Source of the DNA: an uncultured Veillonellaceae bacterium
GTDB lineage: Bacteria > Bacillota > Negativicutes > Selenomonadales > Selenomonadaceae
NCBI GenBank assembly: GCA_902801565.1
Contig: CADCIX010000009.1
Span: 1 to 64,000, forward strand
Direction of reading: 5' to 3'
DNA: 64,000 bases
Notes under the pieces: generated by a model
The model's input: only the letters and a program-made list of their open reading frames with translations
Told to the model about the DNA's origin: nothing
Databases searched by the model: none
Program-made: the position numbers and the translations under genes
Shown: positions 1 to 64,000 of the stretch, piece by piece
Position numbering within the stretch: the first letter of the stretch is position 1
Layout of the letters: every line of letters starts with the position of its first letter

Positions 1-132
1 TCGAGACGATGTCAAAAGAATCAATGTGTCTTGTACAAGGAATTATGTTTTTATGTCTAATTTTTTTAGTTTCGTGTCCAATTTTTGTTGACAAGTGCAA
101 ACCGCACGGGACAAGACTTTGATAAAAAGAGA

Positions 133-154
133 AGGGGGTGCATTTGCACCCCCT
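133..154 (-). terminator. Rho-independent terminator of the aldo/keto reductase gene
   Basis: A perfect 10-bp inverted repeat (AGGGGGTGCA / TGCACCCCCT, 2-base loop) lies just downstream of the reductase stop. Read on the minus strand it is followed by a T-rich tract (TCTCTTTTTATC). Nothing else is recognisable in bases 1-130. Confidence 0.7.
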
Positions 155-193
155 CGGCTGGGATTTTGCACCCCCCTTATAGTCCATCTGATT

Positions 194-1195
194 TTATCTT
201 CCCGTGTTTTCCGGCACAGTTCCCAATTTTGCAATATCCTTATTGTCTCGTGTTCCATGGATTTTGATTTTTGCCAGTTCATCATTAAGTGCGGCATATT
301 CTTCTGCCGTCAATTCTATATCAGCCGCACCAAGGTTTTCGATAATGCGCTCCTCTTTCCTCATGCCCGGAATCGGAACAACGAAATCTCCGTAGGCCAT
401 CACCCACGCTAAACCGATTTGGGCGGGTGTGCAATTTTTGTCAGAGGCAAACTTTCTCACCAATTCCAAAAGCGGTTCATTGGCTTCCATGTTTTCCTTG
501 TTGAAGCGGGTAATGACTGTGCGGAGGTCATTTTTCTGGAAGGTATCCTTTGCACTGAACTTGCCGGAGAGAAATCCGTTGGCCATAGGAGAAAATGCCA
601 CGAAACCTATTCCCTGTTCCCGGCAATATGGCAGAACATCCTTTTCCCATTTGCGCTCCATCATGGAATACTCGCTCTGGATGGCAGTAATCGGGGTGAC
701 GGCGTTTGCTTTTTTTATCTGCTCCAAGGTGGGCGATGCCTGTCCCCATGCGCGAATCTTCCCCTCTTTGATGAGTTTTCCCATGACCTCGGCGACCTCT
801 TCTTCCGAGCCTTCTTCCATTTGGTGCTCCGTATAAAGGTCAATATAATCCGTCTGCAAGCGCTTGAGCGAGCCTTCGATGTCCTTGCGAATTCCTGCCT
901 CGGAGAGCTTGCCTTCCGGCATATCCTGACCCGGCAACGGTGTCGGCCAGAACTTGTCGGAAATAATCACTTTATCTCTGGGCAACTCCTTCAATGCTTT
1001 GCCTACAAATTCTTCATTCTTGAAATAAGAATACATTTCCGCCGTGTCAAAGAAATTGCAGCCAAGCTCAAAGGCTTTATGTACTGCACGAATGCCGTCC
1101 TTTTCCTCCGGTATGTCACCGTAGGCATGGGTAAAACCCATGCATCCCATGCCAATCGCCGATACTTCCAAGTCACGCAGTCTTCTCATCTTCAT
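194..1195 (-). CDS. Aldo/keto reductase
   Basis: Probable NADPH-dependent oxidoreductase of 333 residues that reduces aldehydes or ketones in the cytoplasm; the substrate cannot be read from sequence. The AKR signature is clear: GMGCMGFTHAYG near the N terminus, the catalytic Asp/Tyr in NFFDTAEMY, the lysine in IISDKFW and a histidine in DLYTEHQ, then a complete barrel ending in VVPIPGMRKEERI. AAGGA lies about ten bases before the ATG. It is the last gene of a minus-strand run (MFS exporter, SDR protein, AKR fragment, this gene) divergent from a LysR regulator, which fits a stress- or electrophile-response cassette. Base composition is AT-richer than the genes after 6 kb. Confidence 0.9.
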   Translation of the reverse strand: MKMRRLRDLEVSAIGMGCMGFTHAYGDIPEEKDGIRAVHKAFELGCNFFDTAEMYSYFKNEEFVGKALKELPRDKVIISDKFWPTPLPGQDMPEGKLSEAGIRKDIEGSLKRLQTDYIDLYTEHQMEEGSEEEVAEVMGKLIKEGKIRAWGQASPTLEQIKKANAVTPITAIQSEYSMMERKWEKDVLPYCREQGIGFVAFSPMANGFLSGKFSAKDTFQKNDLRTVITRFNKENMEANEPLLELVRKFASDKNCTPAQIGLAWVMAYGDFVVPIPGMRKEERIIENLGAADIELTAEEYAALNDELAKIKIHGTRDNKDIAKLGTVPENTGR

Positions 1196-1244
1196 AGTGT
1201 ATCATTCCTTTCTTATTATTCGTGCTGCCCGTTTGATTCAACTT

Positions 1245-1406
1245 TCACCACCAGCCAAACAGGCTCTTTCCTTTATCCAGTTTGCCAATATCGCTCATTT
1301 CCTCCTCCGACAACGAGAACTCCCAAATATCCATATTTTCTTTCATTCGCTCAATATGGGTGGTCTTCGGAATGATTGGTATTTCTCGTTGATAAAGGAA
1401 TCTCAT
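1245..1406 (-). pseudogene. C-terminal fragment of a second aldo/keto reductase
   Basis: Reading 1406 to 1245 on the minus strand gives 53 residues starting MRFLYQREIPIIPKTTHIER and ending in GWW. This matches the end of AKR family enzymes (the IPKTTHIERMKEN cofactor-binding region followed by the ELSEEEM helix). A stop codon lies a few codons upstream in the same frame, and the region up to the SDR gene holds no more of the barrel, so the first ~220 residues are missing. It is a remnant, probably left by deletion or by recombination between tandem AKR genes. Confidence 0.75.
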
Positions 1407-1419
1407 CCTCACTTCCTAA

Positions 1420-2064
1420 TCAGTATACAATCTCGTGGAGTTCTTGTTTTTCGTAAAGTTCCCAGAATTTTTCTGCTATGGTTTTGGGCGAGAAATGTTC
1501 ATTGGAGCCAATGCGTCCCGTTACCTGCACCGTACCGATGTAAATGCCCCGTTCTTTCAGCGAGGGGGCAAGAGCCTGTACCATGGCGCGGAGAGCCGCT
1601 TTGTCCATGGAAAGAGGCAGATAGTCGATATATGGCTGAAGGGCAAGTCCACCGCCGGTTATCAGAATAGCACCCTTCTTCGCCGCAAACTCTTCTGTGA
1701 CTGCCAGTTTGATGACGTTGTATGCTCCTGCCACATCGGCGATATAGTGGTCAACGAGGGTTTGGGCATCAAGTTTTGACTTGTCATCGGGAGCCGTAAT
1801 GCCCACATTGTAGAAAAGAACTTCCGGCACACCATAGGCCGCTACTGCCTTATGAAACGTATCGGCAAAAGCCGCAAAATTCGTGGCATCGGCAGCTTCG
1901 GTTTGCACATCATAGCCTTTAGCGGCAAAACCCTCCGCATATTCTTTTAAACTGTTTTTGTTTCTCGCCATCAGGACAACGCGGAAATCCTCTGCGGCAA
2001 ATTTCTCCGCCACGCCGTTGCCCAAACCTTTACCTGCGCCAACCACAAATATCGTTTTTTTCAT
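1420..2064 (-). CDS. SDR-family oxidoreductase with atypical active site
   Basis: Short-chain dehydrogenase/reductase of 214 residues. The N-terminal Rossmann motif VVGAGKGLGNGVAEKF binds NAD(P); the NVGI segment corresponds to the NAG motif. At the usual YxxxK position the sequence reads LSMDK, so the lysine is kept but the catalytic tyrosine is replaced by leucine (other tyrosines lie just before, in YIDYLP). The protein may therefore be an atypical reductase or a binding protein. The start is set at the ATG at 2064 because GGAGGT sits seven bases upstream; a TTG at 2079 overlaps that ribosome site. It belongs to the same minus-strand run as the MFS exporter. Confidence 0.85.
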   Translation of the reverse strand: MKKTIFVVGAGKGLGNGVAEKFAAEDFRVVLMARNKNSLKEYAEGFAAKGYDVQTEAADATNFAAFADTFHKAVAAYGVPEVLFYNVGITAPDDKSKLDAQTLVDHYIADVAGAYNVIKLAVTEEFAAKKGAILITGGGLALQPYIDYLPLSMDKAALRAMVQALAPSLKERGIYIGTVQVTGRIGSNEHFSPKTIAEKFWELYEKQELHEIVY

Positions 2065-2101
2065 TTTCGCTACCTCCAATTTTGCTTTTCTGTCTGTTAT
2101 A

Positions 2102-3337
2102 TTATCGGTTTATGCCAAAGCTGCAACCTACGCATCCTATCAGAGCGACGGAAAGGGCAAAAACAAGGGCTTTCTTGACATAAAAATGCACCCCCAATGC
2201 AATAAGCGAGGCTGTGACTGCCCCGGCCATTGCCATGCCCCAACCGCCAAGGTTCCAGAAAAAAGCGGCCAGACTGCTGCCAATCGCGCAAAAGAGAAAA
2301 TTACTCACCACAAAAGCCGTATTCAGGCGACTGCGTTCCGAGTCTGACAAGGCAAAGAGCTGTGACTGACAAAGTATGCCTACCCCCTGTACCGCCAAGG
2401 AAAAGACAGCTGCCGCCAAAAGAATCACCACGATAGACTCAGCGCCCATAGCCGCAAGGGTCATGCTTGCCGCGCATAGCCCGATAAAGATTGCCATCCC
2501 CTTCTGGCCCCATCCATTGTCCTCTAAAGTCCCCAATCGAGTCCCTGCGATTGCTCCTGTAAGCCCCGCAAGGCTCACAAGACCAATCTGAAACGTGCTG
2601 TAGGAGAACGGCGGGGCGGAAAGCAGGAAAGTCAGAGCCGTCCAGAAAAGGTTGAATGCTATGCCGAAAATCATGCCTTGCTTTAACAAAATTCCACGCA
2701 TCTTCGGATACCGTTTTACGGCGGTAAAGACACCGGAAAGGAGTTTCCCGTAGGAAACCTTTTCCCCCGCAGGAACTTTGGGAAGATAAAGGAAAATCAC
2801 GGCAACCATAACAAGGTTCAACACGGCTGCCATAATATAAATGCTGCGCCAATCCCAAAGGTCTGCCACCAGGCCGCTGAGGAGCCTTGAAAAGAGGATT
2901 CCCGAAGTAATGCCGGAAGAAACAATGCCTACCATACGCCCCCGCTCATTTTCTGCCGCCAAGTCTCCCACAAGCGGCAAAATAATCTGCCCAGATACGG
3001 TGACAATCCCCAACGCCCCCAAAGAGACGGCTAACACAGCAAAAGAGGATGCAACGGCAGAGCACAACAACCCTGCTACTGTCAGCAACATAACAGTTAT
3101 CAATAATTTGCGCCGTTCCAGGATGTCCCCCAAGGGCACAATGAGCAAAATTCCCAAGGCATAGCCAAGCTGTGTTGCTGTCACCAGAAAACCTCCTTGG
3201 GATTGAGGCACGCCAAAATCTGCGGTAATGGCAGCAAGCAACGGTTGCGCCCAATACAGATTTCCTACAGCCAGCCCAGACGCTGCCGAAAAAATGAGTG
3301 CCATCCCTGCCGTCATTTCCAAGTCCTTATCCTTCAA
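2102..3337 (-). CDS. MFS transporter (DHA1-like drug/sugar efflux)
   Basis: Integral membrane exporter of about 411 residues with twelve predicted membrane segments. It carries the MFS loop motif after segment 2 (GDILERRKLLI) and the N-terminal pattern GLAVGNLYWAQPLL...F typical of arabinose-efflux/DHA1 permeases. The likely start is the TTG at 3337: GGGGAGG lies seven bases before it, whereas the ATG at 3421 has no ribosome site and sits inside a palindrome. The gene is divergent from the LysR regulator and upstream of SDR and AKR genes, so it probably exports the compound or by-product that those enzymes handle. The substrate is unknown. Confidence 0.85.
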   Translation of the reverse strand: MKDKDLEMTAGMALIFSAASGLAVGNLYWAQPLLAAITADFGVPQSQGGFLVTATQLGYALGILLIVPLGDILERRKLLITVMLLTVAGLLCSAVASSFAVLAVSLGALGIVTVSGQIILPLVGDLAAENERGRMVGIVSSGITSGILFSRLLSGLVADLWDWRSIYIMAAVLNLVMVAVIFLYLPKVPAGEKVSYGKLLSGVFTAVKRYPKMRGILLKQGMIFGIAFNLFWTALTFLLSAPPFSYSTFQIGLVSLAGLTGAIAGTRLGTLEDNGWGQKGMAIFIGLCAASMTLAAMGAESIVVILLAAAVFSLAVQGVGILCQSQLFALSDSERSRLNTAFVVSNFLFCAIGSSLAAFFWNLGGWGMAMAGAVTASLIALGVHFYVKKALVFALSVALIGCVGCSFGINR

Positions 3338-3418
3338 AGTTTCAACCTCCCCAACATCATCAGCTATGTTCTCATCATACTCCGGTTTCGATTGACAGAG
3401 AAGATACCAATATGTTAA

Positions 3419-3447
3419 CATGGCGTTAAGATTAACTTAACGCCATG
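3419..3447. promoter_or_regulatory. Perfect 12-bp palindrome, candidate LysR operator
   Basis: Two perfect 12-base arms (CATGGCGTTAAG at 3419-3430 and CTTAACGCCATG at 3436-3447) flank ATTAA. The palindrome lies between the divergent MFS and LysR genes, ending just before the ribosome site of lysR. There is no T-tract, so it is not a terminator. Its position suits an autoregulatory operator. Confidence 0.55.
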
Positions 3448-3459
3448 GAGGTTTATGTC

Positions 3460-4356
3460 ATGCTTCAGCCATATGTCAAGGTATTTCTGCAAGTGGCGAA
3501 AAGCGGCAGTTTCTCCGCCGCCGCTTTAGAGCTCTATATTACCAAAGTATCGGTGATGAACCAGATCAATTCGCTGGAGGCGCACATCGGTGTTCCGCTT
3601 TTTGAGCGGACGAGCCATGGCGTGCTTTTGAACGAGGCAGGCAGGGCATTCCAAAAAAGTGCCGAGAAAATCATGCGACTTTCGGAAAAAGCCATGCTTG
3701 AAGTACGGGAACTCGGCAGCAACACTGAGCAAACAATTCGTATTGGCACTTCCATGATGCGACCTGCCACCCATTTGGTGAATCTTTGGGATATCATTAA
3801 GGAAAAGCCGGTAGTTCATTTTGATATGGTATCCTTCCATGACGGCGCAAGCGGACTGAACCAAATGCTCAAGGCACTGGGGGATACGATTGACTGCTTT
3901 GTTTCCCCCTGTGGTTCTACGGAACTCTTTATGAATTACAGCTTTCAGCCGTTTGGATCTTGCAAAGTCTGTGTCGCCATGTCAAGAAAGCATAAACTGG
4001 CAAAAAAGAAAATCCTCCGCTGGGAGGATTTGGAAGGGGAATCTCTTATGCTTCTAAAACGTGGAGAATCCTATGTGCTGGACGAACTGCGGGACGATAT
4101 TTTAAGCCGTCATCCGTCCATAAATATTGTGGATATTGACGGGTACTATGACATCTCCACCTTCAATCTCTGCGAAAAGCACGGCTACCTCATGGAAACG
4201 CTGGACATCTGGGAGAAACTGCATCCTTCGCTGGTGACGCTTCCCGTGAAGTGGAAATACGAAATGCCCTATGGTATTCTGTATGCCAATGAACCGTCCG
4301 ATAAAATGAAGATGTTTGTTGCGGCAGTCCACGCTGATATCTCAAAGAGAACATAA
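3460..4356 (+). CDS. LysR-family transcriptional regulator
   Basis: DNA-binding regulator of 298 residues. The N-terminal winged helix-turn-helix is clear (VAKSGSFSAAALELYITKVSVMNQI, then LEAHIGVPLFERTSHGV), followed by a two-lobed LysR substrate-binding domain. The chosen ATG at 3460 has GGAGGT seven bases upstream; the ATG at 3445 lies inside the palindrome. It is divergent from the MFS-SDR-AKR run and is probably its local activator or repressor. The 3' end overlaps the convergent recombinase remnant by 15 bases. Confidence 0.92.
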   Translation: MLQPYVKVFLQVAKSGSFSAAALELYITKVSVMNQINSLEAHIGVPLFERTSHGVLLNEAGRAFQKSAEKIMRLSEKAMLEVRELGSNTEQTIRIGTSMMRPATHLVNLWDIIKEKPVVHFDMVSFHDGASGLNQMLKALGDTIDCFVSPCGSTELFMNYSFQPFGSCKVCVAMSRKHKLAKKKILRWEDLEGESLMLLKRGESYVLDELRDDILSRHPSINIVDIDGYYDISTFNLCEKHGYLMETLDIWEKLHPSLVTLPVKWKYEMPYGILYANEPSDKMKMFVAAVHADISKRT

Positions 4357-4725
4357 CACGATACTTATCTCCGGCCCATCTCGGAACACCACCGTCATGC
4401 CGCCATCCACGCCCACCGTCACATAGTCCACCATTGCGCCCCAGAGCCGCTCATCGAACTCTGCCACAGGTTCCGTCTGCGCCTCAAGCGTCCTGATGAA
4501 CCCCGCCAGCCTCTCTCCCTTGGCTGACCGCTGGGCGATGGTATCCGTCACCTCGTCGAACCGCGCCTTGGCTTTCTCGTACCGCTCCACCAAGCCGTTG
4601 TAGCGTTTCTGGTACTCCCCCTGGTCTTGGGCAATCCTCGCGTTCTCGGCGATGCAGTTCTGGGTCATCTCTACCAGCACCGCAAGCTCCTGCCCAAATG
4701 CGGCTTTCTCCCGTTCCGTCACCAA
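4342..4725 (-). pseudogene. C-terminal remnant of a large serine recombinase
   Basis: The 127-residue frame has a long coiled coil (AENARIAQDQGEYQKRYNGL and onward) followed by EFDERLWGAMVDYVTVGVDG and VVFRDGPEI. This is the characteristic tail of large serine recombinases from Firmicutes mobile elements. The resolvase catalytic domain and the zinc-ribbon domain are absent, and upstream sequence on this strand has no continuation. It is best read as the scar of a lost integrative element, so the genes around it may have arrived by transfer. Confidence 0.75.
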
Positions 4726-4851
4726 CCGATTTTATGTGTGGCAAGCAGGAGATAGCCCTATAGTTGTCGAATATAGGCACCAAAGCGGGATGTGTGCCCT
4801 TGTGAGGTGTACTCATACGCTGCAAAATCGGTAGTAAGGAGTGTGGTGTGC

Positions 4852-5829
4852 ATGGGCGCGATTGATACCGAGGCCAAGGCGTATATGTCTGACAGAAATC
4901 GGTTCGCCGATGCCTTTAATTTCTCAATCTATGATGGCGAATATGTGATTGCCCCAGACAGCCTCAGTCCGATGGATACTACGGCGATAGCTTTGCCCTA
5001 TGGTTTGAATGCCAAAACAGCCATACAGAAATACCGCGATTTATTGAAGCTATATGCGGCCATGCAGGATGGTCAGGCAATCTACCTCGTCTTGGGACTG
5101 GAATTGCAGACACGCATTCATTATTCAATGCCCGTGCGTGGGATGCTGTACGATGCCTTGAACTATTCCCAACAAGTAACGGAGGCCGCTGCTTCTTATC
5201 GCAAGAACAGCGCAAGCCAGTCGAATGAAGAATTCCTGTCGGGCTTTCACAAAGGAGACAGACTGATGCCCGTCATCACGCTGACGCTCTGCCTGAGTGC
5301 CGAGCCGTGGGATGCTCCGACCAGCCTCCACGAGATGCTTTCGGTAACGGATGAACGGTTACTCAAATTTGTGCCAAACTACAAGCTCAACCTCCTCACC
5401 CCAGCGCAAATCGCAGAGGAAGATTTCGACAAATTCCGCACAGGGCTTGGGGCAGTCATGCAATTTACCAAACACAGGAACGACCATGATGTAAACTGGA
5501 TGGCAGGAAACAAGCGGTTCGAGGAGATGGACAGAGAAACCGCTGACCTTATCAAGACGGTCACTGGAGCAGATATTCGTTTCGACGAGAAAGGAGATGT
5601 GGTCAACATGTGGGCAGCGTGGGAGAATGGAATAAATCAGGCACGGAATGATGGCAGAACTGAAGGACGAACTGAAGGACGAATTGAAGGACGAATTGAA
5701 GGTAGAGAAGAGGCTACCGTCAGCACTATAAGAAATCTGATGGAAACCTCGGGGTGGGATGCCAAACAGACGATGAACGCCATGAAGATCCCTGCCAGTG
5801 AACAGGAAAAATATGCAAAGCAGATATAG
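4852..5829 (+). CDS. Rpn-family PD-(D/E)XK nuclease / putative transposase
   Basis: Protein of 325 residues resembling the recombination-promoting nuclease (Rpn) / putative transposase family. The central segment LVLGLELQTRIHYSMPVRGM with DALNY is the family core (ELQ plus MPxR). The C terminus holds four 4-residue repeats (GRTE, GRTE, GRIE, GRIE) before an EATVSTIRNLMETSGWDAKQ helix, as is usual for these proteins. The ATG at 4852 follows AAGGAG by about ten bases. Members of this family are often scattered in many diverging copies in Selenomonadaceae. A role in recombination is inferred from the family. Confidence 0.75.
   Translation: MGAIDTEAKAYMSDRNRFADAFNFSIYDGEYVIAPDSLSPMDTTAIALPYGLNAKTAIQKYRDLLKLYAAMQDGQAIYLVLGLELQTRIHYSMPVRGMLYDALNYSQQVTEAAASYRKNSASQSNEEFLSGFHKGDRLMPVITLTLCLSAEPWDAPTSLHEMLSVTDERLLKFVPNYKLNLLTPAQIAEEDFDKFRTGLGAVMQFTKHRNDHDVNWMAGNKRFEEMDRETADLIKTVTGADIRFDEKGDVVNMWAAWENGINQARNDGRTEGRTEGRIEGRIEGREEATVSTIRNLMETSGWDAKQTMNAMKIPASEQEKYAKQI
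5653..5700 (+). repeat. Four tandem 12-bp repeats inside the Rpn-like gene
   Basis: Four consecutive 12-base units (GGCAGAACTGAA, GGACGAACTGAA, then GGACGAATTGAA twice) encode the GRTE/GRIE repeats. Unit gain or loss would keep the frame and change linker length. Confidence 0.85.
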
Positions 5830-5853
5830 CAAAACCATAGCCGAATGAATCAA

Positions 5854-5907
5854 AACCGCAAGCTTGTGATGCTCAATGATATGCATCGACATGCTTGCGG
5901 TTCTTTT
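5854..5907 (+). terminator. Terminator of the Rpn-like gene
   Basis: AACCGCAAGC at 5854-5863 pairs with GCTTGCGGTT at 5893-5902, followed by CTTTTTA. The loop contains a second short stem (GATGC / GCATC). Confidence 0.7.
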
Positions 5908-5971
5908 TACGCTTGAAGATTGCCTAGAAACCTTGTGTTTTCAAGTGTCCCTAATTATAACCATCTAAATA

Positions 5972-5992
5972 GGGGCTGTCTATGACAGCCCC
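5972..5992 (-). terminator. Terminator of the hexokinase gene
   Basis: GGGGCTGTC / GACAGCCCC with a 3-base loop lies ten bases after the hexokinase stop; on the minus strand it runs into TATTTA. Confidence 0.75.
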
Positions 5993-6001
5993 AAAATCCG
6001 G

Positions 6002-7291
6002 TTATTTCTGCGCCATGGCAGCCGCAATGGCCGCACCAAGGCCGGAACCGCCGTTGTCGAGGATCGTGTCCACCTTGGCCGCATCCTGTCCCAGAAGCTC
6101 CGAAAGGGCTCGCATGATGTTCTCCTTTGCCCCGGGCATCTTCTCGTAGACGGAACCATCCACTGCAATGTGCTGCTCCTTGACCTCGCCCTTTCCGGCA
6201 AGCTGCCAGATGATGCCCACAAAGGTCGCCGTCACAAGGCGGGCGGAGCGATTGAGGATCGTCTTTGCCAATTTCTGGATATCGCGGCACTCCGCCAGAT
6301 CCGGCTCGCTTCCGGTCCGGGTGGCCACAATGCGCACCACCTCACTCAGATCCGCGCTCTCGTCGCTGATGATGCCCGACATGTCAATGCTGGTGAATCC
6401 ATAACGCCATTGGGCATCGTCATGGAGCAGGGCAAGAGCCATGCTGAAGAGATCCCCCATGTAGCGCCCCGAGGCCATCTTCTCCAGACGCTGCTCCCCC
6501 GGTTTCTCCGATGCCTCGTCCAGCATTGTGTCAAAACGGTTCGGCGCGAGTTTGGAAAAGCCGCCGGACTCAAGGTTCAGAATCATGGGCGCATCGGCGG
6601 AATCCGCATAGGGTTCCAGATAGCAGGTATTGTGCCCCGTGGCATAGATGGAGCCGATATAGATATCCTCCTGCTTGTAGGCTGCCGAAAGAAGGACTGC
6701 CACTGTATCGTTGATGACCGCCACAGGCTCCACATTCTTCAGTCCGTTACGCTCCAATGCCTCCTTCAGGAGGTCATTGACCACCTTGCCCTCGACCCCG
6801 GCCGTGGCGAACTCCTTCGTCCAGATGATGAGCTTCGCATTGTAGAGATCCGTCTGCTCCGAGGGGAAGGAGAAGGTATGCCCCAGGAGGTATTTCGTCT
6901 CATGATCCCCATCCACGGCCTCATCGATCAGCCCCGCCAGGAAATCAAACATATCCTCCGACTTGGAGCCCAGCCCCACATAGTCGTAGATGCCTTCCAC
7001 GCGGAGAGGCTTCCCCACGCGCTTCACCACCTCATACTTCCCTGCGCCTTCCAGACGGATGCGCAGCACCCGCACATTGGTGCCGCCGAAGTCCAGCGCG
7101 AGGAACTCCCCCTTCTCCTTGCCCGTAGGCAGCCCCACATAGGATTTCAGCATGCGAAGGGAGGAATCCTCCGGAGATTTCAGCCCCAGCTTCAAGTCCT
7201 GACGGAAATTCGCCGCAATCTCCCGCAAGCGCTCGCCATCCACCGTGAACTCATCGATGATCGATTGAAATTTTTCCTGATCAAATGCCAT
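6002..7291 (-). CDS. Hexokinase (eukaryotic-type fold)
   Basis: ATP-dependent hexose kinase of 429 residues, cytoplasmic, first step of sugar catabolism. It belongs to the hexokinase family normally associated with eukaryotes, not to ROK or bacterial glucokinases: phosphate-1 motif LALDFGGTNVRVLRIRL, sugar-binding HTFSFPSEQ and WTKEF, catalytic aspartate in VINDTVAVLLSAAY, and an adenosine motif near the end (LDNGGSGLGAAIAAAM). The ATG at 7291 is preceded by AGGAG at ten bases; an upstream in-frame ATG at 7321 lacks a site. A separate ROK kinase lies at 46643-47542, so the organism has at least two sugar-kinase types. Confidence 0.93.
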   Translation of the reverse strand: MAFDQEKFQSIIDEFTVDGERLREIAANFRQDLKLGLKSPEDSSLRMLKSYVGLPTGKEKGEFLALDFGGTNVRVLRIRLEGAGKYEVVKRVGKPLRVEGIYDYVGLGSKSEDMFDFLAGLIDEAVDGDHETKYLLGHTFSFPSEQTDLYNAKLIIWTKEFATAGVEGKVVNDLLKEALERNGLKNVEPVAVINDTVAVLLSAAYKQEDIYIGSIYATGHNTCYLEPYADSADAPMILNLESGGFSKLAPNRFDTMLDEASEKPGEQRLEKMASGRYMGDLFSMALALLHDDAQWRYGFTSIDMSGIISDESADLSEVVRIVATRTGSEPDLAECRDIQKLAKTILNRSARLVTATFVGIIWQLAGKGEVKEQHIAVDGSVYEKMPGAKENIMRALSELLGQDAAKVDTILDNGGSGLGAAIAAAMAQK

Positions 7292-7337
7292 GATACATCG
7301 TCTCCTTTGCCAAAAATCCAAACTATCTCAAAAACTG

Positions 7338-8678
7338 TTATTCTCCAGCCCCATCAATCTCCTCGTGCTCTTCCTGCAGTTCCTGTGCCAGAGCCACCAG
7401 CACGCGAGTGATGCGGGCGCCGTCCACTTCCTCCACATAGAAGCGATTGCCCTCGAAGGCCGCCATCTGGCCCACCTTCGGGTCACCGCCGATCTGGTCG
7501 TTGAGCCAGCCGCCCACGGAATCCACATCCTCATCCTCAATCTTGATTTCCAGGACATCCTCCAGTTCCTCCAGCAGGAGTTTCGCGTCCACAGAGTAGA
7601 CATTTCCGCCCCTCGCCTCCGCCATGGGACGTTCCTCGTCGAACTCGTCCTGGATGTCCCCGACGATCTCCTCCACGATGTCCTCGATGGTCACCATGCC
7701 GGCCGTGCCTCCGTACTCATCCACCACAACGGCCAGCTGGGAGCGTCTCTGCTGCATCGTCTTCAGCAACACGCTCACATCCATGCTCTCCGGCACCACC
7801 AGAGCCTTGCGCGCCAGCTTTCGGATATTGGGCCGCTTGCCGCTGTAGAGGAACTTCATGAGATCCTTCACATGGAGGAAGCCGATGATATGGTCCTTGT
7901 CCTCCCGGCACAAAGGATAGCGCGTGAGCTGCTCCTCCATGATGACCGCGAGATTCTCCTCCAGACTGTCCTCCAGATAAAGGCATACCATATCCGTGCG
8001 CGGCACCATGATTTCACGCACGTTGAGCTCCGTGAAGTCGAAAACATTGTCCACGAAGTCCACTTCCGTGTCATCGATGAGCCCCTGCCGATGGCTTTCC
8101 TCCATCAACAGGCGGATCTCCTCCTCTGTATGGGCATCCTCCCCCTCATTGGCATTCTGGAAGCCCATCTGCCGTATGACCCAATTCGCCATATGATTGA
8201 GAATCCAGACAAAGGGATGCATGATGCGCCCGAAGATAAGCATGGGCAAAGCCACAAAAAGAACAATGCGCTCCACATCCTGGATGGCCATGGACTTCGG
8301 CGTGAGCTCCCCCAGAATGATGTGCATGGCAGTGATGACGGCAAACCCCAGCATGAGGGAAATCGTGTGCCCGACGCCCTCGTCCAGTCCGGCCATGGAG
8401 GTCAGCGGCAAGATCAGCATCGCCACAAAAGGCTCTCCTACCCATCCAAGACCAAGAGACGCAAGGGTAATGCCCAGCTGGGTCACAGACAGGGACGCAT
8501 CCAGATGATCCGTGAGCTCCTTCGCATACCTTGCCCGCTTGTTTCCCTCCTGAAGCAGCGTCTCCAGCCGCGACGGGCGTATCTTCACACAGGCAAACTC
8601 CGCTGCCACGAAAAAACCATTCATGAATATGAGAAAAAAGACAATGGCCAGCTTGAACAATATCGGCGCGATGTCCAA
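7338..8678 (-). CDS. CNNM/CBS/CorC_HlyC membrane protein (hemolysin family)
   Basis: Membrane protein of 446 residues. The N-terminal CNNM domain has about four hydrophobic segments (residues 1-150, containing ASLSVTQLGITLASLGLGWVGEP and LGELTPKSMA), then a pair of CBS domains (MVPRTDMVCL to VVVDEYGGTAGMVTIEDIVEEI) and a C-terminal CorC_HlyC domain (VDSVGGWLND). Relatives act in magnesium/cobalt efflux or resistance; the old name hemolysin is not informative. The start is a TTG at 8678 with GGAGGG seven bases upstream; no ATG is suitably placed. It lies between hexokinase and the helicase on the same strand. Confidence 0.9.
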   Translation of the reverse strand: MDIAPILFKLAIVFFLIFMNGFFVAAEFACVKIRPSRLETLLQEGNKRARYAKELTDHLDASLSVTQLGITLASLGLGWVGEPFVAMLILPLTSMAGLDEGVGHTISLMLGFAVITAMHIILGELTPKSMAIQDVERIVLFVALPMLIFGRIMHPFVWILNHMANWVIRQMGFQNANEGEDAHTEEEIRLLMEESHRQGLIDDTEVDFVDNVFDFTELNVREIMVPRTDMVCLYLEDSLEENLAVIMEEQLTRYPLCREDKDHIIGFLHVKDLMKFLYSGKRPNIRKLARKALVVPESMDVSVLLKTMQQRRSQLAVVVDEYGGTAGMVTIEDIVEEIVGDIQDEFDEERPMAEARGGNVYSVDAKLLLEELEDVLEIKIEDEDVDSVGGWLNDQIGGDPKVGQMAAFEGNRFYVEEVDGARITRVLVALAQELQEEHEEIDGAGE

Positions 8679-8708
8679 AAGATTCCCTCCACACTTTAAA
8701 AAGTCATT

Positions 8709-9860
8709 TTACTTCTTGCTTCGCTTCTTCACAGGCCTCGCCCCTCTTGGCTTCCTGAGAAGCTTCAGGGAAATCCCCAGCTTCTGCTCCAGAGCCTCCA
8801 GCTTCAAGGATTCCTTCTCATCCGCCAGGGTAACCACCCGTCCCTTCGCCCCTGCCCTGGCCGTCCGCCCGGCACGGTGAAGATAGACATTCGCGGATTC
8901 CGGAATATCCAGATTGAACACATAGTCCACGTCCTGAATATCCAGCCCCCTCGCCGCAAGATCCGTGGAAAGCAGGAGCTGCACCTTCCCCTTCCGGAAA
9001 TCCTCCAGCGCCTTCTTCCGCAGCATCTTGTCCGCATTCCCCAAAAGGGATTCGGCACGAATCCCCTCGTAACGCAGCTTCTCCAAAGCACGCCCCGCAT
9101 CAAAAGAGCGGTTGACAAACACCATCCCCCGCTTCACGGAAAGATTTCGCGCCAGCTTCCGCACCGTGTCAATCTTCTCACGGAAAGGCACCATCAGATA
9201 CAGATCCTCCCGGTTCCCCGCCTCCAAGGGTTCCTCCTCCACACGGACAAACTCCGGATGCTCCAGAAAATCCGCCCGCTCCCGGGCCTTTTTCGGCGCA
9301 GTTGCCGAGAACATCAGATACTGCATCCCCTCTTTGGGCAACGTCCTGACCAGCTCCGCCACCGTTCCCACATTCTGGTCGTCCAGCAGCCGGTCAAACT
9401 CATCCAGCACAAGGCACCCCACATGCTCCAGCCGAAGCTTCCCCTTGCGGAAAAGCTCCAGAATGCGCCCTGCCGATCCCACAATGAGCTGCGGCTTCTT
9501 CTTGAGCTGCTCCATCTGGCGGGCGATATTCGCTCCCCCGATCAGCCCCTGCACCCGAACCCCCAGCCCCGCATCCTCCGCCAGCTGCCGGGCAGTACGG
9601 GCAATCTGCATGGAAAGCTCATAGGTGGGCGCCAGCACAACCGCCTGTGCCTGCGGCAATCCTGCATCTATACGCTGCAGGACAGGCAGAAGATACGCCA
9701 GCGTCTTCCCCGTCCCCGTGGGTGCCTGCCCAATGAAGCTGCTTCCCCGGAGAATACGCGGAATCGCCTCCCGCTGTATCGCCATAGGCGTTTCTATCCG
9801 CCCCTTGGCCAACGCCTCCGCCAGAGCCGCATCAATTCCCAATCCAACAAAATCCCCCAT
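8709..9860 (-). CDS. DEAD-box ATP-dependent RNA helicase
   Basis: RNA helicase of 383 residues with most DEAD-box motifs in order: Q motif region (GIDAALAEAL...TPMAIQREAIP), Walker A APTGTGKT, PTYEL, GG, DEFD in place of DEAD, SAT, then the second RecA domain with STDLAARGLDIQ and HRAGRTARAG. Motif Ib is SAGR instead of TPGR. It probably unwinds short RNA duplexes in ribosome assembly or mRNA decay. The short basic tail (RKPRGARPVKKRSKK) suits RNA binding. It starts at the ATG at 9860, downstream of the structured repeat array. Confidence 0.93.
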   Translation of the reverse strand: MGDFVGLGIDAALAEALAKGRIETPMAIQREAIPRILRGSSFIGQAPTGTGKTLAYLLPVLQRIDAGLPQAQAVVLAPTYELSMQIARTARQLAEDAGLGVRVQGLIGGANIARQMEQLKKKPQLIVGSAGRILELFRKGKLRLEHVGCLVLDEFDRLLDDQNVGTVAELVRTLPKEGMQYLMFSATAPKKARERADFLEHPEFVRVEEEPLEAGNREDLYLMVPFREKIDTVRKLARNLSVKRGMVFVNRSFDAGRALEKLRYEGIRAESLLGNADKMLRKKALEDFRKGKVQLLLSTDLAARGLDIQDVDYVFNLDIPESANVYLHRAGRTARAGAKGRVVTLADEKESLKLEALEQKLGISLKLLRKPRGARPVKKRSKK

Positions 9861-9924
9861 ACATTTTCCTTTCTAATCATAAACTCACACAAAGGCTGCC
9901 AAGCAAAAAAACACGAGGAACCGC

Positions 9925-10112
9925 GGAGGGGACGGGGCGGATTTGGGGCTGGAACTACCCAACCCCGAAGGGGCGGCCTGTCGTAGTCACAAACTAGGTG
10001 CGCAAACCTCGTTGCGTGAGCCGTCGCTTGCCGGCGGGCCATCTAGATACGTACGTCCTCCCAAGACAGGTCGTCAGTGAAAGCCCCAAAGCCGCCCCGT
10101 CCCCGGTCTCCC
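9925..10112. repeat. 188-bp structured repeat, copy A
   Basis: First of two near-identical 188-bp units. The ends are inverted: GGGGACGGGGCGG-TTTGGGGCT (9928-9950) mirrors AGCCCCAAAGCCGCCCC plus GTCCCC near 10080-10104 with one mismatch. Inside are nested stems: CCTGTC / GACAGG, CGCAA / TTGCG and a GCCG(T/C)CG / CGGCGGGC hairpin. No convincing coding frame. It could be a MITE-like element or a structured RNA, transcribed with topB read-through on the minus strand. Confidence 0.7.
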
Positions 10113-10137
10113 CAACCCCAAAATCACAAGGAACCAA

Positions 10138-10325
10138 GGAGGGGACGGGGCGGATTTGGGGCTGGAACTACCCAACCCCGAAGGGGCGGCCTGTCGTACA
10201 CACCCCCTAAGTGCGCAAACCTCGTTGCGTGAGCCGCCGCTTGCCGGCGGGCTATCTAGATACGTACGTCCTCCCAAGACAGGTCGTCAGTGAAAGCCCC
10301 AAAGCCGCCCCGTCCCCGGTCTCCC
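10138..10325. repeat. 188-bp structured repeat, copy B
   Basis: Second unit, in direct orientation, 25 bases after copy A and of the same length. Differences are concentrated in one short internal stretch (GTAGTCACAAACTAGG in A against GTACACACCCCCTAAG in B), and the rest, including the terminal inverted repeat and the inner stems, is kept. A and B together fill the 477-base gap between the helicase start and the topB stop. Confidence 0.7.
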
Positions 10326-10337
10326 TTGAAGACACCT

Positions 10338-12761
10338 TTATTGCAACACCGGCCCATCCTTCCCATCATCAAAAGTAGCCGTACATCGCGGATAATTGGA
10401 GCACCCCCAAAACGCCCCATTCCTCCCATTGATTCTCCGAAGATTCCCCTCCCGACATTTCGGACATAGATATTTCTTCGCCGTCCCGCCGCCGGTATCC
10501 TTCCAATGTTCCATCGGACGCGCAGAATATTTTGGCTTGTCCCCCCCATCAAAGGATTTCCAAAGGGGCTTCCGGCTCGCCTCATACTCCGCGATCTCCT
10601 CCTCCGTGGGATAAGGAGACCCCAGCACATCAAAAACATCCGGCGGAGGCGCCCCGCGATAGTCATTGGCCGCATAGGATACCGTCCTGGAAGCCGAAGG
10701 CCTCGGCGCCCTTGCAGAGGCAGACACAGCGGCAGGGCCGGCCGCCCTTTTCCCTGCCGAAGCCAGATCCGGCGCACCGTCCCTGTCATCGCAGCTCATG
10801 CGGCAGCGGGGATAATTGGAGCAGCCCCAGAAATCCCCATTCCTGCCATGCCGCTTCACCAGCACCCCATTCCCGCACCTCGGGCAGGGATGCTCCCCCT
10901 GCACCTCCATCTTCACACCAAAGGCCTTGCCGCAAAGCTCCTTCGTGAACTCGATCTGCCGCTTCAGGAAATCCTCCAGGGAACCCTCCCCTTCCGACAT
11001 GGAATGGAGCCGGTCCTCCCATATGGCCGTGGAATCCGGATAGGTCATCTCATCCGGCAGTGCATCCACAAGAAGATAGGCGCTGGGCTGCGGTATGAGA
11101 TACTTCTTCTTGCCCTGCTGCTTGAGGAACTTGCGCTTGATGAGATCGTCAATGATGGTCGCCCGTGTAGCCTCCGTACCGATGCCATAGACATCCTTGA
11201 GCTGCTTCTTCGCCTCCGGATTCTTCACGTACTTGTGGATCTCCTTCATCCCCGCCAGAAGCGTGGCAGGAGTAAAGCGCACCGGCGGCTTCGTCACCCG
11301 CTGCTGCAGTTCCCCCTTCTCATAGGTCACAGGGTCCTTCTTCTTCATGAGGGGAAGGGATGATTCCTCCTCCTCGTCCTCCTTATCCTTGTCCTCTTCC
11401 TTTTTCTTAGATGAGAGATACATGACCTTCCATCCAAGCTCCTGCTCCGTCCTGCCGCTGGCCGTGAACAGCTCCTCCTTGTAGGAAATCTCGATCTTCG
11501 TCTGGTCATAGAGATGCAGCGGGTAGAACTGGGCAATATAGCCTCGTGCGATGAGATGGTAAAGATTCCTTTCCGGCTCGGACAGGGTTTCCGGCTTTGC
11601 CTTCACCGTCGTCGGAATGATGGCATGATGAGCAGAAATCTTCTTGTCGTTCCATGCCCGGCTCTTGAGAGAACCATCCGCCCCCTGCGCCCACTTAGAA
11701 AGCTCCCCCTCCTCCATGGCAGCAAGGTTTCCAAGGATTGCCCCTGACTCCCCAAACTGGTTCACGGGAAGGTACTCGCAATCGGAACGGGGATAGGTCG
11801 TGAGCTTCTTCTCATAAAGCTTCTGGGCAGTGTCCAGGACGAGCTGCGGGTCGTAGCCGAACCGCTTGCCCGCCAATACCTGCAGGGAAGACAGGGAAAA
11901 GGGCAGCGGCGGCGGCTCCTTCTTCCTCGTCTTCTGATAAAGGGAAAGAATGCCATCCCTTGGCTCCTGCCCAAAATACTCCAATTTCTCCTCTGCGATC
12001 TTCCTGTCCAGCAGGCGGTTCTCGCTGTCCAGTCCCGCCTGGTCCTCCCGCGGCTTCCATTGCGCCGTGAAATTCCCGTTCTCATGGGAGAATTCCGCCT
12101 TGATGGTATAGTAATCCACGGGCTTGAAATTCTCGATCTCCCGCTCACGGCGCACCACGAGAGCCAGCGTCGGCGTCTTCACGCGGCCGATGGGCAGAAC
12201 GATGCGCTCATGCCCCGCCCGCCGCGCCGCCAGGGTATAGGCGCGGGAGAGGTTCATGCCGATGAGCCAGTCCGCCCGGGCACGGGCCAGCGCCGACTGC
12301 TTCAGGTTGTAGAACTCCTCGTTCTCCCGAAGATTCGCATTTGCCTTCTTAATGCTCTGCTCATCCAGGGCATTGAGCAGGATGCGCTTCACAGGCTTCT
12401 TGTTTCCGAGATAGTCCAGCACCTCATCCACGAGAAGCTGCCCCTCCCGGTCCGGGTCCCCCGCATGAACGATCTCATCCGCCCTGGCGATGAGCCCCTT
12501 GAGCACAGCAAATTGCTTCTCGCAGTCCTTTGCCACGAGAAGCTTCCACTCCCCCGGTATGATGGGCAGATCCTCCGCCCGCCAGAGCTTGTATTTCGCA
12601 TCGTACTCATCCGGCTCCGCCTGACGCAGGATATGCCCGAAGAGCCACGTCACGATGCCATCCCCTGTCACCAGATAGCCATCCTTCCTCTGGATGGGAC
12701 CCGCAAGACAGCTGGCAAGCTCCCTGCCCATACTCGGTTTCTCGGCAATGTATAAACGCAA
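10338..12761 (-). CDS. topB: DNA topoisomerase III
   Basis: Type IA topoisomerase of 807 residues that relaxes or decatenates DNA through a transient tyrosine link. The TOPRIM domain starts the protein (LYIAEKPSMG, HAGDPDREGQLL), the catalytic tyrosine is in LTTYPRSDCEYLP, and the IGTEATRATIIDDL motif follows. Two C4 zinc-finger repeats end it (CPRCGNGVL...CSNYPRC and CPKCREGNL...CSNYPRC), separated by a proline/alanine-rich linker; a highly charged K/E/D insert lies near residue 450. The start is a TTG at 12761 with GAGGT about nine bases upstream. Confidence 0.95.
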   Translation of the reverse strand: MRLYIAEKPSMGRELASCLAGPIQRKDGYLVTGDGIVTWLFGHILRQAEPDEYDAKYKLWRAEDLPIIPGEWKLLVAKDCEKQFAVLKGLIARADEIVHAGDPDREGQLLVDEVLDYLGNKKPVKRILLNALDEQSIKKANANLRENEEFYNLKQSALARARADWLIGMNLSRAYTLAARRAGHERIVLPIGRVKTPTLALVVRREREIENFKPVDYYTIKAEFSHENGNFTAQWKPREDQAGLDSENRLLDRKIAEEKLEYFGQEPRDGILSLYQKTRKKEPPPLPFSLSSLQVLAGKRFGYDPQLVLDTAQKLYEKKLTTYPRSDCEYLPVNQFGESGAILGNLAAMEEGELSKWAQGADGSLKSRAWNDKKISAHHAIIPTTVKAKPETLSEPERNLYHLIARGYIAQFYPLHLYDQTKIEISYKEELFTASGRTEQELGWKVMYLSSKKKEEDKDKEDEEEESSLPLMKKKDPVTYEKGELQQRVTKPPVRFTPATLLAGMKEIHKYVKNPEAKKQLKDVYGIGTEATRATIIDDLIKRKFLKQQGKKKYLIPQPSAYLLVDALPDEMTYPDSTAIWEDRLHSMSEGEGSLEDFLKRQIEFTKELCGKAFGVKMEVQGEHPCPRCGNGVLVKRHGRNGDFWGCSNYPRCRMSCDDRDGAPDLASAGKRAAGPAAVSASARAPRPSASRTVSYAANDYRGAPPPDVFDVLGSPYPTEEEIAEYEASRKPLWKSFDGGDKPKYSARPMEHWKDTGGGTAKKYLCPKCREGNLRRINGRNGAFWGCSNYPRCTATFDDGKDGPVLQ

Positions 12762-12773
12762 TCCAATCGCACC

Positions 12774-13145
12774 TCATTTGAAGAACAATGTATAGATTCC
12801 CCAGATCACAAGTCCCAGCCACAGAATCACCACGCCAGAGGCCGCCAGGACAACCGCCGCCCCATGGCGGATGACATAGGAAGCCTTGTCCTCACTGCTC
12901 TGCCGCACATGGGCAGGGAGAAGCTTCATCAAGCCATAGACGGCAGTGGGAACAATGACCATATCATCCACAACCCCCATCAGGGGAATCGAATCCGGCA
13001 GGATATCGATGGGACTCAACAGGTACAGGATTGCCATGAGCATGAGCCCCCGCACCTTCTTTGGAGTGTCCTTGTGGAACACGGCAAGCAGCATGACCAC
13101 GATGTCACGCCGAAACATTTTGAACAGCCCGAAAATCCGCTTCAT
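12774..13145 (-). CDS. DUF1232 (YkvA-like) small membrane protein
   Basis: Protein of 123 residues with the DUF1232 core (LMAILYLLSPIDILPDSIPLMGVVDDMVIV) and a C-terminal hydrophobic helix (VVLAASGVVILWLGLVIWGIYTLFF). The family is of unknown function and is often membrane-associated. The ATG at 13145 is favoured because GTGGAGG lies four bases before it; an in-frame ATG at 13223 overlaps the upstream gene. It ends 13 bases before topB starts and is probably co-transcribed with it. Confidence 0.8.
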   Translation of the reverse strand: MKRIFGLFKMFRRDIVVMLLAVFHKDTPKKVRGLMLMAILYLLSPIDILPDSIPLMGVVDDMVIVPTAVYGLMKLLPAHVRQSSEDKASYVIRHGAAVVLAASGVVILWLGLVIWGIYTLFFK

Positions 13146-13164
13146 AAAACCTCCACCATGGAAA

Positions 13165-13204
13165 AACGGGGAAACCAGCGAAAGCAACGACTGATTTCCC
13201 CGTT
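13165..13204 (-). terminator. Possible terminator after the small ATPase-like gene
   Basis: AACGGGGAAA (13165-13174) pairs with TTTCCCCGTT (13195-13204). On the minus strand the tail is TTTTCC, so termination is probably partial, allowing read-through to the DUF1232 gene and topB. Confidence 0.45.
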
Positions 13205-13219
13205 TCACGTCAAAAAGCA

Positions 13220-13687
13220 TCAATGATGCAGGACAACAACATCCTTCACCACGCTGGAATCCCCCTCTGTCTCGATCATACAGATGACATCCACCGTGCA
13301 GTTAAGGAAGGCCTCCGGCTCCCTGACGCCGCCTTTCTTCATGACAGCGCCCATCCAGCCCGTCGCCTCATCCATCGTCTGGGCATAGATGGTTGCAACG
13401 CCACCATCCCCATGCGCCCAAAGGGACAGGAGCGTATATATGTCCGCCGTGCTCTTAAGCTGGGCAAAATACAGATTCCCCTTGCCCTTGCGGTCACGCA
13501 TGATGCCAGAATCAAAGAGCTCGTACTGGTATCCCTGCTCGTCCCCGTGCATCAGGAGCGCCATCGCCAGCGTCACCAGGCCATGTGTCCCCGGCTGTCC
13601 CACGAGAAGGATGCGCTTCTTCTCCCGAACCGCCTTCAACAGTTCACCAAAAGACTCCTCATTGATCAAATCTTCATGTTCCGACAT
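13220..13687 (-). CDS. Small protein resembling the C-terminal part of a secretion ATPase, P-loop degenerate
   Basis: Protein of 155 residues that I cannot name. RILLVGQPGTHGLVTLAMALL looks like a Walker A region without the lysine-threonine (GQPGTHG in place of GxxGxGKT). Further on, STADIYTLLSLWAHGDGGVATIYAQTMDEATGWM strongly recalls the conserved HxGGxxTIHA region of type II/IV secretion ATPases (GspE, VirB11, CpaF). It may be a reduced, non-hydrolysing relative. GGAGG lies eight bases before the ATG at 13687. The gene is divergent from lysA and precedes DUF1232 and topB. Confidence 0.55.
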   Translation of the reverse strand: MSEHEDLINEESFGELLKAVREKKRILLVGQPGTHGLVTLAMALLMHGDEQGYQYELFDSGIMRDRKGKGNLYFAQLKSTADIYTLLSLWAHGDGGVATIYAQTMDEATGWMGAVMKKGGVREPEAFLNCTVDVICMIETEGDSSVVKDVVVLHH

Positions 13688-13802
13688 ATTCCCAACCTCC
13701 TGCCAATAAGTTTTTACATATATATATTTTACCACAAAGGAAACGTCCAAACAATCAGAATTTATTTTCCCAACCTCTGTTATACATTTTATATCATAAA
13801 AG

Positions 13803-13831
13803 TTGACATATCTATGCCATATTGTTATAAT
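13803..13831 (+). promoter_or_regulatory. Sigma-70 promoter of lysA
   Basis: TTGACA at 13803-13808 and TATAAT at 13826-13831 with a 17-base spacer; both boxes are perfect consensus. The start codon lies about 50 bases downstream. Confidence 0.85.
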
Positions 13832-13879
13832 TAATTCACGATTCAAAAGGAAACAACCCACGAGCAGGAGGGCATTTAC

Positions 13880-15139
13880 ATGGCAGAAAAAACCTTTCCG
13901 ATTTCCAAAGAACGGCTTCAGGAAATCATCCGGCAGTATCCCACCCCTTTCCACATCTACGACGAAAAGGCCATCCGCGAAAACATCCGGGCACTCAAGC
14001 ATGCCTTCCGGTGGGCGCCGGAGTTCCGCGAGCACTTCGCCGTCAAGGCAACGCCCAATCCCCGCATCATCGAGATCCTGAAGGAAGAAGGTGCCGGGAC
14101 GGACTGCAGTTCCCTGGCGGAGCTGTTCCTTTCCGAGGCAGGCGGCGTCACGGGAGAGAAGATCATGCTGACCTCCAACGACACTCCTGCCGATGAATTC
14201 CAGAAGGCTCTCGAACTCGGCGCCATCATCAACCTCGACGACATCAGCCACATCGACTATCTGGAAAAGAACGCGGGAATGCCGGGATGCCTCTCCTTCC
14301 GCTACAATCCCGGCAACCTCATCGAGGGCAATGACATCATCGGCAAGCCCACGGAGGCAAAATACGGCCTCACCCGGGACCAGCTTTTCGATGCCTACAA
14401 GAAGGCGCAGGAAAAAGGTGTGAAGCGCTTCGGGCTCCACACCATGGTCATCTCCAACGAATTGCGCTCCGATGCCTTCATCTACACCGCCAAGCTCATG
14501 TTCAACCTCGCGGTGGAAATCAAGGAAAAGCTCGGCATCCATCTGGAATTCGTGAACCTCGGCGGCGGCGTGGGCATCCCCTACCTCCCGGAGGAGGAGC
14601 CTGTGGACCTGGAGTTCGTCGGCAATGGCATCCATGAGGCATACGATACCATTCTCGGCCCCCACGGCCTCACGGACATGGCCATCGCCATGGAAAGTGG
14701 CCGCGCCATGACCGGCCCCGCCGGCTGGCTTGTCGCTTCCGTGCTCCACGAGAAGAAGACCTACAAGGACTACATCGGCCTCGATGCCTGCATGGCAAAC
14801 CTCATGCGTCCCGCCATGTACGGGGCATACCATCACATCACCGTCCTCGGCAAGGAAAAGGACCTCTGCGACCACATCTACGATGTGACCGGCTCCCTCT
14901 GCGAGAACAACGACAAATTTGCCATTGACCGCAAACTGCCGAAAATCGACATCGGTGACATCCTCGTCATCCACGACACCGGCGCCCACGGCCACGCCAT
15001 GGGCTTCAACTACAACGGCAAGCTCCGCAGCGCGGAACTGCTGCTCAGGGAGGACGGCAGCGTCGAACTCATCCGTCGCGCCGAAACTCTGGATGACTAC
15101 TTTGCCACACTGAAATATCCCGGCGGCCTCATGAAATAA
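13880..15139 (+). CDS. lysA: Diaminopimelate decarboxylase
   Basis: PLP-dependent fold-III decarboxylase of 419 residues that makes lysine from meso-diaminopimelate, the last step of lysine synthesis. The PLP lysine is K56 in FAVKATPNP; the phosphate-binding glycines are in NLGGGVGIPY, followed by ESGRAMTGPAGW, MRPAMYGAYHHI and the active-site cysteine motif VTGSLCENNDKFA. AGGAGGG lies seven bases before the ATG and a consensus promoter is upstream. Carboxynorspermidine or ornithine decarboxylases share the fold, but the motifs fit DapDC best. It stands alone, without other lysine genes nearby. Confidence 0.9.
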   Translation: MAEKTFPISKERLQEIIRQYPTPFHIYDEKAIRENIRALKHAFRWAPEFREHFAVKATPNPRIIEILKEEGAGTDCSSLAELFLSEAGGVTGEKIMLTSNDTPADEFQKALELGAIINLDDISHIDYLEKNAGMPGCLSFRYNPGNLIEGNDIIGKPTEAKYGLTRDQLFDAYKKAQEKGVKRFGLHTMVISNELRSDAFIYTAKLMFNLAVEIKEKLGIHLEFVNLGGGVGIPYLPEEEPVDLEFVGNGIHEAYDTILGPHGLTDMAIAMESGRAMTGPAGWLVASVLHEKKTYKDYIGLDACMANLMRPAMYGAYHHITVLGKEKDLCDHIYDVTGSLCENNDKFAIDRKLPKIDIGDILVIHDTGAHGHAMGFNYNGKLRSAELLLREDGSVELIRRAETLDDYFATLKYPGGLMK

Positions 15140-15204
15140 ATTTAAGGAAATCGCTCCTCTTTACGATAAACAGGGTAGGACATCGTGAGAGGAGTGATCA
15201 CTTT

Positions 15205-15636
15205 ATGAATATAAATCTCGAAAACATCCTGCAGAACGACGCCTTCGGCGCAACAACCGTCACGCGGCTGAAAACCGCCTCCGACAGCACGGAGAGCTTC
15301 AAGGAGATGTTCTCCTCCCTCCTACAGGAAAAGCGCGACTCCCTGCAGGAAACCCTGGAAGAACTGGAAGAGAGGCGCCAGGAAATCAAGGAGCTTGAGG
15401 ATGCCCAAAAGGCCATGGAGGTAGAGGTCATCCGCCGCATCATGCCCGATGGCAGCATTCTCGTCACGGAATACCACGACGGAAAGATCGCCAGCCGCTT
15501 CCGCAAGCATCCCCACATGGTGGAAATGCCCGATCCCAATGTCGCCCCGCCGCGCAACACGGACGGCAACATCATCACGGGACAGCAGAAGATGAAGCAG
15601 GTCCCGAAATTCAGCATCCTGGAAGACCTCTTTTGA
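15205..15636 (+). CDS. Hypothetical coiled-coil protein
   Basis: Unrecognised protein of 143 residues. A charged helical segment (about residues 35-75, rich in E/Q/R/K with ELEERRQEIKELEDAQKAME) predicts a coiled coil; it is followed by a short beta-rich part (RIMPDGSILVTEYHDGKIASRF) and a tail with prolines. There is no signal peptide or membrane segment. GAGAGGAG precedes the ATG. The gene is downstream of lysA by 65 bases and ends at its own strong terminator, so it could be read from the lysA promoter. Confidence 0.75.
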   Translation: MNINLENILQNDAFGATTVTRLKTASDSTESFKEMFSSLLQEKRDSLQETLEELEERRQEIKELEDAQKAMEVEVIRRIMPDGSILVTEYHDGKIASRFRKHPHMVEMPDPNVAPPRNTDGNIITGQQKMKQVPKFSILEDLF

Positions 15637-15644
15637 AACAGACG

Positions 15645-15680
15645 CATCCCCGCAGCCAAACTGCGAGGATGCGTTTTTTC
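15645..15680 (+). terminator. Terminator of the coiled-coil gene
   Basis: ACGCATCC-CGCAG pairs with CTGCG-AGGATGCGT across a short loop, followed by TTTTTTC. Confidence 0.8.
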
Positions 15681-15815
15681 ACTTGGTGATGTTATGGATC
15701 ATTGCCCACGAGACGGCGTACCAACCAAGAAAAACCTCACACCTTGCATAAGATTGACTGATTGTGTATAATTGTTAGCGGCCATCTGCCAATAAAGAAT
15801 AAGGGGACTTGTATC

Positions 15816-16616
15816 TTGAACATGCTGGAAAATCTGCTGAACTGGAAATACACCCAGAAGATAATTACTTTCGTAATCATTGTCAATGCCATTGTCTTGG
15901 GTATCCTGACCGACAAAACCCTGTCGGCCGATGAAATACTATGTCTGGAAACCATAGACCGGATCTGTCTGGTGATTTTTGTCATCGAGCTTGTTGCCAA
16001 GCTGACTGTATACAAAAAAAGTTTTTTCAAGGAATCCTGGAATATCTTTGATTTTGTCGTCGTTGTCAGCTCCATAATCTTCATATCAAGCAGCATCTCG
16101 GTCATCCGGGCATTTCGAATTTTCCGGATCCTGAAGGCCATCGCCGAATTCCCGGAACTCCAGATACTGGTCTCGGCGATGCTGAAAACCATTCCCAGCA
16201 TGACCTGGTCCCTGGTGCTGATGTTCATCATCTTCTACATATTCGCGGTATTCGGCAGCACCATGTACGGCGATGCCTTCCCGGACCTGTTCGGCAACGT
16301 AGGGGCATCCATGTTCACCCTGTTCCAGGTCATGACCTTTGAATCCTGGGCCACCGCTGTTGCCCGGCCAATCATGGAGGATCATGGATTTGCCTGGATC
16401 TTCTTCCTGGCTTTTATCCTTTTAACCTCCATTACCGTGCTGAATGTAATGGTGGGTATCGTCGTGGATGCGGTAAGCACAGTCTCCGAAGCGGCAAGGC
16501 AGAAAAAGGAACTGGAAAACGATTCCCATTCTGACGATGATATCAATCAGGAAATCGAGCTTCACCTGAAAGAAATCGAAAAGCTTTTAGCCCTCAAAAA
16601 ATCTCATCAGGAATAA
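15816..16616 (+). CDS. Voltage-gated sodium channel (NaChBac/NavAb-like)
   Basis: Single-domain six-segment channel subunit of 266 residues, expected to form a tetramer in the inner membrane. S4 carries spaced arginines (SVIRAFRIFRILKAI), the pore helix and selectivity filter read TFESWAT (about residues 174-180; NaChBac has TLESWAS), and S6 contains ITVLNVMVGIVVDAV. A C-terminal acidic segment and helix (EIELHLKEIEKLLALKK) match the cytosolic coiled coil of bacterial Nav channels. AAGGGG is nine bases before TTG 15816 and fifteen before ATG 15822, so the TTG start is preferred. It may link sodium entry to motility or pH control. Confidence 0.9.
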   Translation: MNMLENLLNWKYTQKIITFVIIVNAIVLGILTDKTLSADEILCLETIDRICLVIFVIELVAKLTVYKKSFFKESWNIFDFVVVVSSIIFISSSISVIRAFRIFRILKAIAEFPELQILVSAMLKTIPSMTWSLVLMFIIFYIFAVFGSTMYGDAFPDLFGNVGASMFTLFQVMTFESWATAVARPIMEDHGFAWIFFLAFILLTSITVLNVMVGIVVDAVSTVSEAARQKKELENDSHSDDDINQEIELHLKEIEKLLALKKSHQE

Positions 16617-16662
16617 AAAAAGAACTCAACCATGCATCAAAATGCGATGGTTGAGTTTTTTC
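16615..16662. terminator. Bidirectional terminator between channel and chemoreceptor genes
   Basis: AACTCAACCA (16623-16632) pairs with TGGTTGAGTT (16648-16657). T-rich tails occur on both strands, serving the two convergent genes. Confidence 0.85.
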
Positions 16663-16677
16663 TGTCCTTCAGGAAAT

Positions 16678-18363
16678 TCAGGAGAACTGGAATTTAAAGA
16701 CTTCGTTCTGCAGTTCCTGTGCAAGTTTCGAAAGGGTTTCGCTGGCATCCGAGATGTCATGCACCACGGCAGTCTGCTCCTCGGTGGCGGCGGATACCGT
16801 CTGCGCCTCGTCGGCGGTTGTACGGCTGAACTCGTTTGCCATCTCCACCTTTTCCAGCATCCGGGAGCTTCCCTTTTCTGCGGCTTCCACGTGACTGCGC
16901 AGCAGCTGGATCTGGTCGTACAGTGTATCGATGTTCTTCCCCATAAGGGAGAATACCTCGCCGGTCTTCTGGACGATCTCTGTGCCGGCACGCACCTCCT
17001 CGCCGCCCCTGGCCATGGCCTGCATGGCCTGCAGGGTGTCGTTCTGGATTCCTCCGATGATGCTTGAGATATTCTGAGCCGCCTCGCCGGACTGCTCCGC
17101 GAGCTTGCGCACCTCATCCGCGACGACGGCAAAGCCACGCCCCGCTTCTCCGGCACGGGCTGCCTCGATGGCGGCATTGAGCGCCAACAGGTTCGTCTGT
17201 TCTGCCAAGGCGGAAATGGTTTCCACGATCTTCCCGATTTCCTTGGAACGGCCGCCCAGAGTCTCCACCACCTGGGAGGAAGCATTCATCTGTGCTGTCA
17301 TCTTGCCCATGGCATCCATGGCATCCGCAACGGCATGATGGCCTTCCTGCGCTCCCTGGCGGCTCTGCTCCGCGGCCTGCCGCATGCTTTCGGCACCGGC
17401 ATAGAGCTCGGTCATGTCCTGGCTCATCGCTGACGCAGCGTCCTGGATATCGTTCAGGGACGCGGACTGGCTCTCCGTGTCCCCCGCAATCTTCACGATG
17501 CTGTCCGCCACCTGATGGATGCTGATTGCGGTCTGGGAAGCGTTGGTGTTCAGCAGCTCGCTGGAATCCGCCACCTGCTGGGCAGAATCGGAAATCCTTT
17601 TCAGCATTTTGACAATGGAGTCCTTCATATGGTCCGCACTATGGGCAATCTGGGCAATCTCATCCTGCCCGCTGAGCATCAGCGGAGGCTCCTTCAAGTC
17701 TCCCTTGGAAATCTGATCCATGGCAACATGAACCTTCTCCAGCGGACGCAGGGTAAAGCGCACGGCAAAGAATACCAGCGCACCCATGATGAGAATCAGA
17801 AGGATGGTGGCAAAGACAGTGGAGTAGATGAAACTGTCCTGCAGGGCATCCACCTCGGCTTTCGGAATCCCCATGAAGAGCATGCCGATGTTCCGCCCCT
17901 TTTCGTCCTTGATGGGTTCATAGGCGCAGAAATAGGTGTTGCCCAGAACATCTGCCTCACCCGTATAGTTTTGGCCGTTCTTGAGGACAATCTCCGCCAC
18001 AGCCTCGGATGCCTGGGTACCGACGGCACGGTTCCCGTCCTTGACAAAGGTGGTGGCAACTCGCGTATCATTGGAAAAGATGGTGATATTATTGCCCGTG
18101 AGTTTCCCCAGATGATCCACGATGTCAAAGGCGTCATTCATCCTCTGGTCGCCCTTGTAGAGTCCGTCTTTCCTGATATCCCAGGGCCCCGGATAGGCCA
18201 GATCCAAGATTTCCCGTGTCTGGCGCATATCGGCCTCGGCTTTGTCCTCCAATGCAATCTCAAACCCCTGATTGGCAGAATGATAGCCAATCAGTCCAAG
18301 GATGAGACAAACAAGCAACAACACGGCATCGAGGAACAGGATGGTTTTCTTTTGCAGGTTCAC
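16678..18363 (-). CDS. Methyl-accepting chemotaxis protein
   Basis: Chemoreceptor of 561 residues. A first membrane helix (residues 8-28) precedes an extracytoplasmic single-Cache-like sensor domain (to about 185, with DIVDHLGKLTGNNITIFSNDTRVATTF and GTQASEAVAE), a second membrane helix (FATILLILIMGALVFFAV), HAMP (LRPLEKVHVAMDQISKGDL) and a signalling domain with the hairpin tip ISALAEQTNLLALNAAIEAA. There is no C-terminal CheR pentapeptide. The start is a GTG at 18363 with AAGGAGG seven bases before it. No chemotaxis kinase genes are nearby, so it is an orphan receptor. Confidence 0.95.
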   Translation of the reverse strand: MNLQKKTILFLDAVLLLVCLILGLIGYHSANQGFEIALEDKAEADMRQTREILDLAYPGPWDIRKDGLYKGDQRMNDAFDIVDHLGKLTGNNITIFSNDTRVATTFVKDGNRAVGTQASEAVAEIVLKNGQNYTGEADVLGNTYFCAYEPIKDEKGRNIGMLFMGIPKAEVDALQDSFIYSTVFATILLILIMGALVFFAVRFTLRPLEKVHVAMDQISKGDLKEPPLMLSGQDEIAQIAHSADHMKDSIVKMLKRISDSAQQVADSSELLNTNASQTAISIHQVADSIVKIAGDTESQSASLNDIQDAASAMSQDMTELYAGAESMRQAAEQSRQGAQEGHHAVADAMDAMGKMTAQMNASSQVVETLGGRSKEIGKIVETISALAEQTNLLALNAAIEAARAGEAGRGFAVVADEVRKLAEQSGEAAQNISSIIGGIQNDTLQAMQAMARGGEEVRAGTEIVQKTGEVFSLMGKNIDTLYDQIQLLRSHVEAAEKGSSRMLEKVEMANEFSRTTADEAQTVSAATEEQTAVVHDISDASETLSKLAQELQNEVFKFQFS

Positions 18364-18426
18364 TTTTACGACCTCCTTATCTAATTATTTGTACCCTTAA
18401 AAAACCAAACTTCCCTTGTTTTATAT

Positions 18427-18455
18427 ATTATACCACAGTATCGCATTTTTGACAA
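18427..18455 (-). promoter_or_regulatory. Promoter of the chemoreceptor gene
   Basis: On the minus strand TTGTCA (18455-18450), a 17-base spacer and an extended -10 TGGTATAAT (TATAAT at 18432-18427). Confidence 0.75.
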
Positions 18456-18473
18456 AAAAAAACAAATCTTCAG

Positions 18474-18526
18474 ATATTTGCAGACATCCCCACAACCACT
18501 GCAGTCGCGGGGATGTCTGCAAATAT
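18474..18526 (-). terminator. Long hairpin downstream of the VOC gene
   Basis: Perfect 18-base arms at 18474-18491 and 18509-18526 flank a 17-base loop. On the minus strand a long T run follows eight bases later. It probably terminates the VOC/GHKL transcript. Confidence 0.7.
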
Positions 18527-18538
18527 CAACCAATATAA

Positions 18539-18907
18539 TTATTTTCCCTCCGGCAAAACCTCCAGCCAGTAGCCGTCCGGATCGGAAATGAAATAGATGC
18601 CCATGGCCTTGTTTTCATAGCAGATGCAGCCCATGGCCTTGTGCTTTTCATAGGCGGCATCGAAATCCTTCGTCGTAAAGGCCAGATGGAACTCGTTATC
18701 ACCGAGCTGATAAGGCTCCTTGCGGTCCCTCAGCCAGGTCAGCTCCAGAAGATGCTTGCTCTTGCAGGCATCCCCCAGATACACAAGAATAAAATCGCCG
18801 GTATCCATACGACGGACCTCGGAAAGCCCCAGGGCTTCCTTGTAGAATGCCAGGCTCCTGTCAAGGTCCAGCACATTGAGATTGTTGTGGGCAAATTGAA
18901 ATTCCAT
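18539..18907 (-). CDS. VOC-family protein, glyoxalase I-like
   Basis: Small metalloenzyme-fold protein of 122 residues, close in length to bacterial glyoxalase I. The expected metal ligands are in place: His in FAHNNLNV, Glu in KHLLELTW, His in NEFHLAFTT and Glu in YWLEVLP; the FYKEALGL and SDPDGYWLEV signatures are typical. Methylglyoxal detoxification is the likely role, with some uncertainty because VOC families are broad. It lies 42 bases downstream of the degenerate GHKL kinase on the same strand and may be read with it. Confidence 0.85.
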   Translation of the reverse strand: MEFQFAHNNLNVLDLDRSLAFYKEALGLSEVRRMDTGDFILVYLGDACKSKHLLELTWLRDRKEPYQLGDNEFHLAFTTKDFDAAYEKHKAMGCICYENKAMGIYFISDPDGYWLEVLPEGK

Positions 18908-18949
18908 AAAAATCCTCCTACGTTTTTACATTTTTTGAAGATATATCCA

Positions 18950-20221
18950 TCAGCCACGGCTCTCCCACTGCAGGGAAAGCACGTGCCAGCCTCCTTCTTC
19001 CGAGGTCTCCATGCGGACCCTGTATTTTTCCACAAAATCATCCAGAAATGCCCTGCTGCTTTCATCCAGATGCTCCAGTGCCCCCCGCCGTTCCTTGAAT
19101 TCCATCCTGCACTGCTGCCCATCATGATGCAGGCCAAGGCAAATCTCCTGCCCGCCCTCCTTTTGCAGCAGAAAGGCCGCCTCCAACAGATTCGACAGCA
19201 GAAGGGCAAGATCGCTTTCCTTCACGTCAATACGGCAGGGCAGATGGACCTCATTCTGGAAGGGAATGCCAAGTTCCCTCGCCTGCCGGAGATAGATGAC
19301 AATGGTGGCATCGATCAGGGGCATGGCGGACACGGGATTCTCCGACAGTGTCTGCAGTTTCTCTTCCTGTGTCCTGATATGTTCCAGAGCCATGTCCTCC
19401 GCACCGTTTTTCAGAAGCGTGTAGATCATCCGGTAACTGTGGCGCAGGTCATGGCGGAGCACAGAGATATGCTCGGCGGCTTCCTTCATGAAGGAAGCTC
19501 TCCGCTTGAGGGCATCCCTCTGCTGCCTCATGAGCCTGTTGGCGTGTTCCTTCTGTATCCGGTCCGTGGCCTCCCGCGAGGAAAAACTCATGGTGGAGTA
19601 GACGAGGAAAAAGAACAGGGGCAAGGCAAAACGGGCCAGACGATCCTTCCATCCCGGAAGGAAGGTGATATGCACGATGGGAATGAGAGCGCCGAGGAAA
19701 ATGGCAATGGGCAATGCCGCGACGTACCAGCGGAGGGGGGAGTCGTCCAGCAAGCGGTCCGTTGGCAGGAGATGCTCGAACATCTTCTTCTCCCAGGGAA
19801 ACAGCAGGAGAAACAGAATGAGATAGAACACTGTGTGATAGTGGATCACATCGTTGGTGATGGTTCCAAACAGGGCCACAAGAATCATGCCGGAAAGGGA
19901 ATGGAGCGTGAAAGACCATAGCGCCTGCATGCCGAAAACGAAGACATGCTGGGCATTCTGATTGCGGATGACCATGACGGACAGCAATACATAGGGAATC
20001 CATCCAAAGAAGAACATGAACTTGAAACTCGTCAGATGTATCCCGGAACGGGAAAGATAGAGGATGTAAAGCAGGAGCCCCGACATGCTCCAGAGGAGCA
20101 GGGATTCCCAGAGGCTGCGGATTTCCTCGGGTGTCATCTTCCTCCGGAAGGGCAGGAATCTCAGATAGGCTCCCGATATCTGTATGAGTGTGGCCAGAAC
20201 CGCCAGGGAAAATACCATCAT
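18950..20221 (-). CDS. GHKL-type sensor protein, degenerate kinase (pseudokinase candidate)
   Basis: Membrane protein of 423 residues with about six hydrophobic segments in the first 210 residues, a helical linker, then a GHKL histidine-kinase-like region. The H-box is intact (ISVLRHDLRHSY) but the N-box reads SNLLEAAF where the paralogue upstream has SNLLENAV, and no G-box (GxGxG) is present: the corresponding stretch is RRGALEHLDESSRAF. It is therefore unlikely to bind ATP normally. The start ATG overlaps the stop of the upstream kinase (ATGA), so the two are co-translated. It may heterodimerise with, or restrain, the active kinase. No response regulator is adjacent. Confidence 0.8.
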   Translation of the reverse strand: MMVFSLAVLATLIQISGAYLRFLPFRRKMTPEEIRSLWESLLLWSMSGLLLYILYLSRSGIHLTSFKFMFFFGWIPYVLLSVMVIRNQNAQHVFVFGMQALWSFTLHSLSGMILVALFGTITNDVIHYHTVFYLILFLLLFPWEKKMFEHLLPTDRLLDDSPLRWYVAALPIAIFLGALIPIVHITFLPGWKDRLARFALPLFFFLVYSTMSFSSREATDRIQKEHANRLMRQQRDALKRRASFMKEAAEHISVLRHDLRHSYRMIYTLLKNGAEDMALEHIRTQEEKLQTLSENPVSAMPLIDATIVIYLRQARELGIPFQNEVHLPCRIDVKESDLALLLSNLLEAAFLLQKEGGQEICLGLHHDGQQCRMEFKERRGALEHLDESSRAFLDDFVEKYRVRMETSEEGGWHVLSLQWESRG

Positions 20222-21546
20222 GAGCTTTCATCCTTCCAATACATCAACAGCCGCACCCATCCGGATTTTTGGGAAAAGATTGCATATCCGTTGTATTTCC
20301 TGAGAAACGCCTTGAGGGAAATCATCCCAATGCCATGCCCCGTGCGCGAGGAATGGGGCACACCGTCTTCCCCGAGCCGGAGCGGCGCATCGTAGCGATT
20401 GGAAATGGAGAGGGCGCACTGCTTCCCGTCATGCTGGATGACGAGCTCGATTCCCCTGGCATTTGGAGGCTGTTCCTTGCTTGCCCGCACGGCATTTTCC
20501 AGCAGATTCGACAGGAGAACCGCAACATCATTCTCATCGGCGGAAAGGCGCTCTGGCAGGTTCACCTTCTGCCGGACGCGGATTCCCATTTTCTCTGCAT
20601 GACGCAGGTAGACGGAAAGGGCCGCATTGACAAGCGGAAGATCCGAGAAGGGACGGATGACCGTGGCATCCAGGCGCTTCTCCTGTGTGCGGATATATTC
20701 CTTCGCCTCCGCAACCTTTCCTTCCTCTATAAGAGCATGAAGTTTCTGGTAGCTCTCCTTCAGGTCATGGCGGAGCGCAATCACCGTGTCCTGGCTTTCC
20801 TGCATGAACCGCTGGTATTCCTCAAGGGAGAACAATTGCTTTTCCAGGAGCTGCGTACTCCTTTCCAGCCGCTGCCCCGCATAGAAATGTTTGGCGGCAA
20901 TCAGCACATATCGATAGAAGAAGAAAAAGACAATGGGCATATACAGGCGGGAAAGCCGCTCTTCCCAGGTATGCCAAAGGATATCATCTGCCCACATGAT
21001 CCAATGAGCGGAGAGGATGGCAAGGGGAAGGACAGCGATATAGATGCCTACCGGCCTCTGATCAAAAAACCTGCCGGAGGGCAGCAAGTTCCGGAAGAGG
21101 CGCCGCTCCAAGGGAAGCAGCAATGCGAACCACAGGATGTAAAGCCAGGAATGGACAAGAATGACCGTGGACTCCCTGCTTTCCATCAGGAACAGGGCAA
21201 CAAGGATGCTGCTCCAGCTGTGCTGCATGAAGCTCCAGATCGCCGACATCCCGAACACGAAGACATGCTGGCAGACCTGGTGCCGCACCGCATGCATGAA
21301 GATGGCAAGATAGGGAATCCACCCAAGCATCAGGGCAATCTTGTAGGCAGCCACAACGACGCCCATCTGATAGAACATCCATCCATAAAGGCCGCTGCTG
21401 AAAAGACCCCAAAGGGCAAAGTGTTTCCACAGGCGACGAATCTCCGCCTTCTCCATCCGGTCACGAAAGGCAAGATAGCGAAGGTAGGCATCGGCAAGCT
21501 GCAAAAGCGTAACTGCCAGGACAAGGAAAAAAATAGTTCTGTCCAT
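20218..21546 (-). CDS. GHKL-type sensor histidine kinase (AgrC-like architecture)
   Basis: Sensor kinase of 442 residues. Multiple membrane segments occupy residues 1-215; the dimerisation helix carries the H-box VIALRHDLKESYQKL, followed by the N-box NDVAVLLSNLLENAV and the G-box SRTGHGIGMISLKAFLRKY. The layout matches AgrC/ComD/DUF-type peptide-sensing kinases, which usually act on LytTR response regulators; none is in the window. The ATG at 21546 follows GAGGT by five bases and is preferred over two upstream ATGs. The pair is divergent from a small-protein and C11-protease operon that it may control. Confidence 0.88.
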   Translation of the reverse strand: MDRTIFFLVLAVTLLQLADAYLRYLAFRDRMEKAEIRRLWKHFALWGLFSSGLYGWMFYQMGVVVAAYKIALMLGWIPYLAIFMHAVRHQVCQHVFVFGMSAIWSFMQHSWSSILVALFLMESRESTVILVHSWLYILWFALLLPLERRLFRNLLPSGRFFDQRPVGIYIAVLPLAILSAHWIMWADDILWHTWEERLSRLYMPIVFFFFYRYVLIAAKHFYAGQRLERSTQLLEKQLFSLEEYQRFMQESQDTVIALRHDLKESYQKLHALIEEGKVAEAKEYIRTQEKRLDATVIRPFSDLPLVNAALSVYLRHAEKMGIRVRQKVNLPERLSADENDVAVLLSNLLENAVRASKEQPPNARGIELVIQHDGKQCALSISNRYDAPLRLGEDGVPHSSRTGHGIGMISLKAFLRKYNGYAIFSQKSGWVRLLMYWKDESS

Positions 21547-21618
21547 GGTACACCTCATGATTTTCATTCTGTATATGAATATATATTATAACGCATAAGA
21601 ATCAAAACGTCCAGTAAT

Positions 21619-21650
21619 CGACCACTTTTTCGAAAAAACGACCACTTTTT
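21619..21650 (+). promoter_or_regulatory. Paired direct repeats, LytTR-type operator candidate
   Basis: CGACCACTTTTT occurs at 21619-21630 and again at 21639-21650, a 20-base period that places both copies on one DNA face. The second copy ends nine bases before a -35 box. AgrA/ComE-type regulators bind such spaced direct repeats just upstream of -35. Confidence 0.55.
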
Positions 21651-21659
21651 GATTTGCTA

Positions 21660-21688
21660 TTGAAATCTATTGCAAAATAAAGTATTCT
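21660..21688 (+). promoter_or_regulatory. Promoter of the small-protein operon
   Basis: TTGAAA at 21660-21665 and TATTCT at 21683-21688 with a 17-base spacer. The imperfect boxes are what an activator-dependent promoter would show. Confidence 0.6.
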
Positions 21689-21744
21689 TTAGGTGTTCTT
21701 GAACATTCATTATTTTTCATTTCTATAGAAGGAGGTAATCATTG

Positions 21745-21987
21745 ATGTCAAAGAAAAATGCTGTTTTGGGTGCTGTCCTTGGTTTCTTTGTAATTGGACT
21801 TTTCTATGCCAAGGGTCTCAATAAGCAGTCCGTGCTGATTGTCTTGGGGCTTTGCATCCTGTGCTCGCTTATCTCTATGGTTGGCGGCCCTGCTTCGATC
21901 ATCGTCAACTTCGTCGGAGGGTATCTCGGTTACAAATGGTGCACGGAGTACAATGCGAATCTGGAAGGAACAGCGGTTCAGATCTGA
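21745..21987 (+). CDS. Small two-helix membrane protein
   Basis: Unnamed protein of 80 residues with two or three glycine-rich hydrophobic segments (AVLGAVLGFFVIGLFYAKGL, then VLIVLGLCILCSLISMVGG and IIVNFVGGYLGYKW). The GxFYAKG pattern is vaguely like TM2-domain proteins. AAGGAGG lies nine bases before the ATG at 21745; the TTG at 21742 is too close to be a better choice. It is the first gene behind the direct-repeat promoter and stands 65 bases before a small exported protein. Confidence 0.75.
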   Translation: MSKKNAVLGAVLGFFVIGLFYAKGLNKQSVLIVLGLCILCSLISMVGGPASIIVNFVGGYLGYKWCTEYNANLEGTAVQI

Positions 21988-22052
21988 GGACAGGCTGCCG
22001 TTGTTTATGATAGTTTGAATGCCGCTTGGACGGCAGAAAGGGGTTATTTAAA

Positions 22053-22298
22053 ATGAAGAAGACCGTAAGTGCAGTATTGGCAGCCGCAATGATGATGGTA
22101 GGTGCGCAGGGAATCGTAGCCGCCGCTCCCGCAACGGTAGGCGTTGACAATTCCCAGCTGGTTCTCCTGGACGAATACTATGATGTGGGCGATGGCGATG
22201 TGGCGCTCGTAACCGATGACGGATATGTCGCTGTTGCAGACGAGTATGGCAATGCTGTTGTCATCGATCCGGACGGTGGCGTTTGGGTAACGGAGTAA
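22053..22298 (+). CDS. Small exported acidic protein
   Basis: Protein of 81 residues. A clear signal peptide (MKKTVSAVLAAAMMMVGAQG followed by IVAAAP) is followed by a short acidic domain with aromatic-Asp/Gly repeats (LLDEYYDVGDGDVALVTDDGY, then VAVADEYGNAVVIDPDGGVWV). After cleavage about 57 residues would reach the periplasm. I recognise no family. AAAGGGG is nine bases before the ATG. It is followed by a strong terminator and then a C11-family lipoprotein, so it could be a substrate or signal for its neighbours; this is only positional. Confidence 0.75.
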   Translation: MKKTVSAVLAAAMMMVGAQGIVAAAPATVGVDNSQLVLLDEYYDVGDGDVALVTDDGYVAVADEYGNAVVIDPDGGVWVTE

Positions 22299-22318
22299 TC
22301 CTGATAAAAGGGTTTGCT

Positions 22319-22352
22319 GAAAAGCGCCCGCCTGCTTCGGGCGGGCGCTTTT
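22319..22352 (+). terminator. Terminator after the small exported protein
   Basis: AAAAGCGCCCGCC / GGCGGGCGCTTTT with a short TGCTTC-type loop and T tail. It ends 25 bases before the next start codon, so the C11 gene depends on read-through or on a promoter within the preceding gene. Confidence 0.85.
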
Positions 22353-22376
22353 CTTGTTTCTATAGGAGATATGGAC

Positions 22377-24395
22377 ATGCACAAGATCTTAAACGCTTGG
22401 ACAAGAACGTTAGGCCTCGTCGTGCTCCTTTTGGCAGTCATGCTCCTGGGGGGCTGTGACGATGAAGAAAACAACGCCAAACAGCAGAAATTCACCAATG
22501 CTTACAATGCGGAGGACACCTGGCTGGTCTATTGGTACGTCTGCGGTACGGATCTGGAAACCAGGTTTGGGGCGGCTACGACGGACATCAGCGAGCTGAT
22601 GGACGTGGAACTCCCCCCCAATGTGAAGGTTCTCATCCAGACAGGCGGCACTGCGGACTGGAAAAACTCCACCATGCCGAACAGGAAAATCGGGCGCTTT
22701 CTCTATGACAAGGACGGCCTGCACGAGCTGGAGCAGCTTCCGGATGCCGACATGGGTTCTCCCCGGACGCTCTCGGATTTCCTGCGGTACGGCAAGGATA
22801 ACTTCGAGGCGGATCACCGGGTTTTCGTCTTCTGGGACCATGGCGGCGGCAGTGCGGCCGGTGTCTGCGTTGACGAGCACACGAAAAACGCCCTGAGCCT
22901 GAATGACATCAGGAATGCCTTCACTTCAGTGCACACGGCATCCCCCGAACAGCCGCCCTTTGAGCTCATCGGTTTTGATGCCTGCCTCATGGCAACCTAT
23001 GACGTGGCCAACACCCTCCACGGGCTGGCCCGCTACATGACGGCTTCGGAGGAACTGGAGCCCGGAAACGGATGGTACTATACGGGATGGGTCGGCGCAC
23101 TGGCAAAAAATCCGGCCATGGGCGGCGCGGCCCTGGGACAGGCCATCTGCGACAGCTACATGAAGGGCTGCAAGGAGGAAGGCACCGAGGACTCGGCGAC
23201 CCTCTCCGTCATTGACCTCTCGAAGGTCCCGGCCCTGCGCACGGCATACGAGTCCTTTGGCGTGGAAGCCCTCCGCCATGCGGTGGACAACCCCAGGAGC
23301 TTCTTCTCCTCCTTCAGCCGTGAAGCCCAGCAGGCGGAAAACTATGGAGGCAATACCCGCGACCAGGGATATTCCAACATGGTGGATCTGGGGGATCTGG
23401 CCCACGAGGCAAGCGTCCTCCTTCCGGAAACCTCCCAGAATCTCATCCGTGCCATTGACGACGCCGTGATCTACAAGGTGCATGGCGTCTACCGGGATAG
23501 GGGAAGCGGCATCTCCGGCTTCTATTCCTACGATGGAAGCGCGGAAAGCCTCAACAGTTACGCTGCCCAGGAAGCGGCTCCCCTGTCGCTGAAATGCCTG
23601 TTCCACTACCTCATCCACGGACAGCTTCCCCAGGAAGCAAAAACACTCCTGGAGGGCGGCACTCCCGGAGGAACGGCAACAACCCTGGCACCGGCAGCGC
23701 CTGCCCAAATGCAGAAGATCTTCAACGTGGCATCCCTCGAGGATTGGCCCGTGAATATCGACAAGGACGGCAATGCCTTCATCACGCTGTCGCAGGAACA
23801 GATGGACATGCTCTCCGGCATCCATTGCCAGCTGCTCATCATGAGCGTCGAGCGGGATATCATCCTTCACCTCGGTACCGATGGCGATATTGACGCGGAT
23901 TGGGACAAGGGCGTATTCAAGGACAATTTCCGCAATGTCTGGCCCATGCTGGACGGCCATCCCGTGTTCATCGAGATTACGGCAGAGGAAGACGACTACA
24001 ACCTCTACTCCGTTCCCATCAAGCTCAACGGCGAGGAGTGCAACCTGCAGGTATCCTATTCCTTCAAGGATGAGAAATATTACATCCTGGGTGCACGCAA
24101 GGGAATCGACAGCCAGGGCATGGGCGACCGCAACCTCATCAAGCTCAAGAAGGGCGACCAGATCACCACCATCCATTATGTCACGACGATTTCCGGCAAT
24201 GAGAGCGGGCTCACTGCGGTGGATGTCGAAACCTTCACCATCGGTGACCATCCGAAATTCGCGGACGAAAATCTGGGAGACAGCGAGTACGCTTACTTCT
24301 TTGAATTCGTGACGCCCACAGGTGAAACCGCCCTTTCAAAACTCGTGCAGTTCTCTGTGCGGAACGGGGACATCTTCACCTCGGTGGATATTTGA
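22377..24395 (+). CDS. Clostripain-family (C11) lipoprotein peptidase, copy 1
   Basis: Predicted lipoprotein of 672 residues: signal helix ending in the lipobox LLGGC, lipidated cysteine C27. The C11/caspase-like domain holds the catalytic histidine H155 (FVFWDHGGGSAAG) and cysteine C203 (ELIGFDACLMATYDVA); the helix STEELEPG follows the usual pattern. The C-terminal ~220 residues form a beta-rich domain (YNLYSVPIKLNGEECNLQVS). Clostripain-type enzymes cut after basic residues and usually self-process. The ATG at 22377 has GGAG eight bases upstream. A 674-residue paralogue follows one gene later. Confidence 0.9.
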   Translation: MHKILNAWTRTLGLVVLLLAVMLLGGCDDEENNAKQQKFTNAYNAEDTWLVYWYVCGTDLETRFGAATTDISELMDVELPPNVKVLIQTGGTADWKNSTMPNRKIGRFLYDKDGLHELEQLPDADMGSPRTLSDFLRYGKDNFEADHRVFVFWDHGGGSAAGVCVDEHTKNALSLNDIRNAFTSVHTASPEQPPFELIGFDACLMATYDVANTLHGLARYMTASEELEPGNGWYYTGWVGALAKNPAMGGAALGQAICDSYMKGCKEEGTEDSATLSVIDLSKVPALRTAYESFGVEALRHAVDNPRSFFSSFSREAQQAENYGGNTRDQGYSNMVDLGDLAHEASVLLPETSQNLIRAIDDAVIYKVHGVYRDRGSGISGFYSYDGSAESLNSYAAQEAAPLSLKCLFHYLIHGQLPQEAKTLLEGGTPGGTATTLAPAAPAQMQKIFNVASLEDWPVNIDKDGNAFITLSQEQMDMLSGIHCQLLIMSVERDIILHLGTDGDIDADWDKGVFKDNFRNVWPMLDGHPVFIEITAEEDDYNLYSVPIKLNGEECNLQVSYSFKDEKYYILGARKGIDSQGMGDRNLIKLKKGDQITTIHYVTTISGNESGLTAVDVETFTIGDHPKFADENLGDSEYAYFFEFVTPTGETALSKLVQFSVRNGDIFTSVDI

Positions 24396-24438
24396 TAATA
24401 CTACTTACTACTTGACTTAACAGGAGGCACAACATTAA

Positions 24439-24963
24439 ATGGAAGAAAAGCAAGAAGAAGGATTTTCCAAGCGGACGACACAGCTCATTGCATTGACAGC
24501 GCTTTTCCTCGCCATCTGCGCGACCTTTTCCTCTCTCAAGGCCGGGGCATTTGCAAGCAAGGGTATCCTTGCCCAGAACCAGGCCTCGGATGGCTGGGCC
24601 CATTACCAGGCAAAAAGCCTGAAACAAAACACCTACCAGGTCCAGCTCGATGAACTGGAGCTGAGGACGGAAACTGCAGATACAGAAAAATTCGCGACGC
24701 TGAAGAAAAAATACCAAGAGCGGATCGACCGCTACGAGGCCGAGCAAAAAGAGATCAGTGCAGAGGCCAAGGAAAAGGAAGCCCAGCGCGACCATTTCCT
24801 GGAGTTGAACCGAAGCTTTGCCGGCGCAGTGACGCTTCTGCAAATCGCAATTCTCCTGGTTTCCCTGGCCGCCCTGGTGAAACAGCGCCCCTTCTGGTAC
24901 ATCGGCATGGTCATAGGTGTCTTTGGCGTGTACCAATTCATTACCTCGCTGATGATGGTGTGA
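24439..24963 (+). CDS. DUF4337 membrane protein
   Basis: Protein of 174 residues matching the DUF4337 pattern: an N-terminal membrane helix (TQLIALTALFLAICATFSSL), the conserved ASDGWAHYQAKSLKQNTYQ segment, a long charged coiled coil, and one or two C-terminal membrane helices (AGAVTLLQIAILLVSLAALV, IGMVIGVFGVYQF). Function is unknown in the family. AGGAGG precedes the ATG. It sits exactly between two paralogous C11 lipoproteins in the same orientation, suggesting a shared envelope function or a duplicated unit. Confidence 0.85.
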   Translation: MEEKQEEGFSKRTTQLIALTALFLAICATFSSLKAGAFASKGILAQNQASDGWAHYQAKSLKQNTYQVQLDELELRTETADTEKFATLKKKYQERIDRYEAEQKEISAEAKEKEAQRDHFLELNRSFAGAVTLLQIAILLVSLAALVKQRPFWYIGMVIGVFGVYQFITSLMMV

Positions 24964-24982
24964 CAAAATTATTTGCAAGAGA

Positions 24983-25016
24983 AACGCCTGCCTGGAACTC
25001 CGGGCAGACGTTTTTC
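24983..25016 (+). terminator. Weak terminator after the DUF4337 gene
   Basis: AACGCCTGCC pairs imperfectly with GGGCAGACGTT, followed by TTTTCC. Confidence 0.5.
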
Positions 25017-25050
25017 CTTCAAGATTGCAATTTGCATAGGAGACAAACAC

Positions 25051-27075
25051 ATGAACAGGATTTTGAATACTTGGACAAGAACCCTGAGCCTGGCTGTGCT
25101 CCTTTTGGCCGTCGTGCTTTCGGGCAGCTGCAATCACGGGGAAGCCGCTCCGACCGACCTCAAGCAGCTGAATTTCTCCGATGACTCCATAAATGATGAC
25201 CGCTGGCTGATCTATTGGTACATCTGCGGCACGGATCTGGAAACCAGGTTCGGCTCGGCCACGGAGGATCTCGCCGAACTGATGGACGTGGACCTTCCTC
25301 CCAATGTGAAGGTCCTCATCCAGACGGGCGGCGCGGAAGAATGGCAGAACGACGTCGTGAAAAACAATGCCATCGGGCGTTACCTTTATGACGGGACGGG
25401 GCTCTACGAGCTGGAGCAGCTGAAAGATGGGGATATGGGCTCTCCCGACACCCTTGCAGATTTCCTGGAATACGGGGACGATAACTTCGACCCGGATTAC
25501 CGCGTCTTCATCTTTTGGGACCATGGCGGCGGCAGCGCAGGCGGTATCTGCTACGATGAGCGCACCGAGAATTCCCTGAGCCTGAATGATATCCGGGATG
25601 CCTTTACCGATATCTATGATGCTGCCCCGGAGGATCCCCCCTTTGAGCTCATCGGCTTCGATGCCTGCCTCATGGCAACCTATGATGTGGCCAACACCCT
25701 CCATGGCTTTGCCCGCTATATGACGGCATCGGAAGAAACCGTCCCAGGGAACGGCTTTGCCTACGACCTCTGGGTGGATGCCCTGGCAGAGGATCCCTCC
25801 ATGGACGGCGCGGAATTGGGAGAGGTCATCTGTGACACCTATATGGACGGCTGCAAGGATGAGGAAACCGACGACACGATTACCCTGTCCGTCATCGACC
25901 TCTCAAAGGTCCCTGCTCTTCGCAGGGCATATGAGGCCTACGGCGCGGAGGCGCTCCGTTGTGCGGCGAAAGACCCCAAGGGATTCTTCTCCGCCTTCGG
26001 CCGAAATGCCAAACGAGCAGAAAATTACGGCGGCAATACCCGTGACCAGGGATATTCCGACATGGTGGACCTGGGCGATCTGGCGCAGGAAACGCGCCGT
26101 CTCCTGCCGGGAACCTCACAGGATCTCATCCGTGCCGTCGATGATGCCGTGGTCTACAAAGTCCATGGCGATTACCGCAGGAATGGAAGCGGCATCTCCG
26201 GCTTCTACTCCTATGATAACGACGAGGACACCTATGAAGAATACGCAGACCAGGACGCAGCTCCCCTGCCGATGAAATGCCTGTACTATTACCTCATCTA
26301 TGGGGAACTTCCCCAGGAAGCAGACCAGTTCCTGACAGGCAATGCCGGGCAGGGATCGTCCTCCATCCTGCATCCGGTCCTTTCCCAGGCCCATAAGATG
26401 TTCACACTGTCCGATCTCGAGGATCTTCCTGTGGACATTGACGATAAAGGAAATTCCTTCATCACACTGTCAGAGGAACAGATGGACCTGCTTTCCGCTG
26501 TCCATTGCAATCTGATTGCCGTGGGCATCGAGGAGGATATCCTGCTTAATCTCGGCAGCGATGCCGATATTGACGGGGATTGGAATACCGGCGTATTCAA
26601 GGACAATTTCCGCGGTGTCTGGCCCATGCTGGACGGACATCCCGTGTACATCGAGATCACGGCGGAGGAAGACGACTACAATCTCTATTCCGTCCCCATC
26701 AAGCTCAACGGCGAGGAATGCAACCTGCAGGTATCCTATTCCTTTACCGACGAGAAGTACCATATCCTGGGGGCGCGCAAGAGAATCGAGGACAACGGCA
26801 TGGGCAGCCGCAAGCTCGTCAGGCTCAAGAAGGGCGACAAGATCACCACCATCCATTATGTCATGACGATTTCCGGTGATGACGATGAGTATACTCCGGT
26901 AGATGTAGATACCTTCACCATCGGCAGCCAACCGAAAATGGAAGACGAGGATCTTGGGGACGGCGACTACTTCTACTATTTCGAATTCATAAGCCCCACA
27001 GGCAACAGCGCCACTTCCAAACTCGTGGAGTTCACAGTGGAAAATGGTGACATCTTCACCTCGGTAGATGACTGA
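25051..27075 (+). CDS. Clostripain-family (C11) lipoprotein peptidase, copy 2
   Basis: Lipoprotein of 674 residues, paralogous to the protein at 22377-24395 over its whole length. It has a lipobox (VVLSGSC), catalytic H158 in FIFWDHGGGSAGG and C206 in ELIGFDACLMATYDVA, and the same C-terminal beta-rich domain. Both dyad residues are present, so both copies should be active. GGAG lies eight to nine bases before the ATG at 25051. The two copies differ most near residues 30-60 and in the region after NYGGNTRDQGYS, which may set different substrates. Confidence 0.9.
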   Translation: MNRILNTWTRTLSLAVLLLAVVLSGSCNHGEAAPTDLKQLNFSDDSINDDRWLIYWYICGTDLETRFGSATEDLAELMDVDLPPNVKVLIQTGGAEEWQNDVVKNNAIGRYLYDGTGLYELEQLKDGDMGSPDTLADFLEYGDDNFDPDYRVFIFWDHGGGSAGGICYDERTENSLSLNDIRDAFTDIYDAAPEDPPFELIGFDACLMATYDVANTLHGFARYMTASEETVPGNGFAYDLWVDALAEDPSMDGAELGEVICDTYMDGCKDEETDDTITLSVIDLSKVPALRRAYEAYGAEALRCAAKDPKGFFSAFGRNAKRAENYGGNTRDQGYSDMVDLGDLAQETRRLLPGTSQDLIRAVDDAVVYKVHGDYRRNGSGISGFYSYDNDEDTYEEYADQDAAPLPMKCLYYYLIYGELPQEADQFLTGNAGQGSSSILHPVLSQAHKMFTLSDLEDLPVDIDDKGNSFITLSEEQMDLLSAVHCNLIAVGIEEDILLNLGSDADIDGDWNTGVFKDNFRGVWPMLDGHPVYIEITAEEDDYNLYSVPIKLNGEECNLQVSYSFTDEKYHILGARKRIEDNGMGSRKLVRLKKGDKITTIHYVMTISGDDDEYTPVDVDTFTIGSQPKMEDEDLGDGDYFYYFEFISPTGNSATSKLVEFTVENGDIFTSVDD

Positions 27076-27089
27076 ACCTCAAGCGCACT

Positions 27090-27137
27090 AAAAAACTCCA
27101 CCGCTCCGAATTTTTCGGCATGCGGTGGAGTTTTCAT
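27090..27137 (+). terminator. Terminator after the second C11 gene
   Basis: AAAAACTCCACCGC / GCGGTGGAGTTTT with a 17-base loop and T-rich tail. Confidence 0.85.
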
Positions 27138-27195
27138 TTATTGCATTTTGTGATATAACAAAGGATGAAAAAACTAACGAATGGAAGGATAGCAT

Positions 27196-28104
27196 ATGAA
27201 AAACATGCAAAAAGCCGCCATGGCCGTGTGCCTGGCCGGGATTCTTTTTTCCGGGTGCGGCAACCAGAAGGCAGCCACCCCTCCCCCTGCAACGAGCGCA
27301 CAGGAAGCGACGGAAAAGGCGCAGGATACAGCGCAGCCTCCAAAGAAAGAAGCCCCGGCACAGCTTCCGTACATCACGGCCACAAAGGATTTCGACAATC
27401 TGCAGTTGGGGGCTGCGGACATTCCCGTATATGATGCGTATACCCTGGCGGAGCGCCGTGCAAATGGCATGACAACTGTCCTGCCGGAGCTCACGCCCTA
27501 TCAGGAAAAGAAGGTGGCCTACCTCACCTTCGATGATGGGCCGGATGACGTGAATACCCCTGCCATCCTCGAAATCCTGCGGCAGGAGAATGTCAAGGCA
27601 ACCTTTTATGTGGTGGGAAGGAGCGCGCTGACCTATCCCGATATCGTAAAGCAGATCTTCCTTGAGGGACACGCCATCGGGAACCACAGCTATGACCACG
27701 ATTACGACAGACTGTATGCTTCCGTGTCCCAATACCTTGAGGAAATGGAACACACCGATGAAATCCTGCACGGAATCATCGGTGTGCGACCCCTGGTCAC
27801 CCGCGCACCCGGCGGGCGCATTGGGCACTTCACGGAAGAATATGTGTCGGCCCTCGCTGCTAATGGATACGTGGAGCATGACTGGAATGTGAGCTCTGCC
27901 GACACGGCTCCCAACCATCCCGTGGCCCAGGACTTCATCGACAACATCGAGGGCCAGGCCACCATGGACAGCCCCATCATATTGATGCACTGCTCCTCCG
28001 GCCATGAGGAGACCGTGAAGGCTCTTCCGGGGATCATCCATGTCCTGAGGGACAGGGGATACGCCTTCGGCGTTGTGACGCCTATGACGCCACAGCCTTG
28101 GTAG
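27196..28104 (+). CDS. Polysaccharide deacetylase lipoprotein
   Basis: NodB-family deacetylase of 302 residues, predicted lipoprotein (lipobox LFSGC) with a proline/alanine-rich tether to about residue 60. NodB motifs are complete: TFDDGPDD (metal and base Asp), NHSYDHDY (two metal His), RAPGG, HDWNVSS and LMHCSSGHEET. It probably removes N-acetyl groups from peptidoglycan or another envelope polysaccharide, on the periplasmic face. GAAGGA precedes the ATG by about six bases. The last 23 bases overlap the convergent ligase gene. Confidence 0.92.
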   Translation: MKNMQKAAMAVCLAGILFSGCGNQKAATPPPATSAQEATEKAQDTAQPPKKEAPAQLPYITATKDFDNLQLGAADIPVYDAYTLAERRANGMTTVLPELTPYQEKKVAYLTFDDGPDDVNTPAILEILRQENVKATFYVVGRSALTYPDIVKQIFLEGHAIGNHSYDHDYDRLYASVSQYLEEMEHTDEILHGIIGVRPLVTRAPGGRIGHFTEEYVSALAANGYVEHDWNVSSADTAPNHPVAQDFIDNIEGQATMDSPIILMHCSSGHEETVKALPGIIHVLRDRGYAFGVVTPMTPQPW

Positions 28105-29431
28105 GTCTCATCCATTCTTCCAGCGCCTTCTGATCAATCTTGCCCCTGTCGTTCAGGGGCAATTCTTTTAGGAAGAATACATGGGATGGGACTTCCACGG
28201 CCTTGAGGTGCCGCCGGAGGGATTGGCGGATCTCCCGTTCCCCTGCATCGGGGTATTTCACCAGAAAGGCTGCCAGGTCGTCTCCCCGCCTGTCATCTTT
28301 GCAACGGAGCACCGCAGCTTCCCGGATGCCGGGCACTTTCAGCAGGGCATTCTCGATCCGGGTGATGCTGATCTTCACGCCACCCTTGTTGATCCATGCT
28401 TCCCTGCGCCCCCGGAAGATCAGTTCGCCCTTTTCGTTAAGGCAGCCCGTGTCCTTGACGGTGAAGGGAATCTCTATGCCGCTCACATGATAGGGCGTAT
28501 CCACATAGACCAGCCCGTCCTTGACGGAAAGGCGGATGCCGGGAAAGGGCTTCCCAAGGTTGGCAGGGTTTCTCTTCGGGTCATCGCAGAGGGCATAGGT
28601 GATGTAGTTCAGCTCGCTGGCGCCGTAGTAAAGAAAGATTTTTGACTGCGCAAAGATATGCATGAGCCTCTCAAGCACATGCTCGGACAAAAGCTGGGAG
28701 CCGGTGAAAATGGAACGCACGCCATTCACCGGCTCCCGAATGGTTTCCACGAGAATCTGGAGCTTTGCCGGAACGAGGTAGATGACGTTCACCTTCGCTT
28801 CCCGAAGAAGGTTCTCCCATTGATGATGGTGCATGCTGCGGCTCGTGATGATGCTGCCGCCCTCGTAGAGCACGGAGAGGAAACTGTTCAGATTTCCCGT
28901 GAAGCTCAGGCTTCCATGGAGAAATATCCTCGTTTCCCCGTCTACCATAAAAATCTCGTTCTGCACGGGAAAGAAATCCGCCCAGCTTCCATAGGTGCGG
29001 TACATAACCTTGGGAACCCCTGTGGAACCGGAGCTCAATACCCCCAGGATATCCGCCTCTATATGCTCCTGCAAGGGCAGCCCTGTGCCACGAAAGGAGA
29101 TGCCGTCTTTCCCCACCGACAGTATCCCCTGCAGGGAGTTTTCGCGCAAAATCTCCGACTGTTCCTGCGCAGAAAGCCCATGGTGCAGAAGAATGGGACG
29201 AAGGTTCCTTTTCTGCAGGGCAAGAAAGGCAGCTGCCTGTCCGAAAAAATCCTCGGCAAGCACCAGAATATTTCCCGAAATATTTAATGGCATCGTAGAT
29301 GCGAATTCATCCACCCGTTGAAGCATCTCTTGATAATTAATGTATTTCTCATCAATCTGGAGAAAGAGTTTTTCCGGGTGCATTCGGGTCTGGCGTTCCA
29401 ATAACGTATAATAATTTCTGATATCCTTCAT
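28082..29431 (-). CDS. AMP-dependent acyl-CoA/ACP synthetase (YhfT-like)
   Basis: ANL-superfamily ligase of 449 residues. The P-loop LGVLSSGSTGVPKVMYRT, the YYGASE motif, the DTGCLNEKGELIFRGRREAWI hinge and the catalytic C-terminal lysine in LPLNDRGKIDQKAL are all present. It activates a carboxylic acid as acyl-AMP and passes it to CoA or a carrier protein. The start ATG overlaps the thiolase stop (ATGA), with GGAG eight bases upstream. Last gene of a hotdog-BioY-thiolase-ligase operon; in Bacillus subtilis yhfU(bioY)-yhfT-yhfS is the comparable BirA-regulated set. The acid used is unknown, a pimelate-type or fatty acid being the natural guess. Confidence 0.88.
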   Translation of the reverse strand: MKDIRNYYTLLERQTRMHPEKLFLQIDEKYINYQEMLQRVDEFASTMPLNISGNILVLAEDFFGQAAAFLALQKRNLRPILLHHGLSAQEQSEILRENSLQGILSVGKDGISFRGTGLPLQEHIEADILGVLSSGSTGVPKVMYRTYGSWADFFPVQNEIFMVDGETRIFLHGSLSFTGNLNSFLSVLYEGGSIITSRSMHHHQWENLLREAKVNVIYLVPAKLQILVETIREPVNGVRSIFTGSQLLSEHVLERLMHIFAQSKIFLYYGASELNYITYALCDDPKRNPANLGKPFPGIRLSVKDGLVYVDTPYHVSGIEIPFTVKDTGCLNEKGELIFRGRREAWINKGGVKISITRIENALLKVPGIREAAVLRCKDDRRGDDLAAFLVKYPDAGEREIRQSLRRHLKAVEVPSHVFFLKELPLNDRGKIDQKALEEWMRPTKAVAS

Positions 29432-30579
29432 CTGCAACTCTCCACTAAAACCGCATTGCCCATACCGCCTGCCCCTGCGATGGACAGAAGCCCCTTTCCC
29501 CCTCCGACCATATCCAAAGAGCGAAGGAGATGCACCAATAGTACCGCGCCTGAAGCACCATAGGGATGGCCATAAGCCAGGGCCCCGCCCAGGCGGTTGT
29601 ACCGATCCGTCAGATGAGGATGGCTTCTCTCGAACAGCACATCGATGACGGCAAAAGCCTCATTGAACTCGATGGCTGCCAGATCCTCCCAGGAAAGCTC
29701 CGCACGCCCAAGGAGGAAATCCGCCGTCTCCATGGCGCCCCGCGGGCTTTCCAAGGGATTGCAGCCCCTGGAGGTGGCAGACAGGATCTGCGCCTTCGGA
29801 ATAGCCCCGGGATGCTGTTCCAGCCAGCGGCCAGACACCAACAAAGCAAACGCCGCGCCATCCATGGTATGGCAGGAGTTCCCTGCCGTCGTCACTCCAT
29901 GGGAACCAAGCAGCGGAGGCATGCGCTCCAGCAGAGCCTCGCTGATGGATGGGCGGGGGCCATCATCCCTTCCGCATTCCCCCATGGGAACCACGGAATC
30001 CGCCAAGAGCTTCGCTTCCTGTGCCGCAAGCGCCCGCCTGTGGCTCAGAAAAGCCCATCGGTCCAGCTCCCCACGGGAAATGCCCTCGGATTTTGCCACT
30101 CGTTCCGCGCCCTGCAGCATGGCCTTTTCAGAGATTTCCAGGGGAGAGAACTGCGCCATGTAATAGGAACCGTCTCCCCGCTCCGTCTCCCTGTATCGGG
30201 GATCTCTCGGGCTGTAGGTCCGCAGGGGCTGGAGGGAGATGCTCTCCGTTCCTCCCGCGATGCAGGAGTCCCAAAGGCCGCTTGCAAGCTGCGCGTATCC
30301 AAGGGAAAGTGCGGCAGCAGCCGATGCGCATTGGGTATCTACCGTGCATGCAGGAATCTCCTCCGGCAGACCCGCCATCAATGCCATGAGCCGTGTGAGG
30401 TTGCCCCCGGTTCCCACGGCATTGCCACCGAGGATGCCATCAACCTGCCGGATATCATGCCTTTCGCAAAGGCATCGGAGGAGTTTCCCGCCGAATTCCT
30501 CCGGCCGCATATGGGATAGCCCCTTGTTTCTGGCAGCCAGGGGCGTCCTCAGGGCATCCAGCACGTAAACGGGCATCAT
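29428..30579 (-). CDS. Thiolase-family protein lacking the C-terminal catalytic cysteine (YhfS-like)
   Basis: Thiolase-fold protein of 383 residues. The nucleophilic cysteine is C84 in VDTQCASAAAALS, and the histidines in FNEAFAVID and LGGALAYGHPYGASGA are kept. The second cysteine, normally in CxGGGxG near the C terminus, is replaced: the stretch reads SIAGAGGMGNAV. It may still form an acyl-enzyme but with altered condensation or cleavage chemistry. Start codons ATG ATG follow the bioY stop by one base, without a strong ribosome site, which suggests translational coupling. In the BirA-type operon. Confidence 0.85.
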   Translation of the reverse strand: MMPVYVLDALRTPLAARNKGLSHMRPEEFGGKLLRCLCERHDIRQVDGILGGNAVGTGGNLTRLMALMAGLPEEIPACTVDTQCASAAAALSLGYAQLASGLWDSCIAGGTESISLQPLRTYSPRDPRYRETERGDGSYYMAQFSPLEISEKAMLQGAERVAKSEGISRGELDRWAFLSHRRALAAQEAKLLADSVVPMGECGRDDGPRPSISEALLERMPPLLGSHGVTTAGNSCHTMDGAAFALLVSGRWLEQHPGAIPKAQILSATSRGCNPLESPRGAMETADFLLGRAELSWEDLAAIEFNEAFAVIDVLFERSHPHLTDRYNRLGGALAYGHPYGASGAVLLVHLLRSLDMVGGGKGLLSIAGAGGMGNAVLVESCR

Positions 30580-30580
30580 G

Positions 30581-31153
30581 TCAGGACCATCTCGCAAGTG
30601 TCTGGTTGACCTTCTTGCCCAGGAAAGCTGCCATGAGAGCCTTCATGATATCCCCCGGAATGAAGGGGAACACCGCCATGACCATGGCCTCCCAAAGACC
30701 AACATCCATCACCAGCACCATGGAGATCAGGCCTCCGAGATAGGTGATGGGAACTCCAAGGAGGATATTCGACAGAGCATAACGGCGAAAATTGATATCG
30801 CTTCCCTTGAACATGCTGACGAGGGGATAAGCGACGAGCCATGCGAAGATAAATCCTCCTGTAGGGCCGAAGAGCTTTCCCGGGCCTGCCGTACCGCCCA
30901 CAAAGACGGGAAGTCCCGCCACGCCCAAAAGTATGTAGACGAGAATCACGAGAAAGGTCTGCCTCGGCGTGAGTACAAAGGCGGTTACGCCCAATGCCAA
31001 TGTCAGGGCCGTGACCATTCCCGGCGTAAAGGGCAAGGGGAAGGAGATATAGGCCGTCACGCAGCAAAACGCCACGCAAATCGCCATCTTTGTCATGTCC
31101 CGGACGGAATCCCCCGTTCCCTGGAGCGAAACACTTTCTTCCTTTACCTGCAT
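30581..31153 (-). CDS. bioY: Biotin transporter substrate-binding subunit BioY
   Basis: S-component of an ECF-type biotin importer, 190 residues, about six membrane helices. The family signature is visible (FPLPFTPGMVTALTLALGVTAFVL and PVFVGGTAGPGKLFGPTGGFIFAWL). It captures biotin in the inner membrane and works alone or with a shared EcfAAT module, which is not in the window. The ATG at 31153 is inside the end of the preceding gene (overlap about 10 bases); another ATG at 31165 is possible. Second gene of the operon controlled by the BirA-like operator. Confidence 0.93.
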   Translation of the reverse strand: MQVKEESVSLQGTGDSVRDMTKMAICVAFCCVTAYISFPLPFTPGMVTALTLALGVTAFVLTPRQTFLVILVYILLGVAGLPVFVGGTAGPGKLFGPTGGFIFAWLVAYPLVSMFKGSDINFRRYALSNILLGVPITYLGGLISMVLVMDVGLWEAMVMAVFPFIPGDIMKALMAAFLGKKVNQTLARWS

Positions 31154-31701
31154 GTTACAACACATCCTTCACATAAGATTTCCCTTTGGGAAAAGATTCG
31201 AAAGTTTTCCTTTGCCATGGGAACCACCCATAGCGGCTCCTCCGCAAAGGCGGGATGGCGGAAGCGCAGCTGCATTCTGCCGCATCTGCGGAAGGCGGCA
31301 TCCCCCAGCAATCGTTCCAGCAACAGAAGCCCCGGCACGATGGGGTGCGCACCCTGATGCAAGGGATTCCTGTCCCCCGCCTTTTCCACGAACTCCGAGA
31401 TTTCGCTTTTAGAAAACACATGCCAAACGGCATGTTCCTTGATCTCCTCCGAAATCCCGAACCCGTTCCCCATTACAGACGCCGGACTCTGCTGCCCCGA
31501 CTGACGCAGCAGCATGGTAACCTTCAGTGTTTCCCCACTGCCCCGCACCTCCACCACAAGCACCCCATGACGATCCGACAGGACATGCAGGGGCTCCCTG
31601 CTGCCTTCCGCCAGATCCCTGCGCCAAAGAAGCTCCGCAATCTCCGCCCCCATATACCGTTCTCCCTTGAGGCCCGACAGCTCTCGTGCCAGTTCAAGCA
31701 A
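31144..31701 (-). CDS. MaoC-like hotdog dehydratase, first gene of the biotin operon
   Basis: Protein of 185 residues. The second half carries a MaoC-type hydratase motif, FSKSEISEFVEKAGDRNPLH followed by HPIVPGLLLLERLL, with the expected Asp/His pair at about D110 and H115; the first half has no family I recognise. Such enzymes hydrate or dehydrate enoyl/3-hydroxyacyl thioesters. The start is set at a TTG (31701) because GGAGGT precedes it by six bases, while the upstream TTG at 31737 has none. It overlaps bioY. Together with thiolase and ligase it could process an acyl chain. Confidence 0.7.
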   Translation of the reverse strand: MLELARELSGLKGERYMGAEIAELLWRRDLAEGSREPLHVLSDRHGVLVVEVRGSGETLKVTMLLRQSGQQSPASVMGNGFGISEEIKEHAVWHVFSKSEISEFVEKAGDRNPLHQGAHPIVPGLLLLERLLGDAAFRRCGRMQLRFRHPAFAEEPLWVVPMAKENFRIFSQREILCEGCVVTCR

Positions 31702-31756
31702 CCAACCACCTCCCGACACAGGCGCACCTTTTTGCAATCATTTCGTACAGTTTTTT

Positions 31757-31785
31757 ATTATAAGGAAAAACCAGGACAATGTCAA
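31757..31785 (-). promoter_or_regulatory. Consensus promoter of the biotin-type operon
   Basis: Minus strand: TTGACA (31785-31780), 17-base spacer, TATAAT (31762-31757). Both hexamers are perfect. The -35 box is inside the BirA-like operator. Confidence 0.85.
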
Positions 31786-31809
31786 CCAATAGATTGTTCA
31801 TGGTTAACG
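31780..31809. promoter_or_regulatory. BirA-type operator
   Basis: TGTCAACC (31780-31787), 14 bases, GGTTAACG (31802-31809). Each half differs from the BirA half-site (TGTTAACC / GGTTAACA) at one position, and the 14-base spacing is within the known range. It covers the -35 box of the operon promoter, as expected for repression by biotin-bound BirA. Confidence 0.75.
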
Positions 31810-31817
31810 ATAATAGA

Positions 31818-31866
31818 ATTTTACCATACAGGCAACCTTGCAAACAGGTTTCCTGTATGGTAAAAT
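31818..31866 (-). terminator. Hairpin at the end of the SCIFF maturase transcript
   Basis: Perfect 15-base arms ATTTTACCATACAGG (31818-31832) and CCTGTATGGTAAAAT (31852-31866). It separates the SCIFF locus from the biotin-operon promoter. A second GC-rich stem lies at 31925-31956 (GCCCGCCT / AGGCGGGC). Confidence 0.65.
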
Positions 31867-31965
31867 GAGCATAAAGAGGACACCGCCTAGCGGTTCGCCC
31901 TTGGTTTGGACAAAATTTTCTTTCGCCCGCCTTGAGTTTCGCAGCTAGAGGCGGGCTATTTCTTT

Positions 31966-33333
31966 TTAGTCTGCTTCCATGCTCTCCAATGCCAGTAGAG
32001 ACTGCACCAGGATAGCGCATTCCAGGCGTTTCTTCTGGATTTCGCAGCCCACCTCGTAGGGCTTCCTGATATCATCGTGGAAGAGATCCGCGTTCGCATG
32101 GCAGCCGCCGCTGCAGAAGAACCTCGCCCAGCAGTCGCGGCATTTTTCCTTGTTCAATACATGGGACTCGCGGAAATACCGGGGCAGATCCTTGTCCTGC
32201 ACGCCGTCGTAGACATTGCCCAGCTTGTACCGGCCACGTCCCACGAACTGATGACAGGGATAGAGGTCGCCGTTCTCCGCCACGGCATAGTACTCATGCC
32301 CCGCACCGCAGCCTGCCAAACGCTTGGCCACGCAGGGGCCGTTGGAGAGATCCATGTTGAAATGGAAGAAGAAGAAATCCTTCCCCTCCCGATGGCGTTT
32401 CAAATAGGTCTTCGTGAGACGATCATACTCCTCGAAGATGCGCGGCAGATCCTCCTCGGTGAAACCGAGGGGATTGTCCTTGAGCACCACGGGCTCCACG
32501 GAAAGGATATCGAAGCCTGCATCATTCATCGCAAGAACGTCCTCGGTGAAATCCATGTTCTCCTTCGTATAGGTTCCCCGCATGTAATAATTCTTTCCAT
32601 CACGGGAATCCACGAGTTTCCTGAAATTTTTGATCACGCGGTCATAACTGCCATTCCCGGCCACGTCCGGACGCATCCTGTCATGGACTTCCTTGCGCCC
32701 GTCCACGCTCAGGACCACGGAAATGTTGTTGTCATTGAGCCACTGGATGATGCTGTCCTTCAGGAGAACCCCGTTGGTGGTGAGGGTGAGCTTGAAGGCC
32801 TTTCCCGTTTCCTTCTCCCTCTGGCGCACATATTCCGTAACGGCCTTGACCGTTTCCATGTTCATGAGGGGCTCCCCGCCGAAGAAGTCGATCTCACAGT
32901 GCTTCCGCGGGCCGCAATGGGCAATGAGATAGTCCACTGCCGCCCGTCCCACCTCGGGACTCATGACGGCACGCTCGCCACCATAGCTGCCCCCGTCGCC
33001 GAAGCAATAGCGGCAGCGGAGATTGCAGTCCTGTGCCACCATGAGGCAAAGGGATTTCACAAGCCCTGTCTGCTTAAAGGTCGGCGGAACATCGATGTCC
33101 GGTGCGAAAAGCTGCCCTGCATCCATAAGGGAATGAAGCTCCCCAAGAGCCTCCGAAAGCTCCTTTTCGGAATATTCCCTCCGAAGGGACGCCACTACCT
33201 CCTCATCGTTGCCCCCTGTGAAGATGTCCATCATATCGTAAATCATCCTGTCGATGACATGCACCGCGCCGCTGTTGATATCCAGCAGGATATAGGTATC
33301 GCCCTGCCTAAACTTGTGAATCCTGTCTTTCAT
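31966..33333 (-). CDS. scfB: Radical-SAM SCIFF peptide maturase
   Basis: Radical SAM/SPASM enzyme of 455 residues that forms thioether links on the SCIFF peptide encoded upstream. The SAM-cluster motif is CNLRCRYCFGDGG; the SPASM cysteines are in CGAGHEYYAVAENGDLYPC and in CRDCWARFFCSGGC. The N terminus (IHKFRQGDTYILLDINSGAV) resembles the peptide-recognition part of such maturases. GGAG precedes the ATG at 33333. About 165 bases and a terminator hairpin separate it from the precursor gene, as expected when the peptide is made in excess over the enzyme. Confidence 0.95.
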   Translation of the reverse strand: MKDRIHKFRQGDTYILLDINSGAVHVIDRMIYDMMDIFTGGNDEEVVASLRREYSEKELSEALGELHSLMDAGQLFAPDIDVPPTFKQTGLVKSLCLMVAQDCNLRCRYCFGDGGSYGGERAVMSPEVGRAAVDYLIAHCGPRKHCEIDFFGGEPLMNMETVKAVTEYVRQREKETGKAFKLTLTTNGVLLKDSIIQWLNDNNISVVLSVDGRKEVHDRMRPDVAGNGSYDRVIKNFRKLVDSRDGKNYYMRGTYTKENMDFTEDVLAMNDAGFDILSVEPVVLKDNPLGFTEEDLPRIFEEYDRLTKTYLKRHREGKDFFFFHFNMDLSNGPCVAKRLAGCGAGHEYYAVAENGDLYPCHQFVGRGRYKLGNVYDGVQDKDLPRYFRESHVLNKEKCRDCWARFFCSGGCHANADLFHDDIRKPYEVGCEIQKKRLECAILVQSLLALESMEAD

Positions 33334-33460
33334 GGTTCTTGCCTGTACTCCTTCATTTCGCAGAAAACTCCGTGCGAAACGGTGTTTCGCACTACGCCCT
33401 TACACGAAATCTAACCGATCCTGCGCCCCTTCGGGCTTGACTCGCTAAGATTTCATAGTA

Positions 33461-33488
33461 AAAAAAGCCTTTCCCCCGAAGGAAAGGC
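33461..33488 (-). terminator. Attenuating terminator between SCIFF precursor and maturase
   Basis: GCCTTTCC / GGAAAGGC (33467-33474 with 33481-33488) followed on the minus strand by TTTTTT. The remaining 33339-33460 holds a second hairpin, GTGCGAAAC / GTTTCGCAC (about 33371-33393), and no gene. Confidence 0.8.
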
Positions 33489-33500
33489 CCTTTCATTCAT

Positions 33501-33638
33501 TTACTTCTCGCAAACCTGGTTGCCGACGGTGCAAGATGTCTTGCACGCGGACTGGCAGGAGGCCTGACACTCCCCGCAACCTCCCGTCTTCAACGTCTTC
33601 TGCATGGTGGGTTTGTTTACTGTGACAATGTGTTTCAT
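33501..33638 (-). CDS. scfA: SCIFF six-cysteine ranthipeptide precursor
   Basis: Peptide of exactly 45 residues with six cysteines in its C-terminal half (GGCGECQASCQSACKTSC, then the last in QVCEK), the defining pattern of SCIFF (six cysteines in forty-five residues). It is the substrate of the radical-SAM maturase directly downstream. N-terminal leader begins MKHIVTVNKPTMQKTLKTGG. The ATG at 33638 has GAGGA upstream. SCIFF is almost universal in Clostridia; its function may be in quorum sensing or stress, not settled. Confidence 0.95.
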   Translation of the reverse strand: MKHIVTVNKPTMQKTLKTGGCGECQASCQSACKTSCTVGNQVCEK

Positions 33639-33677
33639 TTCCAAATCCTCCTCGTTCCGATAAAAAAGTGTATTTTG

Positions 33678-33706
33678 ATTATACCACCTCAAGGGGGAAC
33701 ATGCAA
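33678..33706 (-). promoter_or_regulatory. Promoter of the SCIFF precursor
   Basis: Minus strand TTGCAT (33706-33701), 17-base spacer, extended -10 TGGTATAAT (TATAAT at 33683-33678). Confidence 0.7.
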
Positions 33707-33739
33707 GGAATCCAGGGAATAATATTTACGAAAATCACG

Positions 33740-33774
33740 AAAAAACAGCCTGTCCCCAGAAAGAGGACAGGCTG
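33740..33774 (-). terminator. Terminator of the SLH-porin gene
   Basis: CAGCCTGTCC / GGACAGGCTG with a 9-base loop; minus-strand tail TTTTTT. Confidence 0.85.
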
Positions 33775-33812
33775 ATCCGTATCTTATTTACGACAACCTC
33801 TTATTTTGTTTA

Positions 33813-35099
33813 TCAGAAGAAGAAGCTTACACGACCGAAGAGAGTCTGGTTCTTCTCATGGTCCTCCAGCTGCTTGCCATTGAAATAAGCAATGCTGGTG
33901 CGGACATTCTTGAGCGGGATGTAGTCAACGCCGAGCTCCCAGCCCTTGAGATTCGTATCGAGATCTGCACCATATGCCGTATCATAAGTAGGCGCGAACG
34001 CAACATTATGGCCGAGGCTGCGATAGGCAACATGAGCTCCCCAAGTACCGGCATTCGCAGGCTTGATGCCCTTGTAGTCCAACTGGATATTGTAGGCCTT
34101 GCCATACCGGTCTGCCTTCGTGTTGCTTGCATAGGAAGCACCCAGGGCGACATTTCCGTCAAAATTGTACTTTGCGCCAACAGACCAGATCTGAGCCTTG
34201 TCCGTATCATGGTCATCCTCGTTGTAGCCATCATTGTGACGGAATGCCTCGTTGGTGAACTGGCGATATGCCAGACCGGCATTCCACTTGTCCTTGCTGT
34301 ACAGAGCCTCAATGCCAAGGTAATTGGCAGCCGTATCATCCCCATTGCTTGCAGCCAGGGAGCTGTTGGCGCGATTCATGTTGAAGCGACCGGCCTCAAT
34401 GCGGCCCTTGAAATCCTTTCCGAAGGTAACCTGAACACCGGAGAAGAAGTCATCCATGATCATTCCGCCATCAGAGGTGCTGAAGAAAGGCTGCTTGCCC
34501 AGCTTCACATTGAAGTTGTTGTAATCGCCCTCAGCGAAGGCATAGGTAAGGGCAACATCCCCAGACTCATCCGTCTTCATGTTGGTAGTAGCCGTCAGAC
34601 GAGCCTTGACCTTCCAGTGCTCATTGACCTCAGCCGTGGGGAACAAACGGAGCTGGAGCTGATCCGTATTCCTCTTGAACGTGCTGTCATCCTCCTGCTT
34701 GTCGCGGCGGCTCCAGTAACGATAACGGAGTTCGCCCGTCCACTGGACCATGTCGGCATGCTTCTCGAGGTTGGAAACGCGAACGCCGAGGTTGTTGAGC
34801 TCATCGCTGAACTCAGCAGCGAGCTTGTCGATGAGAGCCTTGTCCTTGGCACTGATATCAGACTTTGCCATAGCCTTGGCAACCATCTGGGCCATCTCAT
34901 AACGAGTGATGTTGCGGTCGCCGCGGAACGTGCCATCACCATAGCCGTTGATGACGCCATCAGCAGCAAGCTGGGTTACGGCATCATATGCCCAGTGGTC
35001 AGCAGGAACATCGGAGAACGGATTGGCAGCAGCAAAGGTCGTGCTGGCTGCACCGACGACGAGAGCCGTCGTAAGAGCGGATACGAGTGTCTTTTTCAC
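33813..35099 (-). CDS. SLH-domain outer-membrane porin (OmpM-like)
   Basis: Outer-membrane protein of 428 residues. A signal peptide ends near TTFA-AAN; one SLH domain follows (FSDVPADHWAYDAVTQLAADGVINGYGDGTFRGDRNITRYEMAQMV), then a short coiled coil (NNLGVRVSNLEKHADM) and a beta-barrel of alternating strands ending GRVSFFF, with the terminal Phe used by the BAM machinery. In Negativicutes the SLH domain tethers the outer membrane to polyamine-modified peptidoglycan. The start is a GTG at 35099 with AAGGTGA five bases upstream. High expression is likely from its promoter and terminator. Confidence 0.95.
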   Translation of the reverse strand: MKKTLVSALTTALVVGAASTTFAAANPFSDVPADHWAYDAVTQLAADGVINGYGDGTFRGDRNITRYEMAQMVAKAMAKSDISAKDKALIDKLAAEFSDELNNLGVRVSNLEKHADMVQWTGELRYRYWSRRDKQEDDSTFKRNTDQLQLRLFPTAEVNEHWKVKARLTATTNMKTDESGDVALTYAFAEGDYNNFNVKLGKQPFFSTSDGGMIMDDFFSGVQVTFGKDFKGRIEAGRFNMNRANSSLAASNGDDTAANYLGIEALYSKDKWNAGLAYRQFTNEAFRHNDGYNEDDHDTDKAQIWSVGAKYNFDGNVALGASYASNTKADRYGKAYNIQLDYKGIKPANAGTWGAHVAYRSLGHNVAFAPTYDTAYGADLDTNLKGWELGVDYIPLKNVRTSIAYFNGKQLEDHEKNQTLFGRVSFFF

Positions 35100-35224
35100 A
35101 AAAATCACCTTTTCCTTTACTATAGAAATAAATATCGGCATCTCCCAATCAGGTGACTCCGCTCCATGGAGTGTCCATGTTTCCTCAATGTGCGAAAATC
35201 CCCTGCACAGGAGCTTTGCCATTC

Positions 35225-35253
35225 AATATATCACACGATTTTTTTTAAGGCAA
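35225..35253 (-). promoter_or_regulatory. Promoter of the SLH-porin gene
   Basis: Minus strand TTGCCT (35253-35248), 17-base spacer, TATATT (35230-35225), giving a leader of about 120 bases. Confidence 0.65.
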
Positions 35254-35325
35254 GCCTTTTCCAAAAAAAAATGAAAAAAATATGAAATAGGGGCAATTCC
35301 TTGCTATAATAAGAATATGCCCCCT

Positions 35326-35529
35326 CTATTCAGATTTTTCCGCCTTCTGCACGATGCCGCGCACCATCTTCTCAAACTTTGGGCGCGGCAGCATGACAAA
35401 ATGGCCGCAACCCTGGCATTTCAGCCCGAAGTCCATGCCCGTGCGGGTGATCTTCCACTCATGGCTTCCGCAGGGATGCGCCTTCTTCATGCGCACGATG
35501 TCACCCACATCATAATGCACTTTTTCCAT
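35326..35529 (-). CDS. DUF951 zinc-ribbon-like protein
   Basis: Small cytoplasmic protein of 67 residues matching DUF951, a Firmicutes family of unknown function: VGDIVRMKKAHPCGSHEWKITRTGMDFGLKCQGCGHFVMLPR. The cysteines in HPCG and CQGC could form a metal site with nearby histidines. It is divergent from the nitrilase-family gene by 35 bases. Downstream an inverted repeat (TAGGGGCA / TGCCCCCT, about 35288-35328) followed by a T run on the minus strand is its likely terminator. Confidence 0.88.
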   Translation of the reverse strand: MEKVHYDVGDIVRMKKAHPCGSHEWKITRTGMDFGLKCQGCGHFVMLPRPKFEKMVRGIVQKAEKSE

Positions 35530-35564
35530 TGTGTTCCCTTTCTACCCAGAAATCGAGGTGCCCT

Positions 35565-36347
35565 ATGAAAATTTCTGTCCTGCAAATGAACATCCGTCTC
35601 GGCGACTTAGCCGCCAACATCGAGACCCTTCGCCGTCTCATGGAAGATGCCATGCAAGAGCTTCCCGATGTGGTCCTGCTCCCGGAGCTATGGAACATCG
35701 GCTTCTACCCGCAGCCTGTCGCGAAACATGCCAGAAGCAGCGAGAAGGAGTCGTGCCAGACCTTGGAAGAACTGGCACGGCAGTACCATGTGAACATCGT
35801 GGGAGGCACCATTGCCACCACGAGCGCGAAGGGCATCTACAATACCTGCTATGTCTTCAACCGGGAAGGCGAGCTCATCGCCTCCTATGACAAGACCCAT
35901 CTTTTCTCCCCCATGAAGGAGCATGAGGACTTCACCCCCGGCAGCAAGCTCTCCACCTTTGTGCTGGACGGCATGAAATGTGCCGCCATCGTCTGCTACG
36001 ATGTGCGCTTCCCGGAGCTGGTCCGCAAGCTCGCCCTTGACGATGTGGAGGTGCTGTTCCTCCCCGCCGAATGGCCCATGGAACGCCTCATCCACTGGCA
36101 AACACTCATCCGCGCCCGCGCCATCGAAAACCAGATCTTCCTCGTGGCGGCAAATGGGGCGGGAACCTTCCCCGATGGCATGGTCCTGGCGGGACATTCC
36201 GCCATCATCGACCCCTGGGGAGGCGTCCTTGCGGAAGCCGAGGACAAAGAAGCTGTTCTTCACGCCAATCTCCGGCCCATCATCCGCCAGCAGATCAAGG
36301 AAAGCATGGACGTATTCGCCGACCGCCGCCCCAAATTATACAAATAA
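35565..36347 (+). CDS. Carbon-nitrogen hydrolase (nitrilase superfamily, omega-amidase-like)
   Basis: Cytoplasmic amidase of 260 residues with the complete catalytic triad: Glu in VLLPELWNIGF, Lys in SYDKTHLFSPM, Cys in IVCYDVRFPEL. The length and motifs match the YafV/omega-amidase branch that cleaves alpha-keto glutaramate-type amides, a repair function, but other substrates are possible. The ATG at 35565 is chosen over 35529 because GAGG lies just upstream. The 3' end meets ychF head-on with a 4-base gap. Confidence 0.9.
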   Translation: MKISVLQMNIRLGDLAANIETLRRLMEDAMQELPDVVLLPELWNIGFYPQPVAKHARSSEKESCQTLEELARQYHVNIVGGTIATTSAKGIYNTCYVFNREGELIASYDKTHLFSPMKEHEDFTPGSKLSTFVLDGMKCAAIVCYDVRFPELVRKLALDDVEVLFLPAEWPMERLIHWQTLIRARAIENQIFLVAANGAGTFPDGMVLAGHSAIIDPWGGVLAEAEDKEAVLHANLRPIIRQQIKESMDVFADRRPKLYK

Positions 36348-36351
36348 AGAA

Positions 36352-37455
36352 TCAAACATTGAAGCGGAAATTGGTCACATCCCCGTCCTGCATGATGTAG
36401 TCCTTGCCCTCCAGCCGAACCTGTCCCTTTTCCCTCGCCGCAGCGACACTGCCGGCAGCGATGAGGTCATCGTAACTGACAATCTCGGCACGGATGAAGC
36501 CACGCTCGAAATCCGTATGGATCTTCCCTGCGGCCTTCGGTGCCGTCGTCCCCTTGACAATCGTCCAGGCACGGCACTCATCCGGCCCCGCCGTGAGGAA
36601 GGTCATGAGCCCCAGAAGGTCGAAGGCTGCCTTGATGAGCTTGTCGAGGCCGGACTCCGTAAGCCCCATGTCTGCAAGGAACTCCTTTGCCTCTTCCTCA
36701 TCCAGCTCTGCGATTTCCGATTCCACCCTGGCAGAGATCACCACGACTTCCGCATGCTCCCCTGCGGCGAATTCCCTCACCTTCTTTACAAAGTCATTTT
36801 CCTCCGATGCGGCCACCTCATCCTCTGCGACATTTGCCACATAGAGGGTCGGCTTCAGCGTCAACAGGTTCATCTCCTTGATGAGCTCCAGGTCATCTTC
36901 GGAAAGTTCCACGCTGCGGGCGGGCTTTGCGTCGTCCAATGCTGCCTTGATGCGGCGCAGGACCTCATCCTCCGCCTTCGCTTCCTTGCTGCCGGACTTT
37001 GCGATCCTCGCCAGCTTCATGATGCGCTTCTCCACGATTTCCAGATCCGCAAGGCAAAGCTCCGTCTGGATGATATCGATGTCGCGAATCGGATCAATCC
37101 CGCCCTCCACATGGGTGATATTCGAGTCCTCAAAGCAGCGCACCACATGAGCCACGGCATCCACCTGGCGGATGTGCTCCAGGAACTTGTTGCCAAGTCC
37201 TTCGCCCTTGGAGGCGCCCTTCACCAAACCCGCGATGTCCACAAAGCTCACCGTTGCCGGCGTCGTCTTCTTGGAATCATACATTTTGTGAAGCACTTCC
37301 AGGCGTGCATCCGGCACAGGCACCACGCCAACATTGGGCTCGATGGTGCAAAAGGGATAGTTCGCAGCTTCTGCCCCTGCCTTCGTGATCGCGTTGAACA
37401 ACGTGCTCTTGCCCACATTCGGCAGGCCTACAATACCAACTCCAAGATTGCTCAA
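36352..37455 (-). CDS. ychF: Redox-regulated Obg-family ATPase YchF
   Basis: P-loop ATPase of 367 residues in the Obg family but ATP-preferring. G1 [21 protein letters not shown], the [12 protein letters not shown] switch, [17 protein letters not shown], and a C-terminal TGS-like domain ending with [11 protein letters not shown] identify YchF/OLA1. It binds ribosomes and takes part in oxidative-stress control. The start is a TTG at 37455 with GAGGTGG six bases upstream. A terminator (37471-37501) separates it from upp. Confidence 0.95.
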
Positions 37456-37470
37456 TTTGTTCCACCTCTC

Positions 37471-37501
37471 AAAAATAGCGTGCGGGCAGCTTCCCGCACG
37501 C
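37471..37501 (-). terminator. Terminator of the rpiB-glyA-upp run
   Basis: GCGTGCGGG / CCCGCACGC with a 6-base loop; minus-strand tail TATTTTT. It lies 21 bases after the upp stop. Confidence 0.85.
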
Positions 37502-37521
37502 TTTCTTTTCGCTACGAATAT

Positions 37522-38160
37522 TTAAAGTGTCCCGAAGATGCGGTCCCCCGCATCGCCGAGTCCCGGCACGATATAGCCCTTCTCATTGAGGCGCTCGTCA
37601 ACAGCCGCCACATAGACGGGAATATCCGGATGGTCGCGGTTGATGACCTTGACGCCCTCCGGCGCCGCCACAAGGCACATGAGGGTGATGGACTTCGCGC
37701 CGCGGTCCTTGATCATCTGCAGGGCCGCCGATGCACTGCCGCCCGTTGCCAGCATGGGATCCACGACGATGAGTGTACGCTCCTCCACATCGCTGGGCAA
37801 CTTGCAGTAATATTCCACGGGCTTCAATGTCTCCGGGTCGCGGTAGAGGCCAATATGCCCCACCCGCGCCGCAGGCACCATATTCAGCACACCGCTGAGC
37901 ATGCCGAGCCCCGCCCGGAGGATCGGGACCACGCCCACCTTCTTGCCTGCAAGCACCTTGCTCCTGCACTTCGCCACAGGGGTCTCAATCTCCACTTCCT
38001 TCAACGGAAAATCGCGGGTGATCTCATAGGTCATGAGCATGGCGATTTCCTCCAGAAGCTCGCGGAAATCCTTCGTGCCGGTTTCCTTCTGCCGCATCAG
38101 CGTCAGCTTATGCTGCACAAGGGGATGATTGATGACCGTGACTTTCATTTCTTCCGACAT
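37522..38160 (-). CDS. upp: Uracil phosphoribosyltransferase
   Basis: Pyrimidine salvage enzyme of 212 residues that makes UMP from uracil and PRPP. The PRPP-binding loop [16 protein letters not shown] and the uracil-binding region [29 protein letters not shown] are complete, as is the N-terminal [17 protein letters not shown] precedes the ATG at 38160 by five bases. It follows glyA by 11 bases. The rpiB-glyA-upp order is also that of Bacillus. Confidence 0.96.
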
Positions 38161-38171
38161 AGTCTTCCTCC

Positions 38172-39425
38172 TCACATTCCCTCATATAAGGGGTATTTGT
38201 CGCAAAGGGCGGCCACGCGCTTGCGGGCCTCCTCCTTTGCTTTCTCCTCCGAAGGATGATCCAAAACAAGAGCAAGGATGGCAGCGACCTCCTCCATATC
38301 TGCCTCCTTGAAGCCCCTCGTCGTAAGGGCGGGAGAGCCGAGACGGATACCGCTGGTGACAAAGGGAGAACGGGTCTCAAAGGGAATCGTGTTGCGGTTG
38401 GCGGTGATGTTCACCTCATCCAGCAGGAGCTGCGCCTCCTTGCCCGTGAGTTTCTTGTTCGTGAGATCCACGAGCATGAGGTGGTTGTCCGTGCCGCCGG
38501 AGACGAGGCGGAACCCATCCTCCTTCAGCCCCTTGGCAAGGGCTGCCGCATTCTTCACCGTCTGTTTTGCGTAGGTGGCGAACTCCGGCTGCAAGGCCTC
38601 CTGCAGGGCAACTGCCTTTGCAGCGATGACATGCATCAAGGGACCGCCCTGGATCCCAGGGAACACCGCCTTGTTGAACTGCTTGCCGAACTCGGCATCC
38701 TTGCAGAGGATCATTCCTCCGCGGGGACCCCGCAGGGTCTTGTGTGTCGTCGTCGTGACCACATCGGCGTAGGGAACGGGGCTCGGATGCATGCCTGCCA
38801 CCACCAGTCCCGCGATATGGGCAATGTCCACCATGAGGTATGCCCCAACGGAATGGGCGATTTCCGCCAGACGCGGGAAATCGATGATGCGGGGATAGGC
38901 CGAGGCCCCTGCCACGATGAGCTTGGGCTTGCACTCCTCCGCTTTCTTCTGCAGGGCATCATAGTCAATGCACTCCGTCTCGCGGGACACCCCATAGGGA
39001 ACAATCTTGAAATACTTGCCGGACATGTTCACCGGACTGCCATGGGTGAGATGGCCTCCATCCGTGAGGCTCATTCCCATGACCACATCCCCGGGCTCCA
39101 ACAAGGAAAAGAACACAGCCATGTTCGCCTGTGCACCGGAGTGGGGCTGGACGTTGGCATAACCAGCGCCGAAGAGCTTCTTCGCGCGGTCAATGGCAAG
39201 CTGCTCCACCACATCGACGAACTCACAGCCGCCATAGTAGCGCTTGCCCGGATAGCCTTCCGCATACTTGTTCGTCAGAACGCTCCCCTGTGCCTCCATG
39301 ACCGCACGGCTCACGATATTCTCCGAGGCGATGAGCTCCAGCTTCGTCTGCTGGCGGTGCAGCTCATCACCAATCCCCTTGGCGATCTCCGGGTCAACGT
39401 TCTTCAATGCATCCATCAAACTCAA
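38172..39425 (-). CDS. glyA: Serine hydroxymethyltransferase
   Basis: PLP enzyme of about 417 residues that interconverts serine and glycine and charges tetrahydrofolate with a one-carbon unit. The PLP-lysine motif [17 protein letters not shown] is intact, with [21 protein letters not shown] and [13 protein letters not shown]. The start is uncertain: GGAGG lies seven bases before a TTG at 39425 and sixteen before the ATG at 39416, so the TTG is preferred. It lies between rpiB and upp. Confidence 0.95.
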
Positions 39426-39481
39426 TGTTCTTCCTCCTGTCAGGTTCCCAAAACTTGCTTCCCATCTGTCCTTGCAGAACT

Positions 39482-39925
39482 TCATTTGCCCTCCAGAGCC
39501 ATGATCTTATTCACGCGGCGCTCATGACGGCCTCCCTGGAACTCAGCCTGGAGCCAGGCGCGCACAATCTCGCCCGCAGGCCCAATGCCCGTCACGCGGC
39601 CTCCCATGGCCAGCACATTGGCATCGTTGTGCTCCCGCGCCATTTTCGCCGAATACACATCTGTGCAAAGGGCGCAACGGATTCCCTTGATCTTGTTGGC
39701 GGCAATGGAAATGCCGATGCCCGTGCCGCAGAGCACGATCCCCCTGTCCGACTTGCCGCTCACGACATCCGCGCAGACCTTCTCTGCGATGTCGGGATAA
39801 TCCACGGAATCCGTCCCAAAGGTTCCCACATCAGTCACCTCGATGTCACCGAACCCCTTGAGGACCATCTTCACTTCCTCCTTGAGATCCACGGCGCCAT
39901 GGTCACTGCCAATCGTAATCCTCAT
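39482..39925 (-). CDS. rpiB: Ribose-5-phosphate isomerase B
   Basis: Pentose-phosphate isomerase of 147 residues, interconverting ribose 5-phosphate and ribulose 5-phosphate. The N-terminal [10 protein letters not shown] motif, the catalytic cysteine in [17 protein letters not shown] and [14 protein letters not shown] are typical. The family is also called LacA/RpiB. GGAGG precedes the ATG. It is the first gene of the rpiB-glyA-upp run; the region upstream holds a repeated promoter-like element (39942-40050). Confidence 0.95.
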
Positions 39926-39955
39926 CGCGACCCCTCCTATTACATATGTCTTCGC

Positions 39956-39997
39956 TAAGCGTTCATATTATACCACAAGGGCATATATTCTCGCTAA
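39956..39997 (-). repeat. 42-nt dispersed repeat with -10-like core, upstream of rpiB
   Basis: On the minus strand it opens TTAGCGAGAATATATGCC and ends TGGTATAATATGAACGCTTA. An almost identical copy lies upstream of trkA (51529-51570), and a shorter copy of the TATAATATGAACGCTTA half follows at 40026-40042. It includes an extended -10 (TGGTATAAT) facing rpiB. Confidence 0.7.
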
Positions 39998-40050
39998 CCT
40001 CAGACTGCATTTCATTTGTCTTCGCTAAGCGTTCATATTATAACGCATTG

Positions 40051-40178
40051 TTCAGATTTTGCCAACGGCAAAATATTCCAATTGACGTTTCGACAGGCTT
40101 GTCCTGTCATAACGCATTGCGACGCGAAGCTAGCCCCCGAAGGGGGTTCAGATTTTGCCAACGGCAAAATATTCGACT
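40051..40178. repeat. Short repeats between rpiB and the Sua5 gene
   Basis: The 17-base string TTCAGATTTTGCCAACG plus GCAAAATATTC occurs twice (about 40051-40078 and 40148-40175), each able to fold as TTTTGCC-AAC-GGCAAAA. Between them are AGCCCCCGAAGGGGGTT and GACAGGCTTGTCCTGTC hairpins. No gene is visible in this stretch. Confidence 0.6.
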
Positions 40179-41234
40179 CTACACCCGAATGCTCTGGAAT
40201 CCGCTTGCCTTGTGCAGGCGGTTCATGATGGCAAGCCCCAGTTCCTCCTCGTCCGTTCCCTCTGCCAGAAGGCAGTCCGCATCCGCATCGTCGAAGCTCC
40301 GCAGGGCCTCATAGATATTGGCGGCGATTGCGGGCAAATCCCCCCGGTGCCCATAGGAAACCAGGAGCTCCTTTGGAATCATCCCGCCGATTGCGGCAAT
40401 CGTCTCCTCGCTGGCAATGATGCCAACCTTCTTATGTTTCTCCTGCCGCTGCTCGATTGCCTTGCGAAAAGCGTCTTCCATCCCGGAGGGATTTCCTTCC
40501 AGAAGGGTCAGGGGCACCTTTGGCGCATAGTGCCGGTACTTCATGCCGGGTGCCTTGGGAATGGCAGATTCATCCACTAAGGCAGGATCGATATCCACCT
40601 TGCCCAGCACCTCCTCCAGCATTTCCCGCGTAACGGCTCCGGGCCGCAGGATCACCGCGGTCTCTCCCGTGCAGTCCACAATGGTGGACTCAACCCCGAA
40701 ATGGCAGGCCCCGCCGTCAAGGACGAGGGGGATTTTCCCCTTGAGGTCATGGTACACGGCCTCCGCTGTCGTCGGGCTGGGACGCCCCGAGGTATTCGCG
40801 CTGGGAGCGGCAATGGGCACCCCTGCGGCACGTATCATGGCCCGCGCCACATCGTGATCCGGCATTCGGATGCCCACCGTGCCAAGCCCGCCCGTGATGC
40901 TGTCCGGCACCTGGGGAGCTTTCCGCATAACGAGGGTGATGGGGCCGGGACAGAAGGCCGCCATGAGCCGCTCTGCCATCCAGGGGACTTCCGCCGCCAC
41001 ATGTTCCACCATGGGGCGGTTTGCCACATGAAGGATCAGGGGATTGTCCGAGGGACGCCCCTTTGCCTCGTAAATGCCGGCGCAGGCCTTCCCGTCGAGG
41101 CCATTGGCTCCAAGCCCATAGACCGTTTCCGTGGGGAACGCCACAAGGCCGCCTTCCTTCAGGATGCGCCCCGCTTCCTCCAGCACATCCTGTTGCCTGC
41201 GCACATCCGTGACCGCAACAATCCGTGTGTTCAT
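40179..41234 (-). CDS. L-threonylcarbamoyladenylate synthase, Sua5 type
   Basis: Enzyme of 351 residues that makes threonylcarbamoyl-AMP for the universal t6A modification of ANN-decoding tRNAs. The YrdC-like domain has GGLVAFPTETVYGLGANG, KGRPSDNPLILHV and PSANTSGRPSPT; the C-terminal Sua5 domain (from about residue 220, PGMKYRHYAPKVPLTLLEG) marks the longer Sua5 form, not TsaC. GGAG lies upstream of the ATG at 41234, which overlaps the prmC stop (ATGA). Confidence 0.95.
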   Translation of the reverse strand: MNTRIVAVTDVRRQQDVLEEAGRILKEGGLVAFPTETVYGLGANGLDGKACAGIYEAKGRPSDNPLILHVANRPMVEHVAAEVPWMAERLMAAFCPGPITLVMRKAPQVPDSITGGLGTVGIRMPDHDVARAMIRAAGVPIAAPSANTSGRPSPTTAEAVYHDLKGKIPLVLDGGACHFGVESTIVDCTGETAVILRPGAVTREMLEEVLGKVDIDPALVDESAIPKAPGMKYRHYAPKVPLTLLEGNPSGMEDAFRKAIEQRQEKHKKVGIIASEETIAAIGGMIPKELLVSYGHRGDLPAIAANIYEALRSFDDADADCLLAEGTDEEELGLAIMNRLHKASGFQSIRV

Positions 41235-42115
41235 CTTGCACCATCTCCCCTCCATGCAATGACCACACGCGCGATTCCCGCCAGATCCTTCAGGATCTCC
41301 GTCCGTGCGATCAAGGGATTCTCCTCTGCCATTCCCGCCACGGCAGCAGCTTGATGAATGCCCACCTCAAAGGCCAGGAAGCCATTCTGCTCCAAAAGTG
41401 CGGGAGCATCCTTGCAAAGGCGGCGGTAGAAATCCAGGCCATCCACGCCACCCGCCAATGCGGTTATGGGCTCATTGTCCCGGACCTCCGGGGAAAGTCC
41501 CGAAAGGTCCCCGTCCGGAATATAGGGCGGGTTGGAAAGGATGGCCGCAAATCTTCTTCCTTCGAGAGGCGCCAGCAGATCCCCTTCCAGGAACTCCACC
41601 CGCTCGGACAGGCCCATTGCCTCGGCATTCTTCTTCGCCACAGCAATCGCCTCGGGAGAGATATCCACCGTCACAGCCTTGGAATCAGGAAGGAAATGGA
41701 GCACGGAAAGGCAGATGGCCCCGGTTCCCGTCCCGATATCGGCAAAAAGCAAAGAATCCCCTGCAAAGCCTTTCAATCTCTCCAGCGCCGCCTGCACGAG
41801 AAGCTCCGTCTCGGGACGCGGCACAAGGGTCGCCCTGCTCACTTGAAAAGGCAATCCCATGAACTCCCTGTGCCCCACGAGATACGCCACGGGAACCCTC
41901 TGCACCCTCTGCCTGATGAGGTCCTTGTAAGCTGCCAGTTCCCCTTTTTCCAAAGGCTCGTCAAAATGGACATAGAGATAGATGCGCTCTTTACCCAGCA
42001 CATGGGAAAGCAGTACCTCGGCATCAAGGCGCGGGGATTCCACGCCCTTTCCTCCGAAGTACTGCTCCGTCCACTTCAATATTCGCCCAATGGTCCATAT
42101 TTCATCTGCCATCAT
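41231..42115 (-). CDS. prmC: Release-factor glutamine methyltransferase
   Basis: SAM-dependent enzyme of 294 residues that methylates the GGQ glutamine of release factors. SAM motif [15 protein letters not shown], active-site motif [12 protein letters not shown], and the N-terminal PrmC helical domain ([29 protein letters not shown]) identify it. The start overlaps the prfA stop (ATGA), matching its substrate gene directly upstream. Confidence 0.96.
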
Positions 42116-43188
42116 TTCACCTTGCTCAGCCGTTCTGCCTGATCTGCGGTAATCAAAGCCCCCAGAATCTCTTCCAGTTCACCGTTCAGCACGCTGTCCA
42201 GCTTGTGGAGCGTGAGCCCGATGCGATGGTCCGTCACGCGCCCCTGGGGGAAATTATAGGTGCGGATGCGCTCGCTGCGGTCACCGGAACCCACCTGGCT
42301 GCGGCGGTCTGCCGCCACTTCCGCCTCCTGCTCCTGCCGCGCCTTGTCCTGGATGCGCGCCCGCAGGACCTTCATGGCCTTCTCCTTGTTCTTGAGCTGG
42401 GATTTCTCATCCTGGCACTGCACCACAATGCCCGTCGGGATATGGGTGATGCGGATGGCGGTCTCCGTCCGGTTGACGTACTGCCCGCCTGCGCCACTGG
42501 CACAATAGGTGTCAATGCGAAGGTCATTGGGATCCACGGCGACCTCCACTTCCTCCATCTCCGGCAGGACAGCCACCGTCACCGCCGAGGTATGGATACG
42601 CCCGCCGGATTCCGTCACAGGCACGCGCTGCACGCGATGGGTTCCACTCTCATATTTCAGCTTGCTGTAGGCGCCATAGCCGTCCACAGAGAAGGAAATC
42701 TCCTTGAAGCCACCGATTTCCGTGGCATTGGAGTCCATGATCTCCACCTTCCAGCCCTGTTTCTCCGCATAGCGGGAATACATGCGGAAAAGGTCCCCCG
42801 CAAAAAGCGCCGCCTCCTCGCCGCCAACGCCGCCGCGAATCTCCACGATGACGCTCTTGTCATCATTGGGATCCTTGGGAAGCAACAGAAGCGGCATCTC
42901 GCCGTCCAGCACTTCCTTGCGTGCCTTGAGCTCAGCCAGTTCTTCTTCCACCAGCTTGCGCATCTCGTCATCCAGAGATTCCTCCAGCATGGCCCTGGTA
43001 TCTTCCAGGCCGGAGCAGACCTTCTTGTACTCCCGCACCTTTTCCACAATGGGAGCAAGGGAGGCATGCTCCTTGCTGTAGCGCTGCCAGCGGTCCATGT
43101 CCTGCATCACGTCGGGATCGCTGATGAGCGATTCCAGTTCCAGATACTTGTTTTCGATTGACTGGAGTTTTTCCAGCAATGTTTCCAC
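42112..43188 (-). CDS. prfA: Peptide chain release factor 1
   Basis: RF1 of 358 residues, terminating at UAA and UAG. The stop-codon recognition segment [18 protein letters not shown] contains PVT (the PxT motif that separates RF1 from the SPF of RF2), and the peptidyl-release motif is [18 protein letters not shown]. The next gene is prmC, whose product methylates that glutamine. The upstream gene is DUF1385. Confidence 0.97.
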
Positions 43189-43199
43189 CTCAATCTTAC

Positions 43200-44153
43200 T
43201 TACGCATTCATCTCCACAGCAGCCTGGGATTCCATGATTTCTTCCGTCGATTCCTCCGCATCATCAAGATAGTTCCCCGTCCCCTCAAGGATTTCCTCGG
43301 GGGGAAGCACTGCCTTCAAAGACTCGATGGCCACCTCCACCATATCGTCCTCCGGCGGGCGGGTGGTGAGATGTTGGAGCCAAAGCCCCGGCAGGATTGC
43401 CATATGGATGAGCCTGTTCTTTGATCGTCCCGCCAGACGGATGATCTCATAGGAAATCCCCGCCACCACCGGCAGCAGGACCAGACGGCTTGCAATGCGC
43501 AGCCAGAGATCCGGCCAGCCGAGGAAGGCAAAGACGAAAATGCTCACCAGCATGACAATGAGCAGAAAAGCCGTGCCACAGCGGGGATGAAGCCTCGGAA
43601 ACTGCTGCACGTTCTCCACTGTCAGGGGCTTTCCGGCCTCATAGCAGAAAATCGTCTGGTGTTCCGCCCCATGATACTGGAACACCCTGCGGATATCCTT
43701 CATGCGGGAAATCCCCCAGATATAGAGCAGGAAAATCCCCAACCGCAAAAAGCCCTCCATGAGGTTCAGGAACACCGGGTCCTCCGTGATGACATGGAAA
43801 AGCTTCGCCGCCCCTGTGGGAATCGCAATGAAGAGGATGCTTGCCAATACCAGTGCAAAGACAATCGTCCCCGCCAGTTCCTTATCGGAAAGCTGCTCAT
43901 CCTCCTCCCCGGCCATCTTTGCCGAGTAGGAGAGGGACCGGATGCCAAGCACCAGGGACTCCACCAGGGAGACCACACCGCGCAGGAACGGCTTCTTCAA
44001 TATGGGGAACCGTTCCGAAATGGAATTCACGGGCTTCACCTCCACGGCGATCCTGCCGCCGGGCTCCCGCACCGCTGTGGCAGAAAGCTTCGGTCCCCGC
44101 ATCATGACGCCCTCTATGACGGCCTGTCCGCCCACCATCAATCTATCGCTCAA
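43200..44153 (-). CDS. DUF1385 (YqhQ-like) membrane protein
   Basis: Protein of about 317 residues with the DUF1385 signature [23 protein letters not shown] at its N terminus, several membrane helices and [22 protein letters not shown] plus [20 protein letters not shown]. It is a conserved Firmicutes family of unknown role, often adjacent to prfA or rpmE. The likely start is the TTG at 44153 with AAGGGG seven bases upstream. An acidic tail ([17 protein letters not shown]) is exposed to the cytoplasm. Confidence 0.88.
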
Positions 44154-44339
44154 AGGAATTCCCCTTTCCACAGCCTGCCAACTTTCTATAACATCCTGTA
44201 ATATACAGTTCCACACTGAATTTTAGATGATAGCAATGCTCCTGTCAACCGCCTGAAATATTGCAGAAATCTTTGCGAAACCACATGACATCCCCCTGCA
44301 AATCATGTATACTATGGGGTATATGATCATCGGCACGCC

Positions 44340-44888
44340 CTAGAGAAACTTCTGAATGATCTCTGCGGCAAGATTCCGACCTCCACGCCCTGCATCCCCT
44401 CCGGTGCATGCCATGGTTGCACTGTAGCGGTCATCCCCGTAATATTTGAGCTTGTAGTGCTTGCGTCCCTGCTCCGCCAGATCGATACCGAGATCTTCCA
44501 GTTTCCTCCGCAAAGAAGCATCCAGATCCTTATACCCTTTCAGCGCAGTCTTCAGCGCCTTTGCCTTCTTGTCCGGGATGCCCTCCACGACATTGTGCGA
44601 CAAGAGATCTTCCAGGATATCCGCCCGACGGGTGCCCTGTGGCATGCCCTTGCGGGCTTCCTTAAGAATGTCCACGAGAATTTCCCGAATCTCCCCGGGA
44701 TAGAGATCGCATTCTTTCCCCGGCTTCAGGAGTTCGTTTCCCATGGCCTTTCCGGCGATGGAATGTTCCTGCAGTCTCCGTTCCAAGGCTTCCTTCTCTG
44801 CCTGCAGGATCTCGTTTTTCGCCTGCAGATCGTCGATTTCCCTGTCGTAATACGCCATCATCTCCTCGATGGTCTGCGGTTTGCCCAT
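44340..44888 (-). CDS. Hypothetical protein with coiled coil
   Basis: Unrecognised protein of 182 residues. The N-terminal half is a coiled coil (MMAYYDREIDDLQAKNEILQ and onward). The C-terminal half has a conserved-looking ending: LEDLGIDLAEQGRKHYKLKY, then YSATMACTGGDAGRGGRNLA. Its KGMPQGTRRADILEDLL segment could bind nucleic acid. GGAGG precedes the ATG at 44888 by five bases; it stands alone between a terminator upstream and an imperfect hairpin (about 44305-44332) downstream. Confidence 0.75.
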   Translation of the reverse strand: MGKPQTIEEMMAYYDREIDDLQAKNEILQAEKEALERRLQEHSIAGKAMGNELLKPGKECDLYPGEIREILVDILKEARKGMPQGTRRADILEDLLSHNVVEGIPDKKAKALKTALKGYKDLDASLRRKLEDLGIDLAEQGRKHYKLKYYGDDRYSATMACTGGDAGRGGRNLAAEIIQKFL

Positions 44889-44918
44889 GATTTCCTCCTC
44901 TTCCGTGCCGTACGACGC

Positions 44919-44954
44919 AAAAAGCTTGCAGCTCTCATTGACTGCAAGCTTTTT
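44919..44954. terminator. Bidirectional hairpin after desulfoferrodoxin
   Basis: AAAAAGCTTGCAG / CTGCAAGCTTTTT with a 10-base loop. It ends the desulfoferrodoxin transcript just upstream of the next gene. Confidence 0.8.
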
Positions 44955-44978
44955 GTATTCCAGCAATCTTTTACTCAA

Positions 44979-45365
44979 TCATACATCGGCCTTCCAAAGC
45001 CCGTGGAGGTTGCAATAGGCAAACACTGCCACCGGCTCATCACCGGGCGCAATCTGGAAGACCGCCTCCGGTGCATCCTCAGGCGTCAGGTGGCGCATCT
45101 GCGCTCCCAGCTTCGTCTGCAGGTGAATCCACTCAATGAAATGCTCCGGCGTCATCGGATGCGCTGCAGAGCCAACCTTCACGGTGACTTTCTGCGTCGC
45201 CTTGTCGAATTCGGGAACCGGCACATGCTTCTCCTGAGCTGCATCCGTCGTGTTTGCCTCAAGCGCCGCCATCGGCTTGCCGCAACAAACGAGAGGCCCG
45301 CCGCCCTCATGGATCAGCCCGATAATGTTGCCACAGAGTTCACACCGGAAAAATTTGTTTGCCAT
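44979..45365 (-). CDS. Desulfoferrodoxin (superoxide reductase)
   Basis: Two-iron superoxide reductase of 128 residues, reducing superoxide to hydrogen peroxide without releasing oxygen, as used by anaerobes. The desulforedoxin-like centre I is complete (C8, C11, C27, C28). Centre II ligands follow: His in QEKHVPVP, His in SAAHPMTPEHF, His in WIHLQT, and the Cys/His pair in AYCNLHGLWKA. AAAGGGGG precedes the ATG. It is monocistronic, closed by the hairpin at 44919-44954. Confidence 0.95.
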   Translation of the reverse strand: MANKFFRCELCGNIIGLIHEGGGPLVCCGKPMAALEANTTDAAQEKHVPVPEFDKATQKVTVKVGSAAHPMTPEHFIEWIHLQTKLGAQMRHLTPEDAPEAVFQIAPGDEPVAVFAYCNLHGLWKADV

Positions 45366-45454
45366 AAAATTTCCCCCTTTTTCTCATGTGATATATCTTC
45401 ATGCCCCTCAGCGAAGGCCTCATATAGCCGCCCCGCATCAGGCATTGACGACAC

Positions 45455-46537
45455 TTATGCAATCGTAACGTTCAGGCTCTCCTTTTTCAGAACAGCTGCC
45501 TGCATGAGGAAATCCACATCCTCATCGATCAATTCCAGCATGATATCCGCAAAGCGCGGATCGAACTGCGTTCCCCTGCCTCGCTCAATCTCCGTGCGCA
45601 CCCGCTCCTGCTCCATGACATCGCGGTAACTGCGCCTGGAAGTCATGGCATCATAGGCATCGGCAACCGCAATCATCCTTGCATCCAGAGGTATCTCGGT
45701 CTCCCGAAGCCCATCGGGATATCCCCTTCCGTCCCAGCGCTCATGGTGGGAACGGGCACCAATGCTGAGCTTCGGAAACTCCACAATGGTCTTGAGAATA
45801 TCCGAGCCAATCGTCGTATGGGACTTGATGATCTCATATTCCTCATCGGTCAGACGGGAGGGCTTGTTGATGATGGTACCGGGCACACCGATTTTTCCGA
45901 TGTCATGCAACAGCCCCATGCAGTAGAGCTCACGCTGCCGGTCAGGGGACTCGCCGGCCCTCTGGGCGATGAGCCGCACATAATCCGCGACACGCTGGGA
46001 ATGGCCCTGGGTGTACTTATCCTTTGCATCAATGGTCTTGACCAAGGCCAGCACCGTCTGGTCAAACAAGCGCTCACTGGCCGCCAGGCGTTGCTCCGCC
46101 AATTGTGTCTGGCGCACCACTTCTTGCTGCAGATGGCGCTTGAGATACTCGTTCTGGACAATCCGGTGGGCCCGCTCCTTCAGCACCATCGGCGCAAAGG
46201 GCTTGCGCACGAAATCCACGGCTCCCGAATGGAACATCTCCGTTTCCAGCTCGATGTCCATTTCCCCTGTCATGATGATGACAGGAACATCATCCATCTC
46301 TCTCCTGCGGCGCATCTCCTGCAGGACTTCCAGCCCGTTCATGACAGGCATCTTATAGTCCATCAGCACCAGGTCCACACTGTGGCCTGCCAGATAATCC
46401 AAGGCTTCCTGCCCGGAACTCTTCTTTATGACCTTTGCCTGTTTGCCAAGGATTGACCCCACCATAAACAGGTTCACTTCATCATCATCCACTGCCAGAA
46501 TAACCGGGGGAATCTCTTCATATAACTTGCTTGTCAT
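45455..46537 (-). CDS. Response regulator with HD-GYP phosphodiesterase domain
   Basis: Protein of 360 residues: receiver domain (residues 12-130, phosphoacceptor D60 in LVLMDYKMPVMNG, acidic DDD near the start), a helical linker, then an HD-GYP domain with GHSQRV, HDIGKIGVPG and HHERWDGRGYPDG. HD-GYP proteins degrade cyclic di-GMP (or related dinucleotides), and all metal ligands appear present. GAGG precedes the ATG at 46537. No partner kinase is adjacent. It may affect motility, since a chemoreceptor is present elsewhere. Confidence 0.95.
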   Translation of the reverse strand: MTSKLYEEIPPVILAVDDDEVNLFMVGSILGKQAKVIKKSSGQEALDYLAGHSVDLVLMDYKMPVMNGLEVLQEMRRRREMDDVPVIIMTGEMDIELETEMFHSGAVDFVRKPFAPMVLKERAHRIVQNEYLKRHLQQEVVRQTQLAEQRLAASERLFDQTVLALVKTIDAKDKYTQGHSQRVADYVRLIAQRAGESPDRQRELYCMGLLHDIGKIGVPGTIINKPSRLTDEEYEIIKSHTTIGSDILKTIVEFPKLSIGARSHHERWDGRGYPDGLRETEIPLDARMIAVADAYDAMTSRRSYRDVMEQERVRTEIERGRGTQFDPRFADIMLELIDEDVDFLMQAAVLKKESLNVTIA

Positions 46538-46642
46538 TTTGATTCTCCTCGTAAATCACAGAGAAAACCGTACTCATCTCTATTGTCTCTTTTTTTTATA
46601 AAAAAAGCAATAGGTTCCCGAAAATAAAACAAACAATTTTTT

Positions 46643-47542
46643 CTACCCCCTGGATTTGGCATTGAGAAAATGGTAAAGCGCTCCCAACAATGCCGCATCG
46701 TTGCGGAATTTGGCAAAGACCAGCTCTGTGGACTCCCGGATGGGCAGGATCTGGATGCGTTCCCGCAGGGCGGCATCCAGGCGCGGGCGCAAATACTCCT
46801 CCTGCGCCATGATGCCGCCTCCCATGACGATGCGCTGAGGGTTGAGCACACAGCAGACATTCGCCAGAGCCGAGGCGATGCGCTGCACCATGCCGTCTAT
46901 GGCCTGGACTGCGTCCTCCTTTCCCGCCTTAGCATCGGCAAAGATGCGCTCCCCGTCAAGACTGGAAGTCGCCACGCCGCGCTTTTGGGCAATCTCCCGC
47001 ACCAGGGCAGCGGTGGAACTGGTTTCCTCCAGTTTGACGCCGTTCCCCATATCCATGAAGCCGAACTCTCCTGCACTGTTTGCCGCACCATGGAGAAGCT
47101 TGCCATCCAGGACGATGCAGCCACCGATGCCGGTTCCCACGGCCATGCAGACGACGGATCGGGCGCCGCGTCCGGCTCCCAGCCAGCACTCCCCAAGGCC
47201 CACGGCATTCACATCGTTCTCCACCGCGCAGGGAATGCCGCAGCGCCTCTCCATCTCCTCCTTGAGCTTCGTGCCCGTGTAGCCCGGGAAGGTATTTCCC
47301 ACAAAGATGATTTCCCCTTTTTCCGCATCCACGATGCCCGGAGAGGCAATCGCAATTCCTGCAGCCTCAAAGGAATCACGGTACCCTTCCACGATTCTCT
47401 GAAGGCTGTCCAGGAATGCCGTCACTCCCTTCTCCCTGATTTCCGTTGCCACAGAGCCCTTTCGGAGAAGATTTCCCTCTTCATCTGCCAGGCCATGCTT
47501 GATGAAGGTTCCGCCAATATCCATGCACACATAATGCTTCAT
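46643..47542 (-). CDS. ROK-family sugar kinase
   Basis: Cytoplasmic protein of 299 residues: N-terminal ATP-phosphate motif MDIGGTFIKHGLAD, AIASPGIVD, sugar-binding ENDVNAVGLGE, and AVGTGIGGCIV. The usual ROK zinc motif (CxCGxxGC) is absent; the region reads AGEFGFMDMG, as in some ROK kinases acting on acyl-hexosamines or beta-glucosides. No helix-turn-helix, so a kinase, not a repressor. It follows the VWA gene by 15 bases, but its own ribosome site (GGAG) is clear. Confidence 0.9.
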   Translation of the reverse strand: MKHYVCMDIGGTFIKHGLADEEGNLLRKGSVATEIREKGVTAFLDSLQRIVEGYRDSFEAAGIAIASPGIVDAEKGEIIFVGNTFPGYTGTKLKEEMERRCGIPCAVENDVNAVGLGECWLGAGRGARSVVCMAVGTGIGGCIVLDGKLLHGAANSAGEFGFMDMGNGVKLEETSSTAALVREIAQKRGVATSSLDGERIFADAKAGKEDAVQAIDGMVQRIASALANVCCVLNPQRIVMGGGIMAQEEYLRPRLDAALRERIQILPIRESTELVFAKFRNDAALLGALYHFLNAKSRG

Positions 47543-47557
47543 GCCGCCAATGCTCCT

Positions 47558-49246
47558 TTACCCTCCACGAATCTCCTTTTCCAGCAACTCCCCCACCACA
47601 TCGGCAATCTGCCGGATTTTCGCAATGCGGGCGTAATTGCTGCCGTATATTTTCTTGGCATAGTTTTCCACAATGCCCTCGGAAAAGACGCTGTTCACGA
47701 TGCCCACGACCTTGATACCCTGTCGGCGAAGCTCCCGGACAGCCTCTGCCGTATCCTTTACCGCATCTTCCTGCAGATAGCGGTGGGAAGGATGAATGCC
47801 ATGGGAGGGGATATCCGTCTCATCGCTGGGATAGGCATCCGTCAGCACCAGCATCAGCCGCTTGCCGGAGACATCCCCGAAAAACTCCGACGCAGAGCGA
47901 AGAGCAAGCCCGTCGCGATTCCAGCCCTGGGCGGAATAACCGAATACCCCCTCTGCCGTGCCATCGGAAAATCCCTTCATGCGCTGCAGGACCGTATAGC
48001 CGTACATGCTGCAAAAGGACACCACAGAGATGGGGAGCCCTGCCTGCCGCACCCCCTCTGCAATGACGTACGCCTGAGAGGCAATCATCTCCTGCTGCGC
48101 CTCCCGTGAGGCAGAGGCATCCAGCAAGAGCAGCAGGGAAATATTCCCATAAGCGGATTCCTCCCAGGCGGAAAATATCCTCGTATCCCTGAGATATTCC
48201 GCCCGCCAGACCCGGCTGGGGCGCAGCATGCCATACCGGGAGGAAAGCTCCGTGGGCTGCCGGTAGACCGCAAGGCAGTTCTTCAGATGCTCCTTGAGAC
48301 GCGCGGCTCCTGTGCGGTACTGGGAACGATGGGCCTGATACCAGGCCAGGTTCTGCGGCCGTGCCTCTCCATTTCCTGTCGAAAGCCAGAGGTGCACTCC
48401 TTCATGGGCATCCTTGCAGAATTCCTGCTCCATCCGCCCCATATAGGCCCGGCTGCACAAAAGGGGCCCAAATCGCTCCTCCAATTCCCTTTCGCAAGCC
48501 TGAGCGTTTTTCCCGCCAAAAAATCCATCTCTTCCACCCGGCTCCTGTGTGCCGCCCTCCAGCAAAACGGGATGGGACGGCAGGGAATCGCCAGTTGCCT
48601 GCTCCCTCTGCATGGGAAGCCATTTTCGCAAGAATGCCGTGAAACGTGGACCGAGAAGGAAATGGATCCTCTTTCGCTGCAGGTTCGTGAAGTGAAAGCG
48701 AAAAAAGGTCTTCCAGATCCGCTGCATCTCGCGGATGATGTCCTCCGTCCCCATGGTGCCGGAAAAGCGCAGGGACTCATAGAGCCGCTTGTCCCAGGGA
48801 TTCCGAAGGCCCGTGGGCTCTCCCAGGATCTCGCGGCATCTTCCTCGTTTAAGCCCATGGACGATCTCGCTTCTCATCATGAGCTGCTGCATGGAGAGGT
48901 CGATATCGTCCTCCAGCCATCGCCGCGCATGCTCCCTGCGAAGGGAAGGCAGCACGGGGCGGGAGGCAGATTCCCGTTCATAGGCGGCCTGCTCCAGCCC
49001 CAGCCACAGGATATCGGTGAAAAGGTCCCGCAGAAGGGAATCATCGAAACCGTGCGCATAGGCAGAGAGCTTTTCCGCATCATAGTGGCGGTGCACAAAA
49101 CCCACAATGGAATTGAGATAGAGGTCGGGACTGCCATCCCGATGAAAGGCCATGAACTCCGGCTGAAAGCCATAATCCCCTGCCGCGGTCCATATGGTAT
49201 TCAAGGCGCGCCGCTGCCGGGAGTTTCTCCCGTTCCCCCGGCTCAC
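47558..49246 (-). CDS. VWA-domain protein, partner of the MoxR ATPase
   Basis: Protein of 562 residues with a helical N-terminal part and a C-terminal von Willebrand A domain. The MIDAS site is visible as LLLLDASASREAQQ (DxSxS), with LTDAYPSDE further on supplying the late aspartate. Similar CobT/NorD/ViaA-type proteins pair with MoxR-family AAA+ ATPases to remodel or activate metalloenzymes or membrane complexes. Start overlaps the stop of the MoxR gene (ATGA). The target is unknown; trkA directly upstream is the only context clue. Confidence 0.85.
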   Translation of the reverse strand: MSRGNGRNSRQRRALNTIWTAAGDYGFQPEFMAFHRDGSPDLYLNSIVGFVHRHYDAEKLSAYAHGFDDSLLRDLFTDILWLGLEQAAYERESASRPVLPSLRREHARRWLEDDIDLSMQQLMMRSEIVHGLKRGRCREILGEPTGLRNPWDKRLYESLRFSGTMGTEDIIREMQRIWKTFFRFHFTNLQRKRIHFLLGPRFTAFLRKWLPMQREQATGDSLPSHPVLLEGGTQEPGGRDGFFGGKNAQACERELEERFGPLLCSRAYMGRMEQEFCKDAHEGVHLWLSTGNGEARPQNLAWYQAHRSQYRTGAARLKEHLKNCLAVYRQPTELSSRYGMLRPSRVWRAEYLRDTRIFSAWEESAYGNISLLLLLDASASREAQQEMIASQAYVIAEGVRQAGLPISVVSFCSMYGYTVLQRMKGFSDGTAEGVFGYSAQGWNRDGLALRSASEFFGDVSGKRLMLVLTDAYPSDETDIPSHGIHPSHRYLQEDAVKDTAEAVRELRRQGIKVVGIVNSVFSEGIVENYAKKIYGSNYARIAKIRQIADVVGELLEKEIRGG

Positions 49247-50148
49247 CCCGCAAACACCTGCGAGGCATCCATGTCCTTTGGCACTCTCAGATCCATGATG
49301 TCTTCCACCATCCTGCGCTCCTCCTCATCCTGGCATTTGTTCGAAATGCCCATGGCCAGGGCGGGATGCACAGCAAGGCCCATCTTCACCAGACGCAGGG
49401 CATCCAGAAGGCCGCGAAGATCCACCGCCTTCCCGGAAATCTCCCGATGCTCGCATTTCTGCTGCAGATCATGGAAAAATCCCGTAAACATCTGAGCGGC
49501 CTTCTTCTGCAGTGAGGGGAATTCGTAAGAAAGCAACTTTAGTAAGTTTCCTTCAGAAAGTTCCGGGAGCTGAAGCACCACGAAGCGGGAGAGAAGTGCC
49601 TCGTTCAGCTCCCTTGTGCCGGCATATCCATAATTCATCGTGGCGATGAACCGCGCCGCCGGATGCAGGGAAATGCGCTCGTAGCCGGGAACATCCAGCA
49701 TGCGCCGATGGTCCAGCAGGGAATGAAGCACCGCCATCGCCTCATTGCGTGCCATGTTGATCTCGTCCAGGATGCAGAAGCCCCCCTGCCTGGCACATTC
49801 ATGAACCGGGCCGGGACGGAAACGAACCTCGCCGCCGACAAAGGTATCCATCCCGATGAGATAGGAGGCATCCATATTGATATGGAAGGAAACATTCCAG
49901 TCGGGCCTCCCAAACATCATAGCAAGATTTTCCGCCAGCACATTCTTCCCCGTCGCCTTCGGCCCCATCAGCAGAAGATTCTCTCCCGCCAGCAGGGCTG
50001 TAACTGCCTGTTCCAGCACCTCGCCGCCAAAATAGGGATAGCGCGGCTTCGCAATCGGACGCGCACCCGTCCATGGATATTTCCTGCGGTATTCCTCAAT
50101 CCCCGACAGTACTTCCTGCCGAAGCTCCCCTGTCTGACCGTCCATCAT
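49243..50148 (-). CDS. MoxR-family AAA+ ATPase
   Basis: ATPase of 301 residues: Walker A LLMGPKATGKNVLAENLA, Walker B CILDEINMARNEAM, sensor 1 FIATMNYGYAGTRELNEAL, arginine finger SRF, and a C-terminal lid domain. The Walker A shows GKN where most have GKT/S, an unusual substitution at the magnesium-coordinating site, so ATP turnover may be slow. It starts 7 bases after trkA stops and overlaps the VWA gene. The pair is of the RavA-ViaA / NorQ-NorD type. Confidence 0.88.
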   Translation of the reverse strand: MMDGQTGELRQEVLSGIEEYRRKYPWTGARPIAKPRYPYFGGEVLEQAVTALLAGENLLLMGPKATGKNVLAENLAMMFGRPDWNVSFHINMDASYLIGMDTFVGGEVRFRPGPVHECARQGGFCILDEINMARNEAMAVLHSLLDHRRMLDVPGYERISLHPAARFIATMNYGYAGTRELNEALLSRFVVLQLPELSEGNLLKLLSYEFPSLQKKAAQMFTGFFHDLQQKCEHREISGKAVDLRGLLDALRLVKMGLAVHPALAMGISNKCQDEEERRMVEDIMDLRVPKDMDASQVFAG

Positions 50149-50154
50149 CGCTTG

Positions 50155-51501
50155 CTAATCCTTTCCTTTGAAATACTTCATGACCTTCTGTGCAAATTTC
50201 GTCTGGATGAAGAGAATGATGCGATCCCCCGGCAGGAGTTCCGTCATGCCGCCAGGGATTGCAGCTGTGCCATTTCGCACATAGGCGCAGACAAGGCATT
50301 CCTTGGGAAGTTTTGCCTCCATGAGTTTCTTGTGGGCAACAGGAGCGCCTTCCTGCACGATGACCTCGATGGCCTCGGCCTTGGCACCCTCCAGATAGGA
50401 AACGGACACCACGCCGCCACGGCGGGCAAAGGCCATGACCTCGCTGGCGGAGAGCAGGCGGGCGGAAACGACCACATCCACGCCAACCTTTTCCATGAGA
50501 TCCACGTATTCATTGCGCGCCACGCGCACCACCGTCTTGCGGGCCTTGAGATGCTTGGCCAGAAGCGCCAGCATGAGATTCAGCTTGTCATCCTCCGTGA
50601 GGCAGATGACCACATCGGCAGATCCCACCCCCTCCTCCATCAGGAGATCGATGTCCGTGCCATCGCCGTAGATGGCAATGCCGTCCGTGAGCTGTTCTGC
50701 CATAAGGCGGCAGCGCTCCTGGTCCCGTTCAATGACCTTGACCTTCACCTTCTGGGCATCCAGCAGACGCGCCAATGCCCGTCCCGTCCTTCCCGCGCCG
50801 ATGATCATGACGCGTTCCAGCTTGCGGGCATCCCGCTGCACGAAATTCTGGCTGAATTTCTCGATTTCCTCGGGCATACCGATGAAATAGGCATTGTCAT
50901 GCACCATGAAGCTGTCGTCGCCATGGGGAATGATCATGCGGTGGTCGCGAAAGATCATGCCCGCCAGCACGCCCTTCGGAAGTTTCAAGTCCTTCAGGGG
51001 AACCCCTGCCAATTTTGAACGGCGTCGTATCTTCGCCTCAAAGAGTCGCACCTTCCCATGGGCAAAATCCTCCACGTTGAGGGCCGCCGGCGTCATGAGG
51101 ATGCGGTTGATCTCATGGGCGGTGATGAGCTCCGGGTTCAGCATGAGATCGATGTCGAAATTTTCCTTGAGATAGTCCTTGGCCTCCGACATGAACTGCA
51201 TATCGCGGATGCGGGCAACCGTGTGGGTAATCCCATGTTTCTTGGCAAGGATACAAGCCACCATGTTCACCTCGTCACTGCCCGTAACGGCAATGAGGAT
51301 GCCGGCCCCCTTGATATCAGGGTCGTTCATGGTGATGGGGCTTGCGCCGTTGGCATGGATGGTCAGCACGTCCAGCGTGTTCTTCACCGCTTCCAGCTGC
51401 CCTTCCTCATGGTCCACCATCACCACGTCAAACTGTTCCTGGGACAGGACTTCCGCGATGCTGTACCCCAGCTTTCCTGCTCCCACAATGACAATGCGCA
51501 T
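50155..51501 (-). CDS. trkA: Trk potassium-uptake regulator TrkA
   Basis: Cytoplasmic gating subunit of 448 residues made of two tandem RCK halves: Rossmann motifs IVGAGKLGYSIAE at the start and MIIGAGRTGRALA near residue 235, each followed by a TrkA-C domain. It binds NAD(H) and ATP to gate a TrkH/G channel, which is not in the window. GGGAGG precedes the ATG. Its upstream region holds tandem promoter-like repeats. The trkA-moxR-VWA-ROK genes are tightly spaced. Confidence 0.95.
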   Translation of the reverse strand: MRIVIVGAGKLGYSIAEVLSQEQFDVVMVDHEEGQLEAVKNTLDVLTIHANGASPITMNDPDIKGAGILIAVTGSDEVNMVACILAKKHGITHTVARIRDMQFMSEAKDYLKENFDIDLMLNPELITAHEINRILMTPAALNVEDFAHGKVRLFEAKIRRRSKLAGVPLKDLKLPKGVLAGMIFRDHRMIIPHGDDSFMVHDNAYFIGMPEEIEKFSQNFVQRDARKLERVMIIGAGRTGRALARLLDAQKVKVKVIERDQERCRLMAEQLTDGIAIYGDGTDIDLLMEEGVGSADVVICLTEDDKLNLMLALLAKHLKARKTVVRVARNEYVDLMEKVGVDVVVSARLLSASEVMAFARRGGVVSVSYLEGAKAEAIEVIVQEGAPVAHKKLMEAKLPKECLVCAYVRNGTAAIPGGMTELLPGDRIILFIQTKFAQKVMKYFKGKD

Positions 51502-51528
51502 ATCCCGGCCTCCCTAGCTCATACTTAT

Positions 51529-51623
51529 TAAGCGTTCATATTATGCCACAAGGGCATATATTCTCGCTAAACTCCCGCTTCGTCTTTGCCTCGCGCTCTT
51601 TAAGCGTTCATATTATATCACAA
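51529..51623 (-). repeat. Dispersed 42-nt repeat and half-copy upstream of trkA
   Basis: Full copy at 51529-51570, one mismatch from the rpiB copy (GGCATAAT instead of GGTATAAT). A second half-copy at 51601-51623 has TGATATAATATGAACGCTTA on the minus strand. Both face trkA. The full copy can fold as ATGCC-CTTGT-GGCAT. Confidence 0.7.
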
Positions 51624-51705
51624 AGCTAATACCGAAGGCAAAAGAAGCCCCGCCATGCAAAACGCATGACGGGGAAAACAAATTAAGGGAGAGCTATATT
51701 TCAAT

Positions 51706-52638
51706 TCAATCGGCAAAAAGCTGTGTGGAGAGGTAGCGGTCCCCGGTATCGGGGAGCAGGGCGACGATGGTCTTTCCCTTGAACTCGGGGCGCTTCGCAA
51801 GCTGCACCGCAGCGGCGAGGGCTGCGCCGGAGGAAATGCCCACGAGGATTCCCTCGGAGCGGGAGAACTGACGGCCATACTGGAAAGCATCCTCATTGTC
51901 AATGGGAAGCACTTCATCGTAGACCTTCGTGTCCAGAGTATCCGGCACGAACCCTGCGCCGATGCCCTGAATCTTGTGGGGGCCTGGCTGGCCCTTGCTG
52001 AGGACCGGGGATGTGGCGGGCTCCACGGCAACGACCTTCACATCGCCTTTCTGCTTCTTGAGGTAATGCCCGACACCCGTAAGTGTCCCACCGGTGCCGA
52101 CACCAGCCACAAAGGCATCCACCTTGCCTGCGGTGTCCTCCCAGATCTCCGGGCCCGTGGCTGCCTCATGGGCTGCGGGATTTGCGGGATTGGTGAACTG
52201 CGAGGGGATAAAGGCATGGGGAATCTCCTTTGCCAGTTCCTCTGCCTTGGCGATGGCGCCCTTCATGCCCTTGGAACCCTCTGTCAGCACGATTTCCGCG
52301 CCGTAGGCCTTCAGGAGATTGCGCCGTTCCACGCTCATGGTTTCCGGCATGGTGAGAATGGCCCGATAGCCCCTGGATGCCGCGACACTGGCAAGGCCAA
52401 TACCTGTATTGCCGCTGGTAGGCTCTATGATGACGGAGTCCTTCGTGAGCTTGCCGGACTTTTCCGCCTGCTCCACCATGGCAATGGCAATGCGGTCCTT
52501 CACGCTGCCTGCCGGATTGAAATATTCCAGTTTTACGAGGATATCCGCCTCAAGGCCATTTGCCTTCGCAAAATTCTTTGCCCGGAGCAGCGGGGTCTTG
52601 CCGATGAGTTCTGTGACGCTATCATAAATTTTTCCCAT
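51706..52638 (-). CDS. cysK: Cysteine synthase A
   Basis: O-acetylserine sulfhydrylase of 310 residues. The PLP lysine is in [14 protein letters not shown], the phosphate loop is [16 protein letters not shown], and [18 protein letters not shown] follows. It makes cysteine from O-acetylserine and sulfide. GGAGG precedes the ATG at 52638. Divergent from a CymR-like Rrf2 regulator, the same pairing logic as CymR-CysK in Bacillus and Staphylococcus. Confidence 0.96.
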
Positions 52639-52661
52639 AGTAAACGCCTCCATAGTTAAAA

Positions 52662-52712
52662 CATATATGATTAATATGCTTATATTTTATCCATCTCACA
52701 TCCATTTGTCAA
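52662..52712 (-). promoter_or_regulatory. cysK promoter with start-site operator candidate
   Basis: Minus strand TTGACA (52712-52707), 17-base spacer, TAAAAT (52689-52684). Directly downstream, over the start site, is CATATATGATTAATATG (52662-52678), an AT-rich imperfect palindrome also seen near the rrf2 start site. Confidence 0.65.
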
Positions 52713-52749
52713 GAGGAAAATAAATAAAACATCGTGAATTACTATGTGA

Positions 52750-52790
52750 TTGACTTTTTCCCTGACTATCGCTATGATTAACATATATGC
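52750..52790 (+). promoter_or_regulatory. Promoter of the Rrf2 regulator with shared motif
   Basis: TTGACT (52750-52755), 17-base spacer, TATGAT (52773-52778). The -10 runs into ATGATTAACATATATGC (52774-52790), whose reverse complement shares CATATATG plus TTAAT with the cysK-side motif. Confidence 0.6.
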
Positions 52791-52826
52791 AATCTATGAA
52801 ATCCAAGAAAAGCGAGGCTATATATT

Positions 52827-53267
52827 ATGAAGATTTCTGCAAAAGGCCGTTATGGATTGGCCGCCATGGCCTATCTTGCGCGCAATTTCGAATCCGGCAC
52901 ACCGGTGACCATCATCAGCATCTCGGAGAAACTTGGCATTTCCAAGATCTATCTGGAACAGGTCTTCTCCCTGTTGAAGAGATCCCAGCTCGTCCGTTCC
53001 ATCAAGGGCGCCCAGGGTGGATATCAATTGATGCATCCCCCGGCGAATATCACGGCCTTTGACGTTCTCAGCGCCATTGAGCTCGGTTTGATGGAAAAGG
53101 CAGGGACCGCCTCCCCGGATAAGATGCCGGAACTGGACCGTGCACTTGCCGCCAAGGTCTTCGACCCGCTGGATGAGAGCATCCGAAACACCCTCATGGC
53201 AGCTTCCCTGGAGGACATCCTCAATGCCATGGACCAGGAAGCGGAAAGCCTCATGTATTTCATCTGA
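52827..53267 (+). CDS. Rrf2-family regulator, CymR-like
   Basis: Winged-helix repressor of 146 residues. The Rrf2 signature is plain: MKISAKGRYGLAAMAYLARN, then ISEKLGISKIYLEQVFSLLKRSQLVRSIKGAQGGYQL. There are no cysteines at all, so it cannot carry an Fe-S cluster as IscR or NsrR do; this supports a CymR-type cysteine-metabolism repressor. GAGG is nine bases before the ATG. It is divergent from cysK, its likely target and, by analogy, its protein partner. Confidence 0.9.
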   Translation: MKISAKGRYGLAAMAYLARNFESGTPVTIISISEKLGISKIYLEQVFSLLKRSQLVRSIKGAQGGYQLMHPPANITAFDVLSAIELGLMEKAGTASPDKMPELDRALAAKVFDPLDESIRNTLMAASLEDILNAMDQEAESLMYFI

Positions 53268-53380
53268 TTTTCATTATTTTGTAAAGAGCATGCGGGAGGA
53301 TTCTGTGGAAATCCCATGCCAATCAAGGAGAAAATGCCCGATAATCGGGGTTCTTGGGGAAATTTCCCCGGAAAAAACAC

Positions 53381-53409
53381 TTCACAAGCACAAAGTTCTA
53401 TAGTATAAT
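53381..53409 (+). promoter_or_regulatory. Promoter of the small unknown gene
   Basis: TTCACA (53381-53386), 17-base spacer, TATAAT (53404-53409). The leader contains a TGGAAGG / CCTTCCA hairpin. Confidence 0.65.
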
Positions 53410-53491
53410 GGCTTCAACCTTGGAAGGAACGCCCTGCCTTCCAGGTGTTGCTGAAAACATCTGCTTTTCCACCTGTTTGGAGGTGTTTCCC

Positions 53492-53728
53492 ATGCTGATT
53501 GACAACGTAATCGTGACCATTGAAAACGGTCCCTTCACTGCGGAAGACGCGCAGTTTTATATATCCCAGATCAAGAAAGCAAAGCCGAAATACACCTTGC
53601 GGAAGATATCCTTCTCGCGGAACGACGATTCCCTGGATATCCGCTATTCCTTCCAGGGTGTCCCCTTTGAGCGCATTCGCCGCATCTCCCCCATTGACGA
53701 GGGCATGCGCTGCGCTGTGAACCATTGA
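53492..53728 (+). CDS. Hypothetical 78-residue protein
   Basis: Small cytoplasmic protein without a recognised family: MLIDNVIVTIENGPFTAEDA, then YISQIKKAKPKYTLRKISFS and a beta-hairpin-like end. Alternating short strands and one helix suggest a compact alpha/beta fold. GGAGG lies nine bases before the ATG at 53492, with its own promoter and a following terminator, so it is a stand-alone gene and not a spurious frame. Confidence 0.75.
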   Translation: MLIDNVIVTIENGPFTAEDAQFYISQIKKAKPKYTLRKISFSRNDDSLDIRYSFQGVPFERIRRISPIDEGMRCAVNH

Positions 53729-53750
53729 ATCCATTACTTAAGGGCATAAA

Positions 53751-53793
53751 GCGCCCCCCGGCACAGATTCCGATGCTGGGGGGCGCATTTTTT
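53751..53793 (+). terminator. Terminator after the 78-residue gene
   Basis: GCGCCCCCC / GGGGGGCGC with an 18-base loop and ATTTTTT tail. Confidence 0.85.
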
Positions 53794-53886
53794 AAGGAAA
53801 ATTTAATGCTTTCTCAACAGGATTTTAATTTCCGGAAACGAAATATATATAACAGATATCTTTCAAATTCAAAGAGGGGATTCCAT

Positions 53887-55026
53887 ATGAAAGCAAACAT
53901 CGCATACAGAAGCATATGCCTGGTCCTGCTGCTGAGCCTTTGGAGCATGTCCATCGCCTTCGCGGCCACGGTGACGGCAAAGGGGCAGGGCGGCTCGGAG
54001 CGCACGGCCCTCAACGATGCCATGCGGCAGGCCATCGAACAGGAAATCGGGATCTATGTGGACAGCCGCACCTACGTGGAGAATTACCAGGTCATCCAGG
54101 ACCGCATCTACACACAGTCGGAGGGATACATCCGGGACTATCAGATACTGGACAAGAGCTTCTTCAACGACATCTGGACCATTGTGATCCGCGCAGACGT
54201 ACGCGATGAGAAGCTGCGGGCGGATCTCATGTCGCGCCTCCAGAAGAAGGCCCTGATCGGCGCCAACATGATGGATCCCCGCATCGGAGTGCTGGCGGTG
54301 GATTCCAACGGAGACCAGGACATCGCGCTGGAAAACATCTTCATTTCAGAACTCCAGAACCAGGGCTTTTCCCGTATCATCGACCTCAACCAGATCGATG
54401 CCTCCGTCAGGAGACGCATTGCCAGCGCGGATTTCGAGGGAGACTGGGAACTTCGGAACGCATTGAGCACCCAGTTCAACGTGGACTATATCGTGAAGGT
54501 CACCATCAACAAGAACACCCGGGACATCAACGCGACAATCCCCATCAACGATCCCAACAGCCCCATTGATGCAATCCCCCTGGGTGATCTCATCCCGGAT
54601 CTCCTGAACCTCAACAAGTCGGAGGTCACGGTCACGGTCCGCATGATGAACATGAACACCGGCGAGATCATCTATGCCGGCTCCGGCAGCGGCCAGGGCT
54701 CTGGCAAGCAGGCGGAAAGCAAGGCCGTACAGAAGGCAACCTCCGGCCTCATAAGGGAACTTGCCGATGCTGCCATCAACAAGGCTGCAAACCCGGAGCA
54801 GCATGTGACCATCCTCATCACGAACGGCGCTCTCGGAAGCATGGGCCAGGCATACCAACGCATCAGCTCACTGCCGGGGGTGAGCCATGTATTCACCCGA
54901 AGCACCAGCTACGACGTGATCCAGGTGGACGTGGACTATGTGGGAACGGCCTATGACCTGGCCATGGAGATGGAACAGGCCGGCATCACCATCAAGGAGA
55001 TGAATTCGGAGTACATCAAGATTTAA
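53887..55026 (+). CDS. Exported FlgT-like protein
   Basis: Exported protein of 379 residues with a signal peptide (LVLLLSLWSMSIAFA). The mature part begins ATVTAKGQGGSERTALNDAM and continues QAIEQEIGIYVDSRTYVENY, which resembles the N-terminal domain of flagellar assembly protein FlgT and of LPP20-type periplasmic proteins; the middle (IGVLAVDSNGDQDIALENIFISELQNQGFSRIIDL) resembles a TolB-N-like/curli CsgG-like fold. Function is therefore only suggested: an envelope or flagellar base protein. GAGGGG precedes the ATG at 53887. Confidence 0.7.
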   Translation: MKANIAYRSICLVLLLSLWSMSIAFAATVTAKGQGGSERTALNDAMRQAIEQEIGIYVDSRTYVENYQVIQDRIYTQSEGYIRDYQILDKSFFNDIWTIVIRADVRDEKLRADLMSRLQKKALIGANMMDPRIGVLAVDSNGDQDIALENIFISELQNQGFSRIIDLNQIDASVRRRIASADFEGDWELRNALSTQFNVDYIVKVTINKNTRDINATIPINDPNSPIDAIPLGDLIPDLLNLNKSEVTVTVRMMNMNTGEIIYAGSGSGQGSGKQAESKAVQKATSGLIRELADAAINKAANPEQHVTILITNGALGSMGQAYQRISSLPGVSHVFTRSTSYDVIQVDVDYVGTAYDLAMEMEQAGITIKEMNSEYIKI

Positions 55027-55029
55027 TGG

Positions 55030-55058
55030 TTGTCAGATCACGTTTCCTGTTGTATGAT
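55030..55058 (+). promoter_or_regulatory. Promoter of the DUF997-panF operon
   Basis: TTGTCA (55030-55035), 17-base spacer, TATGAT (55053-55058). It starts four bases after the previous stop codon, leaving a leader of about 180 bases before the first gene. Confidence 0.65.
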
Positions 55059-55073
55059 ATCTCCGATGGTACT

Positions 55074-55246
55074 CCTCTGGGGACCATACGCGAATCATCA
55101 TCGAAAAGGTATTTCTGTTATGACCTATGACATAAGCCTGTATCCTTGGAACGGGACTGCTGATAGAGTACAGAGGGCATCCTATGCCCTTTTGAAGAAG
55201 GCATTCCTGCGGGAATGCCTTTTCTGTTGGAAAAAGGAGAATCCAA
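55074..55246 (+). promoter_or_regulatory. Leader with two tandem hairpins before panF genes
   Basis: Downstream of the promoter are a hairpin ATGGT / ACCAT (about 55063-55091), then AGGGCAT / ATGCCCT (55174-55190, tail TTTTG) and AAGGCATTCC / GGAATGCCTT (55198-55221, tail TTCTGTT) only a few bases before the ribosome site. GGCAT of the first can pair with ATGCC of the second, so the two may be exclusive. An attenuator or riboswitch is possible, or the first hairpins simply end read-through from the gene before. Confidence 0.4.
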
Positions 55247-55507
55247 ATGACAAGAAAAGAAAAATACCTGCAAATGCGGAAAGAAGCAGGGTACACAGGG
55301 CTTGCCCTCCTGCTTCTCATCCTGTTCTGGCTCCTGGCGGGCTTTGGGGCGGCACAGCTGGATGTGACAGTGTTCCACCTGCCCCTCTGGACGGTGACTT
55401 CTTCCATCGGCGTCTGGTTCATGGCCATCCTGCTGGTGAATATCCTGACGAAGTACATCTTCCAGGATATGAGCCTCCAGGACGAGGAGGTGGAAAAGCA
55501 TGGGTAA
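55247..55507 (+). CDS. DUF997 (YhdT-like) small membrane protein
   Basis: Protein of 86 residues with two membrane helices (GLALLLLILFWLLAGFGAA and LWTVTSSIGVWFMAILLVNILTKYI). This matches YhdT, which is encoded directly upstream of panF in many bacteria. AAAAAGGAG precedes the ATG. Its last eight bases overlap panF, suggesting translational coupling and a stable complex or assembly role with the symporter. Confidence 0.88.
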   Translation: MTRKEKYLQMRKEAGYTGLALLLLILFWLLAGFGAAQLDVTVFHLPLWTVTSSIGVWFMAILLVNILTKYIFQDMSLQDEEVEKHG

Positions 55508-56984
55508 TCTCGCGGCACTCGTTCCATTGCTGGCCTTCATGGCGGGCATGGTGGGCATCGGCTTCTATGTGCGCCGTGAGGCGGCGGGAAGCGGCTTCCT
55601 CCAGAACTATTTCGTCGGCAACCGCAGCCTTGGGGGATTCGTCCTCGCCATGACCACGGTGGCCACCTACAGTTCCGTGAGCTCCTTCGTGGGCGGACCC
55701 GGCATGGCTTGGAAGATCGGCTTCGGCTGGATCTACATGGCCGTGGTGCAGGTGACGGCTATCTTCCTCGTCCTCGGCATTTTCGGAAAGCGGGTGGCCA
55801 TCCTCTCCCGACGCCTCAATGCCGTCACGGTGGTGGACATCATCCGCGCCCGTTTCCGGTCAGATTTCCTTGCGGGAATGGCGGCCTTCATCATCGTCCT
55901 CTTCTTCTGCGGCACCACAACGGCGCAGTTCGTAGGCGGCGCAAAACTTTTTTCCACGGTGACCGGCTACAGCTACGAGACAGGACTCCTGCTCTTCGGC
56001 GTTGTCGTGGTCATCTTCACTGCCATCGGCGGCTTCCGTGCCGTGGCCCTCACGGACACCTGTTGCGCCATCACCATGATGGTGGGCATCGTCCTGCTCC
56101 TTTACTACGTGCTGGAAGCAGGTGGCGGATATGAGGCCATCATGACGAACATCGCGGCAAACCACCCGGAAATGCTGGAACCCTTCTCCGGCGGGAACAT
56201 GCCCTGGGGACTCTATCTCACCCAATGGATCCTCGTGGGCATCTGCACCATCGCCCTTCCCCAGTCGGTCGTCCGGGGCATCAGCTACAAGGACACCAAG
56301 GGGCTCCATCGTGCCATGCTCATCGGCACCGTTGTCATCGGCTTCATGAACATCGGCATCAATTTTGCGGGAATCCTCGCCCACGGCGTGCTCACCGGGG
56401 AACTTGCCAGCTACGGCACCGTGGACAACATCATCCCCACCACCATCGTCACCGTCATGCCCCCCTCCCTTGTGGGGCTTGCCATCATAGGCCCATTGGC
56501 GGCTTCCATCTCAACGATTTCCAGCCTGCTCCTCGTGGCCTCATCCGCTATCATTAAGGATGTCTACCTCCATTACCACGCGAAAAGGGGAGCAGAACCT
56601 TCCGTCCGTCGTCTGCGTCTCCTCTCCATAGCCTCCACGACGGCCATCGGGCTCATCGTCTTCCTCATCGCCCTGACCCCTCCCAGCGTCATCTGGCTCA
56701 TCAACATGTTCGCCTTCGGTGGATTGGAGACCGCCTTCTTCTGGACCCTGCTTCTGGGGCTTTTCTGGCGCAGGGCGAACAAGCTCGGAGCCCTCCTCTC
56801 CATGGGGGGCGGCACCATCGTCTACTGCCTGACCCAGGGACTCGGCTTCAAGCTCATGGGGCTCCACCAGATCTCCATCGGCATCACCTGCTCACTCCTC
56901 TTCTTCCTCATCGGTTCCTTGCTTGGGAAGCCGGAGGACGAGGACACCCTTGACCTGTTCTTCCCCTCCGCATCGGAGCATTGA
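55500..56984 (+). CDS. panF: Sodium/pantothenate symporter
   Basis: Sodium:solute symporter (SSS) of 494 residues with about thirteen membrane helices. FLQNYFVGNRSLGGFVLAMTTVATYSSVSSFVGGPG, RLNAVTVVDIIRARF and ALPQSVVRGISYKDTKGLH fit the PanF branch, and the YhdT partner upstream supports it. It imports pantothenate, the precursor of coenzyme A, with sodium. The start overlaps the DUF997 gene; a strong terminator follows. Confidence 0.95.
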   Translation: MGNLAALVPLLAFMAGMVGIGFYVRREAAGSGFLQNYFVGNRSLGGFVLAMTTVATYSSVSSFVGGPGMAWKIGFGWIYMAVVQVTAIFLVLGIFGKRVAILSRRLNAVTVVDIIRARFRSDFLAGMAAFIIVLFFCGTTTAQFVGGAKLFSTVTGYSYETGLLLFGVVVVIFTAIGGFRAVALTDTCCAITMMVGIVLLLYYVLEAGGGYEAIMTNIAANHPEMLEPFSGGNMPWGLYLTQWILVGICTIALPQSVVRGISYKDTKGLHRAMLIGTVVIGFMNIGINFAGILAHGVLTGELASYGTVDNIIPTTIVTVMPPSLVGLAIIGPLAASISTISSLLLVASSAIIKDVYLHYHAKRGAEPSVRRLRLLSIASTTAIGLIVFLIALTPPSVIWLINMFAFGGLETAFFWTLLLGLFWRRANKLGALLSMGGGTIVYCLTQGLGFKLMGLHQISIGITCSLLFFLIGSLLGKPEDEDTLDLFFPSASEH

Positions 56985-56991
56985 CCCATGA

Positions 56992-57027
56992 AAAAATCCC
57001 GCGAATATCATCTTCGCGGGATTTTCT
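56992..57027. terminator. Terminator between panF and the MATE gene
   Basis: AAAATCCCGCGAA / TTCGCGGGATTTT with a 7-base loop; T-rich in both directions, serving the two convergent genes. Confidence 0.85.
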
Positions 57028-58385
57028 TATGCCTCGTCCCCCTCATGGAGCTGCTGCCGCCATTTCGGGACGGGTTTCAGATGTTTCATGTAGAAGCGAT
57101 AGGCAATGCAGATGAAGAGAATGGTCACGGCCCAGCTCACGGGATAGGTGGCCATGAGAACGTCATAGGTGGGATTCTGCCGGAACAGGGTGTAGACCCA
57201 GGTGATGCGGACGCCGCACACCCCTACCAGAGAGAGAACGGCGGGAGGCATGGAAATGCCATAGCCCCGAAGCGCCCCGGAAAGCCCGTCCAGCAGGACG
57301 CAGATGGTTTCCGGCCCCACGATGAAGCAGAGACGGGTGTAGCCAAGGCTCACCACCTCGGGATCTGCATTGAAGAATTTCAGCATCCCCTCGCCGAACC
57401 CCAGAACGAGAACCGTCAAAAGGACCGTGAAGATGGCGTTGAGCCCTATGGAGACCCAGGTTGCCCTGCGGCAGCGGAAGAGCTTCCCCGCGCCGTAGTT
57501 CTGCCCCACGAAGGTGGTGGCCGCCTGCCCGAAGGCATTGACGAAGCAATAGACGTTGATCTCGATGGTGAAGGCCGCCGCCGAAGCCGCCATAGCCTCC
57601 GCCCCGAGACTGTTGATGGCCGACTGGATAATGAGATTCGACAGGGAGAACACCATGCCCTGGATTCCTGCGGGAAGACCGATGCGCACAATCTCGGAAA
57701 GGCAGGCCCGGTCCATGGAGAGCGCCCTGACCTCCACATGGAGGAGGCCGGTACTCCGGCAAAGCGCCCGAAACAGAATGCCGGCGCTCAAGGCATTGGC
57801 AAGCACCGTGGCAAAGGCAACCCCCGCCACGCCCCAGTCGAGAGCGATGACGAAGAAGAGATTCATCACGAGGTTCAGGATGCTGGCCACCAGAAGGCTC
57901 ATCAGAGGCGTTTTCGTATCGCCACGGCTGCGGAAGATGGCGGACTCGAAGTTGTAGAGGCCGATGACGGGCATTCCCGCCAAGTAAATGCGAAGGTACG
58001 TCTCCGCCATGCCCCGCACCTCATCCGGCACCCCCATGACATCCAGCACGGACCCCGTCAAAAGCTCGCCAACGACTGTGATGGCCGCCCCTGTGATGAT
58101 GGCGAGAAGCAATGCGGTATGGACGGCGGTCTTGACCCGATCGAGACGCTTCCCGCCGATGTTCTGGGCGATGACCACATTGGCGCCCAGGGAGAGCCCC
58201 ATGAACAGGTTCACCAGGAGCCCGATAATGGAGATGTTGTTCCCCACCGCCGCAATGGCGTTCTTCCCCACCAGCTGCCCCAGCACCGCCACATCCGCTG
58301 CGTTGAAGAGCTGCTGCAGGATTCCTGTCAGCGCCAGGGGAATGGCGAACAGGAGAATCTTGTCCCAAAGGGAGCCGTGGAGCAT
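57027..58385 (-). CDS. MATE-family efflux transporter
   Basis: Multidrug and toxin extrusion pump of about 452 residues, twelve membrane helices in two related halves. Helix 1 reads LWDKILLFAIPLALTGILQQLFNAADVAVLGQLVG, and GLSLGANVVIAQNIGGKRLD plus ESAIFRSRGDTKTPLMSLLV are typical of the DinF/NorM superfamily (Firmicutes branch). The exchange ion is unknown. GGAG lies eight bases before the ATG at 58385; an ATG at 58391 is too close to the site. Confidence 0.92.
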   Translation of the reverse strand: MLHGSLWDKILLFAIPLALTGILQQLFNAADVAVLGQLVGKNAIAAVGNNISIIGLLVNLFMGLSLGANVVIAQNIGGKRLDRVKTAVHTALLLAIITGAAITVVGELLTGSVLDVMGVPDEVRGMAETYLRIYLAGMPVIGLYNFESAIFRSRGDTKTPLMSLLVASILNLVMNLFFVIALDWGVAGVAFATVLANALSAGILFRALCRSTGLLHVEVRALSMDRACLSEIVRIGLPAGIQGMVFSLSNLIIQSAINSLGAEAMAASAAAFTIEINVYCFVNAFGQAATTFVGQNYGAGKLFRCRRATWVSIGLNAIFTVLLTVLVLGFGEGMLKFFNADPEVVSLGYTRLCFIVGPETICVLLDGLSGALRGYGISMPPAVLSLVGVCGVRITWVYTLFRQNPTYDVLMATYPVSWAVTILFICIAYRFYMKHLKPVPKWRQQLHEGDEA

Positions 58386-58451
58386 GTCCATGTCTCCACC
58401 TTTTTTCCGACGCCCCACGCTACCACCTCTCATCCAAAATGTATTATCCGC

Positions 58452-59120
58452 TTACTGCCATCCCTGCATGGGCCAGTATTTCTCCGCGCTTTCCGTGACG
58501 GGATAGACCAGGTCCTTCACATTGGAAACCCTCATGATCTTCCACTTGCCGTCGGGCTGCTTTTCCAGCTCCAGCTCAAAGAGCAGCTTGTCCGCCAGCC
58601 TGCCGTAGTCCGTGTCCCTGCCGTGGATGAGGATGGAGGCATAGGCCTTGTCCCCTTCCTCACGGATTCCCGTGCATTCCCCCTCGCTCTCCTGCTGGAA
58701 TTTCTCCGTTTCCCCTGCCAGCCATGTGACAGGATTCTCCTCGATGGATTCCGCAGGAGGCGTCTGGGTGAAATATGCCTGCCGGATGCCCTGCAGGAGC
58801 TTCAGGGCATAGGTCCGATGCTCTTTCGTATACTCCCGCATGAATGCCGTGTCGTGCCAGAAGAAGAAGTCCTCCGGATACATGGCATGGAGGTTCTCCA
58901 CTTCCTTTGCCAGTTCCTCGGAGCCCTCATCATAGGCCGCGGCAAAGAGCCCCTCCACGTCCACATACTGCACGAGCAGGGCATCGTCCTTTTCCCGGAC
59001 GGCCTTTGCCGCCTGGGAAAGGGCATACTCCGGCGTCCGCTCCGAATAGCAGCAATAGCCGCTGGCCGCTATGCCGATGCACAGCAGGATTCCCAACAGA
59101 AAACCGATGGTCTTTTTCAT
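58452..59120 (-). CDS. Exported DUF2939-like protein
   Basis: Protein of 222 residues. The N-terminal hydrophobic helix (MKKTIGFLLGILLCIGIAAS) is a signal or anchor, directly followed by YCCYSERTPEYALSQAAKAVREKDDALLVQYVDVEGLF. The pattern (aromatic-x-L-x-x-A-x-x-x-K-D-x-x-x-L-x-x-Y-V-D) is typical of DUF2939-type envelope proteins. The rest is an alpha/beta domain of unknown role (WKIMRVSNVKDLV near the end). GGAGG precedes the ATG at 59120. Same strand as the MATE pump, possibly co-transcribed. Confidence 0.75.
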   Translation of the reverse strand: MKKTIGFLLGILLCIGIAASGYCCYSERTPEYALSQAAKAVREKDDALLVQYVDVEGLFAAAYDEGSEELAKEVENLHAMYPEDFFFWHDTAFMREYTKEHRTYALKLLQGIRQAYFTQTPPAESIEENPVTWLAGETEKFQQESEGECTGIREEGDKAYASILIHGRDTDYGRLADKLLFELELEKQPDGKWKIMRVSNVKDLVYPVTESAEKYWPMQGWQ

Positions 59121-59270
59121 AGAACCGCCTCCATTTCCCATAAACACCACAGATAAAGTTACTTTGTAAAGTTCCTTCCAAGATTAAACCGCCACGAAGA
59201 TTCCCCGCCAGCAGGATGCAGACAGAGGCAGGAAATGGGCGGACAATGCCGCCCATGACCTCTTGCCTCG

Positions 59271-60659
59271 TTATTTCGCGAAGAACATCGCATAGTAGCC
59301 TCTTGCAAAGATATACAGCACAATAATAGGAAGGATATAGGTGATATAGAACCGTATCCACTTGGGGAATCTCATGCCTTCGCCGGTATCAGCCTCCCCG
59401 ACGAAATTATCCCAGCCCCAGCCCCAACGGCTCGTACAGAAGGCAAGGTACACAAGGCTTCCCAGGGGCAGCAGGTTATTGCTCACCAGAAAGTCCTCCA
59501 GATCCAGTATGATGGTTCCCTCTCCCAAAGGATGGATGCCGCTCCAAAGGTTGAAGCCCAGAACGCAGGGCATGGAAAGCAGGATGATGGTGGGAATGCC
59601 CCATCCGATGACGCTCCTGCGCTCCTTCCCAAGAAGCTCCGTGAAACTGGCAATCAGTGTCTCAAAGACCGCGATGACCGTGGACATGGCCGCGAAGGTC
59701 ATGAAAAGGAAGAACAATGTCCCCCAAAACTGCCCCAAGGGCATGTTATTGAATACATTGGGAAGGGTGACGAACAGAAGGTTCGGGCCGCTGCTTGGGC
59801 TCACGCCAAAGCTGAAGCAGGCAGGGAAGATGATGAGCCCTGCCGTCAGGGCAACAAAGGTGTCCAGCAGGATGACCCATGCCGCCTCCCCCGTAAGCCG
59901 CTTTTCCTTTCCAATATAACTGCCAAAAATCGCCAGGGAGCCAATGCCGATGGAAAGGGTAAAGAAAGCCTGCCCCATGGCGGCAAAGATCACCTCGTCC
60001 AGCCCGTGCTCCACAAGCCGCCCAAAATCCGGGGAGAGATAGTAGCGAAGCCCCTCACCGCTTCCGGGCAAGAGAATGGAGTTCACCGCAAGGACGACCA
60101 TCAGCAGGAGGAGGCAGGTCATCATCCATTTCGTGATGCGCTCCACGCCCTTCTCCGCGCCAAGGTAGCAGACACCGCCGCAGACGAGGACGATGGCCAT
60201 CATATTGCCCGCCAGTGTCACAGGGTCCGCAAGAAGCGCCCCAAACACGCCGCCGATGCCTTCCACATCCAGCCCCGAAAGGCCCCCCGAGGCCATCTTG
60301 TAGAGATAATAGAGCATCCAGCCGGATATGGTGGTATAGAACATCATGAGAATCAGGTTGCCGCCAATGGCCGTATATTTATGGAAATGCCATTTCGTCC
60401 CCTTCGGCTCCAGCACATCGAAGGACAGCGCAGGGCTGCGCTTGCTCGCCCGTCCCACGGAGAACTCCGCCACCATGATGGGAAGCCCCAGAATGAGCAG
60501 GAATACCAGATAGATCAGCACAAAGGCCGCCCCGCCATACTGCCCTGTGATATAGGGGAAGCGCCAGACGTTGCCGAGCCCGATGGCACAGCCCGCCGAC
60601 ACCAGAATAAACCCCAGTCGTGAAGAAAAACTGCCTCGTTCCAAAGATAACACCGTCAC
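59271..60659 (-). CDS. Sodium-dependent transporter, NSS (SNF) family
   Basis: Sodium:neurotransmitter-symporter family protein of 462 residues, similar to LeuT-type bacterial amino-acid importers: SRLGFILVSAGCAIGLGNVWRFPYITGQYGGAAFVLIYL is the sodium-binding N-terminal signature, followed by FFTLSIGIGSLAIFGSYIGKE. About eleven or twelve helices. The start is uncertain: GTG at 60659 or GTG at 60653, each close to AGGGAA. The amino acid (or other amine) carried cannot be read from sequence. Confidence 0.93.
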   Translation of the reverse strand: MTVLSLERGSFSSRLGFILVSAGCAIGLGNVWRFPYITGQYGGAAFVLIYLVFLLILGLPIMVAEFSVGRASKRSPALSFDVLEPKGTKWHFHKYTAIGGNLILMMFYTTISGWMLYYLYKMASGGLSGLDVEGIGGVFGALLADPVTLAGNMMAIVLVCGGVCYLGAEKGVERITKWMMTCLLLLMVVLAVNSILLPGSGEGLRYYLSPDFGRLVEHGLDEVIFAAMGQAFFTLSIGIGSLAIFGSYIGKEKRLTGEAAWVILLDTFVALTAGLIIFPACFSFGVSPSSGPNLLFVTLPNVFNNMPLGQFWGTLFFLFMTFAAMSTVIAVFETLIASFTELLGKERRSVIGWGIPTIILLSMPCVLGFNLWSGIHPLGEGTIILDLEDFLVSNNLLPLGSLVYLAFCTSRWGWGWDNFVGEADTGEGMRFPKWIRFYITYILPIIVLYIFARGYYAMFFAK

Positions 60660-60767
60660 TTTCCCTGCAGGAAAGGCAAAGCATCCCTTTCCTGCCGATT
60701 ACAATCACTGTCTGTGAAAACACACTCGTATGATTGTAGCACATTTTGGAAAAGAACAAAAGCCATA

Positions 60768-61226
60768 TTACCTATTGTTTTGAAGGTGGTGCAGGAGCCC
60801 CTGGCAGCCTTTCCAGACATCCTGATAGGTTGCATCGAAGTTTCCCGTATACCAGGGATCCGCCACCTCGCGATGCTCCCCGGCAAAATCCATCAGCAGA
60901 TGGGTCTTGTGCTCCCGATCCTCCCCAAGGATTCGCGGCAGGTCACGCATGTTCTCATTATCCATTCCAATAATATAGTCGTATTTATTGTAATCCTCCC
61001 GCAGGAGCAGCACCGCCCGCCGCTTCGTAAAGGGAATCCCCTTCTCCCGAAGCACCGCCTTCGTGCCGTAATGGGTATCACTCCCCAGCTCATCCCTGCG
61101 ACAAGCCGCAGACCCCACAAAAATCTCCTCCGAAAGCCCTGCCCGCCGCACAAGCTCCTTCATCACAAACTCCGCCATCGTGGAACGACAGATATTGCCG
61201 TGGCAGACAAACAGTATTTTCACCAT
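60768..61226 (-). CDS. Low-molecular-weight protein-tyrosine phosphatase
   Basis: Cytoplasmic phosphatase of 152 residues. The P-loop is VCHGNICRSTMAE with C8 and R14; the general acid is in VADPWYTGNFDATY. Bacterial LMW phosphatases often act on protein-arginine or tyrosine phosphates and exopolysaccharide kinases. AAGGAG precedes the ATG. The Tn916-family element begins only about 100 bases upstream, so its original promoter may have been displaced. Confidence 0.95.
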   Translation of the reverse strand: MVKILFVCHGNICRSTMAEFVMKELVRRAGLSEEIFVGSAACRRDELGSDTHYGTKAVLREKGIPFTKRRAVLLLREDYNKYDYIIGMDNENMRDLPRILGEDREHKTHLLMDFAGEHREVADPWYTGNFDATYQDVWKGCQGLLHHLQNNR

Positions 61227-61306
61227 ATCAGTAAACTCCTTCCAATCCTTGATATATCAGGCTTCTCGGCCATTTTCATTTTCCCGTCTCTCGGCAAAAA
61301 ACCGCA

Positions 61307-61352
61307 AAAAGTTGCATAAATGGGTCGTCAAAAGTTGTAGAAAAGTTGTAAA
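61307..61352. other. Repeats near the integrase end, candidate attachment / arm-binding region
   Basis: AAAAGTTG occurs three times (61307-61314, 61330-61337, 61341-61348) in the 146-base gap between the phosphatase gene and the integrase stop. Two copies extend to AAAAGTTGTA. Such short direct repeats are typical of integrase arm-type sites at the end of Tn916-family elements; the exact junction cannot be set without the other end. Confidence 0.5.
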
Positions 61353-61372
61353 TCTGGCCGATTTTCGGTGAA

Positions 61373-62572
61373 TTACAACCTGATGTTATTCACCTTTTTC
61401 AGTTCCTCTTCTGCAAGTTCAAAGCTCGTATGAGCATAGGTGTTAAGGGTGACACTTATATCCGAATGACCCATCAGGTACTGCAGTGTCTTGGGATTCA
61501 TGCCGGCGTGAGCCATATTGCTGCAGTAGGTATGGCGGCATACATGGGGGCTGACCTTGGGCATCGGCACCCTGTAGATGGAGTTGTACTTTTCGCAGAT
61601 GTGCTGGAAATACTTCTCCCAATGCAGTGCAACCATGGGCTGCCCATTCTTGTCCAGATACAGGAACCCGACCCTTCCCGCAATCATCGGCTCGACCTTA
61701 GGCTTGGGGCGATTGGCAATGATGCGTTGAAAAGCAGCACAGACATCATCGCTGATGGGGATCACCCTGTTGCCAGCCTCCGTCTTGGGTGACTCAATGA
61801 TGTATTCCATGTTACGCTTCCGTTGCAGTTGATGGTCGATGGTCAGCTTTTTTGCCTTCAGATCCACATCCTTGATAGTGAGACCGACGAATTCAGAGAT
61901 CCTGAGTCCCGTATAGAAAAGGATGTAGATTCCGTCGTAGTACCGTGAAAAATGCTTGTCATTGGCAACAAAATCCAAGAACTTCCGCTGTTCGTCACGA
62001 CTGATAGCTTTTCGTGTAACGCTGTTATTCACTACGACGGATGCCAACTCGAACTGGAAGGGGTTCTTGTTGAGCAGATCGTCATCCACTGCCATCTGGA
62101 ATGCTGGCCGTACAACACCTCTGACCGTGTGAATGGTACTGTATCCACGCCCGTCCTTCTGGAGCTTGATCAGCCACCGTTTGGCATCGGACTGCTTGAC
62201 GCGCCCAATCAGCATAGAGCCGAAGGCTTCCTTCTTGATGATGTTGACGACGAAATTGTAATTGGCCTGAGTGTTGTGCCGGACACCCACCTTCTGCTGA
62301 AGATAAAGTTCTACCAGTTCCAACACAGTTACTTGGCTGTCATAGCCCAGGATACCATCTTCGACGTTGCGGATGATTTGCTTTTCCATCGCCCGCAATG
62401 ACAGCTCCGCCGTCTTGCCAACAGGTGGAATATCGTAGGGCTCCAGCTTCCAGCTGTAAACGAAATGGGTATCGCCCTTGGCATCCTGATACTTGAAGTA
62501 GTATCTGCCATCGCTACGCTGTCCTTCTCCCTTGCGGAGAACTCGCTTCTTGTTATCCTTTCTTTTCGACAT
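61373..62572 (-). CDS. int: Tn916-family tyrosine integrase
   Basis: Site-specific tyrosine recombinase of 399 residues. An N-terminal Tn916-type DNA-binding domain (RKGEGQRSDGRYYFKYQDAKG) is followed by a core-binding SAM-like domain and the catalytic domain with FYTGLRISEFVGL (Arg I), a mid lysine, HVCRHTYCSNMAHAG (His-x-x-Arg), LMGHSD (His) and LNTYAHT (nucleophile Tyr). All catalytic residues are present, so it should be active. GGAG lies eight bases before the ATG at 62572. Next to xis, it marks one end of an integrative element extending to the right. Confidence 0.95.
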   Translation of the reverse strand: MSKRKDNKKRVLRKGEGQRSDGRYYFKYQDAKGDTHFVYSWKLEPYDIPPVGKTAELSLRAMEKQIIRNVEDGILGYDSQVTVLELVELYLQQKVGVRHNTQANYNFVVNIIKKEAFGSMLIGRVKQSDAKRWLIKLQKDGRGYSTIHTVRGVVRPAFQMAVDDDLLNKNPFQFELASVVVNNSVTRKAISRDEQRKFLDFVANDKHFSRYYDGIYILFYTGLRISEFVGLTIKDVDLKAKKLTIDHQLQRKRNMEYIIESPKTEAGNRVIPISDDVCAAFQRIIANRPKPKVEPMIAGRVGFLYLDKNGQPMVALHWEKYFQHICEKYNSIYRVPMPKVSPHVCRHTYCSNMAHAGMNPKTLQYLMGHSDISVTLNTYAHTSFELAEEELKKVNNIRL

Positions 62573-62644
62573 TTTAACCACTCCTCCTGTGTAGGAAGAG
62601 CCTCAGCAATAGGTATATTATACCATGCTGAGGCTCCGAAATCA

Positions 62645-62845
62645 TCAGATTGCAGTCGCTTTGTCCAGGAAAGTCTCCATTTTCTTTCTCTTCACCAGTC
62701 TCTTAACCCCAGCCATCAGTAGCAGGTCAGCACCCTCTGGGGAATCCAGCAGGCAAATGAGCCGTTTGATGCCTACATTGAAGTATGCCGCTGCCTCCTC
62801 AATCGTCAGGCAATATTTGTCCTCCGGTGGAATATTTACCTTCAT
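62645..62845 (-). CDS. xis: Excisionase (Tn916 Xis-like)
   Basis: Winged-helix excisionase of 66 residues: KYCLTIEEAAAYFNVGIKRLICLL...GADLLLMAGVKRLVKRKKMETFL. It directs the integrase to excise the element. It lies 72 bases upstream of int, as in Tn916, and overlaps the end of the ParB-like frame by 47 bases. AGGAGG lies upstream of the ATG. Confidence 0.92.
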   Translation of the reverse strand: MKVNIPPEDKYCLTIEEAAAYFNVGIKRLICLLDSPEGADLLLMAGVKRLVKRKKMETFLDKATAI

Positions 62846-63350
62846 GACGATCTCCTCCTTCCTCTATTTCTGAGAGTTCTTTTCTCTCCAAGATAACCGC
62901 CTGAATTGCCGTATTTGGATACAGGTTCTTCCAGGCATCGAGTCTTCTTGCTCCATCGATTAAGGCGAATCTGCTCCCCAATCGGCTGACCACAATTGGC
63001 ACCAAAAGCCTGTGCTGCCGAATGGATTCTCTGAGCTCATCCGAACTCTTATGGCGGCTGTCGCCTTCATCCATGAAAACAGCAATATCCGTGTAAGGAA
63101 CGGCTATCGGTTCTATTACCTCGCACAAAATTGCATCGCCTATTTTTGCCTCCTTCCATGCATCTAAGACACGTTATCCGGCCACAACTTCAATGGTATT
63201 TGGGACCTTCGGATTCCGACACACTGTCAACGGCAATTGTAAGCCGTGCTGTAAAAGCACTGTCTTCAGGACATCGACGATTGCTCGCTGGTCTGTTTCT
63301 CTGGCGGCAATATCCGTGACTGCCAGCTTGTTAACGGAAATGTTCTCCAT
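62799..63350 (-). pseudogene. Tandem ParB-like nuclease-fold gene interrupted by one in-frame TAA
   Basis: From ATG 63350 (GAGGAG upstream) the frame gives 58 residues ending NTIEVVAG, then TAA at 63176-63174, and then continues in the same frame with RVLDAWKEAKIGDAILCEVI and a second ParB-like half: ESIRQHRLLVPIVVSRLGSRFALIDGARRLDAWKNLY. ParB domains normally read VVAG-x-RRL-x-AW, so exactly one codon is a stop where a sense codon is expected; GAA to TAA would do. The downstream half could still be made from a TTG at 63128. A sequencing error, nonsense mutation or recoding are all possible. Confidence 0.75.
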
Positions 63351-63419
63351 GACGCTCTCCTCTACAATGATGCAATGCTATAGTATACAACTCAAAAAAC
63401 CACGTTTGACAGTCTCCTA

Positions 63420-63872
63420 TCAGACCATTTGCCGCCAGTCGATGCTGTACTGCATCGGCGGTATCATATCTACTGATACGACTTTGATGTCGGCAATGCC
63501 CTTGCGAGCATATTGCAAGGCTTCTTCGTAGCTTGGGAACGTCTGCCAACACAGGTGATCCCTATGCCAGAACCGCTCCGAGGTTTCCAGTTTCTTTCTG
63601 TCCTGATAGACCCCGTAACTCACATCATCATAAACGCCCCAATACACCTGGTCTTCTGTCACCACTTCAGTTTCCGCTGGCGGACAAGACGCCAGCCATA
63701 CATCGTGCATACGAGCCTCCCAGCCCATCTGAAAAGCCCGCTGCATTCCTTCCGCATAGGCTCTCATCATCTCAGCAACGTCCAAAATTACATGGGGCGA
63801 AGATGTTGATGGGGTTGCTGTCCGATTCAGTTCCACCATCTTCGTTGGATCGATCCCATAAAGTCTGTCCAT
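63420..63872 (-). CDS. Hypothetical protein of the integrative element
   Basis: Unrecognised protein of 150 residues. The C-terminal half (VYWGVYDDVSYGVYQDRKKL, then FPSYEEALQYARKGI) has the spacing of viroplasmin-like/RNase H1 N-terminal modules, a weak resemblance. The N-terminal half has a helical segment DVAEMMRAYAEGMQRAFQMG. GGAG is ten bases before the ATG at 63872. It is upstream of the ParB-like gene by 69 bases. Bases 63873-64000 hold its upstream region and nothing else I can identify. Confidence 0.65.
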   Translation of the reverse strand: MDRLYGIDPTKMVELNRTATPSTSSPHVILDVAEMMRAYAEGMQRAFQMGWEARMHDVWLASCPPAETEVVTEDQVYWGVYDDVSYGVYQDRKKLETSERFWHRDHLCWQTFPSYEEALQYARKGIADIKVVSVDMIPPMQYSIDWRQMV

Positions 63873-64000
63873 TATTTATCCGCTCCTCCCATACCCAAAC
63901 GAAAAATACATAGCAAAATCTTTTTTGAAATCTGTCAAAATGCTCCCAGCATCGTTTCCCTGATGTGGCGGAGGTGTAACCGGATTCGGATAGTTCGTCA

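Follow-up and report, generated by a model that had tools for sequence, protein, structure and literature searches.

A putative LytTR circuit linking a divided peptide-type kinase to C11 proteases and surface proteins in an uncultured Selenomonadaceae bacterium

Genes and features of the locus

The window, meaning the whole stretch of 64,000 nucleotides that was analysed, contained every gene named in the original prediction at its expected place, with the small genes, the C11 genes and the DUF4337 gene on the forward strand and the kinase genes, which overlap by 4 nt, on the reverse strand (Table 1). The description of two sensor kinases was upheld for kinase 2, which matched a kinase model, but not for kinase 1, which matched no Pfam family. 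NCBIfam supplied no name above its cut-off for the kinases, the small proteins or the DUF4337 protein. A tandem repeat and strong hairpins directly 5' of each C11 gene had been absent from the prediction; between the hairpin at 22319..22353 and the start of the first C11 gene, the space was too short for another promoter.

Table 1. Features of the locus, by position in the window
Feature	Position	Strand	Description
Kinase 1, 423 aa	18950..20221	-	AgrC-like membrane part; His box LRHDLRH kept; clade A
Kinase 2, 449 aa	20218..21567	-	HATPase_c_5 (1e-10); N-box SNLLENA; G box GHGIGM; clade B
Tandem direct repeat, CGACCACTTTTT-N8-CGACCACTTTTT	21619..21650	+	Period 20; predicted LytTR regulator site
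Promoter-like site	21660..21688	+	-35 TTGAAA, 17-nt spacer, -10 TATTCT
Small membrane protein, 80 aa	21745..21987	+	Relatives in other genomes
Exported acidic protein, 81 aa	22053..22298	+	Mature part without Lys/Arg
Terminator-like hairpin, 3' of exported protein gene and 5' of first C11 gene	22319..22353	+	Strong hairpin
C11 (clostripain-family) lipoprotein a	22377..24395	+	Pfam Peptidase_C11; His 156 (HGGG), DAC 202-204
DUF4337 membrane protein	24439..24963	+	Match 4e-43
Terminator-like hairpin 5' of second C11 gene	24988..25007	+	Strong hairpin
C11 lipoprotein b	25051..27075	+	Pfam Peptidase_C11; 68% identical to a

The two C11 lipoproteins were paralogous, as had been predicted. Both carried a lipobox-like Cys near residue 27, exceeded the cut-off of the Pfam model (8e-41 and 5e-40) and possessed the His and Cys of the dyad, those of the first protein being arranged as in clostripain. 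They did not belong to clostripain in the strict sense, since they scored 30 and 40 bits against the 550-bit threshold of TIGR02806. C11 enzymes cleave after Arg or Lys, and because the Asp-Ala-Cys motif and the His are canonical here, the same specificity would be expected.

The mature part of the exported protein in 13 homologues contained 188 Asp or Glu in 581 residues and no Lys or Arg at all, while a 14th homologue (L097) had a single Arg. This did not support the circuit that had been proposed for the locus, in which a C11 protease cuts the exported protein and a GHKL kinase senses the product; cleavage by C11 is unlikely because the mature part lacks Lys and Arg in 13 of 14 homologues. 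The C-terminus, VESGDILVDEDGDVWEVQ, was conserved, and two genomes (G149 and G154) carried the segment as two tandem copies; relatives in g17 had acidic, low-complexity tails. A C-terminal beta-meander was predicted, with a mean pLDDT of 61.5 for the model, and a fold search with this model returned no significant match (best E 0.27, to designed proteins).

Among the matches listed, kinase and C11 genes lay within 5 kb of each other in 16 of the 71 genomes that held both, representing nine genera (chance 0.46), and were apart in the other 55. The kinase and exported protein genes were within 5 kb in 11 of 18 genomes (chance 0.12). Separation in most genomes had been named beforehand as evidence against the proposed circuit, and this was half borne out, by the kinase and C11 genes. 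The proximity counts, and a conserved regulator-type site in the interval separating the kinases from the small genes, supported the view that the parts form a conserved module. Across 189 genomes, kinases were present in 117 and the exported protein in 21. Relatives of the small membrane protein adjoined C11 or the exported protein in five other genomes from three genera; its similarity to the TM2 protein of Clostridia loci was not significant. The membrane proteins of 245-248 aa in those Clostridia loci were not DUF4337 according to Pfam, and one of them matched the DUF4337 protein of the window weakly (28%, E 0.002). The 217-aa lipoprotein found 5' of the exported protein in Anaerovibrio was absent from the window; a DUF5105 protein near the LytTR regulator gene of contig C39 was a weak relative.

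Histidine and ATPase in neighbouring kinases

Kinase 1 had lost the second Asn of its N-box (SNLLEAA) and had no G box, such that the ATP-binding motifs were gone while the phospho-acceptor His was present; its structure model had a pLDDT of 83. Kinase 2 kept its His with the H+4 position changed (LRHDLKE), and gave no match when used as the query in a PDB sequence search. The window pair was therefore not a split histidine kinase in the strict sense, as kinase 1 combined a His with a degenerate ATPase and kinase 2 had both; the split is incomplete, and homodimers are possible because kinase 2 retains its His.

Relatives were further advanced. Of 34 complete neighbouring pairs, 25 had the His on one member only and the ATPase on the other only, a figure that is no family-wide rate because the loci were mostly picked for adjacent matches. 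In none of the 34 did one member combine His with ATPase while its partner had neither, and just one pair (L071) was complete in both. Three fell outside this simple scheme: L079 and L107, without a canonical His in either member, and L100, without a standard ATPase in either. Unpaired kinases situated away from contig ends were complete in 10 of 10 cases.

Phylogenetic analysis placed the kinases in two old paralogous clades, A and B. In Anaerovibrio and its kin, the His was carried by the member from clade A; in ten g13 loci, it was carried by the one from clade B. On the tree, CA-less members required five changes, at least four of them forced, and a single origin was rejected (p-AU = 8e-35). 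Half-loss has happened repeatedly, and with opposite polarity. Losses that complement and mirror each other in this way argue strongly that the two kinase proteins must work together; kinases 1 and 2 probably form one unit. It is fairly probable that an obligate two-subunit enzyme has arisen repeatedly in Selenomonadaceae from a duplicated sensor kinase of the peptide type, with opposite directions in different lineages. In the most reduced state, the His-only partner would be down to about 100 residues and a single membrane helix; the window pair would stand midway. If so, the sensor may need two membrane proteins to be engaged together, and perhaps two inputs. Nature has in effect performed this deletion experiment over and over, and the resulting range of partners, from complete to minimal, offers ready constructs for biochemistry.

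Tandem repeat and LytTR regulator

The 12-nt repeat between the kinases and the small genes was perfect. Exact tandem copies occurred at three other places in the source genome (none in a reversed control), and the exact pattern was confined to that genome among the 31 searched, i.e., its own and 30 relatives. When mismatches were allowed, 189 genomes yielded 35 tandem matches in 17 genomes, against three for the reversed pattern, and 16 of these 17 genomes had the LytTR regulator described below. The spacing of CACTTTT repeats was narrowly distributed: period 20 was seen 32 times, period 21 five times and period 33 once, with no instance of any other period from 12 to 35. TTG lay exactly 9 nt 3' of the site in 23 of 30 cases, as does the -35 box of the window 3' of the second repeat. 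This is a LytTR-type geometry, and the window has the layout of a VirR-type regulon, with two direct repeats directly upstream of the -35 box. At the tandem site on contig C39, the -35 box was missing from its usual position. An insertion-sequence end was considered as the origin of the repeat and rejected; the IstB gene at C3:87846 had no such repeat nearby, and plasmids had no match to one 42-nt copy.

Sites were also found 5' of surface-protein genes in the source genome, and 5' of repeat proteins; in relatives they preceded autotransporters and the C11 operon, and at three loci a LytTR gene of the C39 type. The source genome has two LytTR genes. That on contig C6 adjoins a LytS/BtsS-like gene. 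The other, on C39, is an orphan with Pfam LytTR and Response_reg domains; it scored far under the cut-off of the NCBIfam BtsR model. Its orthologue adjoins the kinase pair in A. lipolyticus and in most Anaerovibrio loci. Since the regulator is unlinked in the source genome, its partnership with the kinase pair is an inferred one. Conservation of the repeats, and their position 5' of the regulator gene at three loci, suggest that the C39 regulator binds them.

Proposed circuit and comparison with known systems

We consider it quite probable that the window contains a sensor together with its output operon, both belonging to a single LytTR two-component circuit. The kinase of this circuit would be divided between two paralogous membrane proteins, and the circuit would control C11 proteases and surface proteins. 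Kinase 2 would supply the ATPase and kinase 1 the phospho-acceptor His within a heterodimer. Phosphate would pass to the AgrA-like LytTR regulator, encoded on C39 here and beside the kinase pair in Anaerovibrio, which would bind the tandem ACCACTTT repeats (period 20) beside the -35 box. The operon that the regulator would then activate runs from the small membrane protein through the exported acidic protein, the first C11 protein and the DUF4337 protein to the second C11 protein; large surface proteins (autotransporters and repeat proteins) would be turned on with it. The hairpins 5' of each C11 gene may pass only a fraction of transcripts, so that more of the small exported protein than of the protease would be produced. 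Most likely, the C11 lipoproteins trim the co-regulated surface proteins or shed them, or else cleave foreign peptides; the acidic protein, being free of Lys and Arg, would survive next to them, and may be a partner, an inhibitor or a signal.

Several other readings were weighed. The exported protein might itself be an autoinducer of the kinase pair, in a positive feedback like that of AgrD or ComC that does not need C11. Its gene lies inside the operon predicted to be activated by the circuit and close to the kinases in the genomes counted above, and its C-terminus is conserved and sometimes duplicated; however, kinases are far more widespread than the exported protein, no exporter or processing enzyme was noticed among its neighbours, and signals of this class are not usually so acidic. 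This reading is unlikely. That the acidic protein, the C11 proteases and the membrane proteins make up a shield against cationic antimicrobial peptides sensed by the kinase, the acidic protein trapping the peptides and C11 cutting them after Arg or Lys, is unlikely: a Lys/Arg-free acidic protein made beside presumed Arg/Lys proteases, and the acidic tails of the g17 relatives, would suit it, but the same site 5' of autotransporters and repeat proteins better fits a surface programme. The loop initially proposed, with a kinase sensing a fragment released by C11, has the co-occurrence of the genes in its favour and is very improbable, given canonical C11 motifs and an exported protein almost devoid of Lys and Arg.

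It is quite unlikely that kinase 1 is a copy in decay, or a negative partner of the RetS kind, leaving a kinase 2 homodimer to signal alone. The His, N and G boxes retained by kinase 2 favour this, but its H+4 position is already altered, and in relatives the kinase-2-type protein lacks the His that the kinase-1-type protein has, the reverse being true of other lineages. Finally, the repeat might be a mobile-element end or be bound by the LytTR protein of C6 instead; three of the exact repeat sites lie near what we take to be nuclease- or transposase-like genes. Both are scarcely probable at all, as the IstB locus lacks the repeat, the distance from repeat to -35 box is constant and the repeat precedes the C39-type regulator gene in relatives. 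We retain the LytTR circuit with a divided kinase; its conserved repeat marks out a regulon that can be tested in this diderm family. Literature searches, in one library with few subscription journals, found no description under Anaerovibrio clostripain, Selenomonas LytTR two-component or Negativicutes LytTR with histidine kinase, and those on kinase subfunctionalization or heterodimers and on HPK10 did not find the system described.

FasA and VirR are both regulators of the LytTR type, and VirS is a single complete kinase. Other LytTR sites, including those of YehT/BtsR, consist of two repeats of 9-11 nt with 11-13 nt spacing (PMC4847170). The YehT oligonucleotide contains ACCGCTTA and ACCACTCA (PMC4847170), which resemble ACCACTTT here, while the period is 21 in YehT/BtsR sites and 20 here. 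In Clostridium perfringens, a VirR box is a pair of direct repeats separated by 7-8 nt and lying immediately 5' of the -35 box, and alpha-clostripain alone among the VirSR targets is conserved in every strain tested (PMC2838878). The window resembles VirSR in the repeat layout at the -35 box and in having a C11 protease as putative target (PMC2838878); it differs in repeat sequence, and VirSR has toxin genes as further targets. C11 looks like an output of the circuit rather than a sensor input, in the manner of alpha-clostripain under VirSR, which would tie C11 proteases to LytTR circuits in monoderm and diderm Firmicutes alike.

CheA3 and CheA4 of Rhodobacter sphaeroides similarly place phospho-acceptor and ATPase on separate proteins (PMC3591291), but these form a chemotaxis kinase with a P1 domain, whereas the peptide-type membrane kinases studied here show a series of intermediates. 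Heterodimeric bacterial sensor kinases have rarely been reported, as PMC12675982 states. The same paper describes FasBCA of Streptococcus pyogenes, where FasB and FasC formed a heterodimer in a two-hybrid test, one partner needing only its membrane part and His domain and the other only its His domain and ATPase, and where FasA binds a ComE-like site (PMC12675982). Like FasBCA (PMC12675982), our system has two neighbouring kinase-like membrane proteins and a response regulator as their putative partner, and the window contains two adjacent AgrC-type kinases, one with an intact His and a degenerate ATPase. In FasBCA both kinases are full length and the output is the small RNA FasX; here, by contrast, the proteins of relatives no longer contain the lost halves at all, and the putative outputs, in a family of diderms, are surface proteins and C11 proteases. 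FasB/FasC is an experimental precedent for a two-protein kinase.

Kinase pairs and their probable division of labour

Kinase profile matches occurred in 117 of the 189 genomes of the family. Sixty stretches were fetched, having two adjacent matches, a strong match, or an exported protein or C11 gene nearby, and together with the window these provided 88 kinase frames for scoring. Anaerovibrio lipolyticus had been fetched in duplicate (loci L034 and L092; 100% identity) and was counted through L092 only; L091 is a very near relative of that locus. There were 39 neighbouring kinase pairs, of which 34 were complete after the exclusion of four that ran off a contig and of one frame fragment (L098).

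The majority of pairs (25 of 34) were strictly complementary, one member having the phospho-acceptor His only and the other the ATP-binding N and G boxes only. In three pairs the loss was limited to one His (L080, L081, L099); two had both His but one ATPase (the window and L097); in one both members were complete (L071), and three lay outside any simple scheme (L079, L107, L100). The canonical His was missing from both members in L107 and L079, where it may be supplied by a third protein. Unpaired kinases were complete in 10 of 11 cases, the remaining one (L083) having its partner cut off at a contig end. Most His-only partners were approximately 290–305 aa long and ended after the His domain; the smallest, with a single membrane helix each, had 103 (L084), 107 (L088) and 100 aa (L089).

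In the window, kinase 2 matched HATPase_c_5 in a Pfam search, which matched no family to kinase 1. Alignment showed that kinase 1 retained LRHDLRH but had no G box left and, in its N box, lacked the second Asn; kinase 2 retained the His, and its H+4 residue differed from that of other phospho-acceptors. Judged by these motifs, the window pair is an intermediate.

A tree of 79 rows, built from the membrane part and His domain, resolved two paralogue clades (support 94/92 for A and 97/96 for B), and each pair read off the tree drew one member from each clade, L071 excepted. The His was carried by the clade A protein in Anaerovibrio, on contig C7 of genome G004 and in L078, L101 and L102; it was carried by the clade B protein in ten loci of one group of relatives (g13) and in genome G141. 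The condition 'His without ATPase domain' (24 rows) required five changes on the tree, at least four being forced by well supported branches, and a single origin was rejected (p-AU = 8e-35) for a group that was defined before the tree was built. Since repeated loss with swapped roles would otherwise be hard to explain, the two kinases probably work as one enzyme.

The tandem site and the LytTR regulator

Between the kinases and the small genes lies the tandem site CGACCACTTTTT-CGAAAAAA-CGACCACTTTTT, which ends 9 nt upstream of a -35-like TTGAAA, with a -10-like TATTCT 17 nt further on. With a gap of 6–13 allowed, the exact tandem occurred four times in this genome and the reversed exact tandem was absent from it. 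Exact or near copies preceded a gene for a repeat-rich exported protein on contig C43, its remnant on C3 and a gene on C4 for a protein similar to that of C43; others were found on C36 and on C39, the latter with no -35 at the usual distance. A lone half-site on C19 lay upstream of a gene that was autotransporter-like in sequence, with no Pfam match. Across the family, 35 matches to the pattern (≤3 mismatches) were found in 17 of 189 genomes, against three for the reversed pattern. TTG stood exactly 9 nt downstream in 23 of 30 distinct sites, every other offset from 0 to 29 having at most five. Among 61 loci (854,167 bases), direct repeats of CACTTTT had a period of 20 in 32 cases, 21 in five and 33 in one, and all other periods from 12 to 35 gave zero. 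In Anaerovibrio, the site was followed by genes for large, autotransporter-like proteins whose signal peptides are long (L176, L188, L203, L204, L209–L211).

This genome has two LytTR genes. The first, on C6, adjoins a LytS/BtsS-like gene; the second, on C39, encodes 242 aa with Response_reg and LytTR domains, and no kinase of the window-pair type adjoined it in the 15 kb inspected. Other HATPase_c_5 matches in this genome were a CitA/DcuS-like kinase on C7 with its own regulator (like the LytS/BtsS-like gene, named from sequence) and a short match on C31. The orthologue of the C39 regulator in A. lipolyticus (52% identical) directly adjoins a kinase pair; that locus also has the tandem site seen in the window, together with genes for a C11 protease and an exported acidic protein. 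Relatives of the regulator were present in 104 of 189 genomes, including 16 of the 17 with the tandem site (the exception being G185), and in three relatives' loci (L196, L205, L208) the site lay upstream of a regulator gene of this type. Near the C39 regulator, a DUF5105 lipoprotein was weakly related to the lipoprotein of 217 aa found in Anaerovibrio modules.

Coordinates of features in the window and in other analysed loci
Feature	Locus	Position	Strand
Kinase 1	window	18950-20221	-
Kinase 2	window	20218-21567	-
Tandem site, period 20	window	21619-21650	
Tandem site of contig C39	L010	1340-1371	
DUF5105 lipoprotein	L010	3906-4514	
Large autotransporter-like protein	L176	6527-8737	
Exported protein, two tandem C-terminal segments	L166	310-591	
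Exported protein, two tandem C-terminal segments	L167	4071-4349	
Exported and small membrane protein in one frame (G041)	L098	1478-1999	-
Ion-channel-like gene (identity from sequence only)	L108	~11,760-12,600	
Ion-channel-like gene (identity from sequence only)	L098	~1200-1330	

Putative target genes and their linkage

All five genes originally noted opposite the kinases (small membrane protein, exported acidic protein, two C11 proteins and a DUF4337 protein) proved genuine, as did the two kinases themselves. The two C11 proteins were 68% identical; both have a lipobox-like Cys, and in alignment with clostripain their catalytic His and Asp-Ala-Cys motif are conserved. The Arg/Lys specificity of C11 proteases would be expected of both.

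The exported acidic protein had relatives in 21 of 189 genomes, most of them ending in VESGDILVDEDGDVWEVQ or a near variant; this segment was duplicated in two genomes of group g7 and replaced by an acidic tail in g17. Past residue 25, Lys and Arg were absent from 581 residues of 13 homologues, compared with 7–8% in neighbouring lipoproteins of the window; a fourteenth homologue outside that alignment (L097) had one Arg. A small C-terminal beta-meander was predicted with moderate confidence. In G041 the exported and small membrane proteins shared one reading frame, with CAA in place of the stop codon of the exported protein; the frame may be a naturally occurring fusion or may lack a stop. An ion-channel-like gene was observed downstream of the exported protein in L108 and L098, standing in L108 between it and C11.

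The suggestion that kinases and C11 proteases belong together was borne out in part: among the matches listed (146 kinase matches in 91 genomes, 150 C11 matches in 112, both below the full totals), they were ≤5 kb apart in 16 of the 71 genomes having both (9 genera), against 0.46 by chance, and separate in 55. Also among the matches listed, kinase and exported protein were within 5 kb in 11 of 18 genomes (0.12 by chance), and C11 was within this distance of the exported protein in 6 of 17 (0.10 by chance); the chance figures assume a 2.5 Mb genome and ignore contig ends. The recurrent Anaerovibrio order was regulator, kinase pair, site, 217-aa lipoprotein and exported acidic protein; in L091, L092 and L095 a C11 gene came next. 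Kinase, regulator, 217-aa lipoprotein family, C11 and small membrane protein were grouped in g9 (L183–L185), as were regulator, kinase, DUF4337, C11 and small membrane protein in G140. In two Clostridia MAG loci, C11 lay opposite genes for a LytTR regulator and a GHKL kinase, and a TM2 protein and then a larger membrane protein came after it; Anaerovibrio sp. JC8 had C11 without kinases in the stretch examined.

Proposed mechanism and known systems

The sequences themselves show the gene content, the complementary loss of motifs and its reciprocal polarity, the conserved site with its geometry, and the linkage. Under the mechanism proposed, the two kinases would form a heterodimer through which phosphate flows, the C39 regulator would bind the tandem site, termination at hairpins would be partial, and C11 would act on surface proteins. 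Literature searches found no description of a physical, repeated and reciprocal division of kinases, nor of a C11/surface regulon in diderm Selenomonadaceae. PMC4847170 describes LytTR regulators as binding two repeats of 9–11 nt each with 11–13 nt between, and gives a YehT oligo containing ACCGCTTA and ACCACTCA. In Streptococcus pyogenes, where FasA is the regulator, the ATPase is required in FasB, and His 246 but not the ATPase in FasC; FasB and FasC interact mutually and neither with itself (PMC12675982). Split kinases are covered in PMC3591291 and PMC7656254. For VirR of Clostridium perfringens, PMC2838878 places the repeats 7–8 nt apart, upstream of the -35, and names alpha-clostripain as the sole target conserved in all tested strains. 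Because of the FasB/FasC, split-kinase and VirR precedents, this kind of system is already known.

Follow-up and report, generated by a model that had tools for sequence, protein, structure and literature searches.

A Negativicutes operon for a BioY-family transporter component, a thiolase, an acyl-CoA ligase and a predicted hotdog hydratase is a version of the BirA-repressed yhfUTS/vraABCP set of unsolved function

The yhfUTS and vraAB genes of two model bacteria have long been counted among the targets of BirA, yet they lack an assigned function. In Bacillus subtilis, BirA control of yhfUTS has been published (PMC4016012), and YhfU (PanU) was identified by genetics as a pantothenate S-component (PMC11487621). 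In Staphylococcus aureus, bioY and yhfS-yhfT are under BirA control (PMC6391492). The staphylococcal vraA-vraB-vraC-vraP genes encode the same ligase, thiolase and hydratase, and the cell envelope is altered when vraCP is lost (PMC10620731).

The window analyzed here is a 64,000-nucleotide stretch of DNA from an uncultured Veillonellaceae bacterium. Four tightly coupled genes occupy 28082-31701 on its minus strand in the order hotdog hydratase, BioY, thiolase and ligase, with overlaps of 10-22 bp between neighbors, and all four were found where the first-pass annotation had placed them:

31144..31701, minus strand: hotdog gene, first in the operon (185 aa, TTG start)
30581..31165, minus strand: BioY-family ECF S-component (PF02632, E 3.9e-31)
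29428..30597, minus strand: thiolase (TIGR01930, 301 bits, above its cut-off)
28082..29437, minus strand: AMP-forming acyl-CoA ligase of the YhfT/VraA type (PF00501 and PF13193)
31757..31785, minus strand: sigma-70 promoter TTGACA-17-TATAAT (12/12 consensus positions)
31780..31809, minus strand: predicted BirA-type operator CGTTAACC-N14-GGTTGACA, a palindrome overlapping the -35 element

As in yhfUTS/vraABCP-type sets, a BioY-family S-component, an AMP-forming ligase and a thiolase share a single operon. Relatives of the hotdog gene were detected in 101 of 300 sampled Negativicutes genomes. The thiolase and ligase genes adjoin it at about 80 of the roughly 100 Negativicutes loci read, and the flanks vary, so the arrangement is far from chance, and a strain-specific neighborhood is clearly refuted. 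The gene order is HD-BioY-THL-LIG, BioY-LIG-HD-THL, BioY-HD-THL-LIG, or HD-THL-LIG without BioY, which is missing from 10 of 80 operons. Orthologs of the set are present in Bacilli, where they are of the B. subtilis yhfUTS and S. aureus vraABCP type, in Alphaproteobacteria and probably in one actinomycete; the matches listed in the thiolase scan of genome contigs were mostly ordinary thiolases, and the spread beyond the sampled groups is a lower bound. The earlier statement that no function is described for this four-gene arrangement holds as far as function is concerned, but the related vraA-vraB-vraC-vraP set had already been published, as had BirA control of yhfUTS and of S. aureus bioY/yhfS-yhfT.

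BirA boxes were sought by mismatch search; a strict right half-site misses the window box (GGTTGAC). The window palindrome is one of two two-mismatch matches in the 2.7-Mb host genome, the second being at C44. A BirA-like box was present upstream of 51 of 70 BioY-bearing Negativicutes operons, compared with 5.4% of Markov controls. Eight of the ten operons without BioY also had no box, so the hotdog, thiolase and ligase trio can serve outside biotin control. The BirA encoded by the host genome is of group II and has a winged helix, and together with the conserved box, this supports the biotin control proposed at first pass; the operator predicted upstream is a further feature shared with yhfUTS/vraABCP-type sets.

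Neither Pfam nor NCBIfam gave a match for the 185-aa protein of the first gene. The motif D110-x-N112-P-x-H115 lies in its C-terminal half, which is a hotdog of the MaoC/VraP type; D110 and N112 were found in 100 of 100 relatives and H115 in 99%. The family profile matches the (R)-enoyl-CoA hydratase 1iq6 and the dehydratase 3ir3, and by hhalign the hotdog half is homologous to the staphylococcal 87-aa VraP-position family (probability 98.4, E 1.1e-14). The motif, profile matches and VraP homology bear out the first-pass reading of a hotdog hydratase, and the protein is predicted to be a MaoC-type hydratase of the VraP kind. The N-terminal half (about 90 aa) belongs to no detectable family; hhalign gave a probability of 0.4 for VraC and below 1 for the FAS1_DH-type hotdog of Bacilli. 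It is like VraC in size and position only, and VraC is not a defining feature of yhfUTS.

The window thiolase retains C90 (the Cys89 nucleophile), N312 (the NEAF Asn) and H344 (the GHP His) of canonical thiolases (EC 2.3.1.9/16), but the acid/base Cys378 of the CxG motif is replaced by Ala, and C242 occupies the position of canonical Ser247, a residue that lines the active site in the Zoogloea thiolase (PMC7337054). In 81 of 81 Negativicutes relatives, C90, C242, N312 and H344 were kept and Cys378 was absent, with Ala or Pro at its site; Gly or Ala is found there in other phyla. The thiolases of the Negativicutes and orthologous sets form one clade with 100/100 support, across which Cys378 was lost and, with few exceptions, a Cys at 247 gained. 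Membership of this clade and the loss of Cys378 place the window thiolase with the yhfUTS/vraABCP type. An AlphaFold2 model showed a thiolase fold (pLDDT 93.7).

The ligase carries the yhfUTS/vraABCP-type signature R147-x3-S151-W152, whose R and W were found in 110 of 110 linked ligases, while the W occurred in none of 16 other acyl-CoA ligases; such a motif hints at one particular substrate and not at fatty acids in general. The best NCBIfam match was PRK07638/YhfT (147 bits, below the 518 cut-off). In the ligase model (pLDDT 83), the nearest folds were aryl- and succinylbenzoate-activating enzymes, which are too distant for a substrate to be named from them. The window BioY has the PF02632 fold of the BioY biotin transporter and matches L. 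lactis BioY (4dve, E 1.3e-9), but at the loop that is GG[NR]GG in biotin-type BioY, its sequence is GGTAGPGK. A biotin carrier, as had been supposed, cannot be assumed: YhfU of the same operon type imports pantothenate, so the cargo need not be biotin and may be either vitamin.

Neither bioB nor bioF was found in the host genome (99.8% complete), and no bioA scored above the cut-off, so that the steps downstream of pimelate are missing and pimelate would not be convertible to biotin in this host. Biotin carboxylase (accC) was likewise not found, and a scan of 464 kb, 17% of the genome, showed no biotinyl domains. Within the family, the complete gene set was kept in 6 of 12 genomes without bioB and in 26 of 97 with bioB (Fisher p 0.18); an enrichment of bioB absence was therefore rejected, and we claim only that the operon is not depleted in bioB-less genomes. 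Conversely, bioB was present in 26 of 32 operon-bearing family genomes and 22 of 27 Bacilli carriers. Comparison of bioB-less genomes showed the operon to be evolving under purifying selection, with omega at 0.02-0.15 for Negativicutes and at 0.06-0.24 for the closest Bacilli pair, and three related Bacilli genomes without bioB retain the set in this way. Most bioB-less carriers in Negativicutes have bioB-bearing congeners, so retention may in part reflect recent bioB loss.

We consider it highly probable that the locus is, at the family level, an acyl-CoA module linked to vitamin uptake, repressed by BirA and orthologous to yhfUTS/vraABCP. Our reading of its purpose, to maintain a supply of acyl chains once carboxylation that depends on biotin fails, is tentative. 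When biotin is scarce, the BirA-repressed operon would be induced, and BioY would import the vitamin needed then, which may be biotin or, for CoA, the pantothenate that B. subtilis YhfU carries. The ligase would convert a short or medium carboxylic acid to its CoA ester, the thiolase would add or remove acetyl units without malonyl-CoA by a proposed Claisen condensation with Cys242 replacing Cys378, and the hotdog protein would interconvert 3-hydroxyacyl-CoA and 2-enoyl-CoA, with reductases presumably supplied by general metabolism. Counted in favor, as read from the genomes, were the four genes with their promoter, operator and conservation, the group II BirA, the host's lack of biotin synthesis genes, retention under purifying selection in bioB-less genomes, the single relocated-cysteine thiolase clade, the invariant hotdog motif with its VraP homology, and the BioY-less operons without a box. 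The pantothenate and envelope findings cited above were also counted, as was the report that biotin limitation in S. aureus hits acetyl-CoA carboxylase hardest (PMC12642757). Counted against were the lack of a reductase or dehydrogenase in the operon, the complete ECF biotin-type transporters beside Alphaproteobacterial sets, which favor an imported cargo over lipid metabolism, the ligase motif pointing to a specific substrate, and the possibly recent bioB loss; the carboxylase-bypass logic is weakened for this host because no accC was found.

A rather unlikely account is biotin-vitamer salvage, in which the S-component would import biotin acids shortened by beta-oxidation (e.g., bisnorbiotin), the ligase would activate them, and the thiolase, hotdog protein and borrowed reductases would rebuild the valerate side chain before biotin is released. 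The linkage of transporter, ligase and thiolase in Negativicutes, Bacilli, Alphaproteobacteria and one actinomycete is consistent with it, as are retention in bioB-less genomes and the polar, clade-specific ligase motif. Paracoccus and Azospirillum have EcfA-EcfT-BioY-ligase-thiolase operons. Alphaproteobacterial sets also include either a nitroreductase, which is conserved, or a thioesterase with an MDR-type dehydrogenase, and these could provide redox and release steps. However, YhfU carries pantothenate, Negativicutes BioY lacks GG[NR]GG, 10 of the 80 Negativicutes operons have neither BioY nor, in most cases, the box, and no published biochemistry was found in the literature. A wider version, a cross-phylum module whose Cys378-to-247 thiolase would rebuild or trim the side chains of imported biotin vitamers and allow auxotrophs to use damaged biotin, is unlikely.

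We regard pimelate supply, the role first suggested for the operon, as quite improbable in general and reject it as the main role in this host, where bioB and bioF are missing and no bioA passes the cut-off. In this scheme, the ligase would form glutaryl-CoA, the thiolase would add acetyl-CoA, and the hotdog protein would dehydrate the reduced product toward pimeloyl-CoA for BioF. BirA regulation, the frequent presence of bioB in carriers, the parallel with BioZ chemistry and a review describing BioW's pimelate source as unknown (PMC11089781) all fit, but the three bioB-less Bacilli genomes keep the set, and no bio biosynthetic gene adjoins the operon in the loci read. Equally doubtful is support of CoA, in which pantothenate would be imported, the enzymes would serve CoA/acyl-CoA homeostasis, and the BirA link would be incidental or reflect CoA demand. 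It draws on the genetics of PanU and on panB-panC lying directly upstream of the Pseudosulfitobacter ligase-thiolase pair; however, Alloyangia, Paracoccus and Thioclava lack this neighborhood, a conserved panBC linkage was rejected because Pseudosulfitobacter alone showed it, and in Negativicutes the BirA box goes with the presence of BioY.

The question of function is narrowed by the presence of the module in genomes that cannot make biotin, by the single thiolase clade in which an active-site cysteine is relocated, and by the occurrence in four phyla of the same ligase-thiolase pair behind transporters of the BioY type. The chemistry, whether of acyl-CoA or of vitamin salvage, may be new.

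Among known enzymes, MaoC/PhaJ (R)-specific enoyl-CoA hydratases and tandem hotdog dehydratases (HtdX) share the D-x-N-P-x-H motif and hotdog profile with the first gene, which differs in its short lid loop and its N-terminal half without detectable family. The biosynthetic and degradative thiolases Zoogloea PhaA and PcaF share the fold, nucleophilic Cys and NEAF and GHP motifs, whereas window-type thiolases have Ala/Gly for Cys378 and Cys for Ser247. Alphaproteobacterial BioMNY-type loci, with EcfA/T-BioY beside the ligase and a Cys378-less thiolase, resemble the window, but they have a 4HBT thioesterase as hotdog partner, or none, and a nitroreductase is added in Rhodobacterales. In staphylococcal vraABCP, the ligase and thiolase are followed by VraC- and VraP-sized genes, the latter homologous to the window hotdog half; in the loci read, BioY is not adjacent and the small genes mostly stay unfused, although a Staphylococcus-like genome (L277) has both joined in a 228-aa protein. 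Homology between VraC and the window N-terminal half was looked for and not found. B. subtilis-type Bacilli loci (L256-L260) have no hotdog gene, and yhfUTS differs in gene order and in its pantothenate S-component; the window ligase and thiolase fall below the PRK07638 and PRK06690 cut-offs that some Bacilli members exceed. The Bacilli loci of this type, those members included, share the thiolase clade and ligase motif of the window, in keeping with the likeness to yhfUTS noted at first pass, and yhfUTS likewise combines an S-component, ligase and thiolase with a BirA operator (PMC4016012). The operon is a Negativicutes version of the BirA-repressed yhfUTS/vraABCP set.

All four genes of the operon proposed by the first-pass annotation are present and overlap on the minus strand at 28082-31701, and with about 80 relatives in the Negativicutes the arrangement is general. 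The ligase gene, last of the operon, lies tail-to-tail with a plus-strand polysaccharide deacetylase gene. The features are as follows.

28082-29437, minus strand, AMP-forming acyl-CoA ligase
29428-30597, minus strand, thiolase
30581-31165, minus strand, BioY-family S-component
31144-31701, minus strand, hotdog protein (185 aa)
31785-31757, upstream of the operon, sigma-70 promoter (12/12 consensus match)
31780-31809, predicted BirA-type palindrome, CGTTAACC-N14-GGTTGACA, containing the promoter -35

The 2.7 Mb genome has two 2-mismatch matches to the BirA operator consensus, and the palindrome is one of them. Just upstream of it, a perfect 14-bp inverted repeat (TTTTACCATACAGG-N19-CCTGTATGGTAAAA, 31819-31865) is a possible second operator or terminator. 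A predicted ranthipeptide pair is located directly upstream of the operon: a gene for a SCIFF-like Cys-rich peptide (33501-33692, minus; C-terminal end ...GGCGECQASCQSACKTSCTVGNQVCEK) precedes that for its radical SAM maturase (31966-33333, minus; TIGR03974, 614 bits, cut-off 425).

The hotdog protein was used as the query against 300 Negativicutes genomes, 101 of which contained relatives, and about 15 kb around each relative was inspected. Thiolase and ligase genes adjoin the hotdog gene at about 80 loci, 70 of which also carry BioY; gene order takes several forms and flanks vary by lineage. No reductase or dehydrogenase was found inside the operon in these regions. A BirA-like box (score at least 13/18) was detected upstream of 51 of the 70 BioY-bearing operons, versus 5.4% of Markov-shuffled controls, and in 2/10 operons without BioY and 1/13 orphan hotdog genes; therefore, regulation goes with the presence of the transporter, and ligase, thiolase and hotdog can stand together with neither BioY nor the box. 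Hotdog genes of this family also occur as orphans: at loci L039-L042, L072, L083, L089 and L094 they lack adjoining BioY, thiolase or ligase genes and the box, and the window protein has its closest relatives among them, at L039-L042. In Avacidaminococcus (L147, 8505-8924), the hotdog partner of BioY-thiolase-ligase is a FabA-like dehydratase rather than VraP-type, a weak match under the cut-off that suggests repeated recruitment of hotdogs to the operon. A rumen Selenomonadaceae MAG (L146, 5992-7137) carries a lone thiolase of the operon clade, 57% identical to the window thiolase, two genes downstream of a 4HBT-like gene and with no ligase, BioY or operon-type hotdog nearby.

In the host genome (99.78% complete), the best bioB candidate scored 111 bits, under the cut-off of 225; bioF had no match at 1e-20, and the bioA search gave only aminotransferases below the cut-off. 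Judging by gene content, biotin synthesis is not possible for the host. Among 109 sampled genomes of its family, 12 lack bioB, and the complete hotdog-thiolase-ligase set occurs in 6/12 bioB-less and 26/97 bioB-bearing genomes. Every operon gene is under purifying selection between bioB-less genome pairs in Negativicutes (omega 0.02-0.15), as in the closest bioB-less Bacilli pair (0.06-0.24); bioB is missing from 5/27 Bacilli carriers, and the thiolases of three of these group in one clade. The absence of bioB shared by such genomes could reflect repeated recent loss, and bioB-bearing congeners exist for most bioB-less carriers of the class. Despite this caveat, the operon is not maintained solely to feed biotin synthesis. 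The interpretation in the first-pass annotation is partly correct. No biotin carboxylase accC (TIGR00514) was found at E 1e-30 in the host genome (99.8% complete), which keeps BirA.

A maximum-likelihood tree separates all 48 linked thiolases from 44 other thiolases by a branch with 100/100 support. All 81 Negativicutes members of this group have Ala or Pro at the catalytic Cys378 position and an invariant cysteine (C242 in the window) at the Ser247 site of ordinary thiolases; in those of Bacilli and rhizobia, position 378 is Gly and position 247 is Cys. Exceptions without the 247 cysteine are loci L203, L143 and L256. Because Ser247 lines the active-site cavity of the Zoogloea thiolase (PMC7337054), the relocated thiol would be positioned to act as a base. 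The AlphaFold2 model of the window thiolase predicts a thiolase fold (pLDDT 93.7). R147 and W152 are common to 110/110 linked ligases, versus 1/16 and 0/16 of other acyl-CoA ligases. As far as could be found, this single cross-phylum thiolase clade with a relocated cysteine is undescribed.

BirA control has been published for B. subtilis yhfUTS (PMC4016012) and, in S. aureus, for bioY and yhfS-yhfT (PMC6391492); we found no paper assigning a function to YhfS/YhfT-type enzymes. B. subtilis YhfU is the pantothenate S-component PanU (PMC11487621), and therefore cargo is not deducible from the BioY family name. The conserved loop of the Negativicutes S-components, GGTxG...K rather than GG[NR]GG, is unlike both the biotin and PanU types.

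Of four readings, we rank first, tentatively, a CoA-based, acetyl-CoA-driven acyl route that would be used when biotin-dependent carboxylation fails. It agrees with the enzyme set, the pantothenate transporter, the persistence of the operon in biotin auxotrophs, the operons that lack BioY and box, and reports that acetyl-CoA carboxylase is the casualty when biotin is limiting (PMC12642757). Four points speak against it: reductases are missing, the thiolase active site is unusual, Alphaproteobacteria have transporter operons of this kind, and accC was not found in the host. Salvage of biotin vitamers via side-chain remodelling is ranked second and seems rather unlikely, and pimelate supply and CoA/pantothenate support are both improbable, to an equal degree.

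Related modules occur in other phyla. Alphaproteobacterial plasmids carry EcfA-EcfT-BioY followed by a ligase-thiolase pair (S. meliloti pSymB, Paracoccus, Azospirillum) or ligase-thiolase facing nitroreductase-BioY-EcfT-EcfA (Pseudosulfitobacter, Alloyangia, Thioclava). In Rhodobacterales plasmids (L143, L317, L319, L320, L321), the nitroreductase-family gene and the ligase-thiolase pair are convergent, and the former usually lies at the head of the BioY-Ecf genes; its product could serve the module as a redox partner. On the Pseudosulfitobacter plasmid (L143, 376-5655), nadA-nadB-nadC-panB-panC lie directly upstream of ligase-thiolase, opposite BioY-EcfT-EcfA, and this region is a mobile vitamin/cofactor island. 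One actinomycete, Microbispora (L203), has BioY-ligase-thiolase. Bacilli carry either this B. subtilis-type set or the same set followed by two small hotdog genes (one a FAS1_DH_region match, the other a MaoC match). Staphylococcus-like genomes have ligase-thiolase and VraC- and VraP-sized genes, taken to be vraABCP because their order and sizes agree with a published description (PMC10620731); the two small genes are fused in one of them (L277). The staphylococcal VraP-position family (87 aa) matches the first gene of the window operon in its hotdog half (probability 98.4), and no similarity was detectable between the VraC part and the N-terminal half of that gene. The Negativicutes four-gene operon, with a VraP-type hydratase within its first gene, is a new form of yhfUTS/vraABCP.

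Follow-up and report, generated by a model that had tools for sequence, protein, structure and literature searches.

A 64,000-nt stretch of DNA from an uncultured Veillonellaceae bacterium (the window) carries, on its minus strand at 31780-31809, the palindrome CGTTAACC-N14-GGTTGACA. The palindrome is matched by sequence and conserved in relatives, and is very probably a BirA operator (probability about 0.92) whose occupancy would shut off the hotdog-bioY-thiolase-ligase operon. Read this way, it is a BirA operator of the usual kind with a known mechanism, and its novelty is confined to the clade, the gene content of the operon and the -35 box that it shares.

When biotin is plentiful, BirA would make biotinyl-5'-AMP and then dimerise, and the dimer would occupy the palindrome through its N-terminal helix-turn-helix (HTH). 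RNA polymerase would then be kept off, since the right half-site holds the -35 hexamer, and hotdog-bioY-thiolase-ligase would be off. When biotin is scarce, BirA would be busy as a ligase and would vacate the operator, which would allow production of BioY, the transporter subunit, and of three acyl-CoA-type enzymes. We infer binding, dimerisation, repression and induction at this site.

The operator and its promoter

The minus-strand half-sites lie at 31809-31802 (CGTTAACC) and 31787-31780 (GGTTGACA) with 14 nt between them; on the plus strand the operator reads TGTCAACC-N14-GGTTAACG (31780-31809). Within the right half-site falls the -35 box of the bioY-operon promoter, a sigma-70-type promoter of the form TTGACA-N17-TATAAT (31757-31785, minus strand), with TTGACA at 31785-31780, a spacer of 17 and the -10 box TATAAT at 31762-31757. 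This promoter is the sole 12-of-12 promoter-like site within 27000-33500. TATAAT is followed by a leader of about 50 nt and the Shine-Dalgarno sequence GGGAGG (31714-31709), with the start codon, TTG, at 31701. The preliminary description had placed a BirA-type palindrome over the TTGACA of a perfect promoter ahead of hotdog-bioY-thiolase-ligase; the coordinates and the 12/12 score confirmed the placement, and four same-strand ORFs with overlapping ends were found downstream.

The two half-sites agree at 6 of 8 positions, and this incomplete match counts against the operator reading. The palindrome by itself is only moderately rare (0.28 occurrences with up to three mismatches expected in the window) and, without its promoter context, is weak evidence. 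The joint pattern TATA..GTCAAC..GTWNAC occurred once in the window and in none of 100 shuffles, and the 2.7 Mb genome gave 1 forward and 0 reverse matches. A genome scan for the motif before other biotin genes had also been proposed: the pattern does precede bioB in relatives, and the organism's own genome has this single joint match. Two other palindromes in that genome, considered as second BirA targets, were treated as chance because the backwards control yields two per strand. One (G000:C44:3937-3966, L003 1501-1530) has two mismatches and perfect arms, TGTGAACC-N14-GGTTCACA, adjoins an ORF that looks integrase-like by eye, and is probably unrelated; the other (C1:108009-108038) has three mismatches.

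BirA control of bioY/yhfUTS-type operons in Firmicutes, as asserted beforehand, is published for S. aureus, where repression of bioY and yhfS-yhfT by BirA is reported (PMC6391492). The S. aureus regulon described in that paper (bioO, bioY, yhfS-yhfT) resembles the present case in its bioY, thiolase-type and ligase-type targets and in having a palindromic operator inside the promoter. In contrast to S. aureus, there is here a single, predicted operator-controlled operon with a MaoC-like hydratase gene first, in a Selenomonadaceae genome without bioB and bioD. According to a review, bioY, yhfS and yhfT are repressed by BirA in both B. subtilis and S. aureus (PMC11089781); the B. subtilis bioY operon likewise places a thiolase-type and a ligase-type gene together with bioY under BirA control, and the hydratase gene is extra here. 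The S. suis bioY site, given as TGTTAACC-N14-GGATAACA in PMC4877710, agrees with it in the half-sites and in the 14-nt spacer; the S. suis site covers the predicted transcription start, whereas here the -35 box is covered. A literature search found no report of BirA operators in Negativicutes or Selenomonadaceae, and an earlier prediction for the clade is possible.

Conservation of the site and loss of the BirA helix-turn-helix

Comparison of the promoter across related species, another check proposed at the outset, showed that the palindrome is conserved at bioY and bioB of related genomes. bioY was present in 117 of 121 family genomes, and the analysis covered 112 loci, each from a different genome. 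In the 800 bp ahead of each bioY, mismatches to TGTTAACC-N-GGTTAACA were counted. A spacer of 14 gave 40/112 loci with at most four mismatches, while spacers of 10-13 and 16-19 gave 1-6 loci, a spacer of 15 gave 17, and the reversed pattern gave 4.

Because the right half doubles as the -35 box, the test was redone on promoters picked solely for TTGACN plus a -10 box, without regard to the left half; genomes with a known HTH-less BirA were set aside. Of 96 such promoters preceding bioY or hotdog, 83 (83/95 loci, 24/26 genera) had the left half GTNWAC at a spacing of N13, N14 or N15 (12, 56 and 15 cases, respectively), whereas 0 of 52 other promoters of the same loci had it. The remaining 13 of the 96 promoters count against the operator reading; 12 loci with such a promoter had GTNWAC at none of these spacings, and eight of them are from one genus (g13). 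Also listed against it are 16 of the 112 bioY loci, which had no such promoter nearby and so fell outside the left-half count. The left-half test failed in G058, G085, G102 and G120, all of one genus, where two GTTRAC-like copies are separated by 6 bp; on our reading, the -35 box would lie on the first copy and the operator would form at N14 with the second, so that operator spacing may be held separate from the promoter. A weight matrix refined on its own matches was not taken as proof, since its right half also selects -35 boxes, and the promoter test blind to the left half was used in its place.

The pattern TATA-N16..19-GTCAAC-N15..19-GTWNAC had 182 matches in the 121 genomes, compared with 18 for the backwards control. 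Among the 146 distinct matches listed, 62 precede bioY or hotdog-bioY, 45 precede bioB and 39 lie elsewhere. In a class-wide sample, the operator-promoter pattern was present in 155 of 200 genomes. A second conserved element with wider spacing, GTCAACCCTTRTCCGAC..TTGTARAC, recurs in genus g9 away from bioY and bioB (G056:C7:67967, G068:C1:372116, G077:C29:68260, G084:C16:97313, G096:C1:254737, G106:C5:55188, G111:C3:319346 and G119:C1:793529) and may be the site of another regulator.

The presence of an N-terminal HTH in BirA had been named as a check, and it was found: the only PF03099 (biotin ligase) protein of the genome, a BirA of group II, has HTH_11 at residues 3-55 (PF08279, E 3.6e-19), the ligase domain and a C-terminal domain. 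Across the family, a BirA match was obtained in 117/121 genomes, four being without a match and one match being fragmented. In seven genomes (G012, G018, G031, G045, G059, G062, G078) BirA begins after the HTH. The pattern was matched in 0 of these 7 and in 99 of the 114 others (Fisher 2.7e-6, not corrected for the tree); G018, G045 and G062 belong to one genus and G012 and G078 to another, so there were fewer loss events than genomes. G059 has retained the -35 half, and its left half reads TGTGTCCT. Against the reading are the 15 genomes, among the 114 without a known loss of the HTH, that had no pattern match. Beyond the family, HTH status was re-queried in 16 chosen, mostly low-scoring genomes of the class, and at least six have an HTH-less BirA (G126, G140, G144, G172, G224, G260). 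Five of these have no pattern match and G224 has five, which makes G224 a real exception to the HTH-loss rule on these data. Genomes with two BirA matches (G197) are found among the close relatives of G224, so its assembly may lack a further BirA that acts as the regulator.

Among other explanations, use of the palindrome by a different biotin regulator fares best and is still improbable. Regulators of the BioR, BioQ and BioL types are described for other clades in PMC11089781, PMC6593275 and PMC12915131, respectively, but the sequence and N14 spacing equal the reported S. suis BirA site, and the family genomes whose BirA lost its HTH have no sites. It is less probable still that a strong -35 box was extended into a palindrome by chance, with no regulator involved. 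The expectation of 0.28 palindromes with three mismatches in the window speaks for chance, as does the backwards control, which equals the minor palindrome matches of the genome in frequency; however, the restriction of the left half to bioY/hotdog promoters and the genome-wide count of 182 against 18 matches speak against it, and on the promoter sequences compared we regard chance as already refuted. Least credible of all is control through RNA structure (an attenuator or riboswitch), for although a very stable hairpin (31819-31865) lies directly upstream of the BirA operator, it is upstream of the promoter and therefore absent from this promoter's transcript, the leader is short, and an Rfam search of 31380-32100 at E up to 1 gave no match, so that a riboswitch was rejected.

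That hairpin, TTTTACCATACAGG-N19-CCTGTATGGTAAAA, is long, near-perfect and unique in the genome, and is perhaps the terminator of the upstream gene; folding of 31810-31975 on the minus strand gave z -6.3. Upstream, at 31966-33692 on the minus strand, lie a SCIFF-type radical SAM maturase (TIGR03974, 614 bits) and a Cys-rich ORF (33501-33692) that by eye resembles the SCIFF peptide of that maturase.

Genes of the operon

The first gene (31144-31701, minus strand) encodes a MaoC-like, double-hotdog hydratase homologue of 185 aa, assigned by profile and model; the longest ORF starts at 31737 and the called start is the TTG at 31701. In a Pfam search no family reached threshold and PF01575 was unmatched at E up to 1, so the protein is filed as no more than MaoC-like; six of 33 relatives matched PF01575 (best E 0.0072). 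The hotdog profile finds PhaJ-type hydratases (1iq6, E 1.4e-4; 3ir3, E 4.6e-4). The structure model (pLDDT 89.9) aligned with HtdX of M. tuberculosis (3wew) with Z 15.6 and rmsd 2.7 over 163 residues, from which the protein is divergent at 15% identity. Acyl-ACP and acyl-CoA thioesterases were also on the VIA-align list, at Z of about 10-11, beneath the best hydratases. According to the model, the double-hotdog fold over residues 1-184 is shared with MaoC / enoyl-CoA hydratase 2 proteins (PhaJ 1iq6, HtdX 3wew), as is the invariant D-x-N-x-x-H. The GDxNPxH motif contains the catalytic Asp and His, and its D110, N112 and H115 are invariant in 33 sequences.

The other genes, all on the minus strand, encode BioY, the substrate-binding subunit of the biotin transporter (30581-31165; PF02632, 108 bits), a thiolase homologue (29428-30597; PF00108/PF02803, Thiolase_N/C, with TIGR01930 above cut-off) and an AMP-forming acyl-CoA ligase homologue (28082-29437; PF00501/PF13193). 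By Pfam, bioY thus stands alongside thiolase-type and acyl-CoA-ligase-type genes, the trait of yhfUTS-type operons. We take the thiolase homologue to be YhfS-like and the ligase homologue YhfT-like, the NCBIfam models PRK06690 and PRK07638 to stand for YhfS and YhfT, and the gene order in B. subtilis to be bioY-yhfT-yhfS. The equivalog cut-offs of PRK06690 and PRK07638 (the latter the best NCBIfam match of the ligase) were not reached, with 201/498 bits for the thiolase and 147/518 bits for the ligase. Both proteins are far below the cut-offs of the best Bacillus-type models, and they are therefore YhfS/T-like by position and not filed as orthologues.

The thiolase homologue contains the motifs QCASA, NEAFA and GHPYGASG. 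In alignments its C-terminal motif SIAGAGGMG has Ala where solved thiolases have Cys, and this Ala is shared by the window thiolase and all Selenomonadaceae rows that could be read. In thiolases the C-terminal Cys is the catalytic acid/base, and the reaction of the homologue may differ from that of a normal thiolase. The closest named record was the uncultured Veillonellaceae bacterium MAG RUG11858 (thiolase 71% identical), and named relatives include Mitsuokella, Selenomonas, Anaerovibrio, Schwartzia and Quinella.

The hotdog gene occurs with thiolase and ligase genes in two orders, hotdog-bioY-thiolase-ligase and bioY-ligase-hotdog-thiolase (Anaerovibrio, G033), and the three are also seen without a bioY match, for example in Quinella (L262). 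The operator-promoter precedes thiolase-ligase without a bioY match at L249 4424 and L272 4402, and hotdog-thiolase-ligase without a bioY match at L257 3827, which marks the enzyme module as a BirA-type target in its own right. It also precedes hotdog-bioY-thiolase-ligase in a Clostridiales MAG (L294 92-3742) and bioY-thiolase-ligase in a Clostridioides genome (L282). The L294 cluster is outside Selenomonadaceae, and its hotdog is a distant relative (20%) carrying D-x-NPIH.

Biotin physiology of the organism

In the genome, which is 99.8% complete, no bioB was above cut-off, bioD had no match, and bioA had matches below cut-off only. The best bioB match is the ORF at L196 1459-2583, which presumably is HydE-like. 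The organism, a gut-type bacterium, is therefore probably a biotin auxotroph relying on BioY, and a contribution of the extra enzymes to biotin synthesis in it is unlikely. A role of hotdog-thiolase-ligase in pimeloyl-CoA supply was accordingly disfavoured here, with no bioB or bioD and only bioA-like matches below cut-off. Thiolase and ligase genes stood beside bioY in 7 of 15 bioB-lacking and 28 of 97 bioB-bearing loci; this difference is not significant (Fisher 0.23) and establishes a link neither to bioB nor to its absence.

BirA might run biotin uptake together with a three-enzyme acyl-CoA module outside biotin synthesis, a placement suggested because the module is kept without bioB and stands behind the same operator without bioY. 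As a tentative and rather unlikely proposal, this would be a response to biotin starvation in which acyl chains are elongated or remodelled independently of acetyl-CoA carboxylase, a biotin-dependent enzyme, or in which biotin catabolites with shortened side chains are converted back to biotin.

The predicted operator would extend BirA control to Selenomonadaceae, with natural loss as a test, in that genomes whose BirA lacks the HTH are mostly devoid of sites. It also brings a long-standing question into focus, the role of the BirA-controlled yhfS/yhfT-type enzymes, here found with a hydratase: the presence of hydratase, thiolase and ligase genes in a genome without bioB and bioD argues against a role in making biotin.
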